Positions 1-64,000 of a DNA stretch of 64,000 bases are shown here, piece by piece; position 1 is the stretch's first letter; the number at the start of each line of letters is the position of its first letter. Both the position numbers and the translations under genes were made by a program. The stretch is from Caulobacterales bacterium RIFCSPHIGHO2_01_FULL_70_19 (GTDB taxonomy: Bacteria; Pseudomonadota; Alphaproteobacteria; Caulobacterales; Caulobacteraceae): positions 1-64,000 of the forward strand of contig MGLK01000035.1 of NCBI GenBank assembly GCA_001794825.1, written 5' to 3'. The notes under the pieces are model-generated. The model was not told the DNA's origin, did no database searches, and saw only the letters and a list, made by a program, of their open reading frames with translations.

Positions 1-2
1 CT

Positions 3-178
3 GCGCAGACCGGCCTCTTGCCAACCCCAACAACCCCAGCTCAGATCAACTACGGACTCTTGTTATGGCTGGATGAGAAACGGGGGTCACGTCAGTCAAC
101 TTCCGGGAGGCCGAGTCGCACGGGAAGTTTCTGAACTCCGAGTTCAAGGCCAAGGGCTATCCTTGCCGAGAGCTATAA
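3..178 (+). pseudogene. possible frameshifted 3' end of an unknown gene
   Basis: Two reading frames join into one plausible C-terminus. Frame 3 from the window edge reads ...NYGLLLWLDEKRG up to a run of five G at about 92-96. Frame 2 then reads VNFREAESHGKFLNSEFKA... to a TAA at 176-178. One extra G in the homopolymer would make the frame continuous. It could be a decayed gene of the mobile element or a base-calling error in the G run. The 5' part lies outside the window and the family is not recognised. Confidence is low because the segment is short. Confidence 0.3.
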
Positions 179-573
179 TCGCGGAGATTAGGATACACCG
201 GCGTGTCGGCAGGCGACATGACCTTGGTCGACTGCGCTGATTGAGATCGAGGGCCTGCCATACCCAGTCGGTCGCAGGGTGGCGTAGCACGCCCTTATGC
301 AGTGCGGGTGAAGTCTCCCCGTTCCGGAGTTGCCCAGTTTACCACGCAATCTGTCGTCCGAGCCCAGCAAGCACAGAGGTTCGGTCAGTTTACGGGTAAT
401 GCGTTGAGCTTATTGCAGAACATTCAGCTTGGGGAGCTATCGTTCTCCCCGTCCAAAACAGACGTGTCTGGGGACGACAACGAACCATCTGGTTGAGCCA
501 GCTGCTCTCGGCAGGACCAGCAAGCAGACTCTCCGAACCTCCGCAATGAGTCAGCAGCAGGCCTCGGAACTCG
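179..573. other. stretch without a supported gene
   Basis: Short open frames exist on both strands, but none combines a ribosome binding site, a protein-like composition and a recognisable motif. Base composition is lower in GC than the host genes further right, as in the rest of the mobile element. I see no RNA gene or repeat here. Confidence 0.5.
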
Positions 574-834
574 TCACTCACGCGGTTCCTGCGGCCGGAT
601 TCCGAGCCTTTTCGCCTCATCTCGCACCGCATTGTTCAGAGCGTCGGTAGCCACAAGCAGACCGGCAAGCGCACCCCGAGCCGCGGGATAGTCCCTGCCT
701 TCCTGGGCAGCCGCCTTCACCCTCAGCAGAGTACGAGCGCTCAAACCTGTGAGCCGCGCCATAGGGCCAGCCCACTCTGCCCCAAACATGCGTTCACCCA
801 GACGGGTCACGGCGACTGACGCGAGTTCGGACAT
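574..834 (-). CDS. small helix-turn-helix-like protein
   Basis: This 86-residue protein starts at ATG 834 behind a clear AGGAG seven bases upstream. Its first half (GERMFGAEWAGPMARLTGLSARTL, around residues 13-36) has the spacing of a helix-turn-helix segment. It resembles small alphaproteobacterial phage-type regulators with a G-x-x-W...LA..LGVS.RT pattern; this is a motif judgement, not a database match. No other domain is visible. A 17-bp imperfect palindrome at 844-860 touches its ribosome binding site, so self-repression is plausible. It is divergent from the gene at 1154, and the gap between them holds a tandem repeat array. DNA binding is inferred. Confidence 0.65.
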   Translation of the reverse strand: MSELASVAVTRLGERMFGAEWAGPMARLTGLSARTLLRVKAAAQEGRDYPAARGALAGLLVATDALNNAVRDEAKRLGIRPQEPRE

Positions 835-843
835 GCAAGCTCC

Positions 844-860
844 TGTCTGATATCCCGACA
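844..860. promoter_or_regulatory. imperfect palindrome, candidate operator
   Basis: The sequence TGTCTGATATCCCGACA has inverted TGTC/GACA ends. It matches the perfect palindrome at 1094-1110 at 13 of 17 positions. It lies directly upstream of, and partly over, the ribosome binding site of the leftward gene 574-834, a good position for repression. The binding protein is unknown; the product of 574-834 is the first candidate. Confidence 0.5.
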
Positions 861-900
861 GTGCCCGCTGTGGCCGGCTGCGTCAATCTTGAGCTTCTCC

Positions 901-1004
901 GAGGGGTTTCTCCGAGGGGTTTCTCCGAGGGGTTTCTCCGAGGGGTTTCTCCGAGGGGTTTCTCCGAGGGGTTTCTCCGAGGGGTTTCTCCGAGGGGTTT
1001 CTCC
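901..1004. repeat. eight perfect 13-bp tandem repeats
   Basis: The unit GAGGGGTTTCTCC is repeated eight times without a mismatch, with a partial copy on each side (about 894-900 and 1005-1008). A 13-bp unit shifts the reading frame at each copy and contains no stop, so every frame stays open and produces artificial 13-residue peptide repeats; none of these is a supported protein. The array lies between two divergent genes and between two related palindromes. It could be a variable-number repeat, an iteron-like protein-binding array or a spacing element. There are no unique spacers, so it is not a CRISPR array. Confidence 0.9.
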
Positions 1005-1075
1005 GAGGCCTGCGGGCGATGGGCGGCAGCGCGCGGCCGATCAACCTCCGCTTTGTGCAGCTCGGGATCTGACGC

Positions 1076-1110
1076 TTGACCAAGGCCGACAAGTGTCGGA
1101 TTATCCGACA
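1076..1110 (+). promoter_or_regulatory. promoter overlapped by a perfect 17-bp palindrome
   Basis: A candidate promoter has TTGACC at 1076-1081 and GATTAT at 1099-1104, 17 bp apart. The palindrome TGTCGGATTATCCGACA (1094-1110) has 8-bp arms around one central base and covers the -10 element, the usual arrangement for a repressor-controlled promoter. It would drive the gene at 1154. A degenerate second copy lies at 844-860. Confidence 0.55.
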
Positions 1111-1153
1111 GCTCCGGCGACGTGCAGGAGCGAGATCGGAAAGGACCGAAGCC

Positions 1154-1582
1154 ATGATCACCGCCGCCAGTGCGCCCGCTGCCCGTACCCTCATCACCCT
1201 CACCACCCTTGAGGAGTCGGGCTTCCGCTTTGCTGCCTTCGCCGGCGAACTCCTTCGATCCAAACACCGCGGGTGGTGCTCCAATGAGGATCGGGGCACC
1301 GTCTTCCGCCCCCTGATCGTCCGGACGTCGTCCGGCAGGAGCGGAGCTCGTTTCGTCGCGGGGTACCAAGTCAGTGACTCAGAGGTGATCGTGCTTGACC
1401 TCGGACTGACGTTCCAAGGGCCGCAGGCCGGCGAGCTCGGCGTCTGTGAGGCAGCTGGCGAAGCTGCGGCCTATGCTGACGCGATCAGTGAGCGGGAGGC
1501 CTATCGTTTTCGGACACTAGCTGCCTCCCGCCGGAAGCTGCCGCAGGCGCTTCATGAGCTCGGACTTCGCTGGGCCGCATAA
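1154..1582 (+). CDS. hypothetical protein of the mobile element
   Basis: The predicted protein has 142 residues. I chose ATG 1154 because AAAGGA precedes it at a suitable distance and because the further upstream frame would run through the promoter and palindrome. No signal peptide or membrane segment is visible. The centre is hydrophobic and strand-like (around VIVLDLGLTFQG) and the C-terminus is basic and helical. I do not recognise the family. The gene is divergent from the helix-turn-helix-like gene 574-834, sits behind a palindrome-covered promoter and is followed by an intrinsic terminator, so it is likely a monocistronic regulated unit. Confidence 0.6.
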   Translation: MITAASAPAARTLITLTTLEESGFRFAAFAGELLRSKHRGWCSNEDRGTVFRPLIVRTSSGRSGARFVAGYQVSDSEVIVLDLGLTFQGPQAGELGVCEAAGEAAAYADAISEREAYRFRTLAASRRKLPQALHELGLRWAA

Positions 1583-1603
1583 CTCGTCGCACCCGTAAAC
1601 AAC

Positions 1604-1633
1604 GCCCCGGCGCCAATCGGCCCGGGGCTTTTT
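1604..1633 (+). terminator. intrinsic terminator after 1154-1582
   Basis: GCCCCGG (1604-1610) pairs with CCGGGGC (1622-1628) around an 11-base loop and is followed by five T (1629-1633). It lies 21 bases after the stop codon of the preceding gene. Confidence 0.8.
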
Positions 1634-1727
1634 GCTGCCCGCTGCCTGCCGAACGAATCCCGCGACATGCAGTAGCCTCCGCACTCTGGCGGAGCAGTAC
1701 ACATGGTATCAGGCTAGGGAGCAACGT

Positions 1728-1889
1728 ATGGGCGCTTTGGTGATCAACGAACCTGAGGTTGACAAGCCCCCTCCCCGTCGATCTGCCGCACAGGACGCTT
1801 TGCGCATCCTGGCGATCGGCCCATTCTTCGTTGTCGCCTTCTGGATCTTCTCCGCCTGGCTGACGTCTCGAGGCATCTCGATACCCTGA
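1728..1889 (+). CDS. 53-residue single-pass membrane protein
   Basis: ATG 1728 follows AGGGAG at good spacing; a longer frame upstream lacks such a site and would begin near the terminator. The first 25 residues are polar and proline-rich. Residues 29-46 (LRILAIGPFFVVAFWIFS) form one membrane segment, and the tail is short. The family is not recognised. Small membrane proteins of this kind are common in phage and satellite genomes, but nothing here shows a specific role. Confidence 0.55.
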   Translation: MGALVINEPEVDKPPPRRSAAQDALRILAIGPFFVVAFWIFSAWLTSRGISIP

Positions 1890-2572
1890 GCGCGTGAGGC
1901 GAACCTCGGTTGACGTCTGCTTGGCCTGCGACGCCCGTTTCATCTCTTCTCGTTCTGCGGCGTACAGCGCACTGGCACGCATCGGCACGCATGAGCGGAA
2001 GTTGGCTTTAGATCAGAGTCAGGTGCAGCGTGAATGCTGTGACCCTCTAAGCCGTTGAACTACCACACAAACTGGGTCCCATCTGGCCAGACCCCCTGCC
2101 CCGGGGCGCGCACCGAGCCCGGATTTCGAGGCAATCCAAAGCTCGCAATAGCACTTTGAGCCTGTTCCACCTGTTCCGAGCACCTGTTCCAGGTAAGCCA
2201 TTGTTCTCAAAGCATCGGAACAGGTGGAACAGGTGGAACAGCGATTTGGGGAGAGATGGAAAAACCGCGCGGGCGAGTGGGCGTGTGGCGTCAGCGCAGG
2301 GGCACGACAAGATTCCCGCAACGCCCGTTCACCCGTTCCTCCTGTTCCGACGGGGAAAAGGCCGTTACGATTCAGAAGGTTATCTAGAACAGGTGGCCGT
2401 TGGACCTGATGATGGAAACCTCAAACCTGTTCCAACATACTCGTGGTGTCCTTGGACAAGTTAGCCGGGAGCGGACATCCCAAAGGTCAGTTCGGGGTGG
2501 AAACCGGACGTTCGCCGCCGTAGCCGGTCTCCATTATCAGAGAACCTGAACGCCGGAAGGAGCGGTCTGAGC
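1890..2572. other. non-coding region with repeats, candidate origin or control region
   Basis: This 683-bp gap has no well-supported gene. A 54-codon frame from GTG 1894 to 2058 follows the membrane gene by four bases but has no ribosome binding site. The main content is a set of CCTGTTCC motifs: three direct and two inverted copies (plus one 7/8 inverted copy) in the dyad at 2161-2241, further copies at 2341-2348 and 2426-2433, and a 7/8 match at 2387. On the minus strand near 1995-2062 there is a weak tRNA-like stretch that does not fold completely. The region lies at the distal end of the leftward primase operon, which suits a replication origin; this is inference. Confidence 0.5.
2161..2241. 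repeat. 18-bp inverted repeat made of CCTGTTCC motifs
   Basis: CCTGTTCCACCTGTTCCG at 2161-2178 is the exact reverse complement of 2216-2233, with 37 bases between. Each arm holds two CCTGTTCC units nine bases apart. A third direct unit lies at 2183-2190 and a third inverted unit, with one mismatch, at 2235-2242. The dense iterated motif suggests several protein molecules binding cooperatively, as at a replication origin or a multi-site operator. The same 8-mer occurs again just upstream of the integrase gene (9652-9659). Confidence 0.8.
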
Positions 2573-2782
2573 ATGCGCGGCTACTATCGTTGGCTAGGCA
2601 GAACAATGATGGCTGTCGCCGTTCTGCTACCCGCCTTCTGGACTCTGTTGGTGCTTTCGCTTGCAGGCCACCCAACGGTGACGCTCGCGAATACGCTGCC
2701 CCCGCTCCTCGGAGTCTACGCGATGTCGGTGGCAGCGTTCTTGATCGGCCGAGTGCTGGCGAAAATCCCACCAGGCCAGTGA
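2573..2782 (+). CDS. 69-residue two-span membrane protein
   Basis: The start ATG 2573 is preceded by GGAAGGAGC about 12 bases upstream. Two hydrophobic segments are visible, about residues 11-32 (TMMAVAVLLPAFWTLLVLSLAG) and 43-63. The gene is convergent with the primase gene, which ends at 2857. It shows no recognisable family motif and no signal peptidase site. It could be an element-encoded accessory membrane protein. Confidence 0.5.
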   Translation: MRGYYRWLGRTMMAVAVLLPAFWTLLVLSLAGHPTVTLANTLPPLLGVYAMSVAAFLIGRVLAKIPPGQ

Positions 2783-2856
2783 AGGTCCGCTATGGGTCGA
2801 CTGCCGTCCATAATTCACGCTCAGGAACTGGACATCCAGCCACGACCGCGGGGCGG

Positions 2857-5427
2857 TCAGTGCACCCTGCAGAAGATGCGCTGCTTGCCATAGTTCTTCG
2901 TGTTCCTCTGACCAGCCACTCGCCAACCTGGGACCAACCTCATTGCACGGCCGAGCATCTGTTGCGTCCTCTGGTCGTATTTCGCTCGATCTAAGCCCAG
3001 GACGTGGTCACGAACCTCAGCGAGACAGACTTCGGAGCGAAGCTCGCCATGGGCGACACCTTCGGCTCCGAAACCATCGCCGACCGGGCTCTCGAGCCAT
3101 GCTGATATTTGGCCGGCGAGCACCTCGTCTGCCGTTTCCTGGCGCCGACTCTCTTGCAGCTCCGCCGCTTCTTCTGAAGCAGCGGCGTTCCGAAGGTAGA
3201 GCGGCAGTGAGCCAGCGGGCGACTGTTCGCGCCACGTCGCGTACATCGCCTTTGCCTCCGCCCAAATCTGATCAATCTCGGCTTCAAGTCTGTCTGTATC
3301 GATCTCCTCCACACTGCATGCGATCGGCCAGAAACGACGACCGCCGGTAGCGTCGCGCAGGTACTCGGTCTCGTTGGTGCTACCCATAAACACGCAGGAG
3401 CGGTGAAACTCGACCGCACGTCGGGCGTACGCCATTCGCACCTTGTCAACGGGCCGGCTGATGAAGCCTTTGAGCGTTGTCACCTCCGCCCGCGAGAAGC
3501 CTTGGAGTTCAGGGATTTCGCAGATCCAGGCACCTTGCATCTTCTCGACCATGCCTTGTGTATCGTGGAAATCACCCTCGAGTTCGCAAGCCCATGACCT
3601 TCCGAGGATGCGGATGAACGTAGATTTCCGCTTGCCTTGCGTCCCCTCCAGGATCGGTACGAAATCGAACTTGTGGCCGGGTTCGAAAATCCTGGTGATT
3701 GCCCCCACCATAAACAGGACCGCCGACTCCCTGTGGTACGGCGTGTCCGGAGCGCCGAGATACTCGGTGAAGAGGCGTTCGACACGGCAAATGCCGTCCC
3801 AGATCAGTCCCGCAAGGTAGTCCCGGACCGGGTGGAAGGCGTTCTCGTGTGCGACCAGGTCGATCGCCCCACTAAGATCCCGGTCGCTGACTTTGATCCC
3901 GTAGCCACCCTGGCGCTCCGGCGCCTCAATCAGCGCCCGAACGGCATGGTCATGGCTGTCCGACCATAGACTGCCGTTCCGGGGATCTCGAGGTGTCCAG
4001 ATCGCTCCATCGAGTTGGCGTATCGGCTTAGGGGCTTCCTTTTGGAGGCGCAGTGTTCCGGGCTTGCGGATCAGCACTACTTCGCGAGTGAACTCATTGA
4101 AGGCCACGACGCCGCGGAGCCGAACATCGTTGCGGACGATCAGTTGAACGTTAGGTAGCGTCGGCTTGACGATGCCGTCTTCGTTCCGTTGCAGGAATGA
4201 TCGCCACTCCGGATCGTAGACCAGGGGCGGACGTGTCACTCCAGCGGCGCGCGGCGTGATCGGATGCGGTGTGCCGCCGAGCAGTTCGGCCAGGTCTGCG
4301 TCGACCGCCGAAGCGGCCGGCAGCACGGTCAGCGCGGTCGAAGGTCGCCCTAGCAGGTCGGCGAGGTCGTCATCGGCCTCCACGAAGCCATCATCGAGCG
4401 CGGCATGGGCGACCGACAGGCGGTGGTCCGCGGCGGCCTTGATGATCGAGGCCATGCGGACCGGGTTCTTGACGTGGCCCTTGCCGAAGGAGCGCCACAC
4501 GGCCGCCTGGTCCTTCGGATCGAACTTCGCCGACGCCTTCGACCACTCGCACCACCGCTCGAAGCCCGCCTGCTGCCCCTGGTGCTCGTGGTGCAGCGCC
4601 TGGCCGACCTGAAGCCAGCAGTCGCGGTCCTCGACCCAATCCGGCGGCAACCCGGCGAGGGCGTCGTCGATCTCGGCGGTCGTGAGACCCATCGGCTCGG
4701 AGCGGACCAGCGCGAACAGGTCGTCATCGTCGTCGCCGGATAGGTGATCGACCGTCGAAACACCCCATCCGGAGACGACTGCGGCCGGAATCAGGGGTCC
4801 GACGCCGATTTCGAGCAGATCCACGTCGAGCGGACGGCCCCAGCGGTAGGGTTCGCCGGTGTCGGGGTGGATCGAGGGCGGGAGAACGGCCTGCTTGCCG
4901 GTCCCGAAAAGCTCGATCTCCCAGTCCCATTTCTTGACTTCGCGGTCCTTTTTCGCGTCCCAGACCATCGAAAAACCGGCGGAATGGGCCAGTTTTCGGC
5001 TCCGGAACGGCGATTCCGACACGAAATACAGGTGTTTCGACGCTCCGCCGCTGCCTGAGACCACAAACGGGGCTTCCCGGGCCTCCGGCCACATCGCGAG
5101 CAGCGCGGCCCAGGCGTCTTCGGCCTGTTTCGGGTCGCGAATGTCGATGTCGATCAGATGAACGTAGCCGGCGGCGGTCTTCGACGGCTCGCCCGCCCGG
5201 ATGCCGAGATTCGACCCGCTGCGGTACGATTCGCGCAGGGTCTCGAAGGTGTGGACGGGGGCTGTCGACCAGCCGTCGTCGATCGGCGCCTTCTCGCGGC
5301 GCCGGAGCCAGTGGACGGCGATGCCAGCGGCGACCAGCGGTCGCGCGGCGGACAGAATCTCGCTCTCAGCGGGCAGCATGGGGCTGCCGCCCAATGGCTG
5401 AGGGCGGGTTGCGGTCAGCGACATCAT
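2857..5427 (-). CDS. PrimPol / PriCT / VapE-type primase-helicase
   Basis: This 856-residue replication protein has three recognisable parts. The N-terminal primase-polymerase domain (about 20-215) shows an acidic DID motif at 93-95, SKH at 130-132 and acidic E170/E172, as expected for archaeo-eukaryotic-type primases. A PriCT-2-like segment follows at about 240-335 (CWLQVGQALHHE, WRSFGKG). A VapE-type SF3-like ATPase occupies about 500-740, with P-loop GTQGKRKS at 595-602, Walker B-like WICEIPE near 634-640, sensor GSTNE near 682-686 and GGRRFWP near 695-701. GAAGGA precedes ATG 5427. Such proteins start and unwind replication of satellites, prophages and plasmids, so it probably replicates this element after excision. 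The P-loop has R where G is usual before K-S, a variant I recall from VapE proteins. Confidence 0.88.
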   Translation of the reverse strand: MMSLTATRPQPLGGSPMLPAESEILSAARPLVAAGIAVHWLRRREKAPIDDGWSTAPVHTFETLRESYRSGSNLGIRAGEPSKTAAGYVHLIDIDIRDPKQAEDAWAALLAMWPEAREAPFVVSGSGGASKHLYFVSESPFRSRKLAHSAGFSMVWDAKKDREVKKWDWEIELFGTGKQAVLPPSIHPDTGEPYRWGRPLDVDLLEIGVGPLIPAAVVSGWGVSTVDHLSGDDDDDLFALVRSEPMGLTTAEIDDALAGLPPDWVEDRDCWLQVGQALHHEHQGQQAGFERWCEWSKASAKFDPKDQAAVWRSFGKGHVKNPVRMASIIKAAADHRLSVAHAALDDGFVEADDDLADLLGRPSTALTVLPAASAVDADLAELLGGTPHPITPRAAGVTRPPLVYDPEWRSFLQRNEDGIVKPTLPNVQLIVRNDVRLRGVVAFNEFTREVVLIRKPGTLRLQKEAPKPIRQLDGAIWTPRDPRNGSLWSDSHDHAVRALIEAPERQGGYGIKVSDRDLSGAIDLVAHENAFHPVRDYLAGLIWDGICRVERLFTEYLGAPDTPYHRESAVLFMVGAITRIFEPGHKFDFVPILEGTQGKRKSTFIRILGRSWACELEGDFHDTQGMVEKMQGAWICEIPELQGFSRAEVTTLKGFISRPVDKVRMAYARRAVEFHRSCVFMGSTNETEYLRDATGGRRFWPIACSVEEIDTDRLEAEIDQIWAEAKAMYATWREQSPAGSLPLYLRNAAASEEAAELQESRRQETADEVLAGQISAWLESPVGDGFGAEGVAHGELRSEVCLAEVRDHVLGLDRAKYDQRTQQMLGRAMRLVPGWRVAGQRNTKNYGKQRIFCRVH

Positions 5428-5456
5428 CGCTTTGGTCCTTCAGGGGTAAACCGGCC

Positions 5457-5717
5457 CTAGTCGGGGACTTGCCCCAACCAGAGGCCCAGACGCCGGCGGC
5501 TGGAACGAACGGATCGCGGATCGATCTGAAGACCCAAGCCGCCCTCAGGCGTAGTGACGAGCATCGCTGAGAGCGCTGCTCGATAGCCCAGAACCCGCGA
5601 TATCCGCTGCCGTGCTGCTGATTCAGCTGCGGCGAACCTAGCGGCCAAGGCTGCCTCGAGACCTTCGGCGGCTAGGTCTCGCTCGCGGCTCCGTTCCCAT
5701 GCAGACCAGCGGCTCAC
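5457..5717 (-). CDS. 86-residue hypothetical protein upstream of the primase
   Basis: The frame starts at GTG 5717 and ends 29 bases before the primase start. The GTG overlaps the TGA of the 44-codon gene 5714-5848 (GTGA), which suggests translational coupling and explains the absence of a clear ribosome binding site. The product is arginine- and alanine-rich and mostly helical in its first half, without membrane segments or known motifs. Its place in the operon points to an accessory role in replication or regulation; this is inference. Confidence 0.5.
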   Translation of the reverse strand: MSRWSAWERSRERDLAAEGLEAALAARFAAAESAARQRISRVLGYRAALSAMLVTTPEGGLGLQIDPRSVRSSRRRLGLWLGQVPD

Positions 5718-5848
5718 CGGGCTAACCTAAGGAGTGATTGACTGCGCCTCGGGCGCCGTTTGCTTTGCCGGACCCGCCGGCAAATCTGCTTAGCGGAAAG
5801 GCCCTTCTGTAGGAGCCTGGCAAGGACAGCCGGTGGCAAGCTAGGCAT
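5714..5848 (-). CDS. 44-residue basic protein, possible HTH
   Basis: This short gene is supported by position rather than length. ATG 5848 has GCGGAGA about eight bases upstream, and its TGA overlaps the GTG start of 5457-5717. The product is very basic, with a helix-turn-helix-like centre (LLQKGLSAKQICRRVRQSK, about residues 12-30). A small DNA-binding regulator is the simplest reading, but the sequence is too short for a firm family call. A non-coding leader with chance coupling cannot be excluded. Confidence 0.4.
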   Translation of the reverse strand: MPSLPPAVLARLLQKGLSAKQICRRVRQSKRRPRRSQSLLRLAR

Positions 5849-5884
5849 GCCCGATCTCCGCCTTGGCCATCGCGAGTACAGCGC

Positions 5885-6148
5885 TCATTTTGAACCACCC
5901 GCCCCGCCTGGCCTGGCAGCGTCCCGAAGTTCAATCTCGTGGCGGTTTGCGATGCGCGCGGCGCCAAGTTCGAGCAGCCGCTCCTGCTCGCCGTTCTTGT
6001 CCGAGGGGACTTCGAACAACTCGCCGGGCTTGATCACCGTAGCGACGCTGCGGATTATTGGCTCGCCGTTTTTGTCGAAGCGTCCCGTGAATTCCATGGT
6101 GCCCGTCCAGTTGTGGCGGATTGCATGAATGGCGATCAGTTTGGTCAT
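5885..6148 (-). CDS. 87-residue hypothetical phage-type protein
   Basis: The start ATG 6148 overlaps the stop of the preceding gene (ATGA), so the two are probably translationally coupled. The N-terminus looks strand-rich (KLIAIHAIRHNWTGTMEF). The centre has FEVPSDKNGEQERLLELGAARIA, a pattern seen in many small phage proteins of unknown function where a loop is followed by an amphipathic LxELGAA helix. It ends in a glycine-rich tail. No catalytic motif is visible. Confidence 0.55.
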   Translation of the reverse strand: MTKLIAIHAIRHNWTGTMEFTGRFDKNGEPIIRSVATVIKPGELFEVPSDKNGEQERLLELGAARIANRHEIELRDAARPGGAGGSK

Positions 6149-6798
6149 TGGGCGATCTCCGCCTTGAGAAGATTGAGACTGGTGCGGGCGGCCTCGTCGA
6201 GCGCCTCAGGACCCAGTTCCCCCGGGGCAACCCGGTGCGGCAGGGCCTTCACTAAACTCGTGGCAATCGCCGAGCCTGAGATGAGGCTGTTTGGCTCCAC
6301 GGCAGGTCCGGTTTGGAAAACTGGTCCGAGCAACTCGAGCTGGAGTGCATCCAGTGCGAAAAGCTCCGCCAACGGCGCCTGAAGGGTCGACAAACAAGCC
6401 TTTGAAGTCTCGAGGGCTGCGTGCAGGCGAAGGCCTTTCCAAGCCAAGAACTGGTTGGCTAACTCCCGGCGGAGCTGCGGCAACTCGGACATCATGCCCG
6501 CGCGATCCCGGGTGAGCACTTGAATGGCCTCGTTGGCGGCCGCGATTTCGGCTTGGTACTTTCGCAGCCGCTTACCCTCCGTCGGGTCTTCGGGGGGGAG
6601 CGAATCCCCTGCAAGCGTCGCTTGCAGGTTTCGCTCGTTCCGTTCGGCCACGAGTTCGTCGAACGACGACTGGGCTGCGTCCGCGCGGGCGCGGAGCTCA
6701 TTGATCCGTCCATCCACGAGGCGAACGGCCTCCTCCTGCTCCGCGATGACGGCGCGCTGCGCTATCACGGCCGAAGGGTGAATGCCGATGGTCGTCAT
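6145..6798 (-). CDS. coiled-coil hypothetical protein
   Basis: I set the start at ATG 6798, which has AGGAGG six bases upstream and overlaps the stop of the AlpA-like gene (ATGA); a start ten codons further up would lie inside that gene. The 217-residue product has a long charged helical region, about residues 15-130, with heptad-like leucine and alanine spacing and a central loop near residue 75. A helical C-terminal domain follows. It has no signal peptide or enzyme motif. It may be a structural or interaction protein of the element; the family is not recognised. Confidence 0.6.
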   Translation of the reverse strand: MTTIGIHPSAVIAQRAVIAEQEEAVRLVDGRINELRARADAAQSSFDELVAERNERNLQATLAGDSLPPEDPTEGKRLRKYQAEIAAANEAIQVLTRDRAGMMSELPQLRRELANQFLAWKGLRLHAALETSKACLSTLQAPLAELFALDALQLELLGPVFQTGPAVEPNSLISGSAIATSLVKALPHRVAPGELGPEALDEAARTSLNLLKAEIAQ

Positions 6799-6998
6799 CG
6801 CGCTCCTCCTACCTTCGCTGCGGCCCAAGCAAGCACGCCGGTCGCCCCATCGATAGGATAGCGGACGCGACGTCCCACCCGGACAAAGGGGGGCGACTTT
6901 TCGGGCGTGTACAGGCGGAGCTTGGTGAGATAGCTCGGGCTAAGCTTCAGGAGCTTGGCCACATCTTCGACGGTTCCGAACTCTGTTGGATGGTGCAT
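6795..6998 (-). CDS. AlpA-like helix-turn-helix excisionase/regulator
   Basis: The 67-residue protein begins at ATG 6998, chosen because TGAGGAG lies seven bases upstream. GTVEDVAKLLKLSPSYLTKLR is a winged-helix MerR/excisionase-type recognition segment, followed by PPFVRVGRRVRYPIDGATGVLAW, the beta-wing typical of AlpA/Xis proteins. Relatives activate integrase genes or direct excision of satellites such as P4 and PICIs. Here it lies downstream of the integrase and upstream of the replication genes. An 8-bp-arm inverted repeat (7063-7082) lies in its leader. Confidence 0.8.
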   Translation of the reverse strand: MHHPTEFGTVEDVAKLLKLSPSYLTKLRLYTPEKSPPFVRVGRRVRYPIDGATGVLAWAAAKVGGAR

Positions 6999-7062
6999 CT
7001 GGGTCTCCTCAGAAGACCTCATGATGCTCAAACCCAGAGCTGCACCAGACGGGGAGGAAGAA

Positions 7063-7082
7063 ATAAAGTGGCGACACTTTAT
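7063..7082. promoter_or_regulatory. inverted repeat upstream of alpA-like gene
   Basis: ATAAAGTG (7063-7070) and CACTTTAT (7075-7082) are exact inverted copies around GCGA. The core read on the minus strand contains TGTCGCCAC, which also occurs twice in tandem just upstream of the integrase start (9632-9651). The stop codon of the 420-residue gene lies inside the right arm. It is a candidate operator for the alpA-like operon. Confidence 0.55.
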
Positions 7083-8341
7083 CCCCGTGAGGGACCCCGC
7101 TCTAACAGCATGCGGTCGATCAGATCGCCGGCTTCTGATGGGTTGGCGCTTAGAATCTGACCCGCCAGTCTGTCGCAGACTAGAAGGCTTGTCAGGATTT
7201 CGCTTCGGTCGAAGGCAAGGAGACGAGCCCGCCGTTGACGGAGGATGTCTAGTTGCCGGGCTGCAACCAGTCCCCCTCCGGCATTCCCTTGTTCTACTTC
7301 GCTGATAAGTCCCTCGAGGGACCTGATCTCATCCCGGCGCCTGGCGTCCACGCACTCCACCACAGCAAGGTGCCGCGCCAGGCCAAGAGCGGTTTGAGCC
7401 GCCTCTCTTAGGGAGGTTCCCAACATCAGTAGCGCCGATAGTTCGCGAACACTCGGCTCCGTTAAGTCCCTCTCGACCCCTGCCCGCCTTGCCAGACGGG
7501 AGCGGAAAGCCGCCTCTTCATCGTCGACTCTTTCGCTCACCGAACGGCCACTGGCAGGTGACTCGCCGGCCGCTCTGACGATCTCACGACAGGCTTCCCT
7601 GAGGCTGGAGCCACTTCTAAGCCGTTCCTCAATCCAGATGTCTTTGGCCCAGGTCTTTGCCTGAGCACCCTCATCGAGGACGGGCAGCACCGCGCCGGCC
7701 GAAAGCAAACGATCGACGAGCAGAGTCTCGCAGGCGGCACAGGTCGAGTCGGTGAGATCCATATCGGATAGGTACCAACTTGCCCGCTCGACCAAGTCCG
7801 CCCTGAACATGGTCTGCGCCTGTCTCTCCAAGAGCTCCACATCATCTTCCAGAGGGGCGCAGGCTGAAGTGCCGATGTCCGCCTGGTCGACCGACATCAG
7901 TGTGTCGCCGTGCCGGATGACCTGTGATTGGCCTCGTTTTCGCAACCACACGCCCTGGCGATCATCCGCAGTGGCAGGGCCGAAATCCTCCGGCCAATCA
8001 GCGCCAATCCTCGCTCGATAGAGATCATCCGAGGCGGCTTCTCGCACCAAGTCACGGTGCAGGTGGCGAAATGCCTCAGCGGCACTCACCTTCTTCAGAC
8101 ATGCGAGATAAGTAGTTGCTTGCGTTCGAGGTGCCCGAACAGGAGGTTCTATAGGCCCGCGAGCCGCGGGCGGTTTGCTGAGCACGACCTGTTGTCGATC
8201 GCAGTAATCTCTCAGTTCACGCTCAAGGTTTTCGCGGCGCCATTTGCGCAGTTTTATTGCGCAGCGCTCGACCCACTTGGCAGCCCGAGTTACCGCTCGT
8301 TCGCGATTAATCGCTTGCGTCAGCAGATCGGCACGGGTCAT
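7079..8341 (-). CDS. 420-residue protein of unknown function, coupled to integrase
   Basis: The ATG at 8341 overlaps the integrase stop (ATGA), so the two genes are likely translated together. The protein is soluble, arginine- and leucine-rich and almost entirely helical by eye. An N-terminal basic helical region (about 1-60) resembles nucleic-acid-binding or oligomerisation segments. The middle part has one Cys pair (CAACE, about 200-204). No ATPase, nuclease or methylase motif is recognisable. The coupling suggests a role in integration, excision or element maintenance, but this is inference from position only. Its GC content is below that of the host genes. Confidence 0.65.
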   Translation of the reverse strand: MTRADLLTQAINRERAVTRAAKWVERCAIKLRKWRRENLERELRDYCDRQQVVLSKPPAARGPIEPPVRAPRTQATTYLACLKKVSAAEAFRHLHRDLVREAASDDLYRARIGADWPEDFGPATADDRQGVWLRKRGQSQVIRHGDTLMSVDQADIGTSACAPLEDDVELLERQAQTMFRADLVERASWYLSDMDLTDSTCAACETLLVDRLLSAGAVLPVLDEGAQAKTWAKDIWIEERLRSGSSLREACREIVRAAGESPASGRSVSERVDDEEAAFRSRLARRAGVERDLTEPSVRELSALLMLGTSLREAAQTALGLARHLAVVECVDARRRDEIRSLEGLISEVEQGNAGGGLVAARQLDILRQRRARLLAFDRSEILTSLLVCDRLAGQILSANPSEAGDLIDRMLLERGPSRG

Positions 8342-9621
8342 TTCCCAGAAGGCCCTTCCAAGCCGAGCGCAGTCGCAATCGCCCCCGCTATCGCATTTGA
8401 GGCTCGGCTCAGAGACTGATCAGCCACGTGAGCGTATCTCGTGGTGGTCGACGCTGAACGGTGTCCTAAGAGCTGCCCGACCACGTAGAGGCCAAGGCCT
8501 GAGGAAGCACCGACTGACGCGAAGGAATGCCTCAAGTCGTGGATTCGGAGGTCGTGCAGGCCCGCGTGCGCGCGGATGCGTCGCCAGGGACGGTTAAGAT
8601 CGGTCCGCGGGCGCTCAGCTTCTCCCGAAGTTCCAGGCTCACCCGCGATAACGAACGGACCACTGGGCTTGATTGAGGCGAGCACTGCAAGAGCTGCGTC
8701 GCTGAGGATCAGTACCTTTCTGCCGGTTTTGGAGTCAGGCAAGACCGCGAGTCCCTGCCTCTCGTTCACCTGATCCCACCGCAGATTCAGGATTTCCCGC
8801 AGGCGGGCGCCCGTCAGTATCAGCAGTTTGATTGCCGCGATTGCGTAGGGATCGACGACTACTCGCCGGTTCTCCGCGCGCGGTGCGTGCTTCAGCTTCT
8901 TAGATGGATCGGGCGTCCAGGGAATTCCTGCGGAGCCAGCCAGCACGAGCGTTTGACCGAGTCGCGCGAACTCCTCCTCAGTGAGGTACCTCTCCCGCAG
9001 ATGCTCGCGATAGGCATCAGCGGCCGTTGCGGGGTTCTCAAACTGCGCTGGCAGTTGCCCCTGTCTCTTTCCGTACTCGAGGGCGGCTCGAAGCATCACC
9101 ACGACGCGATTAGCCGTGACTGGGTGCTTGCGGCCGATCGTCCGGTGCAGGTCCGTTATGTCCCTTCGCGAAAGGAGGTGCGCAGGGCGGGACCCAATCT
9201 GCGGATCAATGTGGATGCGGAGGTACCCAGCGTAGAGCGTGTGCGTGGTGGGCTTCCGTAGCCTTGCGACGCGCCCTTCGATGTAACCCTGAACCACCTC
9301 GTTCACTGTAGGTGCGTTCCTCCGGGCTTGACGCTCAGCCGCAGGATCGCCTCCGAGCCGCACCTTGGCGAGATGCTGCTCGGCCATCGCGCGGGCATGG
9401 TCGGCACGGAAATGCGGAGCATCCCTTCCAAGCACGATCCGCCGTTTGGGCACCCGCCGGCCACCAGCCCCGGGCCGGAATTCTACGAAGTAAGAGATCA
9501 GCCCCTGCGGGCTGATACGAACGCCGAACCCCGTCAGCCGCCGATCATAGTGGATGACGGCTCGGCCCGGCTCACCCTCCATTGCCGCGATCGTCCGGCG
9601 GTCGATATCGATCAACGCCAC
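8338..9621 (-). CDS. int: tyrosine integrase
   Basis: This site-specific recombinase would integrate and excise the element at the tRNA-Thr gene next to it. The N-terminal part carries the arm-binding fold of P4-type integrases (YDRRLTGFGVRISPQG). The catalytic set is complete: Arg in TGARLREIL, Lys in DSKTGRKV, His-x-x-Arg in HDLRHSF, His in LLGHRS and the nucleophile Tyr in TTRYAHV near the C-terminus. I prefer GTG 9621 (427 residues) because AGGAG lies just upstream; an ATG at 9651 would place two copies of a candidate operator inside the gene. It lies 143 bases from the attachment remnant and is the first gene of the leftward operon. Confidence 0.92.
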   Translation of the reverse strand: MALIDIDRRTIAAMEGEPGRAVIHYDRRLTGFGVRISPQGLISYFVEFRPGAGGRRVPKRRIVLGRDAPHFRADHARAMAEQHLAKVRLGGDPAAERQARRNAPTVNEVVQGYIEGRVARLRKPTTHTLYAGYLRIHIDPQIGSRPAHLLSRRDITDLHRTIGRKHPVTANRVVVMLRAALEYGKRQGQLPAQFENPATAADAYREHLRERYLTEEEFARLGQTLVLAGSAGIPWTPDPSKKLKHAPRAENRRVVVDPYAIAAIKLLILTGARLREILNLRWDQVNERQGLAVLPDSKTGRKVLILSDAALAVLASIKPSGPFVIAGEPGTSGEAERPRTDLNRPWRRIRAHAGLHDLRIHDLRHSFASVGASSGLGLYVVGQLLGHRSASTTTRYAHVADQSLSRASNAIAGAIATALGLEGPSGK

Positions 9622-9631
9622 GGTGCTCTCC

Positions 9632-9659
9632 TGTCGCCACCGTGTCGCCACGGAACAGG
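9632..9659. promoter_or_regulatory. direct repeats upstream of the integrase
   Basis: TGTCGCCAC occurs at 9632-9640 and again at 9643-9651, eleven bases apart, which is about one helical turn. GGAACAGG follows at 9652-9659 and is identical to the unit of the repeat cluster at 2161-2241. Both motifs thus recur elsewhere in the element, at the alpA-like leader and at the putative origin. This is a candidate control region for the integrase. Confidence 0.5.
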
Positions 9660-9703
9660 AGAATTCTAGGAACCTCGGTGAACCTACACAAGCCCACGTG
9701 ATT

Positions 9704-9738
9704 GATAATTATCGATTTTCAAGCTGTTCTTGAAAATC
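9704..9738. repeat. adjacent palindrome and hairpin next to the attachment site
   Basis: GATAATTATC (9704-9713) is a perfect 10-bp palindrome. It is followed at once by GATTTTCAAG (9714-9723) and its exact inverse CTTGAAAATC (9729-9738) around five bases. The AT-rich pair lies between the integrase promoter and the tRNA remnant, where attachment-site arm sequences or excisionase sites are expected. No gene reads into it, so a terminator role is less likely. Confidence 0.6.
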
Positions 9739-9758
9739 ATCCCAGCGCCCGCCTGACC

Positions 9759-10280
9759 CTATGATCGGTTTTGTAAACCGAAGGTCACGGGTTCGATCCC
9801 TGTAGCCGGCACCATCGCCTCACCTCGGGCCCCTGTCGGCTCCGGGACCGCCGCGGCCAGACGGCGCCGCGCCTCATGCAGACGGGCGAATTCCAGCGCC
9901 GCCTCGCTGCCGAAGAGGACCGGGTCCGCCGAGTGCGCATCCTCGATCACGGCGAGGACCGCGTCGATGGCGTCCTCGCGCGTGGGACGCTCCTCCCTGA
10001 CCAGCGCGTCAAGCAGGAGGACCAGCCGCTTGCGGCGGGAGCTGGCCTCCGCGCGAAGCTCGCTCTCCGCTCCCGGTCGACGCAGGGGCGGCGGCGAGGC
10101 GGGCGTCGCGACCAACGGTGTCCGCGGGGTCGCAGGGGCCGCCTCTGCCCGCGTCCTGGCGGACGGATCGCGGGACGCCTCGCCCGCCAGCCTGCCGCAG
10201 CGCCGGCAGCGTTCCGACTGATGGCGCTCCGACCAGTAGTAGACGTGCCGACAGAGCAGCGGCTTCAAAGGCGACAGCAT
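9759..10280 (-). CDS. hypothetical protein with Cys/His motif; C-terminus runs into the tRNA remnant
   Basis: The gene starts at ATG 10280. The first 25 residues hold CRHVYYWSERHQSERCRRC, a C-x2-C and H pattern that could bind zinc. The middle is alanine/proline-rich and a helical region follows (about 80-150). The last 18 residues (from MVPATGIEP) are translated from the antisense strand of the tRNA-Thr fragment, a well-known artefact in databases. The stop codon (9759-9761) lies at the element junction, so the integration changed the end of this frame. The function is not known; the N-terminal two thirds look genuine. Confidence 0.5.
   Translation of the reverse strand: MLSPLKPLLCRHVYYWSERHQSERCRRCGRLAGEASRDPSARTRAEAAPATPRTPLVATPASPPPLRRPGAESELRAEASSRRKRLVLLLDALVREERPTREDAIDAVLAVIEDAHSADPVLFGSEAALEFARLHEARRRLAAAVPEPTGARGEAMVPATGIEPVTFGLQNRS
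9765..9814 (+). other. attachment-site remnant: 3' half of tRNA-Thr(UGU)
   Basis: The sequence folds as the 3' part of a tRNA: anticodon stem TCGGT/ACCGA (9765-9769, 9777-9781) with loop TTTGTAA and anticodon TGT, T arm ACGGG-TTCGATC-CCTGT (9787-9803), acceptor strand AGCCGGC (9804-9810), discriminator A and an encoded CCA (9812-9814). A matching 5' acceptor GCCGGCT and a D arm are absent upstream, so it is not a complete gene. This is the usual scar at the end of an element integrated into a tRNA gene. An intact tRNA-Thr should lie at the other end, left of the window. Confidence 0.85.
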
Positions 10281-10360
10281 GATCCTTCCCCCGGACCCTT
10301 CGATTCGCTCCTGCGGAAAGGATTTGTCAACCACTGTTCGGCAACGGGCCGAAAATCCCG

Positions 10361-12229
10361 CTATCCCCCGCCGAGCGCCACCGCGATGCGGTAGGTCACG
10401 AAGGCGGCCAGGTAGGCCAGGCCGAACATGTAGGCGATCATCACCCACATCCACCTGGCCGAGTTGGTCTCGCGCCGGACCACGCCGAGAGTGGCCACGC
10501 ACTGCGGCGCGAAGATGTACCAGGCCAGGAAGGCCAGGCCCGTGGCCAGCGACCAGTGCGCCGCCAGGGTCGTCGCCAGCACGCCTGTGGCGCTCTCGGC
10601 GTCGGCGACGGCGTAGACCGTGCCCAGCGCCGCCACCGCCACCTCGCGGGCGGCCATGCCCGGCACCAGAGCGACCACCATCTGCCAGTTGAATCCGATC
10701 GGGGCGAACAGCGGCTCCAGCGCCCGCCCGATCATGCCGGCGAAGGAGTATTCGATGGCCGGGGCCGTGGCGCCTTCCGGCGGATAGGGGAAGGTCGACA
10801 GCGCCCAGACCACGATCATCAGCGGCAGGATGATCCGCCCGGCGCGCTCAAGGAAGATCCGCGCCCGGAGCCACAGGTTGAACAGAACGCTCTTCAGATC
10901 CGGCGTCTTGTAGGCCGGCATCTCCATCATGAAGGGCTCGACGGCGCTGCGCCAGAACAGCTTGCGGATCACGAACGCCACAGTGAGCGCGCTGACGACG
11001 CCGGCGAGGTAGAGGCCGAACATCACCAGGCCCTGCAGGTTGGCGAAGCCCCACACCGTCTGGTTCGGGATGAAGGCGGCGATGATCAGGGTGTAGACCG
11101 GGATGCGCGCCGAACAGGTCATCAGCGGCGCCACCAGGATGGTGGTCAGGCGGTCCCGCTTGTTGTCGATCACCCGCGTGGCCATGACCCCCGGAATGGC
11201 GCAGGCGACGCTGGACAGCAGCGGGATGAAGGCGCGGCCGTGCAGGCCGGCGACGCCCATGATTCGGTCCAGCAGGAAGGCCGCGCGGGCCATGTAGCCG
11301 AAATCCTCGAGCAGGATGATGAACAGGAACAGGATCAGGATCTGGGGCAGGAAGACCAGCACGCTGCCGACGCCCGAAATCAGGCCGTCGACGATCAGGC
11401 TCTGCCAGATGCCGTCCGGGATCACGCCGGCGACGAGTCCGCCGAGGCCCGTCAGCAGGCCCTCGAGGCCGTCCGCCGCCGGCGTGGCCCAGGCGAAGAC
11501 CGCCTGGAACATGACGAACATGACGGCGCTCAGGATCAGCAGTCCGCCGACCGGGTGGAGCAGCACCGCGTCGATCCGGCCCGTCAGCGTGTCGGGTCGC
11601 TCCGGCGGCCGCACGCAGGCCTTCATGATCCGTTCGGCCTCCGCGGCCTTGCCGCGCAGCGCTTCGGCGTCGGGCGGCGCCCAGCTGCCCGCGGTCGCCG
11701 GAACGGTGGAGGCGGCGATCGCCTCGACGGCGGCGATCAGCTCCTCGATCCCGCGCTTGCGCGTGGCCACGGTCGTGACGATCGGCACGCCGAGCTCGGC
11801 CTCCAGCCGCTCCAGGTCGATTCGCAGCCCGGTGCGCTGGGCGATGTCGTACATGTTGAGCGCCAGCACCATCGGCCGGCCGACCGCCTTCAGTTCGAGG
11901 ATGAGGCGGAGCACGAGCCGCAGGTTGGTGGCGTCCGCGACCGCCACGATCACGTCCGGCGGCGTCTCCCCCGCAAGTCGACCGAGAATGGCGTCGCGGG
12001 TGACCTCCTCGTCGGGGCTCCGGGCGCGCAGCGAATAGGTGCCCGGCAGGTCGAGCACCGAGATCGTCCGGCCGGCGTTGCGGACGAAACCCTCCTTCCG
12101 CTCCACCGTGACGCCGGCGTAGTTCGCCACCTTCTGGTGGGCCCCGGTCAGGGCGTTGAACAGGGCGGTCTTGCCGCTGTTCGGATTGCCGACCAGCGCG
12201 ACCCGCACATTGCGCACCTGCATGTCCAT
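10361..12229 (-). CDS. feoB: ferrous iron transporter FeoB
   Basis: FeoB is the inner-membrane Fe(II) permease with an N-terminal GTPase. G1 GNPNSGKT is at residues 14-21, G3 DLPGTYS follows near 60 and G4 NMYD near 125. A helical guanine-dissociation-inhibitor region links to a membrane part with about eight or more segments, including the gate-like motifs typical of the family (LSSVACAIPGVMATR, PLMTCSARIPVY). At 622 residues it is shorter than the enterobacterial protein. It overlaps feoA by one base (TGATG) and is probably repressed by Fur through the site at 12535. Confidence 0.95.
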   Translation of the reverse strand: MDMQVRNVRVALVGNPNSGKTALFNALTGAHQKVANYAGVTVERKEGFVRNAGRTISVLDLPGTYSLRARSPDEEVTRDAILGRLAGETPPDVIVAVADATNLRLVLRLILELKAVGRPMVLALNMYDIAQRTGLRIDLERLEAELGVPIVTTVATRKRGIEELIAAVEAIAASTVPATAGSWAPPDAEALRGKAAEAERIMKACVRPPERPDTLTGRIDAVLLHPVGGLLILSAVMFVMFQAVFAWATPAADGLEGLLTGLGGLVAGVIPDGIWQSLIVDGLISGVGSVLVFLPQILILFLFIILLEDFGYMARAAFLLDRIMGVAGLHGRAFIPLLSSVACAIPGVMATRVIDNKRDRLTTILVAPLMTCSARIPVYTLIIAAFIPNQTVWGFANLQGLVMFGLYLAGVVSALTVAFVIRKLFWRSAVEPFMMEMPAYKTPDLKSVLFNLWLRARIFLERAGRIILPLMIVVWALSTFPYPPEGATAPAIEYSFAGMIGRALEPLFAPIGFNWQMVVALVPGMAAREVAVAALGTVYAVADAESATGVLATTLAAHWSLATGLAFLAWYIFAPQCVATLGVVRRETNSARWMWVMIAYMFGLAYLAAFVTYRIAVALGGG

Positions 12230-12498
12230 CAGGCGGCGCCCTCGACACGGATGGTGATGCTCGCCGCCTCGTGGCGACGCAGGGCGACCCGCATGTCGTC
12301 CACCTTCAGCGCGATCGGGTTGCGGCCGAACAGGCCCTCGTGGAGCAGCTCGACCCGCGCGCCCTCGACGAAGCCGAGCTCCAGCAGCCGGCGCTCCAGT
12401 TCGGCCGTGTGCTCGTCCTCGCGATGGTGGCAGCCCACGCGGACGATGACGCCGCGCGCGCCCTTGCGGGCCTCGCTGAGCTTGAAGGTGTCGGACAT
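12229..12498 (-). CDS. feoA: FeoA SH3-like protein
   Basis: This 89-residue cytosolic protein has the FeoA fold: LSEARKGARGVIVRV at the start, ELERRLLELGFVEGARVELLHEG in the middle, and PIALKVDDMRVALRRHEA at the end. FeoA assists FeoB in Fe(II) uptake. I chose ATG 12498; a GTG at 12540 would begin inside the Fur-box-like sequence and so would not be in the transcript. The gene overlaps feoB by one base. Confidence 0.9.
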   Translation of the reverse strand: MSDTFKLSEARKGARGVIVRVGCHHREDEHTAELERRLLELGFVEGARVELLHEGLFGRNPIALKVDDMRVALRRHEAASITIRVEGAA

Positions 12499-12534
12499 GG
12501 CTTTCGGACCGGCCGGCGTCGGGGCGCCTCTTGC

Positions 12535-12549
12535 TGACACTGATTATCA
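12535..12549. promoter_or_regulatory. Fur-box-like operator for feoAB
   Basis: On the minus strand the sequence reads TGATAATCAGTGTCA, which matches the 7-1-7 Fur consensus TGATAATNATTATCA at 12 of 14 specified positions. It lies 37 bases upstream of the feoA start. Iron-dependent repression of feoAB by Fur is established in many proteobacteria; binding here is inferred from the match. Confidence 0.65.
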
Positions 12550-12642
12550 GGTGCGAACCCGAAGCGTCCAGCCCGACACGGCGCCGCAGGTGGCGCCCTC
12601 CCCGGGGGATCGGCTATCACGGTGCGCTTACCGGAGATCGAC

Positions 12643-13131
12643 ATGACACGCCCTGCTCTCGCCGCCGCCCTGTTGCTGCTGACCGCCTGCGGCGACGGCG
12701 GCGGAACGGCCGCGAAGCCTGCGGGCGCCCAGGCGGGCCCTGCGCCAGCGGCCGTCGACAAGGCGGCGGTGCTGGCCTCGCTGCCGGCGCCGTACGACAG
12801 CGCCGATCTGGACAACGGGCGCCGGGTCTTCGCCCGCTGCCGGGCCTGCCACACCATCACGGAAGGCGGGCCGAACATGACCGGCCCGAACCTCTACGGC
12901 GTCTTCGGACGTGAGGCCGGCGAAAAGGAAGGCTACAACTACTCGACTGCCTTGCGCGAGGCGGAGTTCACCTGGGACGCCGAGCAGCTGGACCACTGGC
13001 TCGAGAATCCGCGTGAATTCCTTCGGGGCAACAAGATGTCCTTCCCCGGCATCCCGGACGCCGCGGATCGCCGCGACCTGATCGCCTTCCTGAAGATCGA
13101 GACGGGATACGCGCCGGCCGCTGAGGACTGA
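12643..13131 (+). CDS. lipoprotein class I cytochrome c
   Basis: The start is ATG 12643 after GGAG; the first 16 residues are a lipoprotein signal with lipobox LTAC (Cys16). A flexible alanine/proline linker follows. The haem site is CRACH at residues 66-70, and M132 in KMSFPG is the likely sixth ligand. The fold and length fit a membrane-anchored cytochrome c of the c550/c2 type facing the periplasm, probably feeding electrons to a terminal oxidase. Two bases separate its stop from the end of the convergent RND gene. Confidence 0.9.
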   Translation: MTRPALAAALLLLTACGDGGGTAAKPAGAQAGPAPAAVDKAAVLASLPAPYDSADLDNGRRVFARCRACHTITEGGPNMTGPNLYGVFGREAGEKEGYNYSTALREAEFTWDAEQLDHWLENPREFLRGNKMSFPGIPDAADRRDLIAFLKIETGYAPAAED

Positions 13132-13132
13132 C

Positions 13133-16100
13133 CTATTCGGCCGCGGCGGGGACCGAGTCGTTGGCCGTCAGTTCCTTTGCCTCCCACTCCTCGATCTTGC
13201 GGGCGGTGTATTCCGGCGACTTCGTGAACCGGGCCAGCACGCCGTAGATCACCGGCACCACGAACAGGGTGAGCAGGGTCGCGAACATCGCCCCGGCGAA
13301 GATCACCACGCCGATGGTCTGCCGGCTGCCGGCCCCCGCGCCCTGCCACAGCACCAGCGGCAGGGCCCCGAAGGCGGTGGCGATAGAGGTCATGATGATC
13401 GGCCGCAGGCGCAGGGTCGACGACTCGATGATCGCTTCGCGGATCGACCGGCCCTGGTCGCGCAGCTGGTTGGCGAACTCGACGATCAGGATCCCGTTCT
13501 TGGCCGCGACACCGATCAGGATGATCAGGCCGATCTGCGAGTAGATGTTCAGGCTGGAGCCGGCCATCACCAGGCCGAACAGACCGCCGGCTGCGGCGAG
13601 CGGGACGGTCAGCATGATCACCGCCGGGGTGATCCAGCTCTCGAACTGCGCCGCCAGCACGAGGAACACCAGCAGCAGGGCCAGGCCGAAAGCCCACGCC
13701 ACCGCTCCGCCGGCCTCCTGCTGGTCGCGCGCCGCGCCGCCCCACTGGGTCGTGACGACGCCCTGCGGCTGTTGCGCCGCCACCGAGCTCAGGAATTCCG
13801 TGGCGTCCACAAGGGTGACGCCGGGATTGAGATCGGCGCTCAGGGTGATCGCCCGCTGCCGATCGAGGCGGCGGCGCTCCGGCGTGTCGCCGCTGGTCTC
13901 GGTCGTGACCACCGCCGACAGCGGCACCAGAGCCCCCGAACCGGTGTTGACATAGAGCGCCTCAAGGTCGCCGACGCTGCGCCGGGCGTCCAGCTCGGTC
14001 TGGAGGATGACGTCGTACTCCTGCCCGCCCTTGAGGTAGGTGGTGGCCCGCCGCGAGCCGAACATGGTCTCGAGCGTGCGGCCGATGGACTGCGACGAGA
14101 CGCCGAGCGCCGCCGCCTTCTCCGGATCGACATCGACCAGCAGGCGCGGCGCGTTCGGCTCGTAGTTCAGTCGTGGCCGCGAGAAGCCGGGATTCTCCAG
14201 CGAGGCCGCCAGCACCGGCTGCAGCCACTGGTAGATGTCCTCGTACTCGGCGCCGGTGACCACCATCTCGATGGAGTTCGAGTTGCCGCCGCCGCGCTGG
14301 AAGGCGCCGGGGGTCGAGGCGTTGACCTGCGCCCCGGTCTGGTTGCGGAGCTTGCCGTTCAGCTCCTGGGCGATCTCGTCGGCGGAGCGATCGCGCTCCG
14401 ACCAGTCGGCGAGGGTCAGCACCGCATTGCCGGAGTTGAAACTGCCGCCGCCGAAACCGGGGGCGGAAACGAGGTAGGTCTCCGCCTCGCCGCTGGCGAC
14501 ATACTCGGCCAGCGTCGGCTCCAGCCCCAGCATGATCTCGCGCGTGTAGTCGAAGCCGGCGCCTTCCGGCCCCTGCACGCGAACCACGACCCGGCCGCGG
14601 TCCTCGTCCGGCACGAGGGTCTCGGGCAGGTTCAGGAACATCACCGCCGCACCGGCACCGATGAGGACGACGACGCCCGCCACGCCCGCCACCGCCGCCC
14701 GGCGGCCAAGAAGGGCGTTCAGCGAGGCGCCGTAGGACGTCTTCAGCTGGTCCATGGCCCAGTCGACCCGGCGGGCCAGCCAGCCGCCGCTGGCCGCGGG
14801 CCTCAGGATTTTCGACGCCAGCATCGGCGAGAGGGTGAGCGCCAGGAAGGCGGAGAAGGCCACCGCCGCCGCGATGGCCGCGGCCAGCTCGACGAACAGA
14901 CGGCCGACGTAGCCCGGCAGGAACAGGAGCGGCGCGAACACCGACAGCAGAACGACGGTGGTGGCGACCACCGCGAAGAACACCTGTCGGGCGCCGCGCT
15001 CGGCGGCCACGAGCGGCGGTTCGCCGTGGTCGAGGCGACGCTGGATGTTCTCGGTCACCACGATGGCGTCGTCGACGACCAGGCCGATCGCCAGCACCAG
15101 GGCGAGCAGGGTCAGCAGGTTCAGCGAGAAGCCCAGCGGCGCCAGCACGATGAAGGTCGACAGCAGGCAGATCGGAGCCACGATCGACGGGATCAGCGCC
15201 GCCCGCAGGGTGCCGAGGAAGATGAAGTTCACGAGGGCCACGAGCACCATGGAGATGCCGATGGTGATCCAGACCTCGTCGATGGCGTGCGAGGTGAAGA
15301 CCGAGTTGTCGGAGCCGACGACCAGTTCGACCCCCTCGGGCAGGCTGGGCCGGATGTCCTCGATCATGTCGCGCACCCCCGCCGAGATGGCGAGGTCGTT
15401 CGACTGGGCCTGGCGGGTGATGGCGAGGCCGATCTGGTCCAGGCCGTTGCCCCGGAACAGGCGGCGGTCCTCCTGCGGCGCCTCCTCCACGCGCGCGATG
15501 TCGCCCAGCCGGGTGACGTAACCGGTCGGGCCGAGGATGGCCCCGCTGGCTCCGCTTGGCAGGCCTCCCGCAGAGGCGGAGCTCGCCGTGGAGGACGTCG
15601 CTCCGGTTGGGGACATGCTCAGCCCGCGCACGCCGATCGGCAACTGCCGGAAGTCGGCCGCGTTGGCGTAGGTCCGCGCCACCCGCACCGTGTAGTTCTT
15701 CTGCCCCGACTCCAACGCCCCGGCGGGCAGCTCGACGTTCTGGGTGGTGAGCGCGTTCTCGACGTCGGTGACCGTGATGCCGCGCGCCGCCATGGCCGCG
15801 GCGTCCAGCCAGATGCGCATGGCGTAGCGCTGCTCGCCGTAGATATTGACCGCCGCCACGCCCGGCACGGTCGCCAGCCGGTCGAGCAGGTACCGGTCGG
15901 CGTAGTCGGTCAGCTCGAGCCGGTTCATGTTCGTGGCGCGCAGGAACAGGATCATGATCGGCTGGGCGTCGGAGTCCGCCTTGCGCACCTCGGGCGGATC
16001 CGCCTGGTTCGGCAGATTGCCGACGACCCGGGACACCCGGTCGCGCACGTCGTTGGCGGCGTCGTCGATGTCGCGGTCGAGCGAGAACTCCACCGACACG

Positions 16101-16369
16101 CTGGAACGGCCGTCGCGGCTGGTGGAGTTGATCCGCTCCACCCCCTGGATGCCGGCGATCTGCTGCTCGATCGGCTCGGTGATCCGGCTCTCGATCACCT
16201 CGGCCGAGGCGCCGGCGTAGCTGGTGTTCACCGAGACGATCGGCGGGTCGACGTCGGGAAGCTCGCGGACCGGCAGGAAGAAGAAGCTGGCGGCGCCGAT
16301 GACGCAGAGCACGATGGCCGCCACCGCCGCGAAGACGGGGCGCCGGACGGCGACGTCGGAGAGCATCAT
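13133..16369 (-). CDS. RND efflux transporter permease
   Basis: This 1,078-residue inner-membrane proton antiporter belongs to the HAE1/AcrB-MexF group. It starts with VRRPVFAAVAAIVLCVIG, and TM4 carries the essential Asp pair in GLVVDDAIVVTEN. Two repeated halves, each with a large periplasmic porter domain, are visible. ATG 16369 overlaps the stop of the membrane fusion protein gene (ATGA). The first periplasmic domain contains an unusual Ser/Thr/Gly/Ala-rich insertion (about residues 254-285). No TolC-like outer-membrane gene lies nearby, so a shared channel is probably used. The substrate cannot be read from the sequence. Confidence 0.95.
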   Translation of the reverse strand: MMLSDVAVRRPVFAAVAAIVLCVIGAASFFFLPVRELPDVDPPIVSVNTSYAGASAEVIESRITEPIEQQIAGIQGVERINSTSRDGRSSVSVEFSLDRDIDDAANDVRDRVSRVVGNLPNQADPPEVRKADSDAQPIMILFLRATNMNRLELTDYADRYLLDRLATVPGVAAVNIYGEQRYAMRIWLDAAAMAARGITVTDVENALTTQNVELPAGALESGQKNYTVRVARTYANAADFRQLPIGVRGLSMSPTGATSSTASSASAGGLPSGASGAILGPTGYVTRLGDIARVEEAPQEDRRLFRGNGLDQIGLAITRQAQSNDLAISAGVRDMIEDIRPSLPEGVELVVGSDNSVFTSHAIDEVWITIGISMVLVALVNFIFLGTLRAALIPSIVAPICLLSTFIVLAPLGFSLNLLTLLALVLAIGLVVDDAIVVTENIQRRLDHGEPPLVAAERGARQVFFAVVATTVVLLSVFAPLLFLPGYVGRLFVELAAAIAAAVAFSAFLALTLSPMLASKILRPAASGGWLARRVDWAMDQLKTSYGASLNALLGRRAAVAGVAGVVVLIGAGAAVMFLNLPETLVPDEDRGRVVVRVQGPEGAGFDYTREIMLGLEPTLAEYVASGEAETYLVSAPGFGGGSFNSGNAVLTLADWSERDRSADEIAQELNGKLRNQTGAQVNASTPGAFQRGGGNSNSIEMVVTGAEYEDIYQWLQPVLAASLENPGFSRPRLNYEPNAPRLLVDVDPEKAAALGVSSQSIGRTLETMFGSRRATTYLKGGQEYDVILQTELDARRSVGDLEALYVNTGSGALVPLSAVVTTETSGDTPERRRLDRQRAITLSADLNPGVTLVDATEFLSSVAAQQPQGVVTTQWGGAARDQQEAGGAVAWAFGLALLLVFLVLAAQFESWITPAVIMLTVPLAAAGGLFGLVMAGSSLNIYSQIGLIILIGVAAKNGILIVEFANQLRDQGRSIREAIIESSTLRLRPIIMTSIATAFGALPLVLWQGAGAGSRQTIGVVIFAGAMFATLLTLFVVPVIYGVLARFTKSPEYTARKIEEWEAKELTANDSVPAAAE

Positions 16370-17484
16370 CGGGCGGCGCCCTTCTCGGCCGCGCCCCGCG
16401 GGGCGGCGCCGGCGACGCGGATCGGCGCACCTGGCTGGATGCGGTTCAGGCCCGAACCGACCACGCGATCGCCGGCGCTCAGGCCGGACACGATCTCGAC
16501 GAAGCCGCCCTCGACGGCGCCGGTCTCGACCTCCACCCGCTGGGCGGTCGCCCCGCGTTCGCCCGCGGCGATCCGGTACACGAACGCGCCTTCGCCCTCG
16601 TACTGCACCGCGGACTCGGGCACGGCCGGCGCCGTCCGCTGTCCCTGCGCGACCGTGACCCGCACCGCCATGCCCGGACGGATGCGCCATCCGGGGTTCG
16701 GGATCTCGGCCCGGGCGGTGACGGCCCGCGTCTGCTCGTTGACGCGCGTGTCGATCAGCGCGATCCGGCCGCTGAAGGGCTGGTCGCCGTAGGCGTCGAC
16801 GGTCGCCGTGATCGGCTGACCGGTGCGAAGCACCGCGAGGTAGCGTTCCGGGACCGGGAAATCGACCCGGACCACGTCGATGTCGTCCAGGGTGGCGATC
16901 ACGGCGCCCGGGTTCACAAGAGTGCCGGGGGTCACCGTGCTGAGGCCGAGAACGCCGGAGAACGGCGCCCGGATGACGCGGTCGCCCTGTCGCGCCTCGG
17001 CCGCATTCAGCGCCGCCTGGGCGCTCTCAAGCTGGGTCTCGTACTGCTCGACCATCATCGGCGACGCAAAGCCGCGCTCCCCGAGCTCGCGATAGCGCTC
17101 GTACATCGACCGGGCCTGCAGCACCTGCGCCCGCGCCTCGCCGACGCCGGCGTCTTCCTCCCGCGCCTGCAACTGCACCAGAGGCGTGCCGGCGGAGACC
17201 CTCTGGCCGTCGGTGAACAGGACGCGGGTGATCAGTTCGCTGGTCGAGGAGGTGATGTTCACCGACCTTCTGCCCCGCGCCACGCCAAGGACGCGGATCT
17301 CGTCGCTGAACGACCGCGGCGTGGCGACCGCCTGCGAGACCTGCTGGCCGCCGCCGCGCCCGCCGGGGCCGCCGCGAGCGCCGCCCGTGTCCTCGCCGGC
17401 AAAGGCGAGGCGGAGAACCACCGCCACGACCATCAGGCCGAGCAGCACGCCGGCCGCGACAAGAAGGAAATGGCGTCTGATCAC
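16366..17484 (-). CDS. RND membrane fusion protein
   Basis: This 372-residue periplasmic adaptor of the AcrA/MexH type is anchored by an N-terminal membrane segment (residues 6-29), followed by a glycine-rich linker. The lipoyl halves lie near VLFTDGQRVSAGTPLVQL and VIRAPFSGVLGLSTVTPGTLV, on either side of a coiled-coil hairpin (ARAQVLQARSMYERYREL...). The beta-barrel and membrane-proximal parts follow. The start is GTG 17484 with GGAG upstream. It is translationally coupled to the permease gene and forms one efflux operon with it. Confidence 0.93.
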   Translation of the reverse strand: MIRRHFLLVAAGVLLGLMVVAVVLRLAFAGEDTGGARGGPGGRGGGQQVSQAVATPRSFSDEIRVLGVARGRRSVNITSSTSELITRVLFTDGQRVSAGTPLVQLQAREEDAGVGEARAQVLQARSMYERYRELGERGFASPMMVEQYETQLESAQAALNAAEARQGDRVIRAPFSGVLGLSTVTPGTLVNPGAVIATLDDIDVVRVDFPVPERYLAVLRTGQPITATVDAYGDQPFSGRIALIDTRVNEQTRAVTARAEIPNPGWRIRPGMAVRVTVAQGQRTAPAVPESAVQYEGEGAFVYRIAAGERGATAQRVEVETGAVEGGFVEIVSGLSAGDRVVGSGLNRIQPGAPIRVAGAAPRGAAEKGAAR

Positions 17485-17630
17485 GCGGGAGGCACTCCGG
17501 ACTGGGAAGGCGCCGGCTTAGCGACTTCCCGCGGCGGCGCAATTCAAGTTGATGTAACGGAGCCGGTTTCCGTTTCCGTCGCGGCGAGGCCCCTGTTTAC
17601 GTCCGCCCGCCGGCCCCGGATCACCGGGCG

Positions 17631-18413
17631 TCAGAAGCGACGCCAGAGGGCGATCACCGGCCCGGCTGACCGCGGCGTTTCGCGGCCGTACACGGCTTCA
17701 CGCCAGCCGGCCTGCACGCTCCAGGCCCCGAAGCGCCGCACCACCGAGGCTTCGACGGAGAGCCAGCGCGGTCCATTCCCGTCGGCCGCGCCGGCGTAGG
17801 CCTGCCCCAGAGCCATCCAGTCCTCGCCGAAGTGGGCGCCGAGGGTCGCGTCCACCCGCGTCTCGTCTGGCAGCCCCTCGCGCATGCGTCGGGCGGCCTG
17901 CAGCTCGACGAAGCCGCCGCTGAAGGCGCCGAATCGGCCGCCCGGCGCGGCGAACGAACGGCCGACCGACGCCCGGACCTCCCAGTCCCGATCGCCCTCG
18001 CCGGGCGCGGCGTAGCCGGCGTTCCGCCCCTCGCCTCCGTCGGCGACGCCGCCGTAGAGCGAGACCGACGTGCGATCGTCGCCCCAGACCTGCCAGTTGA
18101 CTCCGATCTCGAGCGGCCCGCGCCCCTCGTAGTCGACGAAGGCGTCTTCCCCAGACTGCCAGTCTCCCTTGAGAACAAGCGTCAACTGGTCGGTCAGGCC
18201 ATACTCGACGAAGGCGCCGAGGATCCGCTCCCGGCGTTCCGCCGGCAGCGGCGCGAGCTCGCCGGACGGATCGAAGCCCTGGTCCGCCCGCATGTCCTCG
18301 AACTTGAGGATGACCTGGCCCCTGCCCCTGGCCTGCGGCCACGCGCCAGCTTCGGCCGCCGTCGCTGCTGCGGCGGCGAAGAGGGCCAGAACCAGCCCCC
18401 CGGCCGGTTTCAC
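17631..18413 (-). CDS. outer-membrane beta-barrel-like secreted protein
   Basis: The GTG at 18413 overlaps the stop of the aldolase gene and gives a clean signal peptide (MKPAGGLVLALFAAAAATAAEA, cleaved near AEA-GA). The mature part, about 240 residues, consists of alternating hydrophobic/polar stretches ending in aromatic residues (VEYGLTDQLTLVLKGDW, SVSLYGGVA, WSVQAGWREAVYG) and a terminal F, as in outer-membrane barrels. A longer frame upstream would overlap the aldolase gene by 55 bases. Substrate and role are unknown. Confidence 0.65.
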   Translation of the reverse strand: MKPAGGLVLALFAAAAATAAEAGAWPQARGRGQVILKFEDMRADQGFDPSGELAPLPAERRERILGAFVEYGLTDQLTLVLKGDWQSGEDAFVDYEGRGPLEIGVNWQVWGDDRTSVSLYGGVADGGEGRNAGYAAPGEGDRDWEVRASVGRSFAAPGGRFGAFSGGFVELQAARRMREGLPDETRVDATLGAHFGEDWMALGQAYAGAADGNGPRWLSVEASVVRRFGAWSVQAGWREAVYGRETPRSAGPVIALWRRF

Positions 18414-19174
18414 ACGTCGTAGCCCGGCGACTTGCGGTCGAGCATGCGCAGCGCTCCCGGCCACGCCAGGGCCGAGACGAAACCGATGCCCCCGCCCTGC
18501 TGCCGGGTCTCCTCCTGGGCCGCGTCGGGAGCGAACAGCACGTGCTCGCGCCCGCCCGACAGGGCCGCCACCTGCTGGGCGCAGGCACGCTCGAGGAAGA
18601 ACATCGCGACCCAGGCCTGCGCCGCTGTCTGGCCGACGGCCAGCGTGCCGTGGTTGCGAAGGAGCATCAGCGGCTTGTCGCCCAGGTCCGCCACCAGCCG
18701 CTCGCGCTCCTCATGGTTCAGGGCGAGGCCTTCGTAGCCGTGGTACGCGACCTGATGCTGAAGCAGGCAGGCGTTCTGGCCGATCGGCAGCAAACCCTCC
18801 TTCTGCGCCGCCACCCCGACCCCGGCGACCGTGTGCAGGTGGATCACGAAGTGGGCGTCCTCGCGGGCGCCGTGGATGGCGGAGTGGATCGTGAAGCCGG
18901 CCGGATTGATGAAGTTGGTGGTCTCCTGGACGATGGCGCCGTCGAGGTCGACCTTGACCAGGGACGAAGCGGTGATCTCTTCGAAATAGAAGCCGTACGG
19001 ATTGATCAGGAAGTGCTTTTCCGGACCGGGCACGCGCGCTGAAATGTGGGTGAAGATCATGTCGTCCCACCCGTGGAGCGCGACGAGCCGGTAGAGCGCC
19101 GCCAGCTCGACGCGCGCCTTCCACTCCGCCTCCGACACCTTCGACTTGAGGGAGGTGATCGCCCCGTCCGCCAT
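18410..19174 (-). CDS. class II aldolase/adducin family protein
   Basis: This 254-residue cytosolic enzyme-like protein has the aldolase II fold. It contains GWDDMIFTHISARVPGPE, the zinc-ligand motif HLHTVAGV and a later RNHGTLAVG segment whose His is normally the third zinc ligand. Family members cleave or epimerise sugar phosphates such as fuculose-1-phosphate; many annotated relatives have unknown substrates and so does this one. Its stop overlaps the GTG of the beta-barrel gene, which suggests a two-gene operon. Confidence 0.9.
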   Translation of the reverse strand: MADGAITSLKSKVSEAEWKARVELAALYRLVALHGWDDMIFTHISARVPGPEKHFLINPYGFYFEEITASSLVKVDLDGAIVQETTNFINPAGFTIHSAIHGAREDAHFVIHLHTVAGVGVAAQKEGLLPIGQNACLLQHQVAYHGYEGLALNHEERERLVADLGDKPLMLLRNHGTLAVGQTAAQAWVAMFFLERACAQQVAALSGGREHVLFAPDAAQEETRQQGGGIGFVSALAWPGALRMLDRKSPGYDV

Positions 19175-19315
19175 GGCTGCGTGCTCCTTATGTTCCGCCG
19201 GCCACGCTCGCGCCGTCGGGCGTCCGCGTCAAGATTCAGGATCCATTAACCCTGCTTTAGGGACCCACGGCTACGGTCGCCTTCGCCGCATCGAGCCGGC
19301 GCGCCGGAGACGTCC

Positions 19316-20449
19316 GTGACCGTCCTCGTCCAGCTTCCGCTTTCCACCCGCAGCGCGCCGCCCCCGGGCGAACTGCTCTCGCTGGCGCGGAACCCCAGCC
19401 CCGACGCCCGCCAACGCCTCCTGCTGGGCGTCATGGCGCTCTGCGACGTCAGCCCTCCGGCGGGTGAACTGTCCCCGGTCCTCGGCGAGATTTTCCTGAC
19501 CCTGGCGAAGCAGGCGGAGCGCGAGGTGCGCCGTGCTCTCGCCGAACGCCTGGCCGGCGCCGAGTGGGCGCCTGCCGCGCTGGTGAACGTGCTTGCGCTC
19601 GACGAGATCGAGATCGCCCGGCCGATCCTGCTCTCCAGCCCGGTCCTTCAGGACGACGATCTGCTGCGCGTGCTGATCGAGGCGTCGCTGGAGCACCAGA
19701 TCGCCGTCGCCCGACGTCCGCGGATCAGCGGCCGGGTCGTCGACGCCGTCATAGAGCGCGGCGAGCCGGCGGTGCTGACTGCGCTGGCCACGAATCGAAC
19801 GGCCGAGGTCAGCCCGGACGGGCTGCGCCGGCTGGTGGAGCATTCCCGCCGCATCGCGGCCCTGCGCGGACCGCTGATCCGTCATCCGCGCCTGACCCAG
19901 GCCCTCGCCCGCGAAATGTATCACTGGCTCGGCGAGGCCCTTCGCCAGTCGATCAGCGCCCGCTTCGAGGTCGAGGAGCATCGCCTCGCCGCCGCGGTGT
20001 ACGATGCGGTCGAGGGCGTGCTCCGGCCTGCAGCCCAGCCCCCGGTCGAGACCCCCGAACGCGAGGAAATGGAACGGCGCCTCGCAAGCAAGCTGCACGC
20101 CGCCGGCCAGCTGCGCGCCGGCGTTCTGGTCCGCGCCGCCCGCGAGAAGCGGATGAGCCTGTTCGTCCATGGCCTCGCCATGCTGGGCGGCTTCACCGCC
20201 GCCGAGGTCAGGGCCGCCCTGGCCGCCTCGAGGCCGGAAGCTCTCTACTACGCCTGCGCCGCCGTCGGCATCGACCGCGCTGTCTACCCGAGCCTGCTTG
20301 CGGAGCTCCGCGGGATGAACCAGGGCTTGCCCGGGGACCAGGGACCGGCCGTCTGGCTGAGAGGCGCCATTTCCCCCGCCTCCGCCGCCCGCGCCTTCCG
20401 CGCCCTTGTGGCCGACGGCCGCACGGCGCCGGAGCGCCTCGCCGTTTGA
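19316..20449 (+). CDS. DUF2336 protein (first copy)
   Basis: This 377-residue soluble helical protein starts at GTG 19316 after GGAG. It shows the repeated short helical pairs of the DUF2336 family ([38 protein letters not shown]-type HEAT-like repeats) and a separate C-terminal helical domain. The family is mainly alphaproteobacterial and has no established biochemical function. It is followed after 31 bases by the NAD kinase gene. A second member lies at 21867-23006. Confidence 0.85.
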
Positions 20450-20480
20450 CTTCGCCGGCGGGCTCGGCTTGCGTGCAGGT

Positions 20481-21263
20481 GTGAGCGCGCCCGCCCCTTC
20501 CCTCCCCCGCATCGCCTTCGCCGCCTCAGATCGTCCGGAGGCCCAGACCGCTCGGGCGCGCCTGGCCGCCCGCTACGGCTCGGCTGACCCGGAAACCGCG
20601 GATGTGATCGTCGCCCTCGGCGGCGACGGCTTCATGCTCGAGACCCTGCACACGGTGTTGGACCGGGGCACGCCGGTGTTCGGCATGAACCGCGGTTCGG
20701 TCGGCTTCCTGATGAACGACTACAGCGAGGACGACCTGCCGGAACGCATCGCGCGCGCCGGGCGAACCGTGATCCATCCCCTGCAGATGGACGCCTGGAC
20801 CGAGAGCGGCCAGGTCCAGAGCGGTCTGGCCATCAACGAGGTCTCGCTGCTGCGCCAGACGCGCCAGAGCGCCAAGCTGCGGATCAGCGTCGACGGCCGC
20901 GTGCGGCTGGAGGAACTCTCGTGCGACGGCTGTCTCGTCGCCACGGCGGCCGGTTCGACCGCCTACAACCTGTCCGCCCATGGTCCGATCATTCCGCTCG
21001 ACTCGCAGGTGCTGGCCCTGACGCCGATCAGCGCCTTCCGACCGCGTCGCTGGCGGGGCGCCCTGCTGTCCCACCGGGCTCGGGTCCGCTTCGAGGTGCT
21101 GGAGCCGGACAAGCGGCCGGTCAGCGCGACCGCCGACAGCTTTGAGGTCCGACGGGTCGCCCGGGTCGACGTCCACGAACGCCGCGACATCGCCCTGACC
21201 ATGCTGTTCGACGCGGACCGCTCGTTCGAGGAACGCGTGCTCGCGGAGCAGTTCGCCGCCTGA
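20481..21263 (+). CDS. nadK: NAD kinase
   Basis: NadK phosphorylates NAD to NADP in the cytosol and sets the NADPH pool. The motif GGDGFML near the N-terminus, [10 protein letters not shown], the NE-containing [11 protein letters not shown] segment and the [17 protein letters not shown] motif are the conserved elements of the family. I place the start at GTG 20481 (260 residues); a longer frame overlaps the DUF2336 gene and has no family counterpart. The ribosome binding site is weak. It probably shares a transcript with the DUF2336 gene upstream. Confidence 0.92.
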
Positions 21264-21329
21264 GCCGCGTGCACGGGTTCTTAAGGTCGGCCATGCGATC
21301 GTCCGGCCGTTCATTTTGGGGAGCGCGCC

Positions 21330-21806
21330 GTGAGCAATTCGGCCCAGGTCATCCGTCCGCCCAACACCCTTCGGCTGAAGGTCGGCGGCGGATTCGGCGG
21401 AATCGACGCCGGAGCCATCGCCAAGGCCGAGGAGGCCCTCAAGGCCATGTCGGCCCAGTTCGGCCAGTGGCTGCAGGACGAGATCGTCAAACTCGACAAG
21501 GCCCAGGCGGACATCCGCAACCAGGGCTACAACGAGCAGACGGCCGAGGCGCTCTACTTCCGGGCCCACGATCTGAAGGGTCTGGGAACCACCTACCAGT
21601 ATCCGCTGGTGACCCGCCTGGCCGGTTCGCTGTGCAAGATGATGGACGAGCCGGGCAAGCGCATGGCCGCCCCTCTCGTGCTGATCGACGCCCACGTCGA
21701 CGCCATCAAGGCGGTGGTCCGCGACCAGATCCAGACCGACGACCATCCCACCGGCCGGGCGCTGGCCGAGACCCTCGAAGCTCGGGTGGCCGAACACCTC
21801 GGCTAA
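21330..21806 (+). CDS. Hpt domain phosphotransfer protein
   Basis: This 158-residue protein starts at GTG 21330 after GGGAG. Residues 70-100 (TAEALYFRAHDLKGLGTTYQYP) hold the histidine phosphotransfer motif, with H80 as the likely phosphorylated residue, in a helical bundle. Hpt proteins relay phosphate between receiver domains. No histidine kinase or response regulator lies in this neighbourhood, so its partners act in trans. It lies between two DUF2336 genes. Confidence 0.85.
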   Translation: MSNSAQVIRPPNTLRLKVGGGFGGIDAGAIAKAEEALKAMSAQFGQWLQDEIVKLDKAQADIRNQGYNEQTAEALYFRAHDLKGLGTTYQYPLVTRLAGSLCKMMDEPGKRMAAPLVLIDAHVDAIKAVVRDQIQTDDHPTGRALAETLEARVAEHLG

Positions 21807-21830
21807 GCGGACGCGCTCCGGTTTCACGCC

Positions 21831-21853
21831 ACGCCCGCCCTTCCGGCGGGCGT
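21831..21853. terminator. hairpin between convergent genes
   Basis: ACGCCCGCC (21831-21839) and GGCGGGCGT (21845-21853) form a perfect 9-bp stem with a five-base loop. The T run after it is short, so termination is probable but not certain. It separates the rightward Hpt gene from the leftward DUF2336 gene. Confidence 0.6.
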
Positions 21854-21866
21854 TCGCATATGGGCC

Positions 21867-23006
21867 TCAGGCGGCTGCGCCGACCTGGTCCCGCTCGGCC
21901 GGACGGCGGTCGAGCCGCTCCATCAGATAGGCCAGGTCGTCCCGTCCGACATTCGGCCGCTGCGTCAGGAACCGCTCCAGCATCTGCTGGCGGAAGGCGT
22001 CGGCCGAGGTGTCCACCCCTTCGTTCTGCAGGGCCCGCCAGGTGTCGACCCCGGCGCGGAAGGCCTGGAACAGTCTGGGCGGCAGGCCGGCCCGGTCGTA
22101 GATCGCCTTCAGCCCCAGCGGCCCCGCATCGTGGATCATCAGCCAGGCGCGCTGGTGCGGCGTTCCGGCGAGCTCCGCCAGCCCGTGCTCGAACAGGGCC
22201 ATCTGCCCGCGCGCCAGCGCCCGCAGGAGCAGCGACGCCGTGAGCGCCTTGCGCGCGTTAAGGCTGGCCGCGAACTCGCCCAGATCGGCCTGGCCGGAGC
22301 CCTGGTCCACCAGATCGACCGTGGCCCGTTCCCGCGCGAAAGCGGCCAGACGGATCGCCGTCTCCGGCGCCACGGCATGTCGGGTGACGAGATGTTCGCG
22401 CACGGCGTCGGACGCCAACTCGATCAGCCGTTCGCTCACCGAAAGGGGCAGCACCTGCCGGTACGCCAGCGCGGCGACCACCTGCGGCGAGGCGCCGAAG
22501 CGGTCGATGCAGGTCCCGAGCGAGGATTCGGCGATGTCGGCGTTGTCATTGGCCGCGAGGGTGCGAACCGCCTGCTCGCACCCGACGTCGGCGACCGCCG
22601 CCGCCACGTCGCGGCTGACCCGCGGCCGGGCCGCGACGGCGTTCTGCCGGACCGGGGAACCGGCCCGGACGATCTCGATGAGGTCTTCGTCGGTGAACGC
22701 CGGCGAGAAGTTGATGATCGGCAGCGCCACGCTGTCCACGTCGGCCGCCAGCCGGCGCGCGACATCCCGGGGAACGAGGTCCGAGGTCTTCAGCGTGACC
22801 GCCATCGCCCGTCGCACCAGCTCCGCGGCGTCCTCGGCCAGCATGCGCAGGATCTTGTGGGCGGCGGCACGCCCGGCCTCGTCCAGGTCGGCGCGGTCCA
22901 TGCTGCGGCACAGCTTGTGGGCCGCCGCGGCGCGCTCGTCGTCGTCCGCCGCCTTGATCAGCCTGCGGATGTCCAGTTCGGTCAGGCGGGCGCGATAGGC
23001 GGTCAT
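21867..23006 (-). CDS. DUF2336 protein (second copy)
   Basis: This 379-residue soluble helical protein is of the same family as 19316-20449, with HEAT-like pairs such as ADLVRRAMAVTLKTSDLVPRDVARRL in the first half and a distinct C-terminal domain (ALARGQMALFEHGLAELAGTPHQRAWLMI). The two copies are clearly divergent. It follows the lytic transglycosylase gene on the same strand after 81 bases. Its role is unknown. Confidence 0.85.
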   Translation of the reverse strand: MTAYRARLTELDIRRLIKAADDDERAAAAHKLCRSMDRADLDEAGRAAAHKILRMLAEDAAELVRRAMAVTLKTSDLVPRDVARRLAADVDSVALPIINFSPAFTDEDLIEIVRAGSPVRQNAVAARPRVSRDVAAAVADVGCEQAVRTLAANDNADIAESSLGTCIDRFGASPQVVAALAYRQVLPLSVSERLIELASDAVREHLVTRHAVAPETAIRLAAFARERATVDLVDQGSGQADLGEFAASLNARKALTASLLLRALARGQMALFEHGLAELAGTPHQRAWLMIHDAGPLGLKAIYDRAGLPPRLFQAFRAGVDTWRALQNEGVDTSADAFRQQMLERFLTQRPNVGRDDLAYLMERLDRRPAERDQVGAAA

Positions 23007-23087
23007 GGGCAGGGCTCGAATTCCAGCTTCGCGGGAAACATCGGCCCGTCATCGTTAACGGGCGGTTCACCATGGCGGGATTCGGGC

Positions 23088-23885
23088 TCAGACTTCGCTG
23101 GTTTCGCCCGGTCCGAAGGCGCCGCCGAAGCCGGCGCCCTTGCCTTCCCCTTCCTGTCCCAGCAGCAGCGCCAGCAGGCTCTGGTCCTGCCGCAACCGGT
23201 CCAGTCGGGCCGCCAGCATCTGGTCGCGCGGCGACAGCTCTGGCGCGGCCGGCGGCGGCCCGGCGGCGGCGGCCGGCGCCCCGCCGCCGGCAGATCGCTG
23301 GAGATTGGCGTGAACCTCGGCCACGGTCGCCGGTCGGCCGTCGCGATAGAAGATCGACCGATTGGCGGCGGCCGCCTCGGGGAACAGGGCGGCGGCGCTG
23401 GAACCAGGCCGCCGCGCCATGGCGTCCATCAGTTGCGCCGCCCCGGCGGGGCCGAGGAAGTGCGCCGCATAGAGATCGCCCGCGCCCGGCTCGCGACCGG
23501 TACGGCCACGCAGGTAGGCGGCGTTGGACGCCGTCAGCTCGGCCGCCATCACCGAGGCGGCGCGGGGGTCGAAGCGCAGGTCGAGCACCACGTTGCGGGC
23601 CGAGCCGCCGACGCGCCAGCGCCCGTCGGAGCCGCGGTGGATCAGGTCGGCGTACTGGCCGTAGCCGTGCTTGGCGCCGTGGGCCTTCACCGTCGCCAGC
23701 CAGGTCTGCTCGATGAACTGGAACAGCCCGGCCGCCGACGAGGTCGGGGCGCGCGCCGAGGGGTTCATCGCGCTTTCGCGCCGCGCCGTGCGCACGAGGA
23801 ATTCGGCGTCCACGCCGGTGGCGCGGGACGCCTGCCGGATGGCCGCCTCAACCCCGTTCGACGATGGAATCGCCCCGATGGTCAT
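23088..23885 (-). CDS. lytic transglycosylase (SLT fold)
   Basis: The 265-residue protein has a transglycosylase SLT-like core at about residues 10-170: LVRTARRESAMNPSARAPTSSAAGLFQFIEQTW contains the catalytic Glu of ARRES and the AGLFQF motif. The C-terminal part is an alanine/proline-rich linker and a helical tail (DRLRQDQSLLALLLGQ). No classical signal peptide is visible, so export may use another route or a different start. Such enzymes cleave peptidoglycan during cell-envelope assembly. Confidence 0.85.
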   Translation of the reverse strand: MTIGAIPSSNGVEAAIRQASRATGVDAEFLVRTARRESAMNPSARAPTSSAAGLFQFIEQTWLATVKAHGAKHGYGQYADLIHRGSDGRWRVGGSARNVVLDLRFDPRAASVMAAELTASNAAYLRGRTGREPGAGDLYAAHFLGPAGAAQLMDAMARRPGSSAAALFPEAAAANRSIFYRDGRPATVAEVHANLQRSAGGGAPAAAAGPPPAAPELSPRDQMLAARLDRLRQDQSLLALLLGQEGEGKGAGFGGAFGPGETSEV

Positions 23886-24041
23886 AATCGTTAACGCTGG
23901 CGAACTCTGGTTAACGGAACCCTAATATGCGGAGCCGCCGCCAAGACCATTTCAAGGCGAAGCTCGCCCAAAACTTGCCGCAACGTCAGCGCTCAACTTG
24001 GCCGTGGGACGCTGTGGGGACAGTGACAGGGATGAACGGCC

Positions 24042-24776
24042 ATGATGATCAGAACCGCAGGCGGCCCCGGACTGGTGAGCCCCATCGACTTCCACGAGCG
24101 GCGGGGGCCCGGCCTCTCGCGCAACGCCTGGATCGCCATCGGCGTGGTCGCGGCGGCCCACCTCGGGGTCGGCGCGGCCTTGTATTACCAGCGCTTTGAG
24201 CTCGAGGTCCCGCCGGCCGCGCCGGCGCCGACCGATCCGTTCCGGATCACGCTCGACCCGCCCCCGAAGCCGGTCACGCCCGAGGTCCGGCCGGCCGCGC
24301 CCAACCCCCCGATCCACACGACCCCGGCTCCGGTCGTCGAAACGCCGGTGCTCCCGATCCCGCATTTCGACGCGCCCACCGTTCCGGCGGGACCGACGAT
24401 CACCCTGGCCCACCCCGTGCCGAATCCTGTGGATGAGGCCCCGCCGGCGACGGAGCCGGCCCCGGAGCCGGCGCCGCCCGTCATCCGCAATCCCACTTGG
24501 GACCGGCAGCCGACCGCCGAACAGATGATGCGGGCGTATCCGGATCGGGCCCTCGAGCGCGGGATCGGCGGGTCTGCGACCCTGAACTGCCTGGTGCAGG
24601 CGAACGGCACGATCGCCGGCTGCGACGTGTCCCGCGAAACGCCGGCCGGCCAGGGCTTCGGCCGGGCGGCGCAGAGCCTGTCGCGCCACTTCCGCATCAA
24701 TCCCCGGACCGTCGATGGCGCGGCGACCGGCTCGCGGGTGGTGGTCAGTCTCCGGTTCGTGCCGCCGGCCGAGTGA
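24042..24776 (+). CDS. energy transducer TonB family protein
   Basis: The 244-residue protein has one N-terminal membrane segment (about residues 28-48, WIAIGVVAAAHLGVGAALYY). A long periplasmic proline-rich stretch (about 55-155) follows, then a C-terminal TonB-like domain with ERGIGGSATLNCLVQANGTIAGCDVSRETPAGQGFG. TonB proteins pass ExbB/ExbD energy to outer-membrane receptors; no exbBD lies nearby. It is convergent with, and directly adjacent to, the ThiO-like gene. A second TonB-like gene is at 52604. Confidence 0.85.
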   Translation: MMIRTAGGPGLVSPIDFHERRGPGLSRNAWIAIGVVAAAHLGVGAALYYQRFELEVPPAAPAPTDPFRITLDPPPKPVTPEVRPAAPNPPIHTTPAPVVETPVLPIPHFDAPTVPAGPTITLAHPVPNPVDEAPPATEPAPEPAPPVIRNPTWDRQPTAEQMMRAYPDRALERGIGGSATLNCLVQANGTIAGCDVSRETPAGQGFGRAAQSLSRHFRINPRTVDGAATGSRVVVSLRFVPPAE

Positions 24777-25784
24777 TCAGCGGAACCTGAGCGGATCGAG
24801 AGCGGCGGCGTCGGCGACCGGCGCCTCGCCTTCGATCCCGTCCGCGACCACGCGCGCCACGAGCGGCCCCAGCAGCCATCCGTTGCGCAAGGGGGCCAGG
24901 GCGAGGTGCAGGCCGGGATCGCCGGCCGGCCCGGCAAGCGGCAGGCCGTCCGCGGTCCCGCCGCGGACGCCGACCCGCGGCGCCTCCGGGCGTCCCTCCA
25001 GTCCCGACAGCGCCCTGCCCGCCTCCACCTGGCGGCGCGAGACATCGGCGTCCGGTTCAAGATCGCGACGCCCCCGTTCCATGGTCGCGCCGACGACCAT
25101 GCCGCCGGGGGCCGGAACGACATAGAGCCCGGGGGCGCGGAGGGTGTGCGCGGGCGCCGCGCCGCTGATCGGAGTCAATTGCCCGCGCCACGGCTCGATG
25201 GCCGAGACCAGCCCCGCCACGGCCTCCGGCAGGCCGGCGATCGGGGCGGCGGCCCCGGTGGCGAGGACCACCGTCGGCGCGAACCAGACCCGTCCGTCCG
25301 CGGACTCGACGCGCCAGCGCCGTCCCTCCGCCGACAGACGCGACGCCGTCGCATGGACCGGCGAAACCCCTGCGGCGCGAGACAGCGCCTGCAGGGCGGG
25401 CCCCACCTCCACCCGCCAGTCCTCAGGCGTGAACAGCCCGAGGCGGGTGCGCCGCGCCTCGACCCCGAAGTTCGCTAGCCGGGCGAGCGCCGCCTCCGGA
25501 TCGGGTCCGCGCCATTCGACGCCGTCGCGATGCAGTTTCAGGCCGAAGCGATCCGCGAAGTCGGGCCACAGGTCGCGGGCGCGGGTCAGGAAGGCGGCCC
25601 GCTCCGGCGTCGCCGCGTCCGACAGGCACTCGAGCGCCGGGGCCAGCATGCCGGCGGCGGCCGAGCTGGCGTTGGGACCGCCGGGATCAAGGACCGTCAC
25701 CGCATGGCCGCGCGCGCCCAGCTCCGCCGCGGTGCAGAGGCCGAGCACGCCGGCGCCGATGACGATCACGTCGGGGGAAGACAC
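24777..25784 (-). CDS. FAD-dependent glycine/D-amino-acid oxidase, ThiO-like
   Basis: This 335-residue flavoprotein has the FAD-binding dinucleotide motif VIVIGAGVLGLCTAAELGARGHAVTVLD at residues 5-32. The DAO fold follows, with SAAAGMLAP near 42-50, typical of ThiO. Family members oxidise glycine or other amines to imines; ThiO supplies dehydroglycine for the thiazole of thiamine. No other thi gene lies nearby, so the substrate remains open. There is no intergenic space to the convergent TonB gene. Confidence 0.85.
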   Translation of the reverse strand: MSSPDVIVIGAGVLGLCTAAELGARGHAVTVLDPGGPNASSAAAGMLAPALECLSDAATPERAAFLTRARDLWPDFADRFGLKLHRDGVEWRGPDPEAALARLANFGVEARRTRLGLFTPEDWRVEVGPALQALSRAAGVSPVHATASRLSAEGRRWRVESADGRVWFAPTVVLATGAAAPIAGLPEAVAGLVSAIEPWRGQLTPISGAAPAHTLRAPGLYVVPAPGGMVVGATMERGRRDLEPDADVSRRQVEAGRALSGLEGRPEAPRVGVRGGTADGLPLAGPAGDPGLHLALAPLRNGWLLGPLVARVVADGIEGEAPVADAAALDPLRFR

Positions 25785-25823
25785 GGACGGTCAGATCGAC
25801 CGCCCGGCTCGGGAATGCAAGCC

Positions 25824-27668
25824 TTACTCGGCGGCGATGGCGGCGGCGCGGGCCTGTTCGACGCGGGCGACGAGCGCCGCGTGCTGCTCCCACAGGGCCT
25901 TGGGCAGCCGGTCGCCGAACTTCTCGTAGAAGGCGGGGATCAGCGCGGCCTCCTCGGCCCAGACGTCGGCGTCGACGTCAAGCAGGGTCGACAGGTCCGC
26001 CTCGGCCAGATCCAGACCCGACAGGTCCAGCGCCTCGCGGGCCGGCACGCGGCCGACCGGCGTGTCGACCGCCGCGGCCTCGCCGTCGATGCGTTCGGCG
26101 ATCCACTTCAGCACGCGGGCGTTGTCGCCGAAGCCCGGCCAGACGAACTTGCCGTCCTCGTTCTTGCGGAACCAGTTGACGAAGTAGAGGCGCGGCAGCT
26201 TCGCCGCGTCCGTGCGCTCGCCCATCGACAGCCAGTGAGCGAAGTAGTCGCCCATGTTGTAGCCGCAGAACGGCAGCATGGCGAAGGGATCGCGGCGCAG
26301 CTCACCGACCTTGTTCTCGGCCGCGGCGGTGCCTTCCGAGGCGACCGTCGAGCCCATGAACACCCCGTGCTCCCAGTCGAAGGCCTCGGTGACCAGCGGC
26401 ACCGCCGAGGCGCGGCGGCCGCCGAACAGGATGGCGTCGATCGGCACGCCCTTCGGGTCTTCCCACTCGGGCGCGATGGCCGGGCACTGGCCAGCGGGCG
26501 CGGCGAAGCGCGCGTTCGGGTGGGCGGCGGGCTCGCCCGAGGCCGGGTCGTGGGGCTGGCCCTTCCAGTTGGTCAGGCCCTCGGGCGCTTCCTTGGTCAG
26601 GCCTTCCCACCAGACGTCGCCGTCGGCGGTCAGGGCCGTATTGGTGAAGACGGTGTTCTTCTCCAGCGTGGCCAGGGCGTTCTGGTTGGTGTTCCGGCTG
26701 GTGCCCGGGGCGACGCCGAAGAAGCCGGCCTCCGGATTCACGGCGTAGAGGCGGCCGTCGTCGCCGAAGCGCATCCAGGCGATGTCGTCGCCGATGGTCT
26801 CGGCCTTCCAGCCCTCCAGCGTCGGCTGGAGCATGGCCAGGTTGGTCTTGCCGCAAGCCGAGGGGAAGGCGGCGGCGACGTATTTGGCGCGGCCCTTGGG
26901 ATCCGTCAGCTTGAGGATCAGCATGTGCTCGGCCAGCCAGCCCTCGTCGCGGGCCATGACCGAGGCGATGCGAAGGGCGTAGCACTTCTTGCCCAGCAGG
27001 GCGTTGCCGCCGTAGCCCGAGCCGTAGGACCAGATCTCGCGCGTCTCGGGGAAGTGGACGATCCACTTCTCCTCGTTGCAGGGCCACGGCACGTCTGCCT
27101 GCCCCTCGGCCAGCGGAGCGCCGAGGGTGTGCACCGCCGGCACGAACTCGCCGTCCGTCCCCAGCACCTCCAGCGCCGCCTTGCCCATGCGGGTCATGAC
27201 GCCCATCGACACGGCGACGTAGCCGCTGTCGGTGATCTCGACGCCGAGGGCCGAGATCTTCGAGCCGAGCGGGCCCATCGAGAACGGCACCACGTACATG
27301 GTGCGGCCGGCCATGCAGCCGTCGAACAGGCCGTTCAGGCGGGTGCGCATCTCGACCGGATCGGCCCAGTTGTTGGTCGGCCCGGCGTCGCTCTCGTTGC
27401 CCGAGCAGATGAAGGTGCGGCTCTCGACCCGGGCCACGTCCTTGGGATCCGATGCGGCGTAGTAGCAGCCGGGCCGCTTCGTCTGGTCGAGCGCCTTCAG
27501 CGTGCCCTTGTCGATCAGGTCGGCGATGATCGCCTGCTTCTCGGCCTCTGAACCGTCGCACCAGTGGACCCGGGCGGGCTTGGTCAGGGCGGCGATCTGC
27601 TCGACCCAGGCCACGAGACCGGCGTGGGCGGTGGGGGCCGGGTGCAGGCCGGGGATGGGCTGGGTCAC
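25824..27668 (-). CDS. pckG: phosphoenolpyruvate carboxykinase (GTP)
   Basis: PckG converts oxaloacetate and GTP to phosphoenolpyruvate for gluconeogenesis. The 614-residue length and the motifs are those of the GTP-dependent class: kinase P-loop [48 protein letters not shown] and the PEP-binding [16 protein letters not shown]. The start is GTG 27668 with AGGAGA eight bases upstream. Short motifs of the type TGAAAC/GTTTCA occur at about 27680-27686, 27744-27749 and 27791-27796, and could be regulator half-sites. Confidence 0.95.
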
Positions 27669-27876
27669 GCGAACTCTCCTGAAACGTTGGCCCGGCGGTC
27701 TCCGCCGCCGTGGCGCCTCCCGAATGCGTGCAGATCACGCAATGTTTCAGGGAGATGGCATCCAAGGCGCCGCGAGGTCAACCGCTGCACGTTTCAACCT
27801 CCCGCGAGGCCGCGGCCGCCGACCGCCTGCACATTTCCGGTCGCGGAGCGGCCCCGGGCGGGATATCGAAGCGGCC

Positions 27877-28512
27877 GTGCAGACCCTCGACCCCCAGACC
27901 CGCCGCCCCGACGGGGCGCTCGCCTCCCCCGCCACGGCCCGCAACGCAGGCCCGATTCTGGAGGTGCTGAAGGCGCACCTGCCGGCCCGCGGGCGGGTGC
28001 TGGAAATCGCCAGCGGAGCGGGCGAACACGCGGTCGCCTTCGCCCGCGCCCTGCCCGGCCTGGCGTGGACCCCCAGCGACCCGTCGCCGGAGGCGCGGAC
28101 GAGCATCGCCGCCTGGGCCGGAGCCGCCGGCCTGCCCAACCTGCGGCCCCCGCTGGCGCTGGACGTGCTGGACGAGGCGGGCTGGCCCGGGGAGACGGTG
28201 GAGGCCGTGGTCTGCATCAACATGATCCACATCAGCCCGTGGGCGGCGACGGAGGGGCTGATGCGGCTGGCGGGGCGCGTCCTGCGCCGGCCGGGCGGGC
28301 TGCTGGTCCTCTACGGCCCCTACCGCGAGGCGGGCGTCGAACTGGCCCCGTCCAACGCCGCCTTCGACGAAAGCCTGAAGGCGCGAGATCCGGCCTGGGG
28401 GCTGCGCGAGCGCGAGGCGGTCGCGGCGGCGGCGAAGGCCGAGGGGCTGGTCTTCACCCTGCGGGTCGAAATGCCCGCCAACAACCTCATGCTGCTGTTC
28501 CGGGCGGTCTGA
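27877..28512 (+). CDS. DUF938 class I SAM-dependent methyltransferase
   Basis: The 211-residue protein begins at GTG 27877. It has the SAM-binding motif RVLEIASGAGEHAVAFARALPG at about residues 37-58, CINMIHISPW near 108, and GGLLVLYGPYREAGVELAPSNAAFDESLKARDPAWGLRE, a block characteristic of DUF938. The substrate is unknown. It ends two bases before the pseudouridine synthase gene, with which it probably shares a transcript. Confidence 0.85.
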   Translation: MQTLDPQTRRPDGALASPATARNAGPILEVLKAHLPARGRVLEIASGAGEHAVAFARALPGLAWTPSDPSPEARTSIAAWAGAAGLPNLRPPLALDVLDEAGWPGETVEAVVCINMIHISPWAATEGLMRLAGRVLRRPGGLLVLYGPYREAGVELAPSNAAFDESLKARDPAWGLREREAVAAAAKAEGLVFTLRVEMPANNLMLLFRAV

Positions 28513-28513
28513 G

Positions 28514-29269
28514 ATGGCCGTGTCGCGCACCTGGACCGGCGACGAGCCAGTCCGGCTGAACAAGTTCATGGGCCAGTCGGGTCTGTGCTCGCGGCGCGAG
28601 GCCGACGCCCTGATCGCCGACGGGCTGGTCGCCGTCGACGGCGAGACGGTTCGCGACGCGGGGCGCAAGATCCGGCCGGGCCAGACCCTGACCCTGGCCG
28701 ACCGGGCCGAGGCGGCGCTCGCGGAAGGCGTGACGATCGTGCTGCACAAGCCGGTCGGCTACGTCTCGGGCCAGCCGGAGCCGGGCAAGGTCCCGGCGGT
28801 GCGCCTGCTCACCGCCGCCAATCGGATCGGCGACGGCGCGGTCCCCGCCAAGGACGCCTCCCTGCCCCCGATCGGGCGGCTGGACGAGGACTCGCGCGGC
28901 CTGCTGCTGCTGTCGTCCGACGGGGTGGTCGCCAAGGCCGTGATCGGGCCGGAGTCGGACCTCGACAAGGAATATCTCGTCGAGGTGGCCGGGACGGTCA
29001 CCGAGGCGAAGCTGGACCGGCTGCGCCACGGGCTGGAGCTGGACGGCCGCAGGCTGAAGCCGGCGCGGGTGACGCGGATCGAGCCGCAGCGGCTGCGCTT
29101 CGTCCTGCGCGAGGGCCGCAAGCGGCAGATCCGGCGCATGTGCGACCTGGTCGGGCTGGAGGTGGTCGACCTGCTGCGCATCCGCATCGGGCCGCTGGAG
29201 CTGGGCGACCTGCCGGAGGGCCGCTGGCGCGTGCTGACCCCGGCGGAGCGGGCGGCCCTGGTCGGCTGA
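28514..29269 (+). CDS. RsuA/RluB/E/F-family pseudouridine synthase
   Basis: This 251-residue rRNA-modifying enzyme has an N-terminal S4 RNA-binding domain (VRLNKFMGQSGLCSRREADALIADGLVAVDG) and a catalytic domain. The conserved GRLDEDSRGLLLLSSDG holds the catalytic Asp, and the REGRKRQIRRMCDLVGLEV motif is typical of the family. It isomerises a uridine in 16S or 23S rRNA; closeness to RluF is possible but the target base cannot be read from the sequence. It is one of three such synthases in this window. Confidence 0.9.
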   Translation: MAVSRTWTGDEPVRLNKFMGQSGLCSRREADALIADGLVAVDGETVRDAGRKIRPGQTLTLADRAEAALAEGVTIVLHKPVGYVSGQPEPGKVPAVRLLTAANRIGDGAVPAKDASLPPIGRLDEDSRGLLLLSSDGVVAKAVIGPESDLDKEYLVEVAGTVTEAKLDRLRHGLELDGRRLKPARVTRIEPQRLRFVLREGRKRQIRRMCDLVGLEVVDLLRIRIGPLELGDLPEGRWRVLTPAERAALVG

Positions 29270-29285
29270 GCGAGCAGAAAACACA

Positions 29286-29325
29286 GTCCGATGTGTTCGC
29301 AGTGTTCGCGTTGCTCGCATCGGAC
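29286..29325. repeat. inverted repeat between convergent genes
   Basis: GTCCGATG (29286-29293) and CATCGGAC (29318-29325) are exact inverted copies. The 24-base loop contains TGTTCGC twice and TTGCTCGC. It lies between the ends of the pseudouridine synthase and GST genes and may serve as a Rho-independent or RNA-processing end, although no T run follows. Confidence 0.4.
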
Positions 29326-29390
29326 CCGACGTTCTCAGAGACCCGGACCGCAGGATACGGCGCGGGCGCGTCAGGATCGGCCGCAGCGAT

Positions 29391-30062
29391 TCAGGCCGCC
29401 GTCAGGGCGGGATCGGCGAGCTCGGCGGCCTTGAACGGCTTCAACTGGTCGGCCAGGGCGCGACGGAAGGCGGGGCGCGCCTCGGCCCGGGCGACGTAGT
29501 CGGCCAGCGCCGGATAGCCGGCGAGGATGTCGGTGTGGCGCAGGTCCCGCAGCACGTGGACCATCAGGATGTCGGCGGCGCTGAAGCGGTCGCCGGCGAA
29601 CCAGCGCCGCGGCCCGAGCGCCGCCTGCAGCTCGCCCAGACGCTTGCGCAGCTGCGCCTCGACGGCCGGGCGGCGCAGCGGCGCCCAGGGCTCTTCGGCG
29701 TGGAAGATGTCAATCCCCGCCAGTTCGGCGACCACCGGCTCGACCGTGTTCATGGCTGCGAACAGCCAGGTCATCACCGCCGCCCGACCGGCCGGGTCGG
29801 CGGGCATGAGGGCGTCCGAGGACTGGGCGATCCACAGCACGATGGCGCCGGACTCGAACATCTCGACCTCGCCGTCGCGATAGGCCGGAACCTGGCCGAA
29901 GGGCTGACGGGCGCGGTGGGCGGCGCCGTCGCGCTCGTCCAGCCCGATCAGCCGGTCGTCGTAACCGAGGCCGGCCTCCTCCAGAGCCCAGCGCACGCGG
30001 ATGTCGCGCACCGAGCCCTGGGCGAAGGGCGGGACCCATTTGAAGGCGGTGACCTGGCGCAT
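29391..30062 (-). CDS. glutathione S-transferase
   Basis: This 223-residue protein has an N-terminal thioredoxin-like GST domain with the glutathione-binding GQVPAYRDGEVEMFESGAIVLWIA (cis-Pro and E-S motif). A helical C-terminal domain carries WFAGDRFSAADILMVHVL, the family N-capping box. GGAG lies seven bases before ATG 30062. The gene is divergent from the MarR gene across an operator-like palindrome, a common arrangement for a detoxification enzyme induced by electrophiles. The substrate is unknown. Confidence 0.9.
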   Translation of the reverse strand: MRQVTAFKWVPPFAQGSVRDIRVRWALEEAGLGYDDRLIGLDERDGAAHRARQPFGQVPAYRDGEVEMFESGAIVLWIAQSSDALMPADPAGRAAVMTWLFAAMNTVEPVVAELAGIDIFHAEEPWAPLRRPAVEAQLRKRLGELQAALGPRRWFAGDRFSAADILMVHVLRDLRHTDILAGYPALADYVARAEARPAFRRALADQLKPFKAAELADPALTAA

Positions 30063-30086
30063 CGGGAGTCTCCGGGGTGCTGCTCG

Positions 30087-30117
30087 TTGACAATTGGGTT
30101 GATATCAAAGTACTTTG
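30087..30117 (+). promoter_or_regulatory. promoter with MarR-type palindrome
   Basis: TTGACA at 30087-30092 and a poor -10 hexamer, GTACTT at 30110-30115, are 17 bp apart. The perfect 12-bp palindrome CAAAGTACTTTG (30106-30117) covers the -10 and lies five bases before the MarR start codon. The position fits autoregulation of the MarR gene and possibly repression of the divergent GST gene. Confidence 0.6.
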
Positions 30118-30121
30118 GATC

Positions 30122-30559
30122 ATGTCAAACGCCGCCGACTTCGCCGCCACCCTGCACGTCCGCGACGCCTGCCTGTGCCTGCACGCGCAGCGGGCGGCGC
30201 GGGCCTTGGCGCGCCGCTTCGACGAGGCGTTCCGGCCGCTGGGGATCACCAGCGGCCAGTACTCCCTGTTGCACAGCCTGAACCGGCCCGCCCCGCCGAG
30301 CCTCGGCCAGGTCGCGGAAGTGCTGGCCATGGACCGGTCGACGGTGACGGCCAACCTCAAGCCGCTGCAGCGGCGGGGCCTGGTCGCGATCGGCGTCGAT
30401 CCGGACGATCGCCGCGGCCGCCGCGCGGCGCTGACCGAGGCCGGGCGCGCCCTGCTGGCACAGGCCACGCCGATCTGGGTCGAGGAGCATGAGCGGGTCG
30501 AGGCCGAACTGACGGTCGCGCCGGACACGCTGCGGGCCGGCCTGCGCGCTGTCGCCTAG
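30122..30559 (+). CDS. MarR family transcriptional regulator
   Basis: This 145-residue winged-helix repressor starts at ATG 30122; the longer upstream frame would include the operator. The recognition helix region PPSLGQVAEVLAMDRSTVTANLKPLQRRGLV and the wing segment DPDDRRGRRAALTEAGRALL are typical of MarR. Two cysteines at the N-terminus (HVRDACLCLH) could sense oxidants or electrophiles. It probably controls itself and the divergent GST gene. Confidence 0.9.
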   Translation: MSNAADFAATLHVRDACLCLHAQRAARALARRFDEAFRPLGITSGQYSLLHSLNRPAPPSLGQVAEVLAMDRSTVTANLKPLQRRGLVAIGVDPDDRRGRRAALTEAGRALLAQATPIWVEEHERVEAELTVAPDTLRAGLRAVA

Positions 30560-31017
30560 GGCCGGCGCCTCAGCGACAGCTCCAGATCCCGCAGGTCCGC
30601 GTCGGCGCGGCCGCCGAACCGGGGGTCGATGCGTTCGGCCCAGGTCAGCGGCCAGGCGTCGTGGACCGGGCCGTCGCCGCGGGCGTCCCACGGCAGATAG
30701 ACCACCCAGGTCTCGCCCTGCGTCGGAAGCGGCAGGACGCGGGGGCACTCGGTGCGCTCCTCGTGGCGGAGCACGAGCCGCCCCGCCTGCGGATGGCCCT
30801 GGACCACGCGGTCGATCTCCAGCACGGCGACGAAGGCGCGGTTGGGCCGCTCCGGCGAGCGGCTCTCCACCTGGCGGACCGTCGCCAGCGCCACGGTCGC
30901 CCAGCGGCCCTCGGCGATGCGCTCGCCCGGGCCGGCGATCGGGCGGATGCAGGCGTCGGCTGGCCCGGGCCCGGCCCAGACGACGACGAGGATGGCGAAG
31001 GCGGCGGCGCGGACCAT
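30556..31017 (-). CDS. secreted hypothetical protein
   Basis: The 153-residue product has a signal peptide (MVRAAAFAILVVVWAGPGPADA, cleavage near ADA-CI). The mature region has two cysteines (ACIRP, TECPRV) that could form a disulfide, and a beta-rich pattern (VALATVRQVESRS, AFVAVLEIDRVVQGH). No family is recognised. It is convergent with MarR and the two stops overlap by four bases. Confidence 0.6.
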   Translation of the reverse strand: MVRAAAFAILVVVWAGPGPADACIRPIAGPGERIAEGRWATVALATVRQVESRSPERPNRAFVAVLEIDRVVQGHPQAGRLVLRHEERTECPRVLPLPTQGETWVVYLPWDARGDGPVHDAWPLTWAERIDPRFGGRADADLRDLELSLRRRP

Positions 31018-31093
31018 GGGATCTCCTCCGGACCGCAGCGAAACACGGGCGGGCGCGCGCCGCAGCCCCGCGCACCCGCATCGTCAGACCCCG

Positions 31094-31876
31094 TCAGCTC
31101 GCCGGATGCCCGAGGCCCAGCGACGGGCCGGCCAGCATCCACGCCGCCATGGCGATCATCATCAGGTTCTCGGTCAGGGAGACGAAGCCCAGCGGCACGT
31201 TCGAGGAGCCGCCGACGCAGGCGCACTTCAGCTGGCGCTTGTCGACATACACGGCCTTGAACACCGAGATCGCGCCGACCCCGCCGATGAACAGGGCGAC
31301 CGGCGCCGACAGCCAGGTCAGCACCCCGGCCAGCATCAGCACGCCCGCGCCCAGCTCGGCGAAGGGGTAGAGATAGCCGTAGGTCGGCCACCGCTGCGCC
31401 AGCAGGTCGTAGTTGAGGAACATGGTCGAGAATTTCTCGACGTCCTGCAGCTTGAGCATGGCCAGCAGACACATGGCCACGGCGATGAAGTTGGGCAGGG
31501 CCATCCAGCTGACCGACCCCGTCCACAGCACGTCGATGGCGAGGGCGATCAGGGCGGCCACGGCGAACACCGCCAGCACCGGCGTGTAGCTGGTCGCCCC
31601 GGGCTCGGGGACCTTCTGTCCGAAGAAGCGGCGCAGGTCGTCGTGCCCGCCGATGCGGACGCCGTCGATGAAGGTCTGGGGCGTGGTCTGCACCCCGTGC
31701 TGGGCCTTGAAGGCGTCGGTCTCCGCTCGGGTGGTCAGGTGGCGGTCGTCGACCTCATAGCCGTTGCGGCGCAGCAGCCACAGCGACTTGCGGCCGTAGG
31801 GGCAGACATGGTCGGGCATGACCATGCGGTAGAGGACGGCGGTCTTCTTCCGCGGGGTGTTTTCGGGGGCGGACAT
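31094..31876 (-). CDS. glutaredoxin-MauE/DoxX-type membrane fusion protein
   Basis: The 260-residue protein joins an N-terminal glutaredoxin domain (residues 12-88; active site CPYG at 25-28, TTPQTFIDG as cis-Pro motif) to a MauE-type membrane domain with four segments. That domain ends in KCACVGGSSNVPLGFVSL, whose Cys pair faces a membrane edge. MauE relatives take part in disulfide transfer; fused forms probably move thiol electrons across the membrane. ATG 31876 has GGAGAAG upstream. It is divergent from a MerR-type regulator across a mer-like operator, so a response to metal or thiol stress is likely. Confidence 0.85.
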   Translation of the reverse strand: MSAPENTPRKKTAVLYRMVMPDHVCPYGRKSLWLLRRNGYEVDDRHLTTRAETDAFKAQHGVQTTPQTFIDGVRIGGHDDLRRFFGQKVPEPGATSYTPVLAVFAVAALIALAIDVLWTGSVSWMALPNFIAVAMCLLAMLKLQDVEKFSTMFLNYDLLAQRWPTYGYLYPFAELGAGVLMLAGVLTWLSAPVALFIGGVGAISVFKAVYVDKRQLKCACVGGSSNVPLGFVSLTENLMMIAMAAWMLAGPSLGLGHPAS

Positions 31877-31912
31877 GGGGCTTCTCCGTTGCCGTATAAC
31901 GATCCGCACCCC

Positions 31913-31943
31913 ATGTAGGGTCCGTACCATGGTACGGAGTCAA
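31913..31943 (-). promoter_or_regulatory. mer-type operator/promoter
   Basis: TCCGTACCATGGTACGGA (31921-31938) is a perfect 18-bp palindrome. On the minus strand it follows TTGACT (31943-31938). With a long 19-bp spacer the -10 is CTACAT (31918-31913), or TACATG with 20 bp. The long spacer and TTGACTCCGTAC...GTACGG are the hallmarks of mercury-type MerR promoters, which the regulator activates by untwisting DNA. It would drive the glutaredoxin-MauE gene. Confidence 0.75.
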
Positions 31944-31946
31944 GAC

Positions 31947-32363
31947 ATGCCCTCCCCCGCTCCCGGACTGACCATCGCGCGCCTGGCCGAGGCCGGCGGG
32001 GTCGGGGTGGAGACGGTGCGCTACTACCAGCGACGCGGCCTGCTGCCGGAGCCGCCGCGGCCGGCGGGAAGCGGTTCGGGCGGCGGCGTGCGTCGTTACG
32101 GGGCCGGGGACGTGCGCCGGCTGCGCTTCATCCGCTCGGCGCAGGCCGCCGGCTTCACCCTGGAGCAGATCGGCGAGCTGCTGGCGCTGGACGCCGGCGA
32201 GGACCGGGCGCGGGCGCGGACGCTGGCCGAGGAGCGCATCGCGGCGCTGGATGCGCGGATCGCGGAACTGGAGGCGGCGCGGGCGTCGCTGCGCCGGCTG
32301 GCGGGCGCGTGCGCCTCGGGCGGCAAGGGCCCCTGCCCGATCCTCGAGGCGTTCGGGGTCTGA
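31947..32363 (+). CDS. MerR family regulator
   Basis: This 138-residue regulator has the winged helix TIARLAEAGGVGVETVRYYQRRGLL (residues 9-33), the wing VRRYGAGDVRRLRFIRSAQAAGF, and a long dimerisation helix. The C-terminal metal loop has Cys122 and Cys130 (ACASGGKGPCPI), aligned with Cys117 and Cys126 of mercuric MerR. The third ligand, Cys82 of MerR, has no counterpart (DAGEDRARA at that place). It may sense a different metal or a redox signal. ATG 31947 lies eight bases after the operator, so the transcript may have almost no leader. Confidence 0.85.
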   Translation: MPSPAPGLTIARLAEAGGVGVETVRYYQRRGLLPEPPRPAGSGSGGGVRRYGAGDVRRLRFIRSAQAAGFTLEQIGELLALDAGEDRARARTLAEERIAALDARIAELEAARASLRRLAGACASGGKGPCPILEAFGV

Positions 32364-32408
32364 GAGCGGCGGGAGCGACGGGACCGGCCCGCCGCCCCCG
32401 CGCGACGA

Positions 32409-32918
32409 TCAGTGGATGCGGCCGGCGGCGGCGCCCAGCGCGTCGGCGTCGGCCAGCGGCTGGACGTCGTCGCCCGAGACGACCACGGCCGGGGCGTCGG
32501 CGAACGGCCCGGCGGGACGGCCGAGCGCGCGCAGGGTGGCGGCCACGCCTTCGCCGAAGGCCAGCACCGGCGCGCCCTTGGCGCAGGCGCGGGAGATGGC
32601 GTCGGCCAGGGCGGCGTCGCCGGCCTCGTCGGCCGCGCCGGCGGGAACGACCAGGCCCTTCAGGGCGCCGCTGTCGAGGTCGGAGGCCTGGGCGGTGGCC
32701 AGGACGCTGGTGCCGCCGATGCTGAGGCCGCCTTCGCCGATCGCCATCGGGGCGAGCGACAGGCCGTGGGCGCGCAGCACCGACTCGGCGTCAGGCATGG
32801 AGCCGAAATTCATGGAGCGGCGCATGGCGAGGCCGACCCGGGCGCGGATCGGCGTCGGGCGGAAGCCGCGGCCGGCATGGGAACGGGGGGCGTGCGGGGC
32901 TTTGCGTTGGGCGTACAA
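32409..32918 (-). CDS. hypothetical protein, possible DJ-1/PfpI-like fold
   Basis: The start is uncertain. TTG 32918 has GAAGGAGA five bases upstream and gives 169 residues; an ATG at 32972 lacks a comparable site. The C-terminal two thirds (LKGLVVPAGAADEAGDAALADAISRACAKGAPVLAFGEGVAATL) have the strand-helix pattern of the DJ-1/PfpI superfamily. The nucleophile Cys position seems to be FGEG, so catalysis is doubtful. The N-terminus is basic. The role is unknown. Confidence 0.5.
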   Translation of the reverse strand: MYAQRKAPHAPRSHAGRGFRPTPIRARVGLAMRRSMNFGSMPDAESVLRAHGLSLAPMAIGEGGLSIGGTSVLATAQASDLDSGALKGLVVPAGAADEAGDAALADAISRACAKGAPVLAFGEGVAATLRALGRPAGPFADAPAVVVSGDDVQPLADADALGAAAGRIH

Positions 32919-33089
32919 GACGTCTCCTTCAGGGTTGTCGAGGTCCCGGAACCCGCCGCGCCGAAACGCCATCGCCGCCTGCGCGGGCGCGCGGGCGGGA
33001 CGAACGACGGATTTCAGGATGAGGGCAATGTGGCGATTGCCGGCCGCAATTTCAACCGCCGGCCCGGCCCGGGACCGGCGGCGGCGAGG

Positions 33090-33497
33090 TCACCAGCCGC
33101 TGCCGGGGCCGAAGGTGATCTCGACGCGGCGGTTCGCCGGATCCGGTCCGGCGACCTCGACGGCCGGGCGCGACTGTCCGAACGCCTGGGTGGTCATCAC
33201 CCCGGCCGGGACGCCGCGGCTGACCAGATACTCGCGCACCGCGTTGGCCCGGCGCTGCGACAGGCCGACGCCCTGCGCGCCCGAGCCCTCATGCGCATCC
33301 GCGTGGCCGGCGAGGATCACCTGCTGCCCCGCGTGCTCGCGATACTGCGCCGCCGTAGCGTCGAGGAGCTCCTGGGCGCTGGGGACGAGCGCGTCGGACT
33401 TGGCGTCGAAATACACGATGACGGGCGCCATCTGCGGCGCGGCCGCGACGGGCCCGGCGACGACGGCCGCAGCGGCCAGGGCGGCGATGAAGCGCAT
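33090..33497 (-). CDS. OmpA-like peptidoglycan-binding protein
   Basis: ATG 33497 follows GGGGAG and gives a signal peptide (MRFIAALAAAAVVAGPVAAA). The mature 115 residues are one OmpA C-terminal domain: VIVYFDAKSDALVPSAQELLDATA, LAGHADAHEG, QRRANAVREYLVSRGV and RRVEITF. The Asp and Arg that hold diaminopimelate in this fold are present. It is likely a soluble periplasmic protein binding peptidoglycan. Confidence 0.88.
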   Translation of the reverse strand: MRFIAALAAAAVVAGPVAAAPQMAPVIVYFDAKSDALVPSAQELLDATAAQYREHAGQQVILAGHADAHEGSGAQGVGLSQRRANAVREYLVSRGVPAGVMTTQAFGQSRPAVEVAGPDPANRRVEITFGPGSGW

Positions 33498-33629
33498 GGA
33501 GACTCCCCTCGGTGATGGGCGGAGACTGCGACGGACTGAGGGGGCGCGCAACTGACGTGGGCTGACGGGAGGGGAACAGCGCTCCCGGAGGGGCCCCGGC
33601 GACCGAGAGGTGATCGCGGAGAGCGCCCC

Positions 33630-35162
<1,533 letters not shown>

Positions 35163-35227
35163 GCGGTGACTCCCTGCCGGCAGGCTTAGGGAGCGACGCG
35201 CGCGGTGGCAAGGCGGAGGGGGGCGTC

Positions 35228-35992
35228 TCAGCCCTGCAGCGCCCGGAACCACCGCTCCAGCAGGACCGCCTCGGCGCGGCGGGCGGCGGTGCGTTCGGCG
35301 GCTTCCTCGTCCACGCCCCAGCGCGATTCCTGGAAGGCCTCGTCGAGGCGGGACAGCTCGAAGGCGGTCTCCCCGTCGACGGCGCCGCGCTGCAGGGCGA
35401 GGCCGAGGACGGCGCTGCCGAGGAGCGGCACGGCGGTGGCCAGACCTGTCAGGGCGAAGTCGTCCAGCCGCAGGGCCAGTTCCTTCACCCGCGCCACGGC
35501 GGCCGGATCCTGCGGCCGGTGAACGATCCCCTCGGCGGGCTCGAGGTGGACGCCGAGCTCGACCGCTGCCCAGGCGCGCCACGGCGCCCATTGACGGGCC
35601 TGCTGCTCGACCAGACTGGCCGGCTCCCCGGCGAGGTAGCAGAGCAGGTCCGAGCCGGCGAAGGCGGCGATCTCGTCGGCCACGGCTTCGCGCGCCCGGG
35701 AGACCCGGTCGATGGCGGTCGAGGCCAGCCGCGTGGCCGGCATGGTCGCGGGCAGCAAGAACTCGCCCTGTGCGGCCCATTCGTCGGCGGCCAGGCGGGC
35801 CGCGGCCCGGGTCGGCAGGACGAGGGGGGACCCGGCCGGGGTCTTCGGGCCGCGGCCGTCGAGGCGCACGGCCCAGCCGCCCTGGCCTTCCGCCACGTCG
35901 ACAGCGGTCCAGAAGCGCTTCAGGCGCTCCTCGGACTCGCGAAAGCCCTTGCGGGCGGCGACGTTGGGATCGAGCGGGGGGATGTGGGGCAT
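35228..35992 (-). CDS. ATP12 family F1-ATPase assembly chaperone
   Basis: This 254-residue soluble protein matches the ATP12 family, which in mitochondria holds the F1 alpha subunit during assembly; alphaproteobacteria carry the bacterial form. Typical segments are [68 protein letters not shown], and the C-terminal [21 protein letters not shown]. It lies among the HAD phosphatase, RluA-type synthase and crcB genes, a grouping I recall from other Caulobacterales. Confidence 0.85.
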
Positions 35993-36071
35993 GGCGGCCA
36001 TATAGCGGTGCGTCGGCGGTTTGGCAGCCTTGGGCGAGGAACGGCGACGCAGGTCGCGAATTAGGTCCGGC

Positions 36072-36449
36072 ATGGACGATCGTGGCGACGACCGCCGGGG
36101 CCTCGCCGAGGACCGCACCGACCTGGCCGAGGACCGCACGGCCATGGCCAATGAGCGGACCTTCGCCGGCTGGGCCCGGACGGCGATGGCGGCGATCGGC
36201 ATCGGCCTGGCCTTCAACGCCCTGTTCAACGCCATGGAGCCGACCTGGGCCCCCAAGGCCATCGCCACCGTCTTCATCCTGCTGGCCATCTTCCTCGTGG
36301 TCATGGCCGAACGGCGGGCCTGCGCCGTCTCGGCCCGGCTGGACACCCACGCCGGCAAGGAATTGTCGTCGATGAACGTCCGCGCCATCGCCGTCGCCAT
36401 CGGCTTCGGCGCGGCCTGTCTGATCGCCGGGATCTGGCTGCTGGTCTGA
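36072..36449 (+). CDS. DUF202 membrane protein
   Basis: The 125-residue protein has a short acidic N-terminus ([34 protein letters not shown]). The block DRTxxANERTFxxWxRT is the signature of DUF202/YidH proteins. Three membrane segments follow, ending at the C-terminus. ATG 36072 was chosen because the signature starts just after it. The function is unknown. It is convergent with the HAD gene, with three bases between the stops. Confidence 0.85.
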
Positions 36450-36452
36450 GGC

Positions 36453-37130
36453 TCAGGCGGCGAGGGCGGACGAGGCGAACCGGTCGAGGGCGGTCTCGAG
36501 GTCGGGGAAGTCGGACGCCACATGGGCGGCGCCGGCGGCGATCTGCTCCTCGACCGTATGGAAGCCCCAGGACACGCCGAGCGGATGGGTCCCGGCGGCG
36601 ACGGCCATGGCGATGTCGTGGGCCGTGTCGCCGATCATGGTCGTGGTCCGCGGGCAGGCGTCGCAGGCGGCCATGGCGGCGCGCAGCATGGCTGGGTCCG
36701 GCTTGCCGGGGCCGTCCTCGGCGCAATGGCTGGACAGGAACAGGTCGGCCCAGCCCTCGCGGGCGAGGTTGCGGGCGACGCCGCGGCGGTTCTGGCCGGT
36801 GGCCAGCGCCAGCCGCCAGCCGTCGCGATGCAGCCGGCGCAGGTGCTCCATCACGCCGGGATAGAGCGGCTCCTCGTGCCCGGCCTCGTACATGCGCCGG
36901 AAGCTGGCCTGGAAGGCGGCGACGAACTCGGCCAGCTCGGCGTCGGTCAGCTGCGGCTCCAGCGTGTGCAGGGCCTTGGGCAGGCTGAGGCCGACGATCA
37001 TGCGCACGCGGTCGTAGGCCGGCTCCGGAAGGCCGAGGACCTGCGCGGCCTCGCAGGCGGCGCGGTGGATGGAGGCGCGGCTGTCCACGAGGGTGCCGTC
37101 GATGTCGAACACGGCGAGGGGTCGGGTCAT
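36453..37130 (-). CDS. HAD-family phosphatase (phosphoglycolate phosphatase-like)
   Basis: This 225-residue haloacid dehalogenase-fold hydrolase has nucleophile motif I FDIDGTLVDS (residues 8-17) and a helical cap domain. Motif II LALATGQNRR, motif III Lys in GKPDPAML and motif IV MIGDTAHDIAMAVAAG follow. The Gph-like pattern suggests a small phosphomonoester substrate. It is upstream-proximal to a 139-bp inverted-repeat element that separates it from the RluA-type synthase. Confidence 0.9.
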   Translation of the reverse strand: MTRPLAVFDIDGTLVDSRASIHRAACEAAQVLGLPEPAYDRVRMIVGLSLPKALHTLEPQLTDAELAEFVAAFQASFRRMYEAGHEEPLYPGVMEHLRRLHRDGWRLALATGQNRRGVARNLAREGWADLFLSSHCAEDGPGKPDPAMLRAAMAACDACPRTTTMIGDTAHDIAMAVAAGTHPLGVSWGFHTVEEQIAAGAAHVASDFPDLETALDRFASSALAA

Positions 37131-37136
37131 GCGAGG

Positions 37137-37275
37137 TCCTCCCCCGCAGGGGGAGGGGGACCATCCGAAGGATGGTGGAGGGGGAAAAGGAGGCCCGCCG
37201 ATGAGCCGGCGACGAGATGCGGCTGCGCTCCCTCCACCGTGCTGCGCGCGGTCCCCCTCCCCCTGCGGGGGAGGA
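37137..37275. repeat. 139-bp MITE-like element with 26-bp terminal inverted repeats
   Basis: Positions 37137-37162 and 37250-37275 are exact 26-base inverted copies, each itself an imperfect palindrome around GCAGGGGG. The inner part contains CCATCCGAAGGATGG near 37161-37175. The right arm with its flanking AATG recurs at 41150-41175. No transposase is encoded. The element fills the gap between two co-directional genes and may form an RNA hairpin in their transcript. Confidence 0.8.
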
Positions 37276-37281
37276 ATGCCC

Positions 37282-38292
37282 TCATCGGATCCTCTTCACT
37301 CCCGCGAAGGGGTCCGGATCGGCCTCGTCCTCGGAGAAGCCGAAGTGGGCGAAGCCGGCCTTCATCTCCGGCGACAGCGGGGCCTCGACGATCAGCTTGC
37401 CGCCGCCGGGGTGGTCCAGCTCGATGCGGCGGGCGTGCAGCTGCAGCTTCAAGGGGCCGGACAGCTCGGCCGATTCCGCGGTGCCGTACTTGGGGTCGCC
37501 GAGGATCGGGTGGCCGATGGCGGCCATGTGGGCGCGCAGCTGGTGGGTGCGGCCGGTGAAGGGGCGCAGCGCCATCCAGGCGGCGCGGTGGGCGGCGCGG
37601 CTGAGGGTGACGTAGGCGGTCTCGGCCGGCTCGGCCCCGTGCTCCTTGGGATCGGCCGGGCGCATGATCTCGAAGTCGTTGATGCCGGACTTCTTCAGGG
37701 CCAGGTCGATCTGGCCGGCGGCCGGCTTGGGGTTGCCGATGACCAGGGCCCAGTAGGTCTTCTTCGCCTGCCGCCGGGCGAAGGCCCCGGCCAGCCGCTT
37801 GGCCGCCTCGGGTCCCTTGCCGAGCAGCAGGACGCCGGAGGTGTCGCGGTCCAGCCGGTGCACCAGACGGGGGCGCGCCATCCCCTCCCCCCAGGCCGAC
37901 AGCAGGCGGTCGATGTGCTTGGTGGTCTTGGTGCCGCCCTGCACCGCCAGCCCCGCCGGCTTGTTCAGGGCGATGACGAGGTCGTCTTCGTAGAGCACCA
38001 GCGACTTCGCATAGGCGGCGTCCCGGTCGCTGATCTTCGGCTTGTCGGCCGGATCGCGGACCACCGGATCGGGGATGGGCGGCACGCGCACGGCGGCGCC
38101 CGCGGTCAGCCGGTCCTGCGGCTTCGCCCGCGAGCCGTCGACGCGGATCTGGCCGGAACGGGCCAGCTTCTCGATCTGGATGTGCGACAGGTGCGGCCAG
38201 CGGCGTTTGAACCAGCGGTCCAGCCGGATGCCGTCCTCGGCCTCGGCGACGTAGAGGGTCTTCACCTCGCGGGCGGGAGCGGCGTCGGTCAC
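37282..38292 (-). CDS. RluA-family pseudouridine synthase with S4 domain
   Basis: This 336-residue enzyme has an N-terminal S4 domain (GIRLDRWFKRRWPHLSHIQIEKLARSGQIRVDG) and the RluA catalytic core. HRLDRDTSGVLLLGKG holds the catalytic Asp, and FTGRTHQLRAHMAAIGHPILGDPKYG is the RluA/RluC signature. RluC modifies three 23S rRNA uridines; this protein has that architecture, but the targets are not proven. GTG 38292 overlaps the crcB stop (GTGA), so translation is likely coupled. Confidence 0.9.
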   Translation of the reverse strand: MTDAAPAREVKTLYVAEAEDGIRLDRWFKRRWPHLSHIQIEKLARSGQIRVDGSRAKPQDRLTAGAAVRVPPIPDPVVRDPADKPKISDRDAAYAKSLVLYEDDLVIALNKPAGLAVQGGTKTTKHIDRLLSAWGEGMARPRLVHRLDRDTSGVLLLGKGPEAAKRLAGAFARRQAKKTYWALVIGNPKPAAGQIDLALKKSGINDFEIMRPADPKEHGAEPAETAYVTLSRAAHRAAWMALRPFTGRTHQLRAHMAAIGHPILGDPKYGTAESAELSGPLKLQLHARRIELDHPGGGKLIVEAPLSPEMKAGFAHFGFSEDEADPDPFAGVKRIR

Positions 38293-38672
38293 AGGGCGGC
38301 TCCGAAGGCGCGGCGGGCGATCATCAGCCCGAGGAACAGGGCGGCGATCGAGAGGACCACCGAGGCGGCGACGTAGCCCGACGCCAGGGCGAACTGGCGC
38401 TTCTCGATCATCAGCGCCGTCTCCAGCGAGAAGGCCGAAAAGGTGGTGAAGCCGCCCAGCAGGCCGACGGCGGCGAACAGGCGGATCGTCTCGCCCTGGG
38501 CCCCGCCGCGGAAGGCCAGCCAGCCGGCTAGCAGGCCCATCAGCACGCCGCCGACGACGTTCGCCGTCAGGGTCGGCCACGGCCAGCCCGTGGCGGGCAG
38601 CACGCGGCCGACGCCGTAGCGGGCGACCGCGCCGAGCGCCCCTCCGGCGGCGACGATGAGAAGACGTGTCAT
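38289..38672 (-). CDS. crcB: fluoride channel CrcB/FluC
   Basis: The 127-residue inner-membrane protein has four membrane segments and the family motifs GGALGAVARYGVGR near the start, LTANVVGGVLMGLLAG (Asn in the pore) and GGFTTFSAFSLE (phenylalanine track). As a dual-topology dimer it exports fluoride. Only 48 bases separate it from the divergent DUF2214 gene, too few for a fluoride riboswitch in the leader. It overlaps the pseudouridine synthase start. Confidence 0.93.
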   Translation of the reverse strand: MTRLLIVAAGGALGAVARYGVGRVLPATGWPWPTLTANVVGGVLMGLLAGWLAFRGGAQGETIRLFAAVGLLGGFTTFSAFSLETALMIEKRQFALASGYVAASVVLSIAALFLGLMIARRAFGAAL

Positions 38673-38720
38673 GATGCGCGGCTTATACCCGCGATTGCGG
38701 CAAAGCGAAGGGAGCGCGCC

Positions 38721-39161
38721 ATGGCCGACCTGATCCTCGCCATCCTGCACCACCTCCTCGTCTTCGGCCTGGTCGCCATGCTGGCGATTGAGCGCGCCCT
38801 GCTGCGCGGCGAGACGGTCGACGCGATCCGCCTCGCGCGGCTGGACGCCGGCTTCGGCGCCACGGCGGCGCTGGTCATCGCGGTCGGCGTGGGCCGGGTG
38901 CTCCTCGGCGGCAAGGGCTGGGCCTTTTACGTCGAGAACCCGTTCTTCTGGACCAAGATGGCCAGCTTCCTCCTCATCGGCCTGCTGTCGATCGCGCCCA
39001 CCCTGCTGTTCATCCGGTGGCGGAAGGCTTCGGCGGGCGGCCGGACTTTCGCGCCGCCGGCCGACGAGCTGAAGCGCGCGCGCCGCTGGCTGGGGCTGGA
39101 GGCCCTGCTGCTGATCCCGCTGCTGGCGTCCGCCGCGGCCACGGCCCGTTGGCCGTTCTGA
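38721..39161 (+). CDS. DUF2214 membrane protein
   Basis: The 146-residue protein has four membrane segments. AILHHLLVFGLVAMLAIERALLRGETVDAIRLARLDAGFGATA matches the start of DUF2214 proteins, with a conserved His-His near the first membrane face, and KGWAFYVENPFFWTKMASFLLIGLLS is the second hallmark. A role in the membrane is assumed; no function is established. Confidence 0.8.
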   Translation: MADLILAILHHLLVFGLVAMLAIERALLRGETVDAIRLARLDAGFGATAALVIAVGVGRVLLGGKGWAFYVENPFFWTKMASFLLIGLLSIAPTLLFIRWRKASAGGRTFAPPADELKRARRWLGLEALLLIPLLASAAATARWPF

Positions 39162-39300
39162 CCGAAACTTCACTTGCCGGGCGGCAGGGTTAACGGCGAT
39201 ACCCGAACGGTGGCGCTTCGCGTCACGAGAGAACGCCGTCGGCCCGGCGGCGCGCTCGCGCCATAGTGTCGGGTCACGTTCGAGGGAACGCCGAAGCGCC

Positions 39301-40506
39301 ATGTCGCACGACGATCATCACCCCGCTCCCGCCGGCGACGGCGGCCACGGCGGCCAGGGTTTCGACCAGCGGCTGGGCGGCGGTCTGGACGCGCACGCCA
39401 ATCCGCCGCCCGCGGGCGCCGCCGACCTGCATGAGCGCGCCGTACCCACAGCGACTCCGACCCGCCGCAGCGGCCCGCTGCGCAACCCCGAGGGCATCCT
39501 CAACCCGATCCAGGACAGCGAGTATTTCTCCGAGGACCCGGAGGCGATCGAGCGGGTCTCGGCGCACATCGACGAGTATTTCAACCAGCCGCTGGACATC
39601 TTCCCCTTCTGGGAGACCGAGGGAAAGCCGGACCGCTTCCACGTCCTGTTCGCCCGCCAGATCGAGGAGCGCTTCCCGGTCGATTCCGACCTGCGGGCCG
39701 ACATCTACGCCTACGGCCGGCGGGTGTTCGACGCCCTGCGCGTGCACGTCCTGGTCAAGCGCCTGAACCAGGCGCTGGCCATGGCCGCCTTCGGGGTGCT
39801 GGCGGTGCTGGGCCCGACCTGGTTCAGCCGCTGGACGGGGACCGACATGGCCGGCGCGGGCCTCGCCGCCGGCGCCATGCTGGTCGCCTTCGGCCTGTGG
39901 TGGGGCGTCCAGCAGATCCTGTTCATCCAGTACCGCTTCCGGCTGGAGAACGATTCCTACCAACTGTCGCGCGAGATCGTGCAGCGGACCCGCGAGCTGC
40001 AGAACCTGTTCACCTCGGGCCGCGCCATGGCCGACCAGGCCGAGACCCGCTACCAGCAGGACGGCAAGGCGTGGGGCCAGCGGGCGCTGTACCTGACCCG
40101 GCTGACCATGTGGTTGGGCGCGCGCATGGAGTACCTCGAAAAGTACGTCCAGATGGAGCTGTGGCGGGTGCGCCGCGAGCGCTACTGGATGCGCTGGCTG
40201 GCGCGCATCCTGACGCCGCTGGTGTTCGTCGGCGGGGCGATCGCGATCGCGCTGGAGACGGCGCCGCCGGGCCACGACGTCGCCTTCCGCGGCCTGCAGG
40301 CCCTGGCCGTCCTGCTCTCGGCCGTCGTCGCCCTGCTGTCCTACTTCCGCTGGCAGACGCCGACCTCGGCGGTGCAGGACAAGCTCGGCGTCGAGAACTG
40401 GGTCCGCTACGCCTCGCTGGACGTCGACAACGCCGTCGCCGACCAGGTCCGCCGCGACAAGGAACGGCTGGTTGAGTACCGCGCGCTGACGCGCGGGGGG
40501 CGATAG
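39301..40506 (+). CDS. membrane protein of unknown function
   Basis: The 401-residue protein has a His/Gly-rich N-terminus (residues 1-60), a soluble helical part and two pairs of membrane segments (about 159-177, 183-207, 300-318 and 330-346). Between the pairs lies a long basic amphipathic helix region (SYQLSREIVQRTRELQNLFTSG...). I do not recognise the family. It stands alone between the DUF2214 gene and a strong inverted repeat. The last bases run into the repeat at 40512. Confidence 0.6.
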   Translation: MSHDDHHPAPAGDGGHGGQGFDQRLGGGLDAHANPPPAGAADLHERAVPTATPTRRSGPLRNPEGILNPIQDSEYFSEDPEAIERVSAHIDEYFNQPLDIFPFWETEGKPDRFHVLFARQIEERFPVDSDLRADIYAYGRRVFDALRVHVLVKRLNQALAMAAFGVLAVLGPTWFSRWTGTDMAGAGLAAGAMLVAFGLWWGVQQILFIQYRFRLENDSYQLSREIVQRTRELQNLFTSGRAMADQAETRYQQDGKAWGQRALYLTRLTMWLGARMEYLEKYVQMELWRVRRERYWMRWLARILTPLVFVGGAIAIALETAPPGHDVAFRGLQALAVLLSAVVALLSYFRWQTPTSAVQDKLGVENWVRYASLDVDNAVADQVRRDKERLVEYRALTRGGR

Positions 40507-40607
40507 GGACTGGGTGCTAGGTTCTAGGGGCTAGGGTTCAGGGGCTGGCGCCAACGGTAAGCCGTGTCGCCCATTTCCCTAGACCCTAGACCCTAGAACC
40601 TGGACCC
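40507..40607. repeat. long CTAGGG/CCCTAG inverted repeat
   Basis: The left arm (about 40512-40544) and right arm (about 40577-40607) are near-perfect inverted copies built of GGTTCTAGGG and CTAGGG units, with about 30 paired positions and a 32-base loop. The stop codon of the leftward lipoprotein gene lies inside the right arm. The hairpin would form in both converging transcripts and could act as a bidirectional terminator or belong to a repeat family. Confidence 0.7.
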
Positions 40608-41099
40608 GATGCTGTCCCGCACCCCCGCCGCGTCGTAGGCGTTGGGCCGGTCGGGCCGGGGGCCGTCGCCCATGATCACCTCCAGCGTGGTCGAGGTCGG
40701 CGAGGGGCCGCTGAAGTTGAGGCCGACGCCGACGCCCACGCCCGAGCTGGAGTAGCTGCCGTAGCGACCCGAATAGCGGCCGGAGCCGTAGCCGACGCCG
40801 ACGCTGGGCCGCAGGCCGCCGGCGCTGTCGGGTCGCCCGTCGGTCCAGCGTTGGGTCACCTCGAACCAGTCGTGGCCCTGGGCCAGGGTCAGCTCGGCGG
40901 CGCGCAGCAGCGCCAGATCGGCCACCGGCCCGGGCGCGCCGACGCCATAGTAGGTCACCCGGTAGCGGTCGGATTCGATGCGCTGCTCCGTATAGCCCTG
41001 CCCGCCCGGCGACTGTTGCGGCCCGTAGGGCGCAAGGCTGGCGCAGGCCGAGAGGGCGAGACCGGCGGCGGCGATCAGGGGCAGGGTCAGGCGTTTCAT
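40593..41099 (-). CDS. CC0125/CC1285-type lipoprotein
   Basis: This 168-residue lipoprotein has a signal peptide with lipobox LSAC (Cys19). The mature part starts with a Gln/Gly-rich stretch, then QGYTEQRIESDRYRVTYYGVGAPGPVADLALLRAAELTLAQGHDWFEV, the conserved block of this Caulobacterales family. A Gly/Ser/Tyr-rich loop (about 105-130) follows. Function is unknown; it is probably anchored in the outer membrane. Its 3' end lies within the inverted repeat at 40577-40607. Confidence 0.8.
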   Translation of the reverse strand: MKRLTLPLIAAAGLALSACASLAPYGPQQSPGGQGYTEQRIESDRYRVTYYGVGAPGPVADLALLRAAELTLAQGHDWFEVTQRWTDGRPDSAGGLRPSVGVGYGSGRYSGRYGSYSSSGVGVGVGLNFSGPSPTSTTLEVIMGDGPRPDRPNAYDAAGVRDSIGSRF

Positions 41100-41149
41100 G
41101 GCGCAGGCTCCGGGGCTTTGGAGGAAAGCGTGGCGGAGCTTTCCGGGTT

Positions 41150-41213
41150 CCCCCTCCCCCTGCGGGGGAGGAATGGCGGGTGCGGCTGCAGAATTCCTCC
41201 CCCACTGGAGGGG
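41150..41213. repeat. partial copy of the MITE-like repeat
   Basis: Bases 41150-41175 repeat 26 bases of the right arm and flank of the element at 37137-37275. A second C-rich block with CCTCCCCC lies at about 41195. Only half of the element is recognisable. It fills the gap between the lipoprotein gene and the stop of the RluA-family gene. Confidence 0.6.
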
Positions 41214-41939
41214 CTATAGCCCCGCCGCCTCCGCCAGCGCTGCGAAATCCGCCGGGAGGGGCGCCTCGACCGTCATCCGCCCGCCGTCCGGGTGCGGGAA
41301 GGTCAGCTTCGCGGCGTGCAGCATCAGCCGCGGCGCCGCGCGTCCGGCGAAGGTCAGGGCGCCGCCGTAGCGGGCGTCGCCGACCAGCGGGCGGCCGATC
41401 GCGGCCATGTGCACCCGCAGCTGGTGCATCCGGCCGGTCTTCGGCTCCAGCTCGACCAGGGCCCCCTCCTCCGAGGCGGCGACGGTGCGGTAGCGGCTGA
41501 GCGAGGGCTGGGCCCCGGGCGCGTCCGGCGCGGCGACCCGCATGTAGCTCTCGCGCCCGATCTCCTGCCGGACCAGCGGCGCGTCGATGGTCCCCTGCCG
41601 GGGCTCGGGGGCGGCGGACACCAGGGCCAGATAGGTCTTGTCCAGCTTGCGCGCCTGCAGGGCCTTGCCGAGGAAGCCGGCGGCCGGCTTGGTCTTCGCC
41701 GCGAGAATGACGCCCGAGGTGTCGCGGTCCAGCCGGTGCACCAGCTCGGGCCGCTTGCCGTTCGAGCGCATGAAGGCCCACAGCAGGTCGTCCAGGGTGT
41801 GCGCCCTGATCCGCCCGCCCTGGCTGGACAGGCCGGACGGCTTGTTCAGCGCGAGAACGTGCGCGTCCTCGTGGATCACCCACGAGCGGACGGCGGCGAT
41901 CTCGTCGTCGGAAAGGGAAACGGGCGGCCGGGCTGTCAC
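41214..41939 (-). CDS. RluA-family pseudouridine synthase without S4 domain
   Basis: The 241-residue enzyme has only the catalytic RluA core. VHRLDRDTSGVILAAKT holds the catalytic Asp, and KTGRMHQLRVHMAAIGRPLVGDARYG is the RNA/uracil pocket. The lack of an N-terminal S4 domain resembles RluA and TruC rather than RluC. It starts at GTG 41939. It is the third pseudouridine synthase here and has a different domain set from the other two; the target RNA is unknown. Confidence 0.88.
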   Translation of the reverse strand: MTARPPVSLSDDEIAAVRSWVIHEDAHVLALNKPSGLSSQGGRIRAHTLDDLLWAFMRSNGKRPELVHRLDRDTSGVILAAKTKPAAGFLGKALQARKLDKTYLALVSAAPEPRQGTIDAPLVRQEIGRESYMRVAAPDAPGAQPSLSRYRTVAASEEGALVELEPKTGRMHQLRVHMAAIGRPLVGDARYGGALTFAGRAAPRLMLHAAKLTFPHPDGGRMTVEAPLPADFAALAEAAGL

Positions 41940-41978
41940 CGGGCGTGCATACCCGGCGTGCGGCCGCCCGTCAGCCCG

Positions 41979-42419
41979 TCAGCGCAACACGCCCTTGCGG
42001 CTCATGGCGCGGCTGTACATGACGAAGCCGAGGCCGAGCAGGAAGATCACCGCGCTGAAGATCATGCCGGTGGTTCCCATGACCTCATTGCCGCCCGACA
42101 TCTGGCCGTAGACCACGCTGACGGCGAAGGCGACCAGCGAGGCGAGGAAGGCGTGGAAGGCCCACTTCATGCGCAGCAGCAGGAGCACGGCCCCCAGCAC
42201 CCCGCCCCAGATTCCGATCGCCCACACAGCCTCCATCCACATCGGATAGCTGTCAAAATATGCCCGCTGCTCGGCGGTGAACTGGGCCAGGTAGGCGGCG
42301 TTGTCGGTCTGGGTCATGACATAGTCGTAGCCGCCGTAGCCGTTCCACAGCAGGCTCACCAACCCCACCGCCCACAGGTGCCAGGGCGTCGAGGTGGTCA
42401 TCTTCATGGTGTCGGTCAT
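41979..42419 (-). CDS. four-span membrane protein
   Basis: The 146-residue protein has four hydrophobic segments (about 13-31, 64-83, 87-105, 117-136). TPWHLWAVGLVSLLWNGYGGYDYVMTQT at the start and YFDSYPMWMEAVWAIGIWGGVLGA are conserved-looking blocks that I recall from small alphaproteobacterial membrane proteins of unknown function. No transport motif is visible. Confidence 0.7.
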   Translation of the reverse strand: MTDTMKMTTSTPWHLWAVGLVSLLWNGYGGYDYVMTQTDNAAYLAQFTAEQRAYFDSYPMWMEAVWAIGIWGGVLGAVLLLLRMKWAFHAFLASLVAFAVSVVYGQMSGGNEVMGTTGMIFSAVIFLLGLGFVMYSRAMSRKGVLR

Positions 42420-42482
42420 CGTCCCCTCCCAAGGATTTCCCGAGGGCCGGAGGATGCGCCGAAAACAACGTTACGGCAACGC

Positions 42483-43799
42483 TCAGTCGCCGCCGCCCGC
42501 CTCCGCCCTGGCCCGCAGCGCCGCCCACCGCTCCAGCCGCTCCACGATCTTCGCCTCGTGCCCCTCGCCCTTCGGCGCATAGAAGGTTCGGCGCTCCATC
42601 CCGTCGGGGAAGAAGTTGGCGCCGGAAAAGCCCTCCGGCGTGTCGGGGTCGTACTGGTAGCCCTTGCCGTAGCCCAGCGACTTCATCAGCTTGGTCGGCG
42701 CGTTGCGGATGTGGGCGGGCGGCATGAGCGAGCCGGTCTCGGCCGCCGCCCGCTTCGCCGCCTTGAAGGCCTCGTAGACGCCGACCGACTTGGGGGCGGT
42801 GGCGAGGTGGACCACCGCCTGGGCCAGGGCCAGCTCGCCCTCCGGGCTGCCGAGGAAGTCGTACGTATCCTTGGCCGCATTGGCGACCAGCAGCGACAGC
42901 GGGTCGGCCTCGCCGATGTCCTCGACCGCCATGCGCACGATGCGGCGGGCCAGGTACAGCGGGTCCTCGCCGCCGTTCAGCATCCGCGCCAGCCAGTAGA
43001 GGGCGGCATCAGGATCCGATCCGCGGACGGATTTATGCAGCGCGGATATGAGGTTGTAGTGCTCTTCTCGACTCTTGTCGTAAGCGGGCGCGCGCTTCTG
43101 CAGGATGCCGGCGAGGGCCTGGACGTCGAGCGGCCCGGTCGTCGTCGTCAGGTCGAACAGCACCTCGGACAGGGTCAGCAGGTAGCGGCCGTCGCCGTCG
43201 GCCAGCGCCGTCAGGGCCTGACGCGCCTCCGGCGTCAGCAGCAGGGTCTTGCCCTCCTGCGCCTCGGCCCGAATCAATAGTTGATCGAGAGCGGCGTCGT
43301 CGAGCCGTTTCAGCACATAGACCTGGCTTCGCGACAGCAGGGCGCCGTTCAGCTCGAACGACGGGTTCTCGGTCGTGGCCCCGACGAGGGTGACGATCCC
43401 CTCTTCCACGAACGGCAGGAAGCCGTCCTGCTGGGCACGGTTGAAGCGGTGGATCTCGTCGACGAACAGCAGGGTCGACTGGCCGGCGGCGCGGCGCATG
43501 CGGGCGGCCTCGAAGGCCTTTTTCAGATCAGCCACGCCGGAGAAGACGGCCGAGATCTGCTGGAACTGGTAGCCGGCAGCCTGGGCCAGCAGGCGGGCGA
43601 TGGTGGTCTTGCCCGTGCCCGGCGGGCCCCACAGGATCATCGACCCCAGACGCCCGGCCTCGACCATGCGCCGGATCGGCCCGCCCTCGCCCAGCAGGTG
43701 ATCCTGCCCCACCACCTCGTCGAGGCTCTTCGGCCGCAGGCGGTCGGCCAGCGGGGCGTCGGGGGGATGGATGCCGGAGGCTTCGAACAGGTCGGTCAT
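42483..43799 (-). CDS. rarA: replication-associated recombination protein RarA (MgsA)
   Basis: This 438-residue AAA+ ATPase acts at stalled replication forks. Walker A GPPGTGKTT is at residues 58-66, Walker B LLFVDEIHRF near 115, and sensor 1 GATTENPSFELNGALLSRSQV follows. The C-terminal MgsA tetramerisation domain has YNLISALHKSVRGSDPDAALYWLARMLNGGEDPLYLARRIVRMA. ATG 43799 was chosen because the conserved start MTDLFE begins there; a longer frame adds 13 basic residues. The protein is close to the usual family length. Confidence 0.93.
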   Translation of the reverse strand: MTDLFEASGIHPPDAPLADRLRPKSLDEVVGQDHLLGEGGPIRRMVEAGRLGSMILWGPPGTGKTTIARLLAQAAGYQFQQISAVFSGVADLKKAFEAARMRRAAGQSTLLFVDEIHRFNRAQQDGFLPFVEEGIVTLVGATTENPSFELNGALLSRSQVYVLKRLDDAALDQLLIRAEAQEGKTLLLTPEARQALTALADGDGRYLLTLSEVLFDLTTTTGPLDVQALAGILQKRAPAYDKSREEHYNLISALHKSVRGSDPDAALYWLARMLNGGEDPLYLARRIVRMAVEDIGEADPLSLLVANAAKDTYDFLGSPEGELALAQAVVHLATAPKSVGVYEAFKAAKRAAAETGSLMPPAHIRNAPTKLMKSLGYGKGYQYDPDTPEGFSGANFFPDGMERRTFYAPKGEGHEAKIVERLERWAALRARAEAGGGD

Positions 43800-43870
43800 G
43801 CGGGGAGAAGAGATAGGCGTTCGCGCCGCCCTTTTCACGCGCTAGTGTGGGCTTCAGGGAGGAGAACGCC

Positions 43871-44293
43871 ATGGCCGAAGACCGCACCCAGCAGGGACCG
43901 ACCGGGGGCGTCGCCCCGCACCTGACCATTCCGTCGCGCGGCGGACAGGCGGCGGTCGAATTCTACCAGCGGGCCTTCGGCGCCGAGGTGCTGCGCACCA
44001 TGCCGGCCGAGGACGGCGAGCGTCTGATGCACGCCCACCTGCGCATCAACGGCGGCAGCGTCATGCTGCACGACGAATTCCCCGAGATGAACGGCGAGCA
44101 GGACATCCGGCCGAAAGGCGTGGTGCTGCACCTGCAGGTCGACGACGTCGACGAATGGTGGAACCGGGCCATCGTCGCCGGCGCCGTGCCCGTCTATCCG
44201 CTGGCCGACCAGTTCTGGGGCGACCGCTACGGCCAGCTGCGCGACCCGTTCGGCCACAGCTGGTCGATCGGGGCGCCGATCCGGAAGGGCTGA
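43871..44293 (+). CDS. VOC/PhnB-like protein
   Basis: The 140-residue protein is a single vicinal-oxygen-chelate module of the PhnB/glyoxalase-like type. Typical parts are VAPHLTIPSRGGQAAVEFYQRAFGAEVLRTMP, HAHLRINGGSVMLHDEFPE, and DRYGQLRDPFGHSWSIG. ATG 43871 has GGAGGAGA upstream. Metal ligands are not obvious beyond His in HAHL and the acidic residues. The reaction is unknown. Confidence 0.88.
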   Translation: MAEDRTQQGPTGGVAPHLTIPSRGGQAAVEFYQRAFGAEVLRTMPAEDGERLMHAHLRINGGSVMLHDEFPEMNGEQDIRPKGVVLHLQVDDVDEWWNRAIVAGAVPVYPLADQFWGDRYGQLRDPFGHSWSIGAPIRKG

Positions 44294-44300
44294 GCCCGGC

Positions 44301-45701
<1,401 letters not shown>

Positions 45702-45758
45702 GGGTTCCGCTGGCCTATTCCTGCCCGCCAATTCGACGGGATCAAGGCGTGAGCCAGT

Positions 45759-47060
45759 TCAAACGGTTACGCTTTCCTCACGTTCCGCCCGCCGCGCCAC
45801 GATCCAGCCGATCGCCGCCGCCAGGCCGAGGATGGTCGCGGCGATGTAGAAGGCCAGGCCCGGATCGTACAGGGCGCCGATCAGGGGCGCCGTCCACGGG
45901 CCCAGCTCCGCCACACCATGCGCAAGACCGCCGAACCCGCCGCCCGACGAGCTGGCGTAGATCCAGCCGAAGAACAGCGGCGAGGCCACCCCGGCGATGG
46001 AGGCCACGCTCATGTTGGCGCCCTGCAGCTGCCCCTGCTCGTCGTCGCCGACGCGGCGGGTCATCAGCGCCTGCAGGGTGGGCATGGCCAGCCCCCACAG
46101 GGCGTTCGGCAGCATGGCGGCGACGAAGATCCAACCTGAAGGGGCCCAGCCCATCAGGGCGATCCCCACGGTTCCCCCCGCCAGCCCGAGGATCATCGTG
46201 CCGCGGTCGCCCAAATGCTGCACCACCCGCCCGGTCAGACCGCCCTGCACCGCCATGTCCAGCACGCCGACCATGGCCAGCAGCAGGCCGACCCCCTTCG
46301 GCCCCCAGCCGTAGCGCAGGGCGGCGTACAGCACGAAGACCGCCGAGAAGACGTGGTGGGCGAAGTAGAGCAGGAAGTTCACCACCGCCAGGCCGCTGAG
46401 CTCCGAATGCCGGCGCAGCAGGATCAGGGCCCCGACCGGATTGGCCCGGCGCCAGCTGAAGCGCATCCGCTTCTCGACCGGCAGGCTCTCGGGCAGCACC
46501 AGCAGACCGTACAGGAAGGCCACGCCCGACAGGCCGGCGGCGAACCAGAACGGCACGCGCGGCCCGAACTCGCCGAGGAAGCCGCCCAGCACCGGCCCCA
46601 GCAAGAAGCCGCCGGAGAAGGCGGCCCCGATCAGGCCGTAGGCGCGCGCCCGGCGCTCCGGGGCGGTGATGTCGGCCATGTAGGCGTAGATGGTGGTGAA
46701 GCTGGACGAGGTGACGCCGGCGATGATCCGCCCCACCGCCAGCCACCACAGGTTCGGCGCCACCGCCATCAGGACATAGTCGATCGACAGGCCGGCGCAG
46801 CTGATCAGGATCACCGGCCGGCGGCCGTACTGGTCGGACAGGGAGCCGATGATCGGGGAGCAGAGGAACTGCATTCCCGCCCAGAGGGCGACGAAGACGC
46901 CGTTGATCCAGCCGGCCTCGGCGTTGGAGCCGACGAAGTCGACGATCAGCTGCGGCAGTACCGGGATGATGATCCCCATCGCCACGATGTCGAGCACCGC
47001 CGTCACGAAGATGAAGGCGAGCGCGGCGCGCTTGGTGCGGAGGCGGGTGAGGACGGACAT
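45759..47060 (-). CDS. MFS transporter, TCR/Tet type
   Basis: The 433-residue protein has 12 predicted membrane segments. Motif [15 protein letters not shown] lies between TM2 and TM3, TM1 holds [17 protein letters not shown], and TM5 contains [22 protein letters not shown] (motif C), as in drug:H+ antiporters related to TetA. Whether it exports tetracycline cannot be told. I place the start at ATG 47060, since the preceding frame is basic and lacks the membrane start. Confidence 0.9.
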
Positions 47061-47190
47061 GGCGAGGCTCGGAAGGGAGCGCCTTCTACCCGAGCCGGAG
47101 GCGCGGGTCAGCCGTCCGGAACGGCTTGTTGCCAAAGCTTAATGCGAAGCCGGATTGCGCCGCCGGCCGGTTCACGTTCAACCTGACCGT

Positions 47191-48102
47191 ATGACCGCCG
47201 TTATCGAAACCCGTGGACTGACCAAGACCTACGGAGCCGTGCGCGCCCTCGACGGGCTGGACCTGACCATCCCGCGCGGCGGGGTCTACGGGGTGCTGGG
47301 GCCGAACGGGGCCGGCAAGTCGACCCTGTTCCGCATCCTGCTGGGCCTGATCCGGCCGACGACGGGCGAGGCCCGGGTGATGGGCGGGCCGGTCAACGAG
47401 GTCAGCCACATGCGTCGCATGGGCTCGATGATCGAGACGCCGCGCTTCCCGCCCTACATGACCGCCCGCCAGGTGCTGCGCTGGCTGGCGCTTGAGCACG
47501 GCATCGGCCGCTCGACGGACATCCCGCACTGGCTGCAACGCGTCGGCCTCACGGAAGCGGCGGACCGGCGGGTGCGCGGCTTCTCGGTCGGCATGATGCA
47601 GCGGCTCGGCGTCGCCGCCGCCCTGATGAGCCGGCCGGAGCTGGTGATCCTGGACGAACCGACCAGCGGCATGGATCCCCCCGGCATCCAGGAGATGCGC
47701 GCCCTGATCCGCTCGCTCGCAACGGACGACGGCGTCACCGTGGTGCTGGCCAGCCACCAGCTGCTGGAGGTGCAGCGGGTCTGCGATCGCGTCGCCATTC
47801 TCGACAAGGGGCGGCTGGTGCGCGAGGGGGCGGTCAGCGAACTCACCGCCATCGGCGAGCGGCTTCGCCTCTCGGCCGGGCCGGTGGAGCGGGTGCTGGA
47901 GGTGCTGGGCGCGAACGGGAGCCGCGACGGCGACGCGGTGCTGGCCGACGTGTCCCGCGCCGAGGGCCCGGCCCTGATCCGCGCCCTCGTCGAACGGGGC
48001 GTCGACATTCACGAAGCCCGCTGGGTCGGCGCCGATCTGGAGAGCATCTTCTTCACCGAAACGGGCGCGGTCCAGGCTCCGGAGACGATCCATGCTGGTT
48101 GA
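47191..48102 (+). CDS. ABC transporter ATP-binding protein
   Basis: The 303-residue ATPase has Walker A GPNGAGKST at residues 37-45, the signature FSVGMMQRL, Walker B LVILDEPTSGMDP and the switch His in ASHQ. The signature is of the drug-exporter/Bcr type. A C-terminal extension of about 90 residues resembles that of CcmA/NatA-like exporters. It overlaps the permease gene by 11 bases. The exported substrate is unknown. Confidence 0.92.
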   Translation: MTAVIETRGLTKTYGAVRALDGLDLTIPRGGVYGVLGPNGAGKSTLFRILLGLIRPTTGEARVMGGPVNEVSHMRRMGSMIETPRFPPYMTARQVLRWLALEHGIGRSTDIPHWLQRVGLTEAADRRVRGFSVGMMQRLGVAAALMSRPELVILDEPTSGMDPPGIQEMRALIRSLATDDGVTVVLASHQLLEVQRVCDRVAILDKGRLVREGAVSELTAIGERLRLSAGPVERVLEVLGANGSRDGDAVLADVSRAEGPALIRALVERGVDIHEARWVGADLESIFFTETGAVQAPETIHAG

Positions 48103-48958
48103 TGCCCTGGCCTCCGAAACCTATCGCCTGCTGCGCAACCGCATGACCGTCTTCTGGAGCGTGGTGTTCGTGCCGCTGATGTTCGCGGTCGGCGGGGTGA
48201 TCTATCACCTCGTCAACAAGAACCAGGGCGACGCCGCCGCCGCGGCCGCGGGCCTGCCCACGACCGGGGCGGGATCGCCGCTCAACCTCGCGGAATTCCT
48301 CACCTTCGGGGCCAACCAGATCGCCAACGGCGCCCTGATGACCTTCATGCTGATCGCCGCCGCCACGGTCTACGCCGGCGACTACCGCTGGGAGACGTGG
48401 CGACTGATCAGCGCCCGCAACAGCCGCACCGCGCTGATCCTCGGCAAGGTCGGGACGATGAAGCTGTTGGCCCTCGCCGCCTCCGTGGCCATGCTGATCG
48501 CGGCCTTCGTCTATTATCTCGCCCAGGCGCTGGTGTTCGAGCGGCCGCCGACCTTCTCCCTCGGCGCCGCCGAGGCCGGCGACGCCGCCCTGATCTGGCT
48601 GCTGTCGTTCGTCCGCCTCGTCCAGTACGGCCTCATCGCCCTGCTGACCGCGGTCCTCACCCGCTCGCTGCTCGCGGCCCTGTTCGTGCCCTGGGCGCTG
48701 GGCTTCGGCCAGTCGATCCTCGGCGCTCCGCCGGTGATGATGCTGCTGAAGCTGCACCCCGACGGCTGGCCCGCACAGCTGCTGATGCCGGGCTTGGCCT
48801 ACGACACGCTGAAGAACCTCGTCTCACCCGGCGCCGCGCGGGTCATGTCGACCGAGGCCGCCCTGTGGCCGGCGCTGGCCAGCCTGGCCTTGTGGTGCGT
48901 GGTCCCCCTCGGCCTGGCCCTGCTGCTGTTCCGGCGGCAGGACCTGTCGAAGGAGTAG
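48092..48958 (+). CDS. ABC transporter permease
   Basis: The 288-residue protein has about six membrane segments, the first at residues 19-41 and the last near the C-terminus, with a periplasmic loop after TM1. The pattern fits ABC-2 type permeases. It overlaps the ATPase gene by 11 bases, so the two are probably made together. EAALWPALASLALWCVVPLGLALLLFRRQDLSKE forms the final segment and cytosolic tail. Confidence 0.88.
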   Translation: MLVDALASETYRLLRNRMTVFWSVVFVPLMFAVGGVIYHLVNKNQGDAAAAAAGLPTTGAGSPLNLAEFLTFGANQIANGALMTFMLIAAATVYAGDYRWETWRLISARNSRTALILGKVGTMKLLALAASVAMLIAAFVYYLAQALVFERPPTFSLGAAEAGDAALIWLLSFVRLVQYGLIALLTAVLTRSLLAALFVPWALGFGQSILGAPPVMMLLKLHPDGWPAQLLMPGLAYDTLKNLVSPGAARVMSTEAALWPALASLALWCVVPLGLALLLFRRQDLSKE

Positions 48959-48974
48959 GCGCCTCCTCCGGGGC

Positions 48975-49060
48975 GTATCCACCAGATCCACCCCGTCCAC
49001 CCCGTCCACGCGGACCGTCGCTCTTGTCCACGCGGTCATATCGCGCCTGTCCACCCGGGG
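48975..49060. repeat. cluster of TCCAC motifs
   Basis: Six TCCAC units occur in 86 bases between two convergent genes. TTGTCCACG matches the DnaA box consensus TTATCCACA at 7 of 9 positions, and GTATCCACC and CTGTCCACC are weaker. No stem-loop dominates. It may be a protein-binding cluster or a chance low-complexity stretch. Confidence 0.35.
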
Positions 49061-49070
49061 CGGAGCGCCT

Positions 49071-49553
49071 TCAGCCGCCGGGCGTCAGCCGCTTCTCCAT
49101 CCACACGTCAGCGCGGACGTAGGGGCTGGGCCGCGGCGGCAGGTCGACGAAGCCGAAGCTGCGGTACAGCGCGCCCGCCGGCTTCAGCGTGCTGCTGGTC
49201 TCGAGGTAAAGCCGCGGCGCCCCGGCGGCCCGGGCCGCGGCCTCGCAGGCCTCCAGCAGCCGGCGTCCGAGCCCGAGGCCCCGTGCGGCCGGCGCGACGG
49301 TCATCTTCGCCACCTCGAAGCCGCCGTCCTCCATCGGCATCAGCGCACAGCAGCCGATCGCCTCCCCCGCCCGTTCGGCCATGAAGATCCGCCCGCCGGG
49401 GGCCAGGATCACGCCTTCGGGATCGTCGATCACCTTGCGATCCTTGGCTTCCACGGCGAAGCCGCCTTCGGCCAGCCAGCCCTCGTTCAGCGCCTTCCAG
49501 GCGGCGGCGTGATCGGGCCGGTAGTCGACGATCTGGACCGGGGCGAATTGCAT
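49071..49553 (-). CDS. GNAT family acetyltransferase
   Basis: This 160-residue acetyltransferase has the acetyl-CoA-binding block VAKMTVAPAARGLGLGRRLLEACEAAARAAG (residues 79-109) and LYLETSSTLKPAGALYRSFGF at the end, both typical of GNAT enzymes. No substrate motif is visible. It is the first gene left of the DUF4180 gene and on the same strand. Confidence 0.9.
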   Translation of the reverse strand: MQFAPVQIVDYRPDHAAAWKALNEGWLAEGGFAVEAKDRKVIDDPEGVILAPGGRIFMAERAGEAIGCCALMPMEDGGFEVAKMTVAPAARGLGLGRRLLEACEAAARAAGAPRLYLETSSTLKPAGALYRSFGFVDLPPRPSPYVRADVWMEKRLTPGG

Positions 49554-49612
49554 CAGGCCGTTTCCGTGTCTCCGGCCTTACCTCTGCCGCCACGGCTGCG
49601 GATTGGGAAGGC

Positions 49613-49981
49613 TCATCGGGCGGAGAGTCGCGATTCGAGCGAAGGCAGGTCGGGCACAAACCAGACCCGGTCGCCGGCGTTGGACTCGCGAACGAAGTCG
49701 CGCAGGGCGTCGCTCCCCGCCATCTCCATCGAGATGTCTCCGACGATCGCCAATCTGACCTGATAGGTGACGAACTTCTGGATCACGGCCCCGGCGATGC
49801 CCGTGCGCAGTCGAAGGAAGCCCTCGCCCAGCCGCGCCACGGGCAAGGCCAGCCAGTCGGCCCCCTGCCCCCAAAGCCCGCCAATCAGATCCACGGCGTC
49901 GGCTTCCGATGCGATGGGCGCCCCCTCCGCAGGACACAGGAAGACCGGCTGGCCGCCGAACAGTCTTGTTTCGCCGTCCAT
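49613..49981 (-). CDS. DUF4180 protein
   Basis: The 122-residue protein starts at ATG 49981 with GGAGG six bases upstream. EADAVDLIGGLWGQGADWLALPVARLGEGFLRLRTGIAGAVIQKFVTYQVRLAIVGDIS and the ending DFVRESNAGDRVWFVPDL are the conserved blocks of DUF4180. No enzymatic residue set is obvious. It lies just after the ribosomal operon terminator on the same strand. Confidence 0.85.
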   Translation of the reverse strand: MDGETRLFGGQPVFLCPAEGAPIASEADAVDLIGGLWGQGADWLALPVARLGEGFLRLRTGIAGAVIQKFVTYQVRLAIVGDISMEMAGSDALRDFVRESNAGDRVWFVPDLPSLESRLSAR

Positions 49982-49998
49982 TCCGCCCCTCCAAGGAG

Positions 49999-50032
49999 AA
50001 AAGGGCGGCGGATCGTTCGACCCGCCGCCCTT
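49999..50032 (-). terminator. strong intrinsic terminator of the ribosomal operon
   Basis: On the minus strand AAGGGCGGCGG (50032-50022) pairs with CCGCCGCCCTT (50011-50001) around ten bases, an 11-bp GC-rich stem, followed by TTTT and further pyrimidines. It lies 23 bases after the rplQ stop. It should end most transcripts from the S10-spc-alpha operon. Confidence 0.85.
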
Positions 50033-50055
50033 CGTTGCCCCGACGAGGAAGCCGA

Positions 50056-50475
50056 TCAGGCTTCGTCGTCGCCCTCGAACGCCTGGACCGGACCCGAGTC
50101 CTTGCCCTTGGCGTCCACGTCCCGGTCGACGAACTCGATCACGGCCATCGGCGCATTGTCGCCGTGGCGGAAGCCCGCCTTCATGATGCGGATGTAGCCG
50201 CCGTTGCGCTCGGCGTAACGGGGCGCGAGCGTGTCGAACAGCTTGCCGACCTGGGTCACGTCGCGCACCTGGCTGATGGCCTGGCGACGGGCGTGCAGGT
50301 CGCCCTTCTTGCCGAGCGTGACCAGCTTCTCGACGAACGGCCGCAGCTCCTTGGCCTTGGGCAGGGTCGTCGTGATCTGCTCGTGCTTGATCAGCGAGGC
50401 GGCCATGTTGGCGAACATCGCGGTGCGGTGGCTGGCCGTGCGGCCGAGCTTGCGATAGGCGGCGCCGTGGCGCAT
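50056..50475 (-). CDS. rplQ: 50S ribosomal protein L17
   Basis: The 139-residue protein begins [32 protein letters not shown], the conserved L17 start, and contains [11 protein letters not shown]-type [19 protein letters not shown]. The acidic tail (about 120-139, [21 protein letters not shown]) is an extension common in alphaproteobacteria. L17 lies at the peptide exit region of the 50S subunit. It is the last gene of the operon and follows rpoA after 106 bases. Confidence 0.97.
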
Positions 50476-50581
50476 CGGGGTCTCTCCTACTCAACCCTGG
50501 TTTCCGCAATACCTCTGCGGACCTTGGGCTCTCTCATTCTAACCGCTCCGCGACCCGCGGGTCTTGGGCGGAGGGTTGAAA

Positions 50582-51601
50582 CTAGATCTGGTCGTCGAAC
50601 TTCTTGGCCAGGTCTTCGATGTTCTCCGGCGGCCAGTTCGGCACGTCCATGCCGAGGCTGAGGCCCATGGTCGCCAGCACTTCCTTGATCTCGTTCAGCG
50701 ACTTGCGCCCGAAGTTCGGGGTGCGAAGCATCTCGCCCTCGGTCTTCTGGATCAGGTCGCCGATGTAGACGATGTTGTCGTTCTTCAGGCAGTTGGCCGA
50801 ACGAACCGACAGCTCCAGCTCGTCCACCTTCTTCAGCAGGGCCGGGTTGAACGGCAGGTCGGGCTTGCCGTCCGCCGCCTCGACCGCCTTCTTCGGCTCG
50901 TCGAAGGTGATGAAGATCTGCAGCTGGTCCTGGAGGATGCGCGAGGCGTAGGCCACGGCGTCCACCGGCGAGACCGCGCCGTTGGTTTCGACTTCCAGCA
51001 CCAGCTTGTCGTAGTCCAGCGACTGGCCCTGACGGGTCGGCTCGACGCGATAGGCGACGCGCTTGACCGGCGAGTACAGGGCGTCGACGGCGATCAGCCC
51101 GATCGGCGCGTCTTCCGGACGGTTGAACTCGGAGGCGACGTAGCCCTTGCCGTTCTGGACGGTCAGCTCCATGCGCACCGAGGCGCCGTCGTCGAGGGTG
51201 CAGATCACGTGATCCGGGTTCAGCACCTCGATGTCCGACGGGACGTCGATCTGGCCGGCGGTCACCGGGCCAGGGCCGGTGGCGCGCAGGGTCATGCGCT
51301 TCGGGCCCTCGGCGTGCATGCGCAGGGCCAGCTGCTTGATGTTCAGGACGATGTCGACGACGTCTTCCCGCACGCCTTCCAGCGAGGAGAATTCGTGGAC
51401 GACGCCGTCGATCTGGATGGCGGTCACCGCCGCGCCTTGCAGCGACGACAGGAGAACGCGGCGCAGGGCGTTGCCGAGCGTCACGCCGAAACCGCGTTCG
51501 AGGGGCTCGGCGACCAGGCGCGCCTTGCGCTGCGGGTCGGAGCTCGCCTCGATCTGCGGCTTCTCGGGACGGATCAGCTCTTGCCAGTTACGTTCGATCA
51601 T
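50582..51601 (-). CDS. rpoA: RNA polymerase alpha subunit
   Basis: This 339-residue subunit has an N-terminal dimerisation domain containing [17 protein letters not shown]-type [24 protein letters not shown] and IALQIDG-type residues. The C-terminal alphaCTD has [47 protein letters not shown], which binds UP elements and activators. Length and order are as expected between rpsK and rplQ. Confidence 0.97.
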
Positions 51602-51688
51602 AGGTGTCCCTCGAAACGGGTTTCGCCGATCCCCCTCGCCTCGTCAGGAAAGGCGGGACCGGCGCAGAAAGGTAGTCGACGTCGTCGC

Positions 51689-52078
51689 TTAGACGCGGCG
51701 GCGCTTGGGCGGACGGCAGCCGTTGTGCGGCATCGGCGTCACGTCGCGGATGGTCGTGATGGTCATGCCGACGGCCTGCAGGGCCCGCAGGGCCGACTCG
51801 CGGCCCGAACCCGGACCCGAGACGTTGACTTCCAGCGTCTTCACGCCGTGCTCGGCGGCCTTCCGGCCGGCGTCCTCGGCGGCCATCTGGGCGGCGTACG
51901 GGGTCGACTTGCGCGAGCCCTTGAAGCCCATGTGCCCGGCCGACGACCAGGAGATGGCGTTCCCCTGCGCGTCGGTGATGGTCACCATGGTGTTGTTGAA
52001 GCTGGCGTTCACATGCGCCACGCCCGAGGTGATGTTCTTGCGTTCGCGGCGCTTAACGCGACCCGGTTCCTTGGCCAT
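51689..52078 (-). CDS. rpsK: 30S ribosomal protein S11
   Basis: The 129-residue protein has the S11 blocks [46 protein letters not shown] and the end [23 protein letters not shown]. It forms part of the 30S platform near the mRNA exit. It lies 16 bases after rpsM. Confidence 0.97.
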
Positions 52079-52094
52079 CGGTCAGGTCTTTCTC

Positions 52095-52463
52095 TTACTT
52101 CTTCTTGCCGGCGATCGGCTTGGCCGGACCCTTGCGGGTGCGGGCGTTGGTGTGCGTGCGCTGGCCGCGCACCGGCAGGCCCTTGCGGTGGCGCAGGCCG
52201 CGGTAGCAGGCCAGGTCCATCAGGCGCTTGATGTTCATCGAGGTTTCGCGGCGCAGGTCGCCCTCGACCGTGTGGTCGCGGTCGATCGTCTCGCGGATCT
52301 GCAGGACCTCGGCGTCGGTCAGCTGGTTCACGCGGCGGGCGGGCTCGATGCCGACCTTCTCGGTGATTTCCTTCGCAGCGGCCGGGCCGATGCCGTGGAT
52401 GTACTGAAGCGCGATTTCGACGCGCTTGTTGGTCGGGATGTTGACGCCAGCGATACGGGCCAC
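52095..52463 (-). CDS. rpsM: 30S ribosomal protein S13
   Basis: The true start is GTG 52463 with GGAGAGC upstream, giving the canonical [19 protein letters not shown]; a longer frame adds 16 residues with no counterpart in S13. The protein has 122 residues, with the helix-two-turn-helix motif and the basic end [24 protein letters not shown] that contacts tRNA. It belongs to the head of the 30S subunit. The TonB-like gene precedes it. Confidence 0.96.
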
Positions 52464-52603
52464 GAAGCTCTCCAGATACGCGTGTGCGGACGCAACAAAC
52501 GCTCCGGTCAACAGACCAGGAGCGTTACGCGCCCTTCGCGGAAGCGCGCCTTATACAGGGGATTCAGCTTCCGTCAACGGGAGACAGGCCCGCGACGCGG
52601 ACT

Positions 52604-53320
52604 CTAGCGCCGCGGCGGGCCGAACTCCACGCCGAAGACGCCGCGCTGGCCGGCGACCGGTTCGCCGCCGCGCGTCGGCGGCCGGACGCGGAAATAGGCG
52701 GCCGAGCGCAGGGCGGCCTCGCCGAAGCCCATGCCGGCCGGCGTCTCGCGCAGCAGGCGGCAGTTCTCGAGCCGCTGGTCGAGGCGGATCTCGCACGACA
52801 TTTCAGCGCGGCCCGACTGGCGCGCGGCCAGGGCGGCGCGCGGGTGTTCGCGGCGCACCTCGGCGAGGGTCGGTCCGCGCACGATCATGAACGGCATGCC
52901 CGAGCCGGGGCCGGAGCCCGTCCCCTCGCCGCTCCCCGCGCCGGTCCCCTCCCCGCCCAGGCCGAAGCCGGGCGCCGGCGACGGCGCCGGCGCGATCCCG
53001 ACGGTCAGCTCCGGAGCCGGCGCCTGCACCGGCGGCGCCGGCAGTTCGGGCCGGGCTTCGGGCCGCGGCGGCGGCGTATGGATGCGCGAGGCGGCGGCGG
53101 GGGCCCCGCCTCCGGCCTCAGGCGCGGGCTCGGCCGGCGGCGGAGGGGGTTCAGGCGGCGGCGGCCGGAACAGCACCGCCTCGATGACCGGCGGCAGCAT
53201 CGGCGGCGGCGACGGCTGGGTGCGCGCGATCGCGAGGAACACGCCGACGTGCAGGACGGCGATGGCGGCGGCCACGCCGAGATTGCGCACCGGCGGACGC
53301 TTGAGAGTCTGCAGGGCCAT
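52604..53320 (-). CDS. TonB-like energy transducer inside the ribosomal operon
   Basis: The 238-residue protein has a basic N-terminus, one membrane segment (about 15-33, LGVAAAIAVLHVGVFLAIA), a long proline-rich periplasmic stretch (about 38-130) with Gly/Ser repeats, and a C-terminal part with MSCEIRLDQRLENCRLLRETPAGMGFGEAALRSAAYF similar to the TonB C-terminal fold. Two cysteines may form a disulfide. ATG 53320 is preferred because the segment begins soon after. It lies between adk and rpsM on the same strand, which is not the usual operon content. Confidence 0.8.
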   Translation of the reverse strand: MALQTLKRPPVRNLGVAAAIAVLHVGVFLAIARTQPSPPPMLPPVIEAVLFRPPPPEPPPPPAEPAPEAGGGAPAAASRIHTPPPRPEARPELPAPPVQAPAPELTVGIAPAPSPAPGFGLGGEGTGAGSGEGTGSGPGSGMPFMIVRGPTLAEVRREHPRAALAARQSGRAEMSCEIRLDQRLENCRLLRETPAGMGFGEAALRSAAYFRVRPPTRGGEPVAGQRGVFGVEFGPPRR

Positions 53321-53392
53321 GTTCACACGCGGACTATGCCACATGCGCCATGAACGCGCCGGGGGCCGAAAGGTCAGCCGCCGTTCAGCCTG

Positions 53393-53953
53393 TCAGGCGA
53401 GGGCGGCGTCCAGCGCCCGGGACACCTGGTCGATCGAGCCCATGCCGTCGATCTCGACCAGCTTGCCCTGCGCTTCGTAGTACGGCAGCAGCGGCGCGGT
53501 GTTGCGGTTGTAGACCGCCAACCGCTCCTTGAAGGTCTCCGGATTGTCGTCCGGCCGGCCCTGCTCGGCGAAGCGCTTGCCGATGCGCGCGGTCAGGGCC
53601 TCGTCGTCGACGCACAGACGGACCACGCGGTCGATCCGGCTGCCGCGCCCGGCCAGCATGGCGTCCAGGGCCTCGGCCTGGGCCACGGTGCGCGGGAAGC
53701 CGTCGAAGATGGCGCCGCCGGCGGCCTCCGCTTCGGGCAGGCGCGCCTCGATCAGGGCGATGACGATCTCGTCGGTGACCAGGTCGCCGCGGGCCAGCAC
53801 GTCCTTCACCTTCAGGCCCAGCTCGGAGCCCGAGGCGATCGCCGCGCGCAGCATGTCGCCGGTCGACAGCTGGACCATGCCGCGGGTGTCGACCAGACGC
53901 TTGGCCTGGGTGCCCTTGCCGGCCGCAGGCGGCCCGAACAGGATCAGGTTCAT
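53393..53953 (-). CDS. adk: adenylate kinase
   Basis: Adk equilibrates ATP, AMP and ADP. The 186-residue length is the short form lacking the extended LID domain. The P-loop GPPAAGKGT is at residues 7-15, with FDGFPRTVAQAEALD as the AMP-binding block and IDRVVRLCVDDEALTARIGKR as the short LID. It follows secY closely, the standard place in this operon. Confidence 0.96.
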   Translation of the reverse strand: MNLILFGPPAAGKGTQAKRLVDTRGMVQLSTGDMLRAAIASGSELGLKVKDVLARGDLVTDEIVIALIEARLPEAEAAGGAIFDGFPRTVAQAEALDAMLAGRGSRIDRVVRLCVDDEALTARIGKRFAEQGRPDDNPETFKERLAVYNRNTAPLLPYYEAQGKLVEIDGMGSIDQVSRALDAALA

Positions 53954-53978
53954 CGTCGCCCTCCCCGAGCGTTCGTGG

Positions 53979-55358
53979 TCAGCGACGCGCCGGCGCCGTG
54001 GTCCCGCGGCCGCGGCCGCGCAGCTTGGCCTTCTTGATCAGGCCTTCGTACTGGTGGGCCAGCAGGTGCGACTGGATCTGCGCCACCGTGTCCATGGTCA
54101 CCGAGACGACGATCAGGATCGAGGTGCCGCCGATGACCGCCGGCCCCATGCCCGAGTTGGCCATGAGCATCTCCGGCACCAGGCAGACGGCGGTGATGTA
54201 GGCGGCGCCGATCACGGTCAGGCGGGTCAGCACGTAGTCGAGATACTCCGCCGTCCGCTTGCCCGGGCGGATGCCCGGCAGGAAGCCGCCGTACTTGCGC
54301 AGGTTCTCGGCCGTGTCCTCCGGATTGAAGGTGATCGAGGTGTAGAAGAAGGTGAAGAAGATGATCAGCGCGCCGTAGAAGACCATGAAGATCGGCCGGC
54401 CGTGCTGCATCTCGGCCGTGACGACCGGCAGCCAGCTCATCCACGACGGCAGGTCCGCATTGGCGGTCATCTGCGCCACCGTCGTCGGCAGCATCAGCAG
54501 GGACGAGGCGAAGATCGGCGGGATCACGCCGGCGGTGTTGACCTTCAGCGGCAGGAACGAGCGCTCGCCCCCGGCCATCCGGTTGCCTTCCTGGCGCTTC
54601 GGATACTGGATCAGCAGCCGGCGCTGGGCGCGCTCCATGAAGACGATGAACACCACCACGGCCACGGCCATGGCCACGAAGAACAGCAGGGTGAAGGCCG
54701 AGATCTGGCCTTCCTGGGCGAGGCCGAACATGCGGGCGATGGCGCCCGGCAGCACGGCCACGATGCCGGCGAAGATGATCAGCGAGATGCCGTTGCCGAC
54801 GCCGCGCGCCGTCACCTGCTCGCCGAGCCACATCAGGAACATGGTCCCGCCGGTCAGGACGGTGATGGTCGAGACGATGAAGAACAGGCCGGGCTGGTCG
54901 ATCAGCCCCGGCTGGGCGTTGAGGCCGATGGCGATGCCGCCCGACTGGAACAGCGCCAGCACCACGGTCAGGTAGCGCGTGTACTGGTTCAGCTGCTTGC
55001 GGCCGCTCTCGCCGCCTTCCTTCTTCAGCTTCTCCCACGGCGGGTACACCGCGCCGAGCAGCTGCACGATGATCGAGGCCGAGATGTACGGCATGACGTT
55101 CAGCGCGAACACGGCCATGCGCTCGACGGCGCCGCCGGAGAACATGTTGAACATGTCCAGGATGCCGCGCTGGCCGTCCGGGTTCTGGAAGAACTGCAGG
55201 AAGGCCTCGGCGTTGATGCCGGGGATCGGCACATAGGTGCCGATCCGGTAGACCAGCAGGGCCAGGATCGTGAACAGCAGACGTTTGTGCAGCTCGGTCG
55301 CACGGGCGAACGAGCCCATGTTCATGTTTGCTGCGAGTTGTTCGGCGGCCGAAGCCAT
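53979..55358 (-). CDS. secY: protein translocase subunit SecY
   Basis: The 459-residue protein has ten membrane segments and forms the channel of the Sec translocon. Recognisable motifs include YRIGTYVPIPGINAEAF in the plug region, GNRMAGGERSFLPLKVNTAGVIPPIFASSLLMLPTTVAQ and FFTFFYTSITFNPEDTAENLRKYGGFLPGIRPGKRTAEYLDYVL in the cytoplasmic loops that bind SecA and the ribosome. Length and position between rplO and adk are standard. Confidence 0.97.
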   Translation of the reverse strand: MASAAEQLAANMNMGSFARATELHKRLLFTILALLVYRIGTYVPIPGINAEAFLQFFQNPDGQRGILDMFNMFSGGAVERMAVFALNVMPYISASIIVQLLGAVYPPWEKLKKEGGESGRKQLNQYTRYLTVVLALFQSGGIAIGLNAQPGLIDQPGLFFIVSTITVLTGGTMFLMWLGEQVTARGVGNGISLIIFAGIVAVLPGAIARMFGLAQEGQISAFTLLFFVAMAVAVVVFIVFMERAQRRLLIQYPKRQEGNRMAGGERSFLPLKVNTAGVIPPIFASSLLMLPTTVAQMTANADLPSWMSWLPVVTAEMQHGRPIFMVFYGALIIFFTFFYTSITFNPEDTAENLRKYGGFLPGIRPGKRTAEYLDYVLTRLTVIGAAYITAVCLVPEMLMANSGMGPAVIGGTSILIVVSVTMDTVAQIQSHLLAHQYEGLIKKAKLRGRGRGTTAPARR

Positions 55359-55461
55359 GTGTCGTCACCCCGACTGATCAGAACGCGGCGCATCGGACCC
55401 GAAGTCGCCGCCTGCGTCCAGATAGGAGAAGGGCGCCCCCGTGGCGAGGGCGCCCGTCAGC

Positions 55462-56055
55462 TTATTTCGCCGCGGCGGTCCGGCGGGCGCGGGCCGACAC
55501 CTTGTTGGCGTCGCCCTTGGGGGCCTTGGGGGCCGGAGCCTTGCCCTTGGCGGCGTTGCGCTTCTCGACGCGCGCCGCGGCCTTGGCCTCGGCCTCGATG
55601 CGCTGCTGGGTCACCGAGCCGCCGGCGGCCTCGATGGCCTTCACGGCGCCCGAGGAGGCCGACCAGACCACCAGGTTCAGCTTGGCCTTCAGCTCGCCCG
55701 TGCCGAGCACGCGCACGCCGTCCTTGACGCGGCGGATCACGCCGGCGGCCACCAGGGCCTCGCCGTTGATCTCAGACTTGGCGTCCAGCTTGCCGGCGTC
55801 GACCGCGTCCTGCAGGCGCCACAGGTTGACCTCGGCCAGCTTCAGGGCGCCGGGGTTGTTGAAGCCGCGCTTGGGCATGCGCATGTACAGCGGCATCTGG
55901 CCACCTTCGAAGCCCAGCAGGCTGACGCCGGTGCGGGACTTCTGGCCCTTGACGCCGCGGCCCGAGGTCTTGCCCTTGCCCGAGCCCGGGCCCCGGCCGA
56001 CGCGCATGCGCTTCTTGTGGGCGCCTTCGTTGTCGCGGATTTCGTTCAGTTTCAT
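55462..56055 (-). CDS. rplO: 50S ribosomal protein L15 with basic tail
   Basis: The 197-residue protein carries the L15 start [42 protein letters not shown] and [11 protein letters not shown]. The family is usually about 145-160 residues; here about 40 extra residues rich in Lys and Ala form a C-terminal tail. It lies downstream of a 219-bp repeat-rich spacer and upstream of secY. Confidence 0.95.
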
Positions 56056-56105
56056 GTGCCTGATCCTTTCGGGTGCTAGCGCCCGGACTCAGTCCGGACT
56101 CGGCT

Positions 56106-56267
56106 GGTTGACTTCAATCTCCCTCCCCGTCCGGGGAGGGTGGCCGCGAGGCGGCCGGGTGGGGACGGCGTCAACCGCCATCCCGGAACGCAATGAAGGG
56201 CGGCCTATAGCCGCCCCCGCCGGATCGCTGCAAGCGGCGATCTTCCCTCCCCCCGGAGGGGGAGGGA
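56106..56267. repeat. cluster of hairpins between rpmD and rplO
   Basis: Four hairpins lie in one intergenic gap of a ribosomal operon: CCCTCCCC/GGGGAGGG (56121-56140), GGCCGC/GCGGCC (56142-56156), GGGCGGC/GCCGCCC (56198-56216) and a 10-bp stem at 56244-56267. GGTTGAC (56106-56112) and GTCAACC (56170-56176) form a wider inverted pair. The C-rich palindromes resemble those at 37137 and 41150, but they are not the same sequence. The block could attenuate or process the transcript. Confidence 0.7.
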
Positions 56268-56274
56268 TATCTCG

Positions 56275-56469
56275 TTACTTCTCGACCACTTCCACCATGT
56301 GGCGGACCTTGGCGATCATGCCGCGGACCGAGGGGGTGTCCTCCAGCGTGGACTCGCGGCCCACGCGGTTCAGGCCGAGACCGGCCAGGGTGGCGCGCTG
56401 GTCGGCCTTGCGGCGGATCGGCGAGCCCGTCTGGCGGACGGTGACGGTGGCTTGTTCTTTCTTGGCCAT
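56275..56469 (-). CDS. rpmD: 50S ribosomal protein L30
   Basis: The 64-residue protein has [56 protein letters not shown], the conserved L30 fold. It follows rpsE by two bases. L30 binds 5S and 23S rRNA. The long gap downstream before rplO is unusual for this operon. Confidence 0.96.
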
Positions 56470-56471
56470 GA

Positions 56472-57074
56472 TCAGCTCTCGATGGCTTCGGGCGCCGAGG
56501 CGCCGTCGTTGCGGCGACCCATCAGATCCGCGACCTTCTTGCCGCGCTTGGACGCGACCTGGCGGGGCGAGGACTGGACCTTCAGGGCTTCGAAGGTGGC
56601 GCGGATCATGTTGTAGGGGTTCGACGAGCCGGTCGACTTGCCCACGACGTCCTGGACGCCGAGGGTTTCGAGGACCGCGCGCATCGGACCGCCCGCGATG
56701 ACGCCGGTGCCCGGAGGGGCCGCGCGCATCATGATCTTGCCGGCGCCCCAGCGGCCCTGACCGTCGTGGTGCAGGGTGCGGTTCTCGCGCAGCGGCACGC
56801 GGATCATCGTCTTCTTGGCTTCTTCGGTCGCCTTGCGGATCGCTTCCGGCACTTCGCGCGCCTTGCCGTGACCGAAGCCGACGCGGCCCTTGCCGTCGCC
56901 GACGACCATCAGGGCCGCGAACGAGAACCGGCGGCCGCCCTTCACGGTGGCGGCGACGCGGTTGATGTGCACCAGCTTCTCGACGATGTCCGAGTCCGGA
57001 CCGTCGGCGGCGGGAGCGTTGCGGTTGTCGCGACGGTTACGGTCGCCGCCGCCGCGGTTGGGTTCACGAGCCAT
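56472..57074 (-). CDS. rpsE: 30S ribosomal protein S5
   Basis: The 200-residue protein has the double-stranded RNA-binding start [52 protein letters not shown] and the C-terminal domain [44 protein letters not shown]. An Arg/Asn-rich N-terminal extension of about 30 residues is present. S5 takes part in decoding accuracy. Confidence 0.97.
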
Positions 57075-57086
57075 GCTTCTCGTCCC

Positions 57087-57443
57087 TTAGAAGTTCAGGC
57101 CGGCTTCGCGCGCGGCCTCCGCCAGGGCCTTGACCCGGCCGTGATAGATGTAGCCGCCACGGTCGAAGACGACGTCCTTGACGCCCTTCTCGATGGCGCG
57201 CTCCGCGATCAGCTTGCCGATCTTGGTGGCGGCCGCGACGTCCGAGCCCTTCGCCCCCTTGCCGCCTTCCAGCGACGAGGCCGAGGCGACGGTGACGCCC
57301 TTGGCGTCGTCGATGATCTGGGCCGAGATGTTCTTGTCCGACCGGTAGACCGACAGGCGCAGGCGGCCGTTGGCCACGGCCTTCAGGCGGCGACGGGTGC
57401 GCTCGGCGCGACGCTTGGCGTTTTGCTTGAGAGTGGTGGCCAT
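57087..57443 (-). CDS. rplR: 50S ribosomal protein L18
   Basis: The 118-residue protein has [49 protein letters not shown] and the end [29 protein letters not shown], as in all L18 proteins. It binds 5S rRNA in the central protuberance. It lies three bases after rplF. Confidence 0.97.
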
Positions 57444-57446
57444 GGC

Positions 57447-57980
57447 TTACTTCTTCTTGCCTTCCTTGCGGCGCACGGACTCGCCCGCATAGCGGACGCC
57501 CTTGCCCTTGTAGGGCTCCGGCGGACGCAGCTTGCGGATCACGGCGGCGATCTGGCCGACGGCCTGCTTGTCGACGCCCGAGATCTTGATCTCGGTCTGC
57601 TTCGGCACCGCGAAGGTCACGCCGGCCGGCGGGTCGATGTCGACGTCGTGCGAGAAGCCGAGCTGCAGCGACAGCTGGCTGCCCTTCATCGCCGCGCGAT
57701 AGCCCACGCCGACCAGCTCCAGCGTCTTGTCGAAGCCGGTGGTGACGCCGGTGACCATGTTGTCGACCAGGGTCCGCGACAGGCCCCACATCGCGCGGGC
57801 GCGCGGGGTGTCCGAACGCGGGGTCAGCGACAGCTCGTCGCCTTCCTGCCGGATCTCGATCTCTTCGGCGACGGTCCAGGTGCGTTCGCCCTTGGGACCC
57901 TTCACCGACACGGTCTGGCCGTTGAGCGTGACGGTCACGCCCTTCGGGATCGCGATGGATTTCTTGCCGATACGGGACAT
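57447..57980 (-). CDS. rplF: 50S ribosomal protein L6
   Basis: The 177-residue protein starts [35 protein letters not shown] and contains [27 protein letters not shown] and [25 protein letters not shown] at the end. Both L6 repeats are present. It sits near the factor-binding site of the 50S subunit. Confidence 0.97.
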
Positions 57981-57981
57981 C

Positions 57982-58380
57982 TTAGTAGACCCTGCAGAGA
58001 ACTTCGCCGCCCACGTTGGCCTCGCGGGCCGCGGCGTCGGACATGACGCCCTTGGACGTCGAAAGGATCGAGATGCCGAGGCCGTTCTTGACCGGCTTCA
58101 GGTCGCTGATGGCCGAGTAGACGCGACGGCCGGGCTTCGACACGCGGCTGATCTCGGCGATCACCGGGGCGCCGTCGAAATACTTCAGCTCGATCTCGAA
58201 CTGCGGAAACTCGCCCGGGTTCTGCACCAGGTTGTAGCCGCGGATGTAGCCCTCGTCCTGCAGCACGTCGAGGACGCGCTGGCGCAGACGCGAGGCCGGG
58301 GTCAGCACCTTCGAACGCTTGCGGGTCGCGGCGTTCTTGATGCGGGCGATCATGTCGCTCAGGGGATCGTTGATCATCAT
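57982..58380 (-). CDS. rpsH: 30S ribosomal protein S8
   Basis: The 132-residue protein has [46 protein letters not shown] and the C-terminal [31 protein letters not shown], both typical of S8, which organises the central domain of 16S rRNA. Its stop lies one base before the rplF start. A second ATG directly follows the first. Confidence 0.97.
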
Positions 58381-58396
58381 GACTGTCTGTCTCCCC

Positions 58397-58702
58397 TTAC
58401 CAGCTCGACTTCGTCAGGCCGGGGATCTGACCCAGGTTGCCCAGCTCACGCAGGGCGATCCGGCTCATCTTCAGCTTGCGATAGTAGGCGCGCGGACGGC
58501 CCGTCACCTCGCAGCGGTTGCGGATGCGGTTCGGCGCCGAGTTGCGCGGCAGCTGCGCCAGCTTCAGGCGCGCCTCGAAGCGCTCCTCCAGCGGCAGCGA
58601 CTCGTCGTTGGCGGTCGCCTTCAGGGCGGCGCGCTTGTCGGCGTATTTCGCGACGAGGGCCTTGACCATCTCGTTGCGGTTCACGGCGGACTTCTTAGCC
58701 AT
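58397..58702 (-). CDS. rpsN: 30S ribosomal protein S14
   Basis: The 101-residue protein is the long, zinc-free type: it lacks the two CxxC pairs, and [94 protein letters not shown] is the usual sequence. It belongs to the head of the 30S subunit. Confidence 0.97.
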
Positions 58703-58721
58703 TGTTCTCTTCCCTTCCCGC

Positions 58722-59279
58722 TCAGTTCACGAACGGGAACTTGAACTCGGTGAGAAGGGCCTTGGCCTCCTCATCGGTCTTGGCCGTGGTGCAGACAACG
58801 ATGTCCATGCCCCACATCTGGTCGATCTGGTCGTAGTTGATCTCGGGGAACACGATGTGCTCCTTCAGACCGGTGGCGTAGTTGCCGCGACCGTCGAACG
58901 AGGTGCCCTTCAGGCCCCGGAAATCCTTCACGCGCGGCAGCGCGATGGTGATGAACCGGTCCAGGAACTCGTACATCTGGTCGCCGCGCAGGGTGACCTT
59001 GCCGCCGATGACCATGCCTTCGCGCAGCTTGAAGCCGGCGATGGAGTTGCGGGCCTTGGTCGGCACGGCCTTCTGGCCGGCGATCGCGGTCAGGTCCTTG
59101 AGGGCGGCGGTCGCCTTCTTGGAGTCGGCCACGGCTTCGCCGATGCCCATGTTCAGGACGATCTTGTCCAGCTTGGGCACCTGCATCTCGTTGGTGTAGC
59201 CGAACTTGTCCTTCATCGCCTTGCGGATGCGCGAGACGTATTCGGACTTCAGCCGCGGGGTGTACTTCTCGGTAGCCAT
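58722..59279 (-). CDS. rplE: 50S ribosomal protein L5
   Basis: The 185-residue protein has [50 protein letters not shown] and [17 protein letters not shown]-like [30 protein letters not shown]. It binds 5S rRNA and P-site tRNA. The start overlaps the rplX stop by one base (TGATG). Confidence 0.97.
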
Positions 59280-59587
59280 CAGATGACGTCTCCCGTCGTC
59301 TTGGCGAAGCGAACCTTCTTGCCGTCTTCCTCACGGAAGCCGACGCGGGTCGGCTTGCCGTTGGCGTCGGCGATCGCGACGTTCGACAGGTGAAGCGACG
59401 CTTCCTTGTTCTTGATGCCCCCTTGCGGGTCCATCTGGGTCGGGCGGGTGTGGCGCTGGACCATGTTGATCCCCTGCACCACCACGCGGTTCTCGGTCGG
59501 AAGGACCTTGAGGACCTGGCCGGTGCGGCCCTTGTCCTTGCCGGTCAGGACGACGACGTTGTCGCCCTTCTTGATCTTGGCGGCCAT
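59279..59587 (-). CDS. rplX: 50S ribosomal protein L24
   Basis: The 102-residue protein starts at ATG 59587: [49 protein letters not shown]. This is the KOW motif and the assembly-initiator segment of L24. A longer open frame upstream runs into rplN and is not used. Confidence 0.96.
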
Positions 59588-59589
59588 GG

Positions 59590-59958
59590 TTACAGGACCT
59601 CCGGGGCCAGTGAGATGATCTTCATGTGGTTCTTGGCGCGCAGCTCGCGCGGAACCGGGCCGAAGATGCGGGTGCCGACCGGCTCGTTCTGCTTGTTGAC
59701 GATGACGGCGGCCGACTTGTCGAAACGGATGACAGAGCCGTCCTTGCGCATGATGTCCTTGGCGGTGCGCACGACGATGGCGCGCACGACGTCGCCCTTC
59801 TTCACGCGGCCGCGCGGAATCGCTTCCTTCACCGAAGCGACGATCGTGTCGCCCACCGAGGCGTAGCGGCGCTTGGAGCCGCCCAGCACCTTGATGCACA
59901 TGACCCGGCGGGCGCCCGAGTTGTCGGCCACCTCCAGGTTAGTTTGCATCTGGATCAT
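59590..59958 (-). CDS. rplN: 50S ribosomal protein L14
   Basis: The 122-residue protein has the invariant [37 protein letters not shown] start and [46 protein letters not shown]. It bridges 50S and 30S subunits. It is two bases upstream of rplX. Confidence 0.97.
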
Positions 59959-59976
59959 GGGATCCGATCCTTCTTC

Positions 59977-60216
59977 TTACGAAGCCGAGGCGGGCAGGAC
60001 TTCCCACCGCTTCAGCTTGGACTTCGGGGCGCACTCGACGATGCGGGCCAGGTCGCCGACCTTGAGGGCGTTGGCTTCGTCGTGGGCGTGATACTTCTTG
60101 GACAGACGGACGGTCTTCTTCAGGACCGGGTGCAGCAGGGTGCGCTCGACCTTGACGACAACGGTCTTGTCGCCCTTGTCGGAGACGACCACGCCTTCGA
60201 GAATTCGCTTCGGCAT
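59977..60216 (-). CDS. rpsQ: 30S ribosomal protein S17
   Basis: ATG 60216 gives a 79-residue protein with [47 protein letters not shown], the S17 OB-fold. A longer frame of 11 residues upstream is not part of the family. S17 binds the 5' domain of 16S rRNA. Confidence 0.96.
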
Positions 60217-60226
60217 CTTCGTTCCC

Positions 60227-60424
60227 TTAAGCGACGGTCCGCTTCTCACGCAGCAGCGTGGAGATGCGGGCGATGTCCTTGCGCACTTCCGAGACCCGGT
60301 GGGTCTTTTCCATCTGGCCGGTGGCGGCCTGGAAGCGCAGGTTGAACTGTTCCTTCTTGAGCTTCAGCAGCTCGTCGGACAGCTGGTCGACGGTTTGCGA
60401 CCGGAGATCGGCGATCTTGGTCAT
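60227..60424 (-). CDS. rpmC: 50S ribosomal protein L29
   Basis: The 65-residue helical protein has [58 protein letters not shown], the whole L29 hairpin. The start overlaps the rplP stop by one base (TGATG). It lies near the peptide exit and contacts trigger factor. Confidence 0.96.
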
Positions 60425-60864
60425 CAGGCAGCGGCCTCCGTGTGGGCGATGCCGGCGTCGAGGCGGGTGACCACCTTGGTGCGGACCGGCAGCTTGGCGG
60501 CGCCGAGGCGCAGCGCCTCGCGGGCGATGTCGTCCGGCACGCCGTCGATTTCGAACAGGATGCGGCCCGGGTGGCAGCGCGCGGCCCAGTGGTCCACGGC
60601 GCCCTTGCCCTTGCCCATCCGGACTTCCGCCGGCTTGCCGGTGACCGGCAGGTCCGGGAACACCCGGATCCACACCCGGCCCTGACGCTTCATCTGGCGG
60701 GTGATCGCGCGGCGGGCCGCCTCGATCTGACGCGCGGTGATGCGCTCCGGCTCGACCGTCTTCAGCCCGTACGAGCCGAAGTTCAGCGAGAAGCCGCCCT
60801 TGGCCGAACCGTGGATGCGGCCCTTGAAGGCCTTGCGGTACTTGGTCTTCTTCGGTTGCAGCAT
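60424..60864 (-). CDS. rplP: 50S ribosomal protein L16
   Basis: The 146-residue protein has [56 protein letters not shown] and [40 protein letters not shown], typical of L16. It contacts the A-site tRNA elbow. Confidence 0.97.
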
Positions 60865-60867
60865 GAC

Positions 60868-61623
60868 TTAGCTCTCACGTCCCCGGTCGCGACGCGGACC
60901 GCGGTCGCCGCGGGGGCCGCCGCGCTCGCGGCCTTCATTCGACGACGGACCCGAGGCTTCCTGGGCCCAACGCTTGTCCTGGGCCATCGGGTCGTGCTCG
61001 AGGACCTCGCCCTTGAACACCCAGACCTTCACGCCGATGATGCCGTACGTCGTCTTGGCCTCGTAGAAGCCGTAGTCGATGTCGGCGCGCAGGGTGTGCA
61101 GCGGCACGCGGCCTTCGCGATACCACTCCATCCGCGCGATCTCGGCGCCGCCGAGGCGGCCCGACACGTTGATGCGGACGCCCTTGGCGCCGAGGCGCAT
61201 GGCCGACTGCATCGCGCGCTTCATGGCGCGACGGAAGGCGATCCGGCGCTCGAGCTGCTGGGCGATGTTCTCGGCGATCAGCTGGGCGTCGGTTTCCGGC
61301 TTGCGGACCTCGACGATGTTCAGGTGAACCTCGCCTTCGGTCTGGGCCGAGATGTCCTTGCGCAGCTTCTCGATGTCGGCGCCCTTCTTGCCGATCACGA
61401 CGCCCGGACGGGCGGCGTAGATCGTCACGCGGCACTTCTTGTGCGGGCGCTCGATGATGATGCGCGACACGCCGGCGGCCGACAGGCGCTCCTTCAGCCA
61501 CTCGCGCAGCTTCAGGTCCTGGTGCAGCAGCTTGGCGTAGTCGGCGCCGCCGGCGAACCAGCGGCTGTCCCAGGTGCGGTTGACGCCGAGCCGCAGCCCG
61601 ACCGGATTGACTTTCTGACCCAT
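60868..61623 (-). CDS. rpsC: 30S ribosomal protein S3
   Basis: The 251-residue protein has [47 protein letters not shown], a KH domain around [17 protein letters not shown] and the C-terminal domain with [16 protein letters not shown]. An Arg/Gly-rich tail of about 30 residues follows. S3 forms part of the mRNA entry channel. The ATG overlaps the rplV stop by one base. Confidence 0.97.
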
Positions 61624-62003
61624 CAGGCGGCCTCGCCGGCTTCACGGACCACGATGGTGATCTCGCTGAACGGTTTCAGGATGCGCGACGAGCGGCCGCG
61701 AGCACGGCTCGCGAAACGCTTCATCACCAGGTTCTTGCCCACGAAGGCCTCGGCGACGACCAGGTTGTCGATGTCGAGGTTGTGGTTGTTCTCGGCGTTG
61801 GAGATGGCCGAGTACAGGACCTTGCGGACGTCGGTGGCGATGCGCTTGCGGCTGAATTCCAGCTCGTTGAGCGCCTTCTGCACCGGCAGGCCGCGGATCG
61901 AGGCGGCGACCAGGTTCAGCTTCTGGGGGCTGATCCGGACGTTCACCAGCTTGGCGCGGGCCTCGGTGTTGCCGACCCGACGGGGGTTCTTGGTCTGGGC
62001 CAT
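61623..62003 (-). CDS. rplV: 50S ribosomal protein L22
   Basis: The 126-residue protein has [111 protein letters not shown]. The long beta-hairpin lines the peptide exit tunnel, where macrolide resistance changes occur. Confidence 0.97.
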
Positions 62004-62006
62004 CGG

Positions 62007-62285
62007 TTACTTCCTCTTGGCCTTCTTGTCCGCCGCGTGGCCCGGGAAGTTCCGGGTCGGGGCGAACTCGCCGAGCTTCATGCCGACCATCTCTTCCGAG
62101 ACGAGCACCGGCACGTGCTTCTGGCCGTTGTGGACGCCGAACGTCAGACCGACGAACTGCGGCAGGATGGTGGAGCGGCGCGACCAGGTCTTGATCACGT
62201 CCTTGCGGCCCGACGATTGAACGGCGTCGGCCTTCTTGAGCAGATACCCGTCGACGAACGGGCCTTTCCAGGAGGAGCGGGCCAT
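62007..62285 (-). CDS. rpsS: 30S ribosomal protein S19
   Basis: The 92-residue protein has [73 protein letters not shown], the standard S19. It sits in the head of the 30S subunit with S13. Three bases separate its start from the rplB stop. Confidence 0.97.
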
Positions 62286-62288
62286 CGG

Positions 62289-63122
62289 TTAGCGAGCCTT
62301 CTTCACGTGGCGGGTACGGATGATGAACTTGTCCGTAGCCTTGTTCTTGCGGGTGCGGGTGCCCTTGGTGTCCTTGCCCCACGGCGTGACCGGCGTACGG
62401 CCGCCCGAGGTGCGACCCTCACCACCACCGTGCGGGTGGTCGATCGGGTTCATGGCCACGCCGCGGACGTGCGGACGGAAGCCCATGTGACGCTTGCGGC
62501 CCGCCTTGCCGAGGTTCTGGTTCATGTGGTCGGGGTTCGACACCGCGCCCACCGTGGCCATGCAGCCGTCCAGCACCATGCGGAGCTCGCCCGAGCCGAG
62601 ACGGATCTGGGCGTAGCCCTGGTCGCGGCCGACCAGCTGGGCGTAGGCGCCGGCCGAACGGGCCAGCTGGGCGCCCTTGCCCGGCTTCATCTCGATATTG
62701 TGGATGATCGTACCCACGGGCATCGAGCGCAGCGGCATGGCGTTGCCCGGCTTCACGTCGACGCGCTCGCCGGCCACCACCGTGTCGCCCGCCTTCAGGC
62801 GCTGCGGCGCGATGATGTAGGCCTTCTCGCCGTCCTCATAGGTGATGAGGGCGATGAAGGCGGTCCGGTTCGGGTCGTACTCCAGGCGCTCGACGGTCGC
62901 CGAAGCGAACTTGCGGCGCTTGAAGTCGATCTTGCGGTACAGGGTCTTGGCCCCGCCGCCGCGGAAGCGGACGGCCACGCGACCGCCCTGCCCGCGACCG
63001 CCCGACTTGGTCAGGCCTTCGACGAGCGACTTCTCCGGACGGCCCTTGTGGAGCTCCGAACGGTCGATCAGCACCAGGGCGCGACGGCCCGGCGAGGTCG
63101 GATTGTAGGTCTTCAGAGCCAT
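62289..63122 (-). CDS. rplB: 50S ribosomal protein L2
   Basis: The 277-residue protein has [32 protein letters not shown], the OB and SH3-like domains, and the catalytic-centre end [31 protein letters not shown] with the conserved His. It is needed for subunit joining and peptidyl transfer. Confidence 0.97.
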
Positions 63123-63126
63123 CGGT

Positions 63127-63432
63127 TCAGAGCCCCGTCGTGACGTCGATCGACTGGCCTTCGGCCAGCGTCACGATCGCTTTCTTGATGTCGACCCGAC
63201 GGCCCATGATGCCGCGGAAACGCTTGGTCTTGCCCTTCTGGACGAGGGTGTTGACCTTCAGCACGTTGACCTTGAACAGGGCCTCGACCGCCGCGGCGAT
63301 CTCGTCCTTGGTGGCGTCGTCCGCGACGCGGAACACGACCTTGTTCTGCTCCGACAGGATCGTGGCCTTCTCGGTGATCACCGGAGCCAAAATGGTGTCG
63401 TAGTGCTTGGCGGTGGGTTGAGCGCCGGCCAT
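63127..63432 (-). CDS. rplW: 50S ribosomal protein L23
   Basis: The 101-residue protein has [72 protein letters not shown]23 forms the docking site for SRP and trigger factor at the tunnel exit. Its ATG overlaps the rplD stop by one base (TAATG). Confidence 0.97.
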
Positions 63433-64000
63433 TACGCGGCCTCCTTCTCAGAGAAGCGCGCCTCGATGGCTTCAACAGCCGCCTTGGTCAGCACCAGCTT
63501 GTCGGCCCGCAGGATGTCATAGACGTTCAGGCCGGCGTTCGGCAGCACGTCGATGTGCGGGATGTTGCGCGCGGCCAGGCCGAAGTTCGCGTCGACTTCC
63601 GGACCGGCGATGATCAGGGCCTTGTTCCAGCCCAGCTTGCCGAACTGCTCGCGCAGCTTGGCGGTCTTGGGCTCCTTGACCGAGACGGTGTCGACGACCA
63701 CCAGGTCGCCGGCCTTGGCCTTGGAGGACAGGGCATGCTTCAGGGCCAGGGCGCGGACCTTCTTCGGCAGCGAGAAGCCGTGCGAACGGACGACCGGGCC
63801 GAAGGCGCGCGAGCCGCCGACGAACTGCGGCGCACGGCGCGAACCGTGACGGGCGCCGCCGGTGCCCTTCTGCTTGTACATCTTCTTGCCGGTGCGAGAG
63901 TTCTCGTTCCGGGTCTGGACCTTGTGGGTGCCGGCGCGGCGCTTGGCCAGCTGCCAGTTGACGTAACGGGCCAGCAGGTCGCCGCGGATGTCGGTGATGC
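63432..64000 (-). CDS. rplD: 50S ribosomal protein L4 (5' end outside the window)
   Basis: The frame is open to the window edge and lacks its N-terminus. The visible part begins [39 protein letters not shown], then [23 protein letters not shown], the L4 loop that lines the exit tunnel, and ends ...[20 protein letters not shown]. An internal ATG at 63881 is not the start. About 15 or more residues are missing at the 5' side. Confidence 0.95.

Follow-up and report, generated by a model that had tools for sequence, protein, structure and literature searches.

A related pair of operator-like sites flanks a 13-bp tandem array in a putative integrative element of a Caulobacterales bacterium

The control region between two divergent genes near the start of this DNA contains a real pair of related operator-like sites around an array of perfect 13-bp repeats, in a location of an ordinary kind. 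We think it moderately probable that these sites are the autoregulated divergent operator pair of a regulator encoded by a mobile element, and that the array between them is a minisatellite private to this lineage. The window, that is, the whole stretch analysed, covers the initial 64 kb of contig C35, one of 42 contigs in an assembly of 2.92 Mb. Its control region and flanking genes are as follows.

574-834, minus strand: gene for an 86-aa helix-turn-helix (HTH)-like protein, candidate repressor (open reading frame, relatives and predicted model)
844-860, no strand assigned: left operator-like site TGTCTGATATCCCGACA, close upstream of where the HTH gene begins
881-886, minus strand: candidate leftward -35 box TTGACG (TTGACGC exact, second box with three mismatches)
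895-1008, no strand assigned: tandem array with unit TTCTCCGAGGGGT (13 bp), present in 8.8 perfect copies (TRF)
1076-1104, plus strand: sigma-70-like promoter TTGACC-N17-GATTAT (promoter scan)
1094-1110, no strand assigned: right operator-like palindrome TGTCGGATTATCCGACA, perfect, over the -10 of the rightward promoter
1154-1582, plus strand: gene for a 142-aa protein, first on the rightward side (open reading frame)

The significance of the two sites rests in their relatedness, as neither is remarkable alone. Seven perfect palindromes of the 8+1+8 form occur in the 64-kb window, the one at 1094-1110 among them, and therefore the right palindrome by itself is not rare. The left site matches at 5/8 arm pairs, which is unremarkable for a palindrome, and lies three mismatches from the palindromic consensus. 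When compared with each other, the sites are identical at 13/17 positions in direct orientation and at 14/17 when one is compared with the reverse complement of the other. A comparable pair appeared in only 1 of 20,000 shuffles of the two flanks. Across the genome, just nine places lie within three mismatches of TGTCGGATNATCCGACA; two are this pair, 250 bp apart, and each of the other seven is exactly three mismatches off. An earlier note on this DNA had described two palindromes agreeing at 13/17 positions, the right one perfect and covering the rightward -10, and both statements were confirmed, by direct comparison and by the promoter scan, respectively. Its imperfect left palindrome held up as a relative of the right site but was weak as a palindrome.

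TTGACC-17-GATTAT is the only promoter that the scan found nearby (0.1 expected in shuffles), and its GATTAT box lies inside the right palindrome. No leftward promoter passed the scan; the -10 belonging to the candidate leftward -35 would fall at about 858-863, on the edge of the left operator, and has a poor sequence. The left site adjoins the ATG of the 86-aa gene (start at 834) and touches the likely ribosome-binding sequence. Each of the two sites is placed at a gene start or a promoter, in agreement with the divergent control region that had been proposed. Measured upstream from the -35 boxes, the array is 8 bp away from the candidate leftward one and 67 bp away from the rightward one, and therefore lies between the promoters and inside neither. 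No site within two mismatches of the IHF-like WATCAANNNNTTR was found between the operators, including the array itself, the only weak match being at 1090-1102, where it overlaps the right operator. DnaA boxes were not found in positions 1-2900.

Four genomes of the genus encode distant relatives of the 574-834 product, with 33-42% identity over 52-70 residues and 28-34% overall. In the alignment, these proteins share with it G, RTxxR, AA, G and Y, and the gene of each relative lies close to, or directly beside, a large gene with matches to phage DNA primase families; the family is therefore assigned, from this gene neighbourhood, to phage-like elements. The best single-sequence AlphaFold model (mean pLDDT 89.6; 56-66 for the other four models) is a bundle of HTH-like helices, located at residues 4-20, 22-29, 33-44 and 50-76. 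Foldseek placed HipB, C-protein and other XRE-type HTH proteins as the best, weak matches (E > 0.4), a resemblance of the predicted model that is consistent with an HTH protein, short of proof. The product matched no curated Pfam, NCBIfam or PHROG family above the cut-off. The earlier description of this product as HTH-like thus gains support from the RTxxR motif common to the distant relatives and from the helical model. On the other side, the 142-aa product has marginal relatives only (E 5e-5 and 1.3e-4), matches PHROG families with no assigned function at E 0.0055-0.016 and gave a structure model of low confidence. Protein searches with the genes flanking the array found no match in phages, plasmids, viral contigs or GTDB contigs.

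From their gene content, positions 1 to about 9811 appear to be an integrative element that lacks its left end. The features beyond the 142-aa gene are listed below.

2160-2434, no strand assigned: ACCTGTTCC repeats, both direct and inverted, past the 3' end of the replicase gene; likely origin of the element
2857-5427, minus strand: Prim-Pol/PriCT-2/VapE replicase (family matches)
6795-7031, minus strand: AlpA/excisionase-like HTH protein (weak matches)
8338-9651, minus strand: tyrosine integrase (family match)
9747-9811, plus strand: probable remnant of an att site, tRNA-like (Rfam tRNA score 29.3 bits, cut-off 29)

ARAGORN called no tRNA at 9747-9811. The 24-bp core of the tRNA-like sequence occurs once in the assembly within two mismatches, so the partner att site or intact tRNA is in an assembly gap or missing. 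At the other end, contigs C16, C6 and C1 each end in a copy of window positions 1-95 (97-100% identity), so contig C35 stops at a repeat; a mobile repeat probably interrupted the assembly here. The same 95 bp are also similar to Acidisoma plasmid sequence. Position-wise GC discriminates coding poorly in this element.

Taking these observations together, we propose that the 86-aa HTH-like protein is the most likely binder of both 17-bp sites. Binding at the left site would repress its own gene, and binding at the right site would cover the -10 and block the promoter of the 142-aa gene, the two promoters thus being blocked independently by the regulator. An operator pair is favoured because related sites of this kind are rare both by shuffling and genome-wide, and because the right site lies over the only promoter found and the left site at the HTH gene start. 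The HTH-like model of the protein, the phage-type primases beside its family and the element genes alongside also count in favour. As judged from sequence, three points weigh against this reading: the left palindrome is weak; the relatives of the protein are distant, with no such operator within four mismatches in the regions around them; and the palindrome recurs in phage contigs, as described below.

The array was recovered by TRF as a single array at 895-1008 with period 13 and 100% match, by a wide margin the strongest tandem array of the 64-kb window. It is the same array that had been reported as eight exact repeats at 901-1004 in a different register; in the register used here it comprises eight whole TTCTCCGAGGGGT units, all identical, and a final partial TTCTCCGAGG. 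Two consecutive units occur at no second place in the 2.92-Mb genome. Hairpins were rejected as an account of the array, its folding being no better than that of shuffled units, 43% of which equal it, and Rfam placed no family there. A coding role was also rejected: the array owes its several open frames solely to the lack of a stop codon in its unit, and the open reading frames through it begin with TTG or GTG and overlap the HTH gene or the 142-aa gene. The unit, with up to one mismatch allowed, was absent from the 389 other genomes among the 390 searched in the family, and from the GTDB contig and IMG/VR scans. The DNA of the region had no alignable relative in 200 related genomes, where only two chance-like matches of 25-29 bp were seen, and no match in plasmids or phages. 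Such absence elsewhere is as expected of a private minisatellite. The array would most likely have grown in this lineage by replication slippage or unequal crossing over, and it may be tolerated, with no specific role, because it lies between two promoters and inside neither. This reading is preferred because the unit is absent elsewhere, the copies are identical, the folding is not special and no IHF-like site is present.

The earlier note had gone further, suggesting that the array expanded recently and that, through changes in copy number, it could tune a repressor loop. In such a model the regulator would loop the two operators, copy number would set their distance and helical phase, and slippage would tune expression. 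The sites do flank the array, and their spacing of 250 bp centre to centre is nearly an integral number of helical turns (23.8 at 10.5 bp each, 24.0 at 10.4); the arithmetic of about 1.2 turns per unit is also correct, as one 13-bp unit adds 1.24 turns at 10.5 bp per turn. There is a precedent in Neisseria meningitidis, where NadR operators flank the variable TAAA tract of nadA, nadA expression depends on how many repeats are present, likely by way of the distance between the operators, and IHF binds between the operators (PMC2791445). In that system the unit is 4 bp, repression was shown, and the promoters assayed carried 4 to 13 repeats (PMC2791445). The present region is alike in that a tandem repeat tract lies between related operators, here recognized by sequence alone, one of which overlaps the promoter region. 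In contrast to nadA, it has a 13-bp unit, one known allele, two divergent genes and no IHF-like site between the operators. Neither copy-number variation nor the formation of a loop found support. The searches of 390 genomes of the family, of GTDB contigs, of IMG/VR and of plasmids brought up no second allele; recent expansion and its tuning effect are therefore deduced from one draft assembly of 42 contigs, representing one genome, from which the copy number itself is taken. The search collections may omit records very close to the source genome, so same-species alleles could exist. Moreover, nothing points to tetramer formation by the 86-aa protein, and a loop is unnecessary for two independently repressed promoters. 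We therefore consider this model, for which the searches returned no support, rather unlikely. The array could instead be a protein-binding platform that offers weak half-sites to the same regulator or sites to a second protein. Each unit carries TTCTCCGA, a 7/8 match to TTATCCGA of the right operator, and about 4% of shuffled units reach that likeness (3-11% depending on word length). However, these statistics are marginal, the likeness was spotted after the fact, and one direct-repeat half-site per 13 bp is ill-suited to a symmetric dimer, which makes a platform quite improbable.

The right-site palindrome also occurs in phage contigs. In L075 (IMGVR_UViG_3300045257_000080), the right-operator palindrome occurs in seven copies with up to one mismatch between positions 18772 and 28107, several of them directly before the start of a gene, with GAAAC ahead of the palindrome; by its distribution, it appears to be a dispersed phage regulatory motif. 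L079 has the palindrome at 6650 and 7512. A different set, three TGTC-N9-GACA palindromes in a 22-bp tandem before a small gene (MANETKKSGIRVSKRTVDEI...), is found in L078 at 2811-2871 and also in L082, L090 and L092, and appears from sequence to be a tandem operator array.

Phage contigs that carry the right-site palindrome have no detectable relative of the 86-aa protein, and so another regulator could read it. The two operators might then be recognized by a host or helper-phage protein, with the 86-aa gene merely a target. The seven near-exact copies in one phage contig, several before gene starts, favour this possibility, whereas the seven remaining places in the bacterium's own genome all differ by exactly three positions, no host regulon is evident, and the phage record is a fragment. 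In addition, a regulator gene adjoining its own operator is the usual arrangement. We regard recognition by another regulator as unlikely. Least of all do we expect the array to serve the element as replication iterons. In favour of that role are its short, perfect direct repeats and the replicase that the element itself encodes. Against it, the array lies 1.85 kb from the replicase end, and the ACCTGTTCC repeats at 2160-2434, nearer to the replicase 3' end, are a better candidate. Sister elements carry repeats of other sequence at the equivalent place (ACCTGTCC in L057, at 8675-8763; CCTGTAG in L058, at about 9200-9560), and no array similar to the present one was found in the sister regions. 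That place is also where gram-negative PICIs keep their origin, at the replicase 3' end (PMC6092414). In these VapE/Prim-Pol elements, the clusters of short direct and inverted repeats thus keep their place but not their sequence, as if origin and replicase specificity were co-evolving. The array was accordingly set aside as an origin in favour of the 2160-2434 repeats; an iteron role is extremely improbable. Rfam miRNA names at 2161-2242 were dismissed as chance matches to the inverted repeats.

The preferred reading, an operator pair of the element's own regulator, has parallels in known switches. As in the divergent CI/Cro-type switches of temperate phages and the Stl switch of the phage-inducible SaPIs, a small HTH-like gene is found in an integrative element, with one site where the gene begins and a second on the divergent promoter. 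Unlike those systems, the HTH protein falls outside the named families, and the switch is not between integrase and replicase, the opposite gene being that of the family-less 142-aa protein. The element as a whole resembles gram-negative PICI/P4-like satellites (PMC6092414) in its integrase, AlpA-like gene (a weak match) and primase-replicase, in the repeats next to the replicase 3' end and in the tRNA-like sequence at its end. It differs in that no packaging or helper-interference genes were identified and in that its other end lies beyond the contig end.

It is a decidedly remote prospect that a slippage-prone minisatellite between the element's own operators sets the tightness of its silencing by copy number, as a contingency locus of a mobile element. 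If copy number were to tune the switch in this way, repeat-tuned repression of the nadA type would reach beyond a surface adhesin and include the switch of a mobile element. For the present, the region is a neat pair of operators around a private minisatellite, and its main yield is a candidate regulator, with a candidate operator, in an element of a kind that has been little studied.
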